A stretch of DNA of 18,828 nucleotides from Candidatus Omnitrophota bacterium (GTDB lineage Bacteria > Omnitrophota > Gorgyraeia > Zapsychrales > JANLHA01). The stretch's first letter is position 1. The number at the start of each line of letters is the position of its first letter. Of this stretch, positions 1-18,828 are shown piece after piece. The DNA is taken from NCBI GenBank assembly GCA_024653845.1, contig JANLHA010000206.1:1-18828 (forward strand), given 5' to 3'. The notes below the pieces were generated by a model. It was not told the origin of the DNA and ran no database searches. It saw only the letters and a list, made by a program, of their open reading frames with translations. The position numbers and the translations under genes were made by a program.

Positions 1-1
1 T

Positions 2-697
2 ATTAATTGTGGATGCTGGGTTAAAAATGTAGCTTTACGTGGCGAAGGTGCTGGACTTTTACGGGATATTCCTCACTTTGAAAAAATCGTTCGCTCCACG
101 GTTAATGCGACACGTTTGCCTGTGACGGTTAAAACGCGGCTTGGCTGGGATGATCAAAGCATTGTGATTGTCGATGTGGCCAAGATGGTTGAACAGACAG
201 GGGCAAAAGCCCTTACCATTCATTGCCGCACACGCACTCAAGGCTATAAAGGTGATGCCGACTGGATGTGGTTGGAAAAAGTTAAAAAAGCTGTTTCGAT
301 TCCCATTATCGGCAATGGTGATATTGAATCTCCCCAGGATGTCAAACGAATGCTGGAAACAGGTTGCGACGGGGTCATGATCGGTCGTGGCGCGATTATG
401 AACCCTTGGATTTTTCAGCAAGCGAAACATTTTTTGAAGACCGGAGATCTCTTAGCTTCTCCCAGCGCCCAGGAACGCATTGAGGTATGTTTGGAACATC
501 TAAAACTGGCTTATCAGTACAAAGATGTCAAGGGCGGAATCATTCCTTTCCGAAAATATTATGCGGGATATCTTCATGGCCTTCCCAATGCCGCCAAAGT
601 TCGCTCGGAACTGATGGCGCTGATTGATCATCAAGAGATTGTCAATCTCCTCTCTGAATACGCTCAATCTTTAGAAAATCAAACTTTGATGGTTTAA
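2..697 (+). CDS. dus: tRNA-dihydrouridine synthase, 3' part (5' end outside window)
   Basis: A flavin enzyme that reduces uridines in the tRNA D-loop to dihydrouridine with NAD(P)H. The frame is open from base 2, so the ATG at 116 is internal and the true start lies upstream of the window. The fragment opens with INCGCWVKNVALRGEGAGLL, the Dus catalytic region; the cysteine at bases 14-16 corresponds to the active-site Cys of the usual N-x-G-C-P motif, but tryptophan follows instead of proline. Next come PVTVKTRLGW, an ALTIHCRTRTQGYKG segment (substrate and phosphate side of the barrel), IPIIGNGDI and GCDGVMIGRGA (FMN phosphate binding), then a C-terminal helical part with FRKYYAGYLHGLPNAAK. 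About 231 residues are present; the FMN-binding start of the barrel is missing. The TAA overlaps the stop of the convergent giant gene, leaving no room for a dedicated terminator. Family assignment is firm; the DusA/B/C subfamily is not, though it looks DusB-like. Confidence 0.95.
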   Translation: MNCGCWVKNVALRGEGAGLLRDIPHFEKIVRSTVNATRLPVTVKTRLGWDDQSIVIVDVAKMVEQTGAKALTIHCRTRTQGYKGDADWMWLEKVKKAVSIPIIGNGDIESPQDVKRMLETGCDGVMIGRGAIMNPWIFQQAKHFLKTGDLLASPSAQERIEVCLEHLKLAYQYKDVKGGIIPFRKYYAGYLHGLPNAAKVRSELMALIDHQEIVNLLSEYAQSLENQTLMV

Positions 698-3600
698 CTT
701 TTCTGGCCGGCAACTGCAGTCTTGGAAGTTTCTTGGTTCAGTCCTAAAAATTGCGGAACATTGGGGACGGGTGTGATTTTAAGAATTACGGGAGTGAGCC
801 CGTCGAAAGGAACGGTTCCCAAGGATTGAGGATCAAATGGAAATTGATAGTCAATTTGTTCGCCTTCCGTTTTTAATTTCATTTTAGCGGGATTGAAATC
901 GATACCACCGGGCGCTTCAGTTGCAGCACCTTTCGCTCGGAGTGTTGTACGTAACATCTCTACAAGATTCTTCTTCTCTTCAGCTCGCGTCTTGCGATCT
1001 CCAGGAATAGCCCCTTTGGTTTGATCAATTAAGGATTCCAAAATTTCGGCTGCATGGTCTTCGTTATCAAAATGTCCTCGTTGAAGAAATTCATCAATAA
1101 ATTTTTGTCTTTCTCTTTCTAAATCGGTAGTTGCTTCAGCAAAGGCCCTTCGTGCTTGTTCTTCTTTTGCTTCTTTTTGGATGGCAGTCTCTCCAAGGGG
1201 AGACCAAATAGGTTGTCTTCGAAACATTTCAAGAGTTCGCAGTCTACTTATTCTTCGTCGATATTCAATCGGTACTTGGGGGACATTCCCATCAAAAATG
1301 GATGCCAGGGGATCTTCAGAAGATGGATCCAATGACTCAGAAATCTCGTTTTCAGTTGGAAGCCTGACTCCATGCAAAAGAAATGTCCGATCTTTGCGGG
1401 TGCTTAGTAAATGATCGTAAAGGGCTTGGTACCAGTTGGGAATTGTAACTTCGTAATTATGAGCTACATCAACAGGATGATCTTTATTATTTTGAGGTCT
1501 CACATTTCCGATGACTTTAACGATTTTTCCTTTTAAAATAGGAGGAACGGCTTCCAAAACGGTATCGAATATTTCTTCGGGAACAAAAATCGCTTCAATC
1601 AATTCAGGAGATAACTCTGAGAATCCCAGTGAATGCGAATGATCCCTGGCAATGCTCATATCCACCAGTTGGTCAAAGTTTTGATCCATAGCCAAAAGAA
1701 TCATCATTCCACTTTTAAGTCGCTCATTGACCACTTCTTCACCGTAATATTCCACTTCCTCTCTAAAATCAGGAAAATCACGTTCTGCAAGAATTTCAAC
1801 TGGACAGCGAGCAGGTGCTCCTCTAAGAAGAGCTAAAGTTTGCTGGTGTAAGTATTGAGGATATTCCTGGTCTGCCTGTGGACGATATTTCTCGGGTGAT
1901 TCAATTTCTTCGACAATAGTTAAAATACCTTTATCTTGATCTGGTAGGCTCTCTTTATCAGCTCCTCGTTGAGTTTCAATTCCGAGTTCTCTGCTTCTTG
2001 CCAAACTGAGCAATCCATTTTTAATAATAGAAGTTGTGGTATCCTTAATTTTTTCTGCGCGTTCATTCTCTGAAATGATTTCATCTCGTGCAATCATGAT
2101 ATCGAAATCGATTCTTGGCTTGGTGAATTTTTTAGGCCCTTGGGAAACTAAAGTTGCGATTTTACTTTCTATTATGGTAATTCTTCTTTCGTTGGGAAAT
2201 TCTTCACTTCTTAATAAGAAAACTTCTGCTCTTAACCCAGCAAGATGAAATTCATGATCCATTTTGATCAACAAATTTTGTCGTCGGAGAATTTCTTTTT
2301 CATCATTTGTAGCGTATTCGGGCCATTGATTGCCCCAGCCGTTTGCCCACGCACGCAATCGTTCTCCCATCTCCCTGGCCTCGATCTGATTGATCTTCAT
2401 AATAGGGCCTTGCCAGTTGATCCCTAACTCTGACCACGTATGACTCGTCACAACCCACGTTTCCCACTTGTCCATTTCTGTTGTTTCGTGTCTGAGGCCG
2501 GCATCATCAGCCACATAGATCGTTCGTCGTCCCCGGCCCACATGTTCGTATCCCCGGAAGGCAGGATGAGCTATGGTTAATTTTCCGTTAGCGGCTGAGG
2601 ACAAGGTGAGTCCTTTAAGGCGTATAGAAAAGTTGTTGTATTGAGGATGTCTTTTCTTTTCAGGCAATGCTTCTTGCGACAAGAGCAATTCGCGCAGCAA
2701 ATATTCTTTTTTCCCATCGGGTCTTGATTTTTCTCTTACTTTAAACCCCACAGCTCTCAGATCTGCCACAACTTTTTTTATCCCCCTTTCAATGGGTTGA
2801 TTTCTGATTTCATCGTGCCGCTCACGCGTGTATTCTCCCAAAAGTTCCATCACGAATTCCGTCGAATCCAAATTTTCTACCCCTGCGAAAGCTCGTATGA
2901 CAGCACTTTCCGGAATAGAATATTCATCCATCAAGTTCCGAAATAAGGTGATGTCAAGCCCTGAAAACTCATCCGTCTCGCCGGCTTCATGGCGCAGCTC
3001 ATGGGCGACTCCAACGATAAATAAAATCCGTGCGACCTCTGGATTGAATTTAGCTAGATCAAAAAGGATGCGCGTCAGAATGATTAAAGAATTTTCCTCG
3101 TGATCTCCAAAAGGATGACCAAAGGCATCTTTATTCAGCAAAGCCAGCAGAATTTTTTTCTGAAGAATTCTTCGTGAGTCAAGCCCCGATTCCTCCAGTG
3201 CTCTGAAAGCTCGATTCACTAAGCCTCCCACTTCTTCGGGAGAAATTCTTAGATTGGCCGCAATCTCTTGCAATTCGGCAGGAACCATGTCAAAAACCGG
3301 CTCATTCGCTTGATTTTTCACATCCACTCCGGGAATGGGCCGGCGAGTGTCTGCCCGTCGGGCAAGCTCTAATGAGGCATCCACCGTCTGCGCGCCAGAG
3401 ACTCGGAGAACTTCAAAGGCTTGGAAATCTCCGGTTTCAGATGATTGCCCAGGTGTTTTTGAAATAACGATTGGATCCTCAAATAATGCTCCACCAGTTC
3501 CTAAAAAACGAAAAACATTTAAGAATTCTTCTGGAATGTCGATATTGGCATCTTCAAGAATTTGGAAAAACCAGAGGGTTTTGGTTGCTAAACTTTCATG

Positions 3601-6600
3601 AGATTCAAAAATATGTTCTGTAAAACCGGCCTCAATAGTGGGAGTGACGCTTCCCCCTAACCCCTCGACGATTTTACGCAATCCTTGTGGGCTATTGTTT
3701 CCGATGGCCTTAAATAGTCGTACCAAACGAATACGGTTAGAAAGACTGATTTGGAATGTTACACCCGCATCAATTAAGTGTAATGTTCCATCGGAGCTAA
3801 CCATGACATTGCCTCGGTGGGGATCACCGTGATAAAATCCATCGACAAGAACTTCAATCAACAATTCTCTGGCCGTCGCATGCTCCAAATCCACCCGATC
3901 AAGACCCAGTTCAGACACAGCTGTTTCATTGGTTAGCCCCACTCCCTCAACGGCTTCTTCTAAGATAAGCGCATTATTGACCGTCTCCAAAACTTCGGGA
4001 ACAGCAAAACGATAAGTTCGTGAAGACGGTGATACGACTTTTCGTAACGATCGCGATAAAAGCCGGGCCATCGCACGTTTGGTGAGAGAACGATTCATCA
4101 CGTTTTCTCGCAATTGCCGCGTATTGCTAGCTTCAGATTCAAAATTCAGTTCTTCTCGGATGGTTTGTTCAATTTGTCTTAAAAGATTCTTCGGGATAAT
4201 AACGCCTTCAGCAGTAAGTGTTGGTCGTACATCTTCGAGAATTTCCCGGAGAAAGCTAAGATCTTCCTCAACTTCCTTTTCAATCTCCGGGCGTTTGATT
4301 TTGGCCACAACAACGCGTCCTCCTTTGAGACGTGCTTTGTAGACCACCTTGATGGAAGCACTTCCCAAGGGCTGCTCGATCGCCTCAAATTTGTCTTCAA
4401 AGTTTCCATAAAGTTTTTCCATGAGATCAAAAACAATGCCTTTAGGCAATCGCTGGGCTTTATCTTGCACTTTGGCTAATTCTTCACGCATGACTTTTTT
4501 CACGGAACTTGAGCGTGATAAAACTTGGGCTAATTTTTTCCCGGCCAATCCTAAAGATTCCAAAAAGTAACGCACGGCCATCGCCTCTTTTCTTTCTTCA
4601 TCGACTTTCCCTTCATCGGCCTCTTGGCGATATTGATTTAGCGACCAGATCAAAGATAAAAGTATTTTTTCTCGTCGGAGGGGATTAGCTTTAGCAAAAG
4701 CGGCATCATAAACTTTTTTGTAAAGGGTTTGCTGATGACTTGCAGGGACAATGGCTCCAAATAATTGATCCAGAAATTGGCTTGTAGCAGCTGCATCACT
4801 AAAAACACCCTTCTCTCCATAGAGGAATGGCTCCAAAAATTCTTGTTGAGCCGAGCGTCCTGCTTGAGAGTAATATCGGCTGGCACTGCCTAAAAAAATC
4901 TCTCGATAACTGTCAACAGTGACATGGAAGCTATATTCGAAATGCATGAGAAAAAATGGTTTATCATCGCTGATTCCTAGTAACCATAATAAGGCTTCAG
5001 TTTTTTCTTGAGGCGTACGATTTTTGATATAGCTTCGAAAATGATCACGGCCAAAGATGATGCGTGCCTCTTCTTTCTGATACATTTGTGCACCTTTTTC
5101 AAAAGGATCGACAAAGAGAGCTTCTATCTTTCTGTATTCTTCGGTGGTCGTCGCTAAAAACTGTGCGGTTTCTTGTAGGATGTCATCTCTTAATGGAGAA
5201 GCATCGGGAAACAATCTTTGGATTTGAGTCAAGGCACTGTCTAGATTTTGAAAAAGTTCCGGAGCGTGATCTCGATGTTGATCGAGCGCCCGTAAAGCCA
5301 AATTTTCACGAATGGAAGGATTCGTAAATAAAGGTAACGTTTGTTCGAACTCTTCTGTTGATGTTTGTGTAAAGTTAGACTCAACTGCCAATTTTAGCCA
5401 ACGGTCACGCACGGGTGACCGTTGAGGGTAAAAACGCATAATGATTGTACGTTTTTCTTGAAGAGAAGTGGTGACAGAACCGACAACTGTTTGTAATCGT
5501 TCGTCAGTCAGTCGGCCGAGAAAGACATGGAGCTGAGCAAGGTTTCCTCCTAAAGGAGCGTAAAGAGCTTCTTCATATCCTGCCACTTCAGTCGCATGCT
5601 GAACTCGTACGATGGCATTATCAAGTTGCACTGGTCCCACTTTTCGTCCCGTTAGATAGGCGCCTATGATTTTACGGTTAACTTCCGTGATTAATTCATC
5701 CTCAATGATGAAGGGAAAAATTTTTGCTAAGGCATCCAGGGCTTGGGTTATCTGCCCTGGGTCTAAAGAACGCAGGCGTTCTTGGATTATCGATAGATCG
5801 AAAATTTCTGTTGGTTCCAAAGTCAGGTCAAGATCTCTTTGGAGCACTCTTGCTACAAAAATTTGGTAGAGAATGAAGTTTCGTACCACCGTCGGCGGCA
5901 AACTCTCAGCTACTTGTGCAATGGCTCTATCGTAATCGGTGGACAAATGAGGGATGAACTGAAAGAGATTCAAAAATTTTGCAAGAGAGAAATCTTTTCC
6001 ATTTAAGCGTGTGTCTCGAACAGGACGCTGATCAAAGGCATGAGTGACACGTTCTCCTTCTCTAAATAGTCCACTTGAAGCAATCTCACCTTCAAATGCT
6101 TTCCAGGTAGAAGAACTTATTGTTTTTGTATCATCTTCATTCAATCGTGATGTGTAACCAATCGAGGCAAAAAATCGTTGTAAATAAATAGGAGCTACAT
6201 ACTGTCCAAATGCAATTTCGGATTCTTCAGCATTGGCATGGTCTTTAGCCAGGCGTGCTCCTAGTCGAGGACGGATGGTTTCAAGAAATTTAAAAATGAT
6301 TTCAAAATCTTCGAGTTTCACATAAGGAGTATGTATTTCAGGATTGATTTCATTCCAGCGAGCCCGAATGTGCTGCCTGTCGTCACGACTTAAGGCATTA
6401 AATCGATCTCCGATGTCTTCCGGGTCATCAACGGGCTCTTGAGGCGTGGCGGCCTTAATCAAGGAAATGATTTCAGGATCTTCAAGTATACTGCCTGGTC
6501 TTGTCCGTTTTTTGGCTTCTCCAAAAATAAAGCTTCTCGTACTCTCTGAATTAGGTACACCTCCTAAAACAAAGACATAGAATAAAGCTTTGATTTGCGG

Positions 6601-9600
6601 ATTCAAGCCATTTAACAAAGGAAGCATCGAAGGATCAATCGCTTGCTGGAGTGCTTCATCAAAGGCATCGTTTTGAAAAGCTTTCTGATCTCTGGCTTGG
6701 AGTCCTAATTCGAAAAAGATATCAGCATCTTCTGTGGCTTTTAACTCTCGAAATCTCCCAAGAATATTTTTATGAAAAGAAACAAGTTGATCGGCTGGAA
6801 GATCCCGAGGCAATTGTTTTAGAAAAGTTTTAAAAATTTCCGGCCATTTTTTTACCAGGGAATCATTAGATAAAAGCGCTTGGAGATATTCTGCTGGGAT
6901 AGCAAAGTCTAAAACCGTGCCTTTGATCTCTTGCTGTTGCGGCCTTCCCCCGAACGCGTCCAACGCATCTGCAAAGCTAGGTGGTGGTTGTAAGAATTGT
7001 TTAATGTCTTCTTTCAGAAATTCTTCACGTAATTCGGAAATTTCTCCTGTTGTGTTGATGGCCCATTCGCGGACCGCAGCACGTGTTTCAGGAGAAGCAT
7101 TTTGCATGAATTTTCTCCACGAGGCCACAGCGCCTCGGGGATCATATCCACCAACCGCATAGCCATTGCCAAAACTTTCATGAATTTTCAAATATTGACG
7201 GACCTGCTCCGGCGACACTTGACGGGCAAAACTTTCTGAGGTAAGGATTTGCGAAATCACTCGGGCGATATTGCCTTGGATATTCCTTTCATCTGCAGCC
7301 AGTTTTCTTGTGTGAATTTCTTTCTCTAGATAAACCATGGCTTGAAGAAGACGTTGAGTTTGCTCGAAATTGAGCTGCCCGTCTCTGATTCGGGTTGAAA
7401 GAATACCGGTAGCCACGTAAAAGAAACCATCCAGGTATCGTTGCACTCGACCCTTAGGAAGTTGTCGACTTGGATCCATACTGATGACTGCAGAACTAGT
7501 GAGGTAGGTATAAACATGTTCCGCCCATTGATGAGATTCATCGAGAGATAAAGGATCCACATTGAGAGCCAGGCCAAAAATGCGTGGCACTCCCAGTTCC
7601 ATGATTTGAATCAGCACAGTGCTATCTTCATTCCTTAGGAGTCCCTGGCACCATTGGATAACTTCCACAAACATTTCCCGTCGTTCCACCATGGAGGCAA
7701 GTTCTTGTTTAAAATATCGATATAAAACCTGTTTGGCCCGATCATCACCTGCGAGCTCAAACATTTTTCTATCAAAGGCTTCTTTGATTTCAGCCAAACG
7801 TGCTTTTTCTGCACCGGGTAAAGCCTCGGATCCATAAAGAAAAGCAAACTGAGCTTCTTCAATGCGTGTGGCTTCTTGAATAAGAGTTCTAACTTCATCC
7901 GCAGTTTTGGCATGAACTACTCTTTCTTGAAAATCGCGATAGCGAGTGCGTTGCACCGCTTGTGCCTGAGCCTCTGGAGAAAACGGCTGCACTTCATTGA
8001 GGTAAGAATTCCAATGATAATCCGTGACCAATTTAGAAAGCTGACGAAAACGTTCTTCCACTTCCGGATGAGATCCCCAAACGGAATCTTTCATTTTTCG
8101 AGCTTGCATCCATTCTGCTAAGATTTGGAAAAGTTTTGGGGCCTCTTTGACATTAAATCCGGCTTGGTCCATGAGGCGCAAGCCTCCCAAATCTGCATGG
8201 TATTCTCGAGCACGATCTCCTAAATGGCTATCAATGATTCCTTTATGTTCATGTCCGTGATCGATATCATCTCGTCCTTGCTGAATATGAGTGATTTCGT
8301 GACCAAGCACAAAAGCCAGAGCATCTTGGGACAACTGTCCTTTATCAGCAAACATTTTAAGAAGTCCTAAGGATACAACAATGACATTGTAGTTTCTTAA
8401 AACGTAGGCGTTTGGAGAAATGGTATCTTCAAGATAAAATCGATATTCATTGGGATTGAGGACTTGAGTCTCAAGTAATTTTCGAACAACACCATCAACT
8501 TCATTATAGATGTCATGAAATTGTTCGAAATCTTCCATGCCCGGGGCGATCATTCGATTTACCGCATGATTGATATCAATCGCAATTTCTTTTTGTTCAG
8601 AGTTTGTGTGGTATTTCGGATCGGTGGGAATGTTAACGCGTGGAACACCGTCGCTGACCATATTGGCCGCCCCATCTCGAGCAATGGCGATATCAAAATT
8701 TTTTCGGGCCTCTTTAAGAGTCCTAGGGCCTTGGCCCTCGAGGCGGGTAGCTTCAGTACGTGATTCATTAGTGTTTTCCGCACGCAACCCCGCGATATGG
8801 AATTTGTGGTCTGCGGAGATTAATAGATTTTGTCTTCGAACTATTTCTACTGGATCACTGGTGAGATATTCTGTCCACTGACCTTCCGAACCAGCTTGTC
8901 CATTGGCCCAGGCTCTTAATCGCTCTCCCATTTCGCCGGCAACGATTTGGGCTGGAGTCATTCGCGGTCCTTCAGAATGAGTCACGGCCCAATTTTCCCA
9001 AGCCTCGGCTTCAGCTTCTTCGTGCTTAACACCTTCAGCATCAGCAGCGTATACAACTCTTCGCCCCCGTCCGACATGTTCTTGTCCTTTAAACGCCGGA
9101 TGAACAATGATCAATCGGCCATTTTTTCTTAACGTCAGCTCAAATCTTCTACCGTCAACCTCATCAGTAATTTTAACTTCATCACCAATTCTTTGTCCTC
9201 TTGCCTCCACCAGCCCCCGAATCTGAAATTCTCCATCGATCTCCTCAACAGTATACCCTGCTGCCCGTAAATCCCGAATAAACCCAGCATTCTCATCTCT
9301 GATAGCTTCTCGAACAGGTTCATTCTTTTCTTCATCGTGTTTTTCTCTTGTATATTCAAGCGCTACCGATGCTTGCCTGACGACTCCTGTTGTTGCAGCG
9401 TCAACTTCTGCGGGAGTGGCCTGGGTTACTTGTCTCGGCCTCAAAGCACTGCCCCAAACTCCACCAGAAAAATATTTTCGGGGAATCATTTGTTGGGTCG
9501 CAGGATCTACCTCTTCTTTAATATAGTTGTAAACACCCTTTTTAAATGCCTCAAGGTACTGTTGGTAAATTTTTTCTTTGACCTCGGGATCGTCCGCATC

Positions 9601-10503
9601 GACTCCCGCAACCTTATTTTGATCTGTATAAACTTTATTGAGCAGGCTTTCTTTCAAATTTTGCTTGTACCAAACAGCCAGAATCATCGAATGAAAAATT
9701 TGCCGCAGGAGAGTAAAATTCTTCCCTTCGTTGACTTCCTTTTCAATTTCCGGAATGATGACTTCTCGAACGATTTGACTCATCATTTCTCGATTATTTG
9801 ATTTTTCTAGAGATGAAGGGGTCTTACTCTGGCGCTGAGTTAAATAATCTTGTTCGGTCATTACCTTTAAATGACTTTTTAAAATGAAGGCTATCCCATC
9901 TTTAACATAAACTGTGGCTTCATCAGGTACAATCCAGACTTTACTAAACGTATTGACCGGGACTTGAGTTGTTCCTAATTTTTCCTGGGCTTGTTTATAA
10001 ATCCGATCCCAGAATTTTTTACCTAAATCTTTTTCAGGATACATTAACGAAGCTGTGATTTGTTTCAATAAATAATCTTGGGCGAGCATGTCTCGGCCCA
10101 TTTCGGTGATTCCAAATTCTGTTGGTATAATCCGGTCAGGTTCATTCGGGGAAAGGTTGACCCAGAGATCTTCTTGCGGAGTTGTTAATGTGGCTAAAAA
10201 GTAGCGGATGAGTTTATTGGCTTCTTGACTGAAGGCTTCATCTTCTAATTTGGATTCACCCGTATCAATAAGGAAATCAAAACGTAAGGGATTCTCAGGA
10301 AATATTTTTAAACCCTTTAACACGGCGGGATGATGAATTTCACTGACCCCCACCATGCTCCCAACGGGTGGCAAGGAAGGTGTGTTTGAGGGTATTGTTT
10401 GAGCTCGAAGATTCCATGGAAACACCGTCTCTATCAAAAAGGCCAAAAGGATCAGGCCCACGATCGGGCGTTTTAAACAAAGATTTTTAGAAAATGAGGT
10501 CAT
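694..10503 (-). CDS. giant exported multidomain protein: M48-type protease, UbiB-type kinase, duplicated module (3269 aa)
   Basis: One uninterrupted frame of 3269 residues. Visible in order: signal peptide or anchor (1-35); conserved N-terminal block (36-350); module copy 1 (383-611); M48-type metalloprotease (about 640-820, HEITH at 735-739); helical region of unknown type (about 820-1970); UbiB/ABC1 atypical kinase (about 1975-2345); HELRH (2501-2505); module copy 2 (2557-2808); unrecognised tail; conserved C-terminal block (3199-3254). The start ATG has an AAGGAT Shine-Dalgarno sequence 5 nt upstream and leads straight into the hydrophobic segment, so I trust it. No gene follows it as an operon partner; dus converges on its 3' end. 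Function is unknown. The signal places protease and kinase-like domains outside the cytoplasm or tethered to the membrane, which is odd for an ATP-dependent fold. The end blocks resemble, from memory, those of other very large Omnitrophota proteins. The domain calls are secure; any biological role is guesswork. Confidence 0.93.
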   Translation of the reverse strand: MTSFSKNLCLKRPIVGLILLAFLIETVFPWNLRAQTIPSNTPSLPPVGSMVGVSEIHHPAVLKGLKIFPENPLRFDFLIDTGESKLEDEAFSQEANKLIRYFLATLTTPQEDLWVNLSPNEPDRIIPTEFGITEMGRDMLAQDYLLKQITASLMYPEKDLGKKFWDRIYKQAQEKLGTTQVPVNTFSKVWIVPDEATVYVKDGIAFILKSHLKVMTEQDYLTQRQSKTPSSLEKSNNREMMSQIVREVIIPEIEKEVNEGKNFTLLRQIFHSMILAVWYKQNLKESLLNKVYTDQNKVAGVDADDPEVKEKIYQQYLEAFKKGVYNYIKEEVDPATQQMIPRKYFSGGVWGSALRPRQVTQATPAEVDAATTGVVRQASVALEYTREKHDEEKNEPVREAIRDENAGFIRDLRAAGYTVEEIDGEFQIRGLVEARGQRIGDEVKITDEVDGRRFELTLRKNGRLIIVHPAFKGQEHVGRGRRVVYAADAEGVKHEEAEAEAWENWAVTHSEGPRMTPAQIVAGEMGERLRAWANGQAGSEGQWTEYLTSDPVEIVRRQNLLISADHKFHIAGLRAENTNESRTEATRLEGQGPRTLKEARKNFDIAIARDGAANMVSDGVPRVNIPTDPKYHTNSEQKEIAIDINHAVNRMIAPGMEDFEQFHDIYNEVDGVVRKLLETQVLNPNEYRFYLEDTISPNAYVLRNYNVIVVSLGLLKMFADKGQLSQDALAFVLGHEITHIQQGRDDIDHGHEHKGIIDSHLGDRAREYHADLGGLRLMDQAGFNVKEAPKLFQILAEWMQARKMKDSVWGSHPEVEERFRQLSKLVTDYHWNSYLNEVQPFSPEAQAQAVQRTRYRDFQERVVHAKTADEVRTLIQEATRIEEAQFAFLYGSEALPGAEKARLAEIKEAFDRKMFELAGDDRAKQVLYRYFKQELASMVERREMFVEVIQWCQGLLRNEDSTVLIQIMELGVPRIFGLALNVDPLSLDESHQWAEHVYTYLTSSAVISMDPSRQLPKGRVQRYLDGFFYVATGILSTRIRDGQLNFEQTQRLLQAMVYLEKEIHTRKLAADERNIQGNIARVISQILTSESFARQVSPEQVRQYLKIHESFGNGYAVGGYDPRGAVASWRKFMQNASPETRAAVREWAINTTGEISELREEFLKEDIKQFLQPPPSFADALDAFGGRPQQQEIKGTVLDFAIPAEYLQALLSNDSLVKKWPEIFKTFLKQLPRDLPADQLVSFHKNILGRFRELKATEDADIFFELGLQARDQKAFQNDAFDEALQQAIDPSMLPLLNGLNPQIKALFYVFVLGGVPNSESTRSFIFGEAKKRTRPGSILEDPEIISLIKAATPQEPVDDPEDIGDRFNALSRDDRQHIRARWNEINPEIHTPYVKLEDFEIIFKFLETIRPRLGARLAKDHANAEESEIAFGQYVAPIYLQRFFASIGYTSRLNEDDTKTISSSTWKAFEGEIASSGLFREGERVTHAFDQRPVRDTRLNGKDFSLAKFLNLFQFIPHLSTDYDRAIAQVAESLPPTVVRNFILYQIFVARVLQRDLDLTLEPTEIFDLSIIQERLRSLDPGQITQALDALAKIFPFIIEDELITEVNRKIIGAYLTGRKVGPVQLDNAIVRVQHATEVAGYEEALYAPLGGNLAQLHVFLGRLTDERLQTVVGSVTTSLQEKRTIIMRFYPQRSPVRDRWLKLAVESNFTQTSTEEFEQTLPLFTNPSIRENLALRALDQHRDHAPELFQNLDSALTQIQRLFPDASPLRDDILQETAQFLATTTEEYRKIEALFVDPFEKGAQMYQKEEARIIFGRDHFRSYIKNRTPQEKTEALLWLLGISDDKPFFLMHFEYSFHVTVDSYREIFLGSASRYYSQAGRSAQQEFLEPFLYGEKGVFSDAAATSQFLDQLFGAIVPASHQQTLYKKVYDAAFAKANPLRREKILLSLIWSLNQYRQEADEGKVDEERKEAMAVRYFLESLGLAGKKLAQVLSRSSSVKKVMREELAKVQDKAQRLPKGIVFDLMEKLYGNFEDKFEAIEQPLGSASIKVVYKARLKGGRVVVAKIKRPEIEKEVEEDLSFLREILEDVRPTLTAEGVIIPKNLLRQIEQTIREELNFESEASNTRQLRENVMNRSLTKRAMARLLSRSLRKVVSPSSRTYRFAVPEVLETVNNALILEEAVEGVGLTNETAVSELGLDRVDLEHATARELLIEVLVDGFYHGDPHRGNVMVSSDGTLHLIDAGVTFQISLSNRIRLVRLFKAIGNNSPQGLRKIVEGLGGSVTPTIEAGFTEHIFESHESLATKTLWFFQILEDANIDIPEEFLNVFRFLGTGGALFEDPIVISKTPGQSSETGDFQAFEVLRVSGAQTVDASLELARRADTRRPIPGVDVKNQANEPVFDMVPAELQEIAANLRISPEEVGGLVNRAFRALEESGLDSRRILQKKILLALLNKDAFGHPFGDHEENSLIILTRILFDLAKFNPEVARILFIVGVAHELRHEAGETDEFSGLDITLFRNLMDEYSIPESAVIRAFAGVENLDSTEFVMELLGEYTRERHDEIRNQPIERGIKKVVADLRAVGFKVREKSRPDGKKEYLLRELLLSQEALPEKKRHPQYNNFSIRLKGLTLSSAANGKLTIAHPAFRGYEHVGRGRRTIYVADDAGLRHETTEMDKWETWVVTSHTWSELGINWQGPIMKINQIEAREMGERLRAWANGWGNQWPEYATNDEKEILRRQNLLIKMDHEFHLAGLRAEVFLLRSEEFPNERRITIIESKIATLVSQGPKKFTKPRIDFDIMIARDEIISENERAEKIKDTTTSIIKNGLLSLARSRELGIETQRGADKESLPDQDKGILTIVEEIESPEKYRPQADQEYPQYLHQQTLALLRGAPARCPVEILAERDFPDFREEVEYYGEEVVNERLKSGMMILLAMDQNFDQLVDMSIARDHSHSLGFSELSPELIEAIFVPEEIFDTVLEAVPPILKGKIVKVIGNVRPQNNKDHPVDVAHNYEVTIPNWYQALYDHLLSTRKDRTFLLHGVRLPTENEISESLDPSSEDPLASIFDGNVPQVPIEYRRRISRLRTLEMFRRQPIWSPLGETAIQKEAKEEQARRAFAEATTDLERERQKFIDEFLQRGHFDNEDHAAEILESLIDQTKGAIPGDRKTRAEEKKNLVEMLRTTLRAKGAATEAPGGIDFNPAKMKLKTEGEQIDYQFPFDPQSLGTVPFDGLTPVILKITPVPNVPQFLGLNQETSKTAVAGQKS
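742..909 (-). other. conserved C-terminal block of the giant protein (residues 3199-3254)
   Basis: The block starts GGIDFNPAKMKLKTEGE, continues through a YQFPFDPQSL and DGLTPVILKITPV segment, and ends PQFLG, about 15 residues before the stop. I recall the same style of ending (GGIDxN ... DP..L ... GLTPVI ... FLG) on many large exported Omnitrophota proteins. It is predicted to be short beta strands and has no catalytic motif. A C-terminal sorting or surface-attachment signal would explain its conservation, but this is inference. Confidence 0.5.
2080..2835 (-). repeat. duplicated protein module, copy 2 (residues 2557-2808)
   Basis: Second copy of the module, about 1950 residues after copy 1. 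It keeps EYTRERHDE, DLRAVGFKV, HPAFRGYEHVGRGRR, the His-Glu pair (LRHE), W-E-T-W-V-VT, EMGERLRAWANG, RRQNLLIKMDHEFHLAGLRAE and FDIMIARD. It is about 20 residues longer than copy 1, with insertions before the HPAF segment and around the AGLRAE segment. It follows the second HExxH motif by about 50 residues, whereas copy 1 precedes an HExxH domain. Confidence 0.85.
2989..3003 (-). other. second HExxH motif, HELRH (residues 2501-2505)
   Basis: The motif lies in the helix ARILFIVGVAHELRHEAGE, a hydrophobic run before HExxH as in gluzincin active-site helices. Acidic residues follow (ETDEFSGLD), but no clear ExxAD-like third-ligand segment was found before module copy 2. It may be a separate or degenerate metalloprotease domain, or a chance motif. 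I cannot assign a family. Confidence 0.4.
3469..4581 (-). other. UbiB/ABC1 (AarF/COQ8)-type atypical kinase domain (residues ~1975-2345)
   Basis: Family motifs appear in order: KLAQVLS at 1990 (the KxGQ position, Ala for Gly) followed by EELAKVQDKAQRLP; LGSASIKVVYKARL (nucleotide loop); VVVAKIKRPEI with Lys2068 as the ATP lysine; EELNFESEASN, where the family ExD reads Glu-Leu-Asn (2118-2120); YHGDPHRGN with catalytic Asp2227; and LIDAGV with Asp2245 as metal ligand (usually DFG). The C-terminal lobe ends near FRFLGTGGALFEDP. The core ATP and Mg residues are retained, while the two UbiB-specific signature motifs are altered. UbiB proteins are normally cytoplasmic or matrix-facing and assist quinone biosynthesis or lipid handling. 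Confidence 0.85.
8044..8586 (-). other. M48-type zinc metalloprotease domain (residues ~640-820)
   Basis: The region carries the M48 layout: a lead-in with NAYVLRNYNVIVVSLGLLKMF (compare the NAFAxPGGxIxVxxGLL text of the family), then DALAFVLGHEITHIQQG with zinc ligands His735 and His739 and catalytic Glu736. REYHAD follows, where Glu767 is the expected third zinc ligand and the ExxAD signature is intact, then GSHPEVEERFRQL around His812. A short His-rich loop (DIDHGHEHKG) lies between the HExxH and the glutamate. All catalytic residues are present, so it looks active. Unlike HtpX it has no flanking transmembrane helices; it resembles the soluble periplasmic BepA/LoiP side of the family. Confidence 0.85.
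8671..9357 (-). repeat. duplicated protein module, copy 1 (residues 383-611)
   Basis: First of two diverged copies of a ~230-residue module in the giant protein. Shared landmarks with copy 2: EYTRE(K/R)HDE at the start; DLRA(A/V)G(Y/F)(T/K)V; HPAF(K/R)G(Q/Y)EHVGRGRR followed by Y-x-AD and a conserved His-Glu pair (VKHE here); W-E-x-W-x-VT; EMGERLRAWANG; RRQNLLI-x2-DH-x-FH-x-AGLRAE; and an end at FDI-x-IARD. The copies differ through most intervening positions, so this is an old protein-level duplication and not a recent DNA repeat. Copy 1 sits directly before the M48-type protease. Confidence 0.85.
9454..10398 (-). other. conserved N-terminal block of the giant protein (residues ~36-350)
   Basis: Contains landmarks such as PENPLRFDFLIDTGES, DLWVNLSPNEPDRIIP, EMGRDMLAQDYLLKQITASL, LGKKFWDRIYKQAQEKLGTT, NTFSKVWIVPDEATVYV, IREVIIPEIEKEVNEGKNF-like text, and an end at PRKYFSGG. 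I recall closely similar blocks at the start of numerous huge predicted proteins in Omnitrophota genomes, always just after a signal sequence. No enzyme motif is apparent. A role in export, folding or surface placement would fit its constant position, but that is inference. Confidence 0.6.
10399..10503 (-). other. N-terminal signal peptide or membrane anchor of the giant protein
   Basis: Residues 1-35. A basic start (Lys6, Lys11, Arg12) is followed by a hydrophobic run at about 13-24 (PIVGLILLAFLI), then ETVFPWNLRAQ. Cleavage after Ala34 is possible, but Leu at -3 is not ideal, so it could remain as an uncleaved N-terminal anchor with the rest of the chain on the far side of the inner membrane. 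This supports Sec-dependent export of the whole polypeptide. No second clear transmembrane stretch was seen in the remaining 3230 residues. Confidence 0.75.
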
Positions 10504-10628
10504 CCGATATCCTTATAAATTATAATCCTAGAAAAAATATGCCATATAAATACAATAATAACAACCACCTATGCCATTTTTTATTTTCCCATTGCATTCA
10601 GCAAGAGCGTTGTTAAAATAAGCTTCCT
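10504..10628. promoter_or_regulatory. divergent intergenic region between the giant gene and the disulfide reductase
   Basis: A 125-bp AT-rich gap that must hold the promoters of both divergent transcripts. On the minus strand TATAAT (10519-10524) lies just upstream of the giant gene; if it were the -10 box the leader would be about 9 nt, so it may be coincidental. On the plus strand TAAAAT (10614-10619) sits 9 nt before the reductase ATG, with a poor TTGCAT 16 nt further upstream. No Shine-Dalgarno sequence precedes that ATG, so a leaderless or near-leaderless transcript is possible. No operator palindrome or RNA gene is evident. Confidence 0.4.
10509..10514 (-). promoter_or_regulatory. ribosome binding site of the giant gene
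   Basis: On the minus strand AAGGAT lies 5 nt before the ATG. It decides the start, since the ATG it serves leads directly into the signal sequence. Confidence 0.6.
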
Positions 10629-12041
10629 ATGAAAAAATATGATGTCATTGTGATTGGTTCGGGTGGTGGAGCAAAGATTACCTCTCCGGCGGCGCGTCTT
10701 GGCCTTAAAGTGGCTTGCATTGAGAAAGACGCTTTGGGTGGAACATGTCTTAACCGTGGGTGTATTCCTTCGAAAATGTTGATTCATCCGGCAGACGTGG
10801 CGATCCAGATTCGGGAAGCCAAAAAATTTGATATCGAGAATGATCCTGCTTTTCACGTAAATTTTGCCCGTCTCATTGAGCGGATTTCTAACACCATCGA
10901 CTCTGACTCAGCTCAGATTGCGCAAGCTTATGAACGAAATTCCAATATTGATTTTTATCATGGCGCTGCGCGATTTCTCACCAACAAGGTCATCGAGGTC
11001 AATGGCGAGCAAATCACGGCTGATAAAATTTTTATATCTGTTGGAACACGACCTTCGATTCCCAGTATTGAAGGTTTAGAAGGTACGCCTTTTATGACCA
11101 GTACCGAAGCCTTGCGTAATCCTCAGCTGCCTTCGAAAATGGTTGTCTTGGGTGGTGGGTACATCGCCACAGAGCTTGGCCATGCGTACGGTGCTTTGGG
11201 AACCGAAGTGCATTTTTTGGTGCGCAGTCAGCTTCTGCGACGGGAAGACTCGCAAGTTTCTGAAGAATTTCAGCGTATTTTTTCACAATATCATCAGATC
11301 CATTTTGGAATTCCCATAAAAGTCAATCATCGCAATGGGGTCTTTCGAGTCACTTATCAAGCAGCCGATGGATCGCAACATTCGCTTATGGCGGATTCCC
11401 TTTTAGTGGCGACGGGGATTGTGCCCAATACTGATACGCTCTCTCTCGAAAATACAAATATTACCGTTGATGAAAATGGTTTTATCAAGGTTGATGACCG
11501 TTTGCGTACATCCGTCGACGGCGTTTATGCCCTCGGCGATTGTATTGGCCGCTATTTTTACCGACATTCGGTGAATTTTGAGGGTGAATATCTTTTTAGG
11601 ACTGTTTTTGTTGAGAAGTCCGACGAGCCGATTGTGTACCCCCCTGTTCCTCATGCGATTTTTACTTATCCCCAAGTGGCAGCCGTCGGTAAAACAGAAG
11701 ACGAACTTAAAAGCGAAGGTGTCGATTATGTCGTGGGGATGAATCCTTATATTAAAAGTGCGATGGGGATGGCGTTACTCTCCGACGGTGGATTTGTAAA
11801 AATATTGATCGAGCGTCGAACTAAGAAAATTTTAGGCGCGCATATCATTGGCGATGAAGCTTCCAACATGATTCATATGCTCATTGCTTTTATGAATAAG
11901 AATGGCACTCTCGATGATCTTCTGAGTATGATTTATATTCATCCCGCGTTGCCAGAGATTGTGCGCAATGCGGCACGCAAGGCTAAAGAAGAATTGGATA
12001 AATGCGAAACTCCGAAATTGCAATCTCCCTCAAAGGTTTAA
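10629..12041 (+). CDS. NADPH-type FAD pyridine-nucleotide disulfide reductase (Lpd/MerA/mycothione-reductase-like)
   Basis: A 470-residue class I flavoprotein disulfide reductase. The FAD fold opens with VIVIGSGGGA (7-15); the redox disulfide is Cys40/Cys45 in GGTCLNRGCIPSK; a second nucleotide fold at 172-207 reads VVLGGGYIATE; GVYALGDC (Asp304) contacts FAD; the catalytic His438-Glu443 pair is in HPALPE. After the second fold the sequence VRSQLLRRED places Arg199 and Arg205 where E. coli glutathione reductase has its NADPH-phosphate arginines; Lpd enzymes have an acidic residue there. This argues for NADPH and against a plain dihydrolipoamide dehydrogenase. MerA's N-terminal metal domain and C-terminal vicinal cysteines are absent. 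No E2 or lipoyl genes are nearby, whereas glutathione genes are. Reduction of glutathione or another low-molecular-weight disulfide is a reasonable inference; the substrate is unproven. Its last 40 bp overlap the ABC ATPase gene. Confidence 0.88.
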   Translation: MKKYDVIVIGSGGGAKITSPAARLGLKVACIEKDALGGTCLNRGCIPSKMLIHPADVAIQIREAKKFDIENDPAFHVNFARLIERISNTIDSDSAQIAQAYERNSNIDFYHGAARFLTNKVIEVNGEQITADKIFISVGTRPSIPSIEGLEGTPFMTSTEALRNPQLPSKMVVLGGGYIATELGHAYGALGTEVHFLVRSQLLRREDSQVSEEFQRIFSQYHQIHFGIPIKVNHRNGVFRVTYQAADGSQHSLMADSLLVATGIVPNTDTLSLENTNITVDENGFIKVDDRLRTSVDGVYALGDCIGRYFYRHSVNFEGEYLFRTVFVEKSDEPIVYPPVPHAIFTYPQVAAVGKTEDELKSEGVDYVVGMNPYIKSAMGMALLSDGGFVKILIERRTKKILGAHIIGDEASNMIHMLIAFMNKNGTLDDLLSMIYIHPALPEIVRNAARKAKEELDKCETPKLQSPSKV

Positions 12042-12730
12042 CGAAATATTATCAGGACCTCAAAGCGTTGGACGATGTTAGCTTTGACGTCAAGCGTGGA
12101 GATTTTTTTGCGTTCTTAGGACCTAACGGTGCCGGTAAAACCACAACGATCAATGCCATCACCGGCTTGAGCAATTATCAAGACGGTGAAGTTAAAGTCT
12201 TTGGTTATAATGCTAAAACTGAATATACTCGTACGCGTCCCCTCATTGGTCTCTGCGCTCAAGAATTCAATTTCGACCCCTTCTTAAATATCCATCAACT
12301 TCTGGTTTATCAAGCGGGTTATTTTGGAATCTTGCCTAAAGTTGCCGCCAAACGTGCCGATGAACTTTTGAATCGATTTCAACTGAGTGAAAAACGTAAC
12401 GTCAAACACCGCGCCCTTTCTGGTGGGATGAAAAAACGCCTTCTTCTTTGTCGAGCTTTGATCCATGAACCCGAAATTTTGATTCTTGATGAGCCGACGG
12501 CCGGATGTGATCTGGAATTGAAATTTTTGATCTGGGATTACTTGGTGCAACTCAATAAAGAAGGTAAAACGATCTTTTTGACGACGCACTATATGGAAGA
12601 AGCCGAGAAGCTGTGCAAGACGATTGGAATCATCAATCATGGTCACATTGTAAGAATCGGCGAGAAAAAGGCTGTGTTGCAAGATAAATCGTTACAAGAT
12701 GTTTTTTTAGAAGTCACGGGACTCGAATAA
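12002..12730 (+). CDS. ABC transporter ATP-binding protein (CcmA/NodI-type, ABC-2 class)
   Basis: A 242-residue ATPase subunit of an ABC exporter. Walker A is GPNGAGKT at 40-47; the Q-loop is AQEFNFDPFL; the signature LSGGMKKR starts at 139; Walker B is ILILDEPTAG (Asp163, Glu164); the switch histidine is in TTHYMEEAE. Length and motif text fit the multidrug/lipo-oligosaccharide exporter ATPases (NodI, DrrA, CcmA). The start sits 40 bp inside the reductase gene; it is the only start in this frame that gives the standard EIAISLKGLTKYY opening, so the overlap seems real and suggests translational coupling. The permease gene follows after 1 bp. The transported substrate cannot be told from sequence. 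Confidence 0.95.
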   Translation: MRNSEIAISLKGLTKYYQDLKALDDVSFDVKRGDFFAFLGPNGAGKTTTINAITGLSNYQDGEVKVFGYNAKTEYTRTRPLIGLCAQEFNFDPFLNIHQLLVYQAGYFGILPKVAAKRADELLNRFQLSEKRNVKHRALSGGMKKRLLLCRALIHEPEILILDEPTAGCDLELKFLIWDYLVQLNKEGKTIFLTTHYMEEAEKLCKTIGIINHGHIVRIGEKKAVLQDKSLQDVFLEVTGLE

Positions 12731-12731
12731 G

Positions 12732-13502
12732 ATGATCAATAACCCAATTGGATTTCTATCTCTTTCAAAACGCGAAATCTTAAGATTTTTTTCAGTTTCT
12801 AGCCAAACCATTTTCCCGCCACTGATTTCTTCGACATTGTTTATCCTGATCTTTGGTGTGGCGATCGGCAGCCGGGTGGATTTTGGAATCTCGGGTCTTT
12901 CTTATTTGGCTTTCATTGTCCCAGGATTGATGACCATGCATCTGATTTCTGGTTCTTATGAAAACACCAGCTCGTCGCTATTTATAGCCCGCTGGCATAA
13001 TCATATTCAAGAAATGTTACTCTCTCCTCTTTCCTATTTCGAGATGGTTTTGGGATTGTTGGCAGGTGGTGTGGCTCGGGGAATCGTTGTTTCGACGGGA
13101 GTTTTTTTAATCTCCTGCTTTTTTACGCCAATAGGAATTTATCATTTTTTCTGGCTGATTTATTTTGTTTTGATGATTTCAGTCATTTTTTCGTGCGCGG
13201 GAATGATGGCTGCATTATGGGCTGAAGATTTTGGGATGCTCAACGTATGGCATGTTTATGCGATCATTCCTTTAGTTCTCCTCGGAGGCGTTTTTCATCC
13301 CATCGAATTTCTTCCGGAGTGGTTGCAAACCTTCTCGCACTTAAATCCCATGTTGTATCTGGTGTCTGGAATTCGCTACAGCATGACAGGGGTCACGCAA
13401 ATCCCCATGGGAATTTGTGCCTCAATCGCCTTCTTGATGGCCATCATTTCTTTTTATTTTACGGTTTATCTTTTCCGGATTGGATACAAATTAAGAAGTT
13501 AA
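12732..13502 (+). CDS. ABC-2 type transporter permease
   Basis: A 256-residue integral membrane protein with about six hydrophobic spans: TIFPPLISSTLFILIFG near the N-terminus; YLAFIVPGLMTMHLI; a long segment around EMVLGLLAGGVARGIVVSTG; FFWLIYFVLMISVIFSCAGMM; YAIIPLVLLGGVFHP; and a final AFLMAIISFYFTVYLF. The text LSPLSYFEMVLG and HLNPMLYLVSGIRY is typical of NodJ/ABC2_membrane permeases. It begins 1 bp after the ATPase stop and must be its partner, forming a homodimeric export channel in the inner membrane. The coding end overlaps the convergent BolA-family gene by 12 bp. Confidence 0.93.
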   Translation: MINNPIGFLSLSKREILRFFSVSSQTIFPPLISSTLFILIFGVAIGSRVDFGISGLSYLAFIVPGLMTMHLISGSYENTSSSLFIARWHNHIQEMLLSPLSYFEMVLGLLAGGVARGIVVSTGVFLISCFFTPIGIYHFFWLIYFVLMISVIFSCAGMMAALWAEDFGMLNVWHVYAIIPLVLLGGVFHPIEFLPEWLQTFSHLNPMLYLVSGIRYSMTGVTQIPMGICASIAFLMAIISFYFTVYLFRIGYKLRS

Positions 13503-13751
13503 GGCTTTGATCGATAGGGCGTGGATGTCTTTTTTCATTTGATCGCCCAGGGCTTGATAGACCATGCGGTGGCATTGCAGCGGAGTTTTTCCCTCAAAGT
13601 GAGACGAAACCACAGTCAAGACGTAATGGCCCCCTCCCGAGCGTCGGGCTTCTTGGTGACCGGCGTGAAGTTGGCTTTGATCTTCAATTTCAACAATCGT
13701 TGCTTCAAGTTTTTCTTTTAAGATTTTCTTAATTTTTTCCTTCACATCCAT
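13491..13751 (-). CDS. bolA: BolA-family protein (first of two)
   Basis: 86 residues, the normal BolA length. The fold markers are LHAGHQEARRSGGGHYVL (His29, His32, His42), VVSSHFEGKTPLQCHRMVYQAL and IHALSIKAL with the near-invariant His77. BolA proteins bind a glutathione-ligated [2Fe-2S] cluster together with CGFS monothiol glutaredoxins, and some regulate transcription. The HAGH text places this one in the BolA1/BolA-like branch, distinct from the IbaG-type paralogue in the operon opposite. It is transcribed divergently from gshA across 96 bp, and its 3' end overlaps the permease gene by 12 bp. No good Shine-Dalgarno sequence was seen before the ATG. Confidence 0.9.
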   Translation of the reverse strand: MDVKEKIKKILKEKLEATIVEIEDQSQLHAGHQEARRSGGGHYVLTVVSSHFEGKTPLQCHRMVYQALGDQMKKDIHALSIKALTS

Positions 13752-13797
13752 GGCTATAGTCTAACTTAAGAACCAAAAATATCAATCTCCTCTTATC

Positions 13798-13826
13798 TCG
13801 ACAAACTAGAATCTGTCAGGCATAAT
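13798..13826 (+). promoter_or_regulatory. candidate sigma70-type promoter of the glutathione operon
   Basis: TCGACA (13798-13803) and CATAAT (13821-13826) are 17 bp apart, each five of six to consensus. The predicted start near 13833 would give a leader of only about 15 nt beginning at the GGAGGA ribosome site, which makes the exact boxes uncertain. Confidence 0.4.
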
Positions 13827-13832
13827 ATCTGC

Positions 13833-13838
13833 GGAGGA
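13833..13838 (+). promoter_or_regulatory. ribosome binding site of gshA
   Basis: GGAGGA lies 9 nt before the ATG. It supports this start for the first gene of the operon. Confidence 0.7.
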
Positions 13839-13847
13839 TTTAAGAGT

Positions 13848-15140
13848 ATGGATTCTATGGAACCCATTTGTACGACAACAGAAGATCAAGATCGTTTGAT
13901 TGAAACGATCAAAAATAAACAGGACCAGGTTTATGCTTGGCTGGAAGGACATGAAAAAAAGATCCTTCCTCCACTTTATTCGTCGATTGATCTGCGTGAT
14001 GCTGGATTTAAGATGGCGGTTGTTGACACGAATCTTTTCCCCGCGGGATTCAATAATCTTTGCGAACATGGACTTTTGGATTCGGTAGCTTTTTTTCGTA
14101 GCGCAATTTTTAAACGAGTGCCAGATTGCAAAAAGATTTTGATTTTGGCCGAGGAGCATACGCGCAATACATGGTATTTGGAGAACGTGCGAATTTTGCA
14201 GCAAGTCATTGAGCAGGCGGGGTTTGATGTCAAAATCGCTACATTTTTAACCATTCAGCCAGCCTTTTGTCAGGATGTCAATTTTATCGAGCTCATGACG
14301 GCGACCAACCATCCCGTGAGAATTCATTGTTTTAAGAGAATCTTACAAATGATTGAACAAGGACAGGAAAAAATCGATTTGATCATCATGAACAATGACT
14401 TGATCACAGGAATTCCTGAAAATTTGAGAAACTCTAAAATCCCGATTTATCCATCGATCCATGCAGGATGGCATTCTCGACTCAAGTCTCATCATTTTAA
14501 CCATACCGGCGAATTGATGGAGGAATTTGCCAAAATCATTGGGCAGGATCCTTGGATTTTTTCAACACTCTATGCGGTTGTGGATCAAGTGGATATCAAC
14601 CGTCCAGAAGATCGTTCACGTATTCAAGATATCGCCACTACTCTTTTGAAACGAATCGAAGAGAAATATCGTGAACATGGAATTAAAGAAAAACCATATT
14701 TGGTGATCAAGGCTGACGCTGGAACGTATGGCATGGGTGTCAGTACGATTGAAAATCCCAAAGACTTGCTTGAGATGAATCGTAAAACTCGCAACAAGCT
14801 TTATAAAGGGAAAAGCGCCAAAATCATTGAACGGTATCTGATTCAGGAAGGAATTCCAACGATCCACGAAGTTGATCAGCATCCTAGCGAAGTTTGCATT
14901 TATCAAATTGAGACCAATTTGATTGGTGGGTTTTATCGCACTCATCCTGGGAAAACGGATCGCGAAATTCTCAACTCGCAAGGGATGGAATTTAAAAAGA
15001 TGTGCCCGCATTTGAAAAAATATGGAGATTGTGGGGTACATCATGACCTGAATATTTTTGACGTTTACCGGATTCTTGCCCGGATTGCAGCCATTGCTAC
15101 ACGATTGGAAATCAATGAGCTGGAGGCAAAGTCATCATGA
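13848..15140 (+). CDS. gshA: glutamate-cysteine ligase, proteobacterial GshA type (Pfam GshA, PF08886)
   Basis: Catalyses ATP-dependent joining of L-glutamate to L-cysteine, the first and committed step of glutathione synthesis, in the cytoplasm. The 430 residues carry the landmarks of the GshA family that is unrelated in sequence to E. coli GshA: DAGFKMAVVDTNLFPAGFNN (Asp60 within), EEHTRNTWYLENV, IPIYPSIHAGWHSRLKSHHF, VIKADAGTYGMGV (from about 286, ATP-grasp-like) and EVCIYQIETNLIGGFYRTH. It heads a five-gene operon and overlaps gshB by the ATGA arrangement, so the two enzymes are probably made in step. A strong GGAGGA site precedes the start. This subtype is known chiefly from Proteobacteria, so its presence here may reflect transfer if the host is Omnitrophota. 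Confidence 0.93.
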   Translation: MDSMEPICTTTEDQDRLIETIKNKQDQVYAWLEGHEKKILPPLYSSIDLRDAGFKMAVVDTNLFPAGFNNLCEHGLLDSVAFFRSAIFKRVPDCKKILILAEEHTRNTWYLENVRILQQVIEQAGFDVKIATFLTIQPAFCQDVNFIELMTATNHPVRIHCFKRILQMIEQGQEKIDLIIMNNDLITGIPENLRNSKIPIYPSIHAGWHSRLKSHHFNHTGELMEEFAKIIGQDPWIFSTLYAVVDQVDINRPEDRSRIQDIATTLLKRIEEKYREHGIKEKPYLVIKADAGTYGMGVSTIENPKDLLEMNRKTRNKLYKGKSAKIIERYLIQEGIPTIHEVDQHPSEVCIYQIETNLIGGFYRTHPGKTDREILNSQGMEFKKMCPHLKKYGDCGVHHDLNIFDVYRILARIAAIATRLEINELEAKSS

Positions 15141-16087
15141 ACTTCATCTTTCTAATGGATCCTTTAGAATCGGTGATGATGGAGCATGACACCTCCTTCA
15201 TTTTCATGTTGGAATCACACCGTCGAGGGTATAAAGTCTTTTTCTTGCCAGAAGGCGGCATCACTCTGTTGAATGGGCAGCCCATTTTTTTAGTAACAGA
15301 GGTCATTCCGCAACAAGTCAAAGATAAGCCGTTTTTGCTTAAGGGGCAAAAACGATTAGAGGAGAAAGATGTCGATGCCATTTTCATTCGCACCGATCCT
15401 CCATTTGATCACCGTTATTTGATGCAGACATGGCTTTTGGACCGCGTCTCTCCTCGCATTCCAATTATCAATCGACCTTCCGGGATGCGTACAGTGAATG
15501 AAAAAATTTGGGCGACACAATTTGCCTCTATTGTTCCACCAACAATGGTTAGTTGCAGTCGGGCTGAACTTTTGAAATTTATTCAGGAGCACGATGAAAT
15601 TGTGGCCAAACCCACAGATGGTTTTGGTGGACAATCTGTGTTTCGTATCCATCGAGGAGATTTAAACACCAATGTGATTTTAGAGAGTTTGACACACCTT
15701 TATACGCGTGATATCATCTTGCAAAAATTTATTCCTCAGGCGGAAAAAGGAGACAAGCGGATCCTCCTCTTGAATGGTGAACCGTTAGGAGCAATTTCAC
15801 GGGTTCATGCGCCAGGCGATCATCGTAACAATATTTTTGCCGGTGGCAAGGCGGTTGCGACGGAAATTACGTCGAGGGATCGTGAAATCATTTCGATTTT
15901 AAAACCTAAGTTGTTGGAGTTTGGCTTGTATTTTGTAGGGATTGATATCATTGGAGATTACTTGATTGAAGTGAACGTAACGTCCCCGACCTGTGTGCAA
16001 GAAATGAATCACTTGTATCGGGTACAGTTAGAGAAGCAGGTCATTAATTTTGTAGAGAAGTTAATCAAAGATTCTCGGAGGATATGA
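15137..16087 (+). CDS. gshB: glutathione synthetase
   Basis: An ATP-grasp ligase that adds glycine to gamma-glutamylcysteine to make glutathione. At 316 residues it has the usual length. Seen in order: FLMDPLESVMMEHDTSFIFMLE (N-terminal domain), FIRTDPPFDHRY with Asp87, NRPSGMRTVNEKIWA, the glycine-rich loop AKPTDGFGGQS starting near Lys158, GDKRILLLNGEPLGA, NNIFAGGKA, VGIDIIGDYLIEVNVTSPT with metal- and ATP-binding Glu278 and Asn280. All substrate-loop and Mg-binding residues expected from E. coli GshB seem present. The ATG overlaps the gshA stop (ATGA), with a GGAGG site 10 nt upstream inside gshA. The next gene begins 1 bp after its stop. Confidence 0.95.
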   Translation: MNFIFLMDPLESVMMEHDTSFIFMLESHRRGYKVFFLPEGGITLLNGQPIFLVTEVIPQQVKDKPFLLKGQKRLEEKDVDAIFIRTDPPFDHRYLMQTWLLDRVSPRIPIINRPSGMRTVNEKIWATQFASIVPPTMVSCSRAELLKFIQEHDEIVAKPTDGFGGQSVFRIHRGDLNTNVILESLTHLYTRDIILQKFIPQAEKGDKRILLLNGEPLGAISRVHAPGDHRNNIFAGGKAVATEITSRDREIISILKPKLLEFGLYFVGIDIIGDYLIEVNVTSPTCVQEMNHLYRVQLEKQVINFVEKLIKDSRRI

Positions 16088-16088
16088 A

Positions 16089-16334
16089 ATGCAGGATTTG
16101 AAGTTGTACTACATGCCAACATGTCCTTATTGTAAAAAAGTTTTGACTTATATGGAACTGAATAAAATTCAAATTCCTCTAAAAGATACCTTAGAGAACT
16201 CGGCCCATCGCAAAGAACTTTTAGAGATCGGCGGCAAAACGCAAGTCCCTTGCCTAGTGATCGACGGCAAAGCTTTATATGAATCCGATGACATCATCAA
16301 ATGGCTTAAAGACAATTGGCGAAGGACATGGTGA
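16089..16334 (+). CDS. dithiol glutaredoxin (CPYC)
   Basis: 81 residues with a thioredoxin fold and active site TCPYC (Cys12, Cys15) near the N-terminus, cis-proline Pro54 in TQVPCLVI, and the glutathione-binding end ALYESDDIIKWL. Such proteins reduce disulfides and glutathionylated proteins using glutathione. The form is close to the short GST_N_3/GrxC-like glutaredoxins. A GGAGG site lies 7 nt upstream, inside the end of gshB, and the gap to gshB is 1 bp, so it belongs to the operon. An extra Cys55 directly after the cis-proline is less usual. Exact substrate unknown. Confidence 0.9.
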   Translation: MQDLKLYYMPTCPYCKKVLTYMELNKIQIPLKDTLENSAHRKELLEIGGKTQVPCLVIDGKALYESDDIIKWLKDNWRRTW

Positions 16335-16340
16335 GCTCCT

Positions 16341-16601
16341 ATGGAACTTGATGAAATCAAACAAGTGATTCAATTGAGCATCCCTGATGCGGAAGTTTAT
16401 GTGTTAGATCCCATGAATGATGGACAACATTTGCAGGCAATCGTCATTAGCTCGACCTTCGAAGGCATGTCATTGATCAAGCAGCATCAAATGGTCATGC
16501 GCCCTCTCAAGGAGGCTTTGGCATCGGCAGTGCATGCGTTAGGACTCAAAACTTTTACCCCAGAGAAATGGAAAGAATCAAAAGCACAATTTTTATCGTG
16601 A
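16341..16601 (+). CDS. BolA/IbaG-type protein (second of two)
   Basis: 86 residues. [26 protein letters not shown] and [14 protein letters not shown] are the BolA2/IbaG (YrbA) signature; His30 and the near-invariant His65 are the likely cluster-ligand candidates. These proteins form a [2Fe-2S] heterodimer with CGFS glutaredoxins, and the CGFS gene follows immediately, 11 bp downstream. That adjacency is the classic BolA-Grx4 pairing. It has diverged strongly from the BolA protein encoded on the minus strand 2.6 kb away, so the two probably do different jobs. The start follows a weak GGTGAG site and lies 6 bp after the glutaredoxin stop. Confidence 0.93.
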
Positions 16602-16605
16602 GGAG
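16601..16605 (+). promoter_or_regulatory. ribosome binding site of grxD
   Basis: AGGAG, 7 nt before the chosen ATG and overlapping the last base of the preceding stop codon. It decides the start in favour of 16613. Confidence 0.7.
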
Positions 16606-16612
16606 AATACTT

Positions 16613-16924
16613 ATGTCAAATGTTCATGAACGCATTGAAAATGATATCAAAAATAATAAAGTGATGATTTATATCAAAGGCACTCCGGATGCTCCGATGT
16701 GTGGATTTTCGGCTCAGGCGGTCAGCATTTTGAAACAATACAACGTCCCTTTTCATTCTTTCAATATTTTAGAAGATGATGAGCTTCGACAAGCCATCAA
16801 AGAATATTCCGATTGGCCTACTTTCCCTCAACTTTATGTTAAAGGTGAGCTCGTGGGTGGATGCGACATCATGATGGAACTGCATAAGACGGGTGAGTTG
16901 AAGAAAATTCTTGGTGTCGCTTAA
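16613..16924 (+). CDS. grxD: monothiol glutaredoxin, CGFS type (Grx4/GrxD)
   Basis: 103 residues. The cluster-binding cysteine is Cys30 in PMCGFS; Lys22 (YIKGTP), the cis-proline Pro72 (WPTFPQLY) and GGCD at 82-85 form the glutathione site. CGFS glutaredoxins carry a glutathione-ligated [2Fe-2S] cluster and pass it on with BolA partners; they have little oxidoreductase activity. I chose the ATG at 16613 because it has an AGGAG site 7 nt upstream and begins at the normal N-terminus (MSNVHERIEN). The frame is open further upstream to an ATG inside the previous gene, but those 15 residues are unlike the family. It ends the operon, 1 bp from the convergent mrp stop. Confidence 0.95.
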   Translation: MSNVHERIENDIKNNKVMIYIKGTPDAPMCGFSAQAVSILKQYNVPFHSFNILEDDELRQAIKEYSDWPTFPQLYVKGELVGGCDIMMELHKTGELKKILGVA

Positions 16925-16925
16925 T

Positions 16926-18245
16926 TTAGAGTTTTTCGGCCAACGCTCTAATGTTTTTATAGGGATAAATTCCCGACGAGTGGCCGTCGTTCCATTCAAT
17001 CCCGATAGCGTAATTCCCGAGAGGTGTAATACTTTTGGGGGCGATATCCGGACTCACGTCTTGGGGTTTCAAAATTTGTTTGCCGGTCAATTCATCAACA
17101 CACAGCGCACATCCACAGCTTATACGTAAATCCCGATTAAGGATCTTCATTTCTTTATTGTCTGGCCAACGCAAGATGACGTGTTTGGCATCAAACTTGA
17201 TTTTAGGAATTTGTTTTTGAGTCACACTGGATTTCCCTAACGCGCGGATGGTTTGATCCACAGCTTGCGAGATAATAGGGTTTTGCACTGGACCATTCAA
17301 GGTATGGGTCAACTCAGGAAGCAATGGAATTTCTGCCAAGGTATTGAGCCCAAATCGATCCAAAAGACTTTGTGTGTTTCCTCCAAAAATGTCGTGACGT
17401 TTTTGGCAATTGTCGCACGTGAAATAGGCCATATTTTCAATCACCCCAAGAACGGGAACATTCACCTTTTCAAACATCAGAATTCCACGCGCGACATCAA
17501 CGAGTGAAAGGGTTTGGCGAGTGGTTACGATGACGGCTCCACTGAGCTGTGTTGTTTGTGTGATGGTCAATTGCACGTCCCCTGTTCCCGGTGGTAAATC
17601 CAAAAATAGATAATCCAATTCTCCCCAAGCGGTGTTATGAAGAATCTGTTGGACGTAACGTGCAACTAATGGGCCACGGATGACCGCAGGTGCATCACCT
17701 AACAGAAATCCAAAAGACATGAGTTTGAGTCCATATTTCCCAACCGGAATCAATTGTTGTTCAGCGTTGGTGTACATGGGTACGTTTTTGAGATTAAAAA
17801 GAGTTGGGATTGATGGGCCATAAATGTCGGTATCAACAAGTCCAACTCGAAATCCTCGTTGAGCCAGGTCAAGACTCAAAAGTGCAGCAATGGTTGATTT
17901 TCCAACGCCTCCCTTACATGAAGATACGGCAATGATGGATCGCACTTTTCCGAGGGAAGATTGCGGCGCGGCGCTATTGACGGAAGATGCTCGAGAAAGT
18001 GTGGTCATTCGCACCGAAACCGTCTCAACTCCAGGAAGAGCGCGCACCACCTCTTCAGCCTTTTGTGGGAATTCCGATTTGATTGGGCATGCGGGAGTGG
18101 TTAGGGCAATGTCAAACGATACTGATGATCCCTGAATAAGGATATTTTGAACAAAGCCCAAAGAGACAATGTCTTGTCGAAGATCAGGGTCGATAATTTG
18201 TTTAAGAATTGTGCGGATGTCTTCTTCGGTAATCAGTTCACTCAT
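16926..18245 (-). CDS. mrp: Mrp/ApbC-type Fe-S cluster carrier ATPase with MIP18 and DUF971 domains (HCF101 architecture)
   Basis: 439 residues in three parts. Residues 1-82 are a MIP18/DUF59 domain (DPDLRQDIVSLGFV, TTPACP with Cys53). Residues about 103-340 are the deviant-Walker P-loop ATPase: SSCKGGVGKST (Walker A at 111-118), VDTDIYGPSIP, FLDLPPGTGDVQL and the cluster-binding CxxC (Cys277, Cys280). Residues about 350-436 are a DUF971 domain with a cysteine-rich ISCGCALCVDE and EWNDGHSSGIYPY. This order is that of plant chloroplast HCF101 and its bacterial relatives; E. coli Mrp lacks the DUF971 part. The family binds and hands over [4Fe-4S] clusters in the cytoplasm. It starts 22 bp after the thiouridylase-like gene, so they are likely co-transcribed, and it converges on grxD. 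The many cysteines in the tail could be extra metal ligands, which is inference. Confidence 0.95.
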   Translation of the reverse strand: MSELITEEDIRTILKQIIDPDLRQDIVSLGFVQNILIQGSSVSFDIALTTPACPIKSEFPQKAEEVVRALPGVETVSVRMTTLSRASSVNSAAPQSSLGKVRSIIAVSSCKGGVGKSTIAALLSLDLAQRGFRVGLVDTDIYGPSIPTLFNLKNVPMYTNAEQQLIPVGKYGLKLMSFGFLLGDAPAVIRGPLVARYVQQILHNTAWGELDYLFLDLPPGTGDVQLTITQTTQLSGAVIVTTRQTLSLVDVARGILMFEKVNVPVLGVIENMAYFTCDNCQKRHDIFGGNTQSLLDRFGLNTLAEIPLLPELTHTLNGPVQNPIISQAVDQTIRALGKSSVTQKQIPKIKFDAKHVILRWPDNKEMKILNRDLRISCGCALCVDELTGKQILKPQDVSPDIAPKSITPLGNYAIGIEWNDGHSSGIYPYKNIRALAEKL

Positions 18246-18267
18246 GAATTATTTCCCATCCTGCTCA

Positions 18268-18828
18268 TTATATTTTTATCTTTTCAATTTCTTCGTCATT
18301 CACTCGTCGAGATAGAATGATCTTTTTTTCATTACGATTAGCGACTAACCAATAAGTGATATTCAGAGGTGCTTCTTCTTTGTATCTTGAAAAACGCTGG
18401 CAAAGGCCACCAGCCAAAGCGAGCGTGTCTTCCGACGGATTTTCTCCTTTAACAACGACAAGAGGTCCTTCATATTTTGCCAATTGCAGAATGATATCAT
18501 CCGGATGCGCATAACGCAAAAGCGAATCATTCTCTTCTTTGTCTCGTCCGACGATGATTTTAAATTTCTCATCTACCCGAAAATGTCGCCCCCACTTTAG
18601 CGCAATGGTTTCTCGAAAATTTCGATATCCATGTTGGAAGGTGTCCTTCATTCGACGGGCAAATCCTTGATCGGTTAAAAGACATCCTCCTGCGGGATTC
18701 GGATATTCCGTAATGCCTAAATTTTCTGCACATTGGATTTGTTCTGATCGAGAACGACCGGTGATCTTTAAAAGCTTCTCGCGGTCAATCCATCCTTCTT
18801 TTTCGGGAATAGTTTCATCAAGCAATTG
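18268..18828 (-). CDS. PP-loop tRNA thiouridylase-like protein with NFACT-R-like tail, 3' part (5' end outside window)
   Basis: The frame is open to the window edge (the last codon seen is CAA), and the TTG at 18823-18825 is most likely an internal leucine, so the gene continues outside. About 186 residues are visible. The first part (TIPEKEGWIDREKLL, GRSRSEQIQCAENLGI, YPNPAGGCLLTDQGFARR) matches the middle of a ThiI/MnmA-related family whose missing N-terminus would carry the PP-loop ATP pyrophosphatase. From about KWGRHFRVDEKFKIIVGR onward, with KEENDSLL and HPDDIIL, it resembles the NFACT-R (DUF814) RNA-binding domain. In known relatives this combination is annotated as tRNA thiouridylase-like; sulfur transfer to tRNA is inferred, not shown. 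It lies just upstream of mrp in the same direction. Confidence 0.8.
   Translation of the reverse strand, partial: QLLDETIPEKEGWIDREKLLKITGRSRSEQIQCAENLGITEYPNPAGGCLLTDQGFARRMKDTFQHGYRNFRETIALKWGRHFRVDEKFKIIVGRDKEENDSLLRYAHPDDIILQLAKYEGPLVVVKGENPSEDTLALAGGLCQRFSRYKEEAPLNITYWLVANRNEKKIILSRRVNDEEIEKIKI

Follow-up and report, generated by a model that had tools for sequence, protein, structure and literature searches.

Why should a metalloprotease and an ATP-dependent kinase fold share one giant polypeptide that seems bound for export? The question is raised by P0001, a 3269-residue protein encoded in the window, the whole 18,828-nucleotide stretch of Candidatus Omnitrophota DNA analyzed here (contig JANLHA010000206.1 of assembly GCA_024653845.1). 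The accessible parts of a survey of this phylum describe its members as uncultured and, by inference, often host-dependent (PMC10066038). A sequence-only reading had described P0001 as a single frame with an N-terminal signal or anchor, an M48-type protease and a UbiB-type kinase. Its account of the domains, their residues and the signal stands in the main, and it was incomplete in that two conserved ends of the protein went unnoticed. P0001 is best understood as a cargo-bearing member of a protein family nearly confined to Omnitrophota.

The protease-kinase protein and its relatives

The P0001 gene runs unbroken over positions 694..10503, as had been claimed, and lies on the minus strand, which had been left unstated, with an ATG start and a stop codon at 694-696. 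Residues 1-35 (10399..10503, minus) form a signal peptide or N-terminal anchor with a hydrophobic core at about residues 14-32 followed by LRA/QT, in our assessment a probable export signal. This core is the only strongly hydrophobic stretch, no 19-residue window beyond residue 60 exceeding 1.6. The N-termini of paralogs resemble this region by eye and are positively charged ahead of the hydrophobic core, and a simple rule finds an A-x-A type site after the core in 110 of the 139 related proteins introduced below; a strongly hydrophobic window past residue 60 in 10 of the 139 counts against the export reading.

The domain search that had been proposed for P0001 recovers both enzymes. Pfam Peptidase_M48 (PF01435) matches in two stretches, the best at residues 669-742, with 53 bits against a cut-off of 20.3 (E 4.8e-14), and the domain extends from residue 669 to about 830, the end being approximate (8014..8499, minus). 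Counted on the alignment, HEITH at residues 735-739 (8287-8301, minus), E767 (8203-8205, minus) and D771 bear out the intact metalloprotease motif. ABC1 (PF03109) matches residues 2011-2275 (3679..4473, minus; E 5.1e-38), its 131 bits far exceeding the cut-off of 22.9, and the alignment places its motifs at K2068, H2225-G-D2227...N2232 and D2245. The ATP lysine, catalytic Asp and metal Asp described earlier are present, and a kinase-like fold is predicted from the Pfam match. UbiB proper is not supported by the NCBIfam equivalog score (154.4 of the 487.55 bits of the cut-off) or by KLAQ at residues 1990-1993, the position of the UbiB-defining KxGQ motif, and the correct label is ABC1/AarF superfamily. 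P0001 also falls far under the cut-offs of the NCBIfam BepA, HtpX and LoiP models, and because of these sub-threshold scores we regard its two domains as superfamily members and not as UbiB, BepA, HtpX or LoiP. The NCBIfam MABP-1 model likewise matches below its cut-off, and the solved relatives of P0001 by sequence are ABC1-type chains, COQ8A/ADCK3 among these.

With peptidase family M48 (HtpX, BepA, LoiP), P0001 has in common the HExxH motif, the downstream ExxxD and a Pfam score above the cut-off, but its domain sits in a 3269-residue signal-bearing chain without a further hydrophobic helix. With the ABC1/AarF/UbiB kinases (UbiB, COQ8A/ADCK3) it shares the ATP lysine, HGDxHxxN and IDxG, and it differs from them in having KLAQ for KxGQ and GSAS as the Ala-rich loop, and in that its kinase is signal-bearing and fused to a protease.

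Besides these two domains, the Pfam scan of P0001 returned only a sub-threshold APH match. The conserved region between the enzymes (residues 831-1975; 4579..8013, minus) has no Pfam name in that scan and is 34-39% identical in the eight nearer relatives described below. A module of about 240 residues is present twice (copy 1, residues 380-620, 8644..9366; copy 2, residues 2526-2809, 2077..2928; both minus), the copies being 47% identical over 211 aligned columns (E 2e-55). It likewise has no Pfam name, and is found more weakly in L013, L026, L040 and P0035. A second HExxH-type motif, HELRH (residues 2501-2505; 2989..3003, minus), lies outside the M48 match and is without family assignment.

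The combination of M48 and UbiB-like domains, thought to be without a described counterpart, is not singular. The search for other two-domain proteins suggested by the sequence-only reading found ten on other contigs (P0002, P0003 and P0021-P0028), all with M48 followed by ABC1, and three of them carry an AarF/UbiB label from their source. HExxH, ExxxD, the HGD/HAD...N loop and ID[A/L/W]G are kept in all 11 proteins, with identities to P0001 over residues 640-2345, taken by segment, of 34-49% in eight relatives and 22-31% in P0003 and P0028. Eight of the ten also have both conserved ends, P0026 being without the N-terminal one and P0027 without the C-terminal one. In the window's genome (87% complete) P0001 is the sole ABC1 match. 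Across 54 genomes of the window's order 22 match ABC1, 19 above the cut-off; stand-alone proteins of 562-580 residues give the four strongest matches, and the others above the cut-off are mostly inside very long frames. Plastoglobules contain an M48 peptidase along with ABC1 kinases, and the pair in P0001 may recall that association, an analogy we offer as a lead only.

Conserved ends around unrelated cargo

Behind its signal-like segment P0001 carries a region (N-module, residues 36-348; 9460..10398, minus) that ends in PRKYFSGG, and its last residues form a second element (C-tag, residues 3199-3269; 697..909, minus) that starts with GGIDFN and has no Pfam match. The N-module recurs at 23 further places in the window's genome with 49-62% identity and with other, unrelated sequence downstream; at least four of these places are cut short, and a 24th (C298) holds the last part only. 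An alignment of 20 N-modules contains 57 invariant columns up to the closing PRKYFSGG. All four complete N-module frames of this genome end in the GGID element, as do three 3' fragments.

In a set of 139 proteins (P0001-P0139) the N-module profile, built independently of them, matches 131, the C-tag profile, built partly from them, matches 138, and 130 have both. A search with the P0002 C-terminal region, which takes in part of the P0002 ABC1 domain, was the first to list 119 of the proteins (among the best 120 of its 154 matches), and 111 of these 119 have the N-module. The C-tag is present in 19 of the 19 remaining proteins, which come from a whole-length search and whose alignments, one excepted, cover 9-12% of the query. 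At 80 loci from named genomes we found 99 N-module frames, 67 of them complete, and the C-tag terminates 61 of the 67; the other six comprise three that hold runs of N and three that directly precede a C-tag-only frame. N-module and C-tag are conserved ends around unrelated cargo.

At L013 (contig C319 of G000) the 3' end of one two-ended gene is followed by two complete ones arranged in tandem. Many G000 contigs terminate inside an N-module gene, and the N-module repeats probably break this assembly. A short member at 9950-12499 of L049 has cargo that looks phosphotransferase- or kinase-like by eye.

A scan of genome contigs with the N-module gave at least 488 places, and the titles of the 80 places kept name Omnitrophota, Omnitrophica or Aceula in 77 cases, “bacterium” in two and “Planctomycetales” in one. 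N-module matches occur in 89 of 285 sampled Omnitrophota genomes and, for the window's order with its family included, in 34 of 36 among the genomes listed, a list ranked by kinship from which 176 non-matching genomes are absent. The two-ended family is nearly confined to Omnitrophota. In 12 genomes of the same class outside the order, the C-tag profile matches two of 20 N-module frames, which counts against a general pairing. Several of the 20 are cut or masked and most keep Y-x-SGG, and the frames of L167, L168 and L169 and one of L177 end by eye in a shortened GGID or GID. A complete frame of 736 residues without a C-tag (L166, 2674-4881, in G248) closes with hydrophobic helices and is perhaps an older, membrane-bound form of the N-module protein.

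The AlphaFold model of the N-module (P0001 residues 30-352) has a pLDDT of 84 and a pTM of 0.83. In a 673-residue model of the 681-residue L095, pLDDT is mostly >70 in the N-module, 71-94 by block in the C-tag and mostly <55 in the cargo, values that in themselves hint that the C-tag may dock onto the N-module. Fold searches of PDB and BFVD returned nothing at E 0.001 or better.

Intracellular-type cargo and its cysteines

Precomputed Pfam accessions exist for about 79 of the 139, and the named cargo domains of the family are of intracellular type. The accessions are those of what we take to be histidine-kinase ATPase, SNF2 helicase, MutS, DnaJ, AAA, methyl- and acetyltransferases, GGDEF, FHA, response regulator, PPDK, 6-phosphogluconolactonase, glutamate dehydrogenase, malate synthase, and HEAT and WD40 repeats; we recognized neither a glycoside hydrolase nor an adhesin among them. 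By Pfam scan P0004 contains phosphoglucomutase and P0009 malate synthase, and in two proteins a single chain bears at least four glycolytic enzymes, namely P0010 (PPDK, GAPDH C-domain, TIM, PGK and enolase, with aldolase and the GAPDH N-domain below cut-off) and L202 (two GAPDH, PGK, enolase, and aldolase just over its cut-off). Most named cargo is non-glycolytic. The signal-bearing frame at 3838-12144 of L203 joins two GAPDH domains to an acyl-CoA dehydrogenase that is complete.

Enolase occurs both embedded and as an ordinary gene in G115, G298 and G128, and ordinary GAPDH genes are present in G115 and G289. A search of G289 gave no ordinary enolase; its sole enolase match lies inside the two-ended L204 (1315-6030) and may serve the cytoplasm if the assembly is complete there. 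The window's genome has 11 other giant frames that were scanned, of which two have domains above cut-off (methyltransferase, AAA), one a sub-threshold match and eight no Pfam match at all, the last a point against the enzyme-carrier reading.

The cargo is extremely poor in cysteine, with a median of 0.06% in 68 locus frames versus 1.06% in 385 neighbor frames (p 7e-34, relatedness ignored) and of 0.10% across 130 proteins. The neighbors divide into 38 signal-like soluble frames (0.67%), 266 signal-less frames (1.13%) and 81 multi-helix frames (1.08%), and the family is lower than even the signal-like ones (p 6e-14, relatedness ignored). P0001 itself has two Cys in the 3229 residues after residue 40. 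Such depletion fits export of the family, in keeping with the earlier suggestion that an ATP-dependent fold is exported, a puzzle that proves to be family-wide and not P0001's alone.

Four cysteines follow the signal in P0010, one in GAPDH SCTTN, one in the PEP-utilizing GFCGND and two adjacent in TIM, presumably all functional positions; L202 and L203 have three post-signal Cys each, two of them SCTTN cysteines. All five embedded GAPDH domains examined keep the catalytic Cys and have lost the second Cys of SCTTNC, whereas both are present in all four cytosolic GAPDH examined; many further cytosolic copies and a weak embedded match in G121 lie outside this comparison. L204 has four cargo Cys, all within its enolase, which counts against a purge. 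The ABC1 and enolase families give little contrast because the cytosolic copies examined are mostly Cys-poor themselves.

A possible export route and its alternatives

That P0001 belongs to an Omnitrophota family of exported proteins carrying enzymes between two conserved ends is a reading we hold at close to even chances. Judged from sequence, the cargo may consist of functional enzymes that are unfolded as they exit the cytoplasm. We envisage that a Sec-type signal would bring the P0001 chain out of the cytoplasm and that the N-module and C-tag, whose pairing is observed in this order, would serve as a sorting device, perhaps folding together so that the cargo forms a loop from YFSGG to GGID, as the structure models hint. 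The chain would then pass the outer membrane unfolded, and the observed purge of Cys except at catalytic need may be due to this passage; type V passengers are described as Cys-poor in the accessible parts of two sources (PMC5422565, PMC8151025). In the least certain step of the scheme, M48 and ABC1 would act where ATP is available, most likely in or at a partner or prey cell, and action of P0001 in another cell is possible.

More tentatively, we propose an undescribed Omnitrophota export system in which paired sorting modules would carry working cytosolic-type enzymes, among them much of glycolysis on a single chain and the protease-kinase, to a partner or prey cell or to a private compartment. 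If so, giant chains with a mark at either end would take intact enzymes that depend on ATP, NAD and SAM out of the Omnitrophota cytoplasm, and N-module and C-tag would be sorting signals of a new, paired kind. The puzzle of giant genes in this phylum would be partly explained, and the dealings of these cells with partners or prey would become easier to approach.

The accessible text of the phylum survey reports ORFs over 20 kb with few domains and a possible part in adhesion or predation (Seymour et al. 2023, PMC10066038). Like P0001 these are very long, of unclear function and from the same phylum, but the survey counts ORFs over 20 kb and that of P0001 measures 9.8 kb. The same text mentions neither paired end modules nor cytosolic-type enzyme cargo, and paired ends are not described in the accessible portions of the literature on Omnitrophota giant proteins. 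Type V or two-partner secretion and polymorphic toxins also combine a conserved trafficking part with variable cargo in large, Cys-poor proteins, according to the available part of one source (PMC5422565). They have one trafficking domain, in contrast to the two conserved ends of the family, whose named cargo consists of metabolic and signaling enzymes; the Pfam scan of P0001 gave no TPS domain and no barrel. The C-terminal domain of type IX secretion resembles the C-tag in being short, conserved and attached to the C-terminus of diverse exported cargo. The C-tag differs in having no Pfam match and in its pairing with an N-module about 310 residues long. The T9SS translocon SprA was found in 0 of 285 genomes by a search whose control was silent too.

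Alternatively, the family may be exported and remain periplasmic or on the surface of the producing cell, its enzyme folds there serving to bind, scaffold, moonlight or use extracellular nucleotides. We consider this unlikely, while giving it serious weight: the signal-like N-terminus and Cys depletion would suit it, and glycolytic enzymes on the surface are known in other bacteria. However, catalytic residues are kept even in relatives of 22-31% identity, and the catalytic Cys in the five GAPDH domains examined, so that a mere binding role is unlikely since binding would not need them. Giant Omnitrophota ORFs have also been proposed as adhesins or coats in the accessible part of the survey (PMC10066038), which agrees with a surface location.

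Sorting by the two ends into an intracellular membrane-bounded compartment with ATP and NAD, a glycosome-like organelle, would account for several glycolytic enzymes per chain (P0010, L202) and for an ordinary enolase beside the embedded one in G115, G298 and G128 (none was found in G289), but most named cargo is not glycolytic and the accessible literature on Omnitrophota mentions no such compartment, making this improbable. Quite improbable, too, is an N-terminal anchor that escapes cleavage and keeps P0001 in the cytoplasm or facing it, with another cause for the low Cys. The cofactor dependence of the cargo, the single hydrophobic segment and the location of the sole enolase found in G289 in a two-ended protein point that way, whereas the A-x-A type site in 110 of 139 proteins and the positive N-termini argue for an N-in orientation and cleavage, and the Cys depletion goes beyond that of both signal-less and signal-like neighbors. 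Fusion of separate genes by an assembly or gene-calling error, which the sequence-only reading had itself named as a danger, has some plausibility from the repeated N-modules that break contigs in this assembly; we give it a negligible chance, because P0001 is one open frame without internal stop and its domain order is identical in ten proteins from other contigs, eight of them with both ends.

Elsewhere in the window, a glutathione gene set lies on the plus strand at 13848-16924, comprising a glutamate-cysteine ligase (TIGR02049) and a glutathione synthase, with a Grx4-type glutaredoxin close by.
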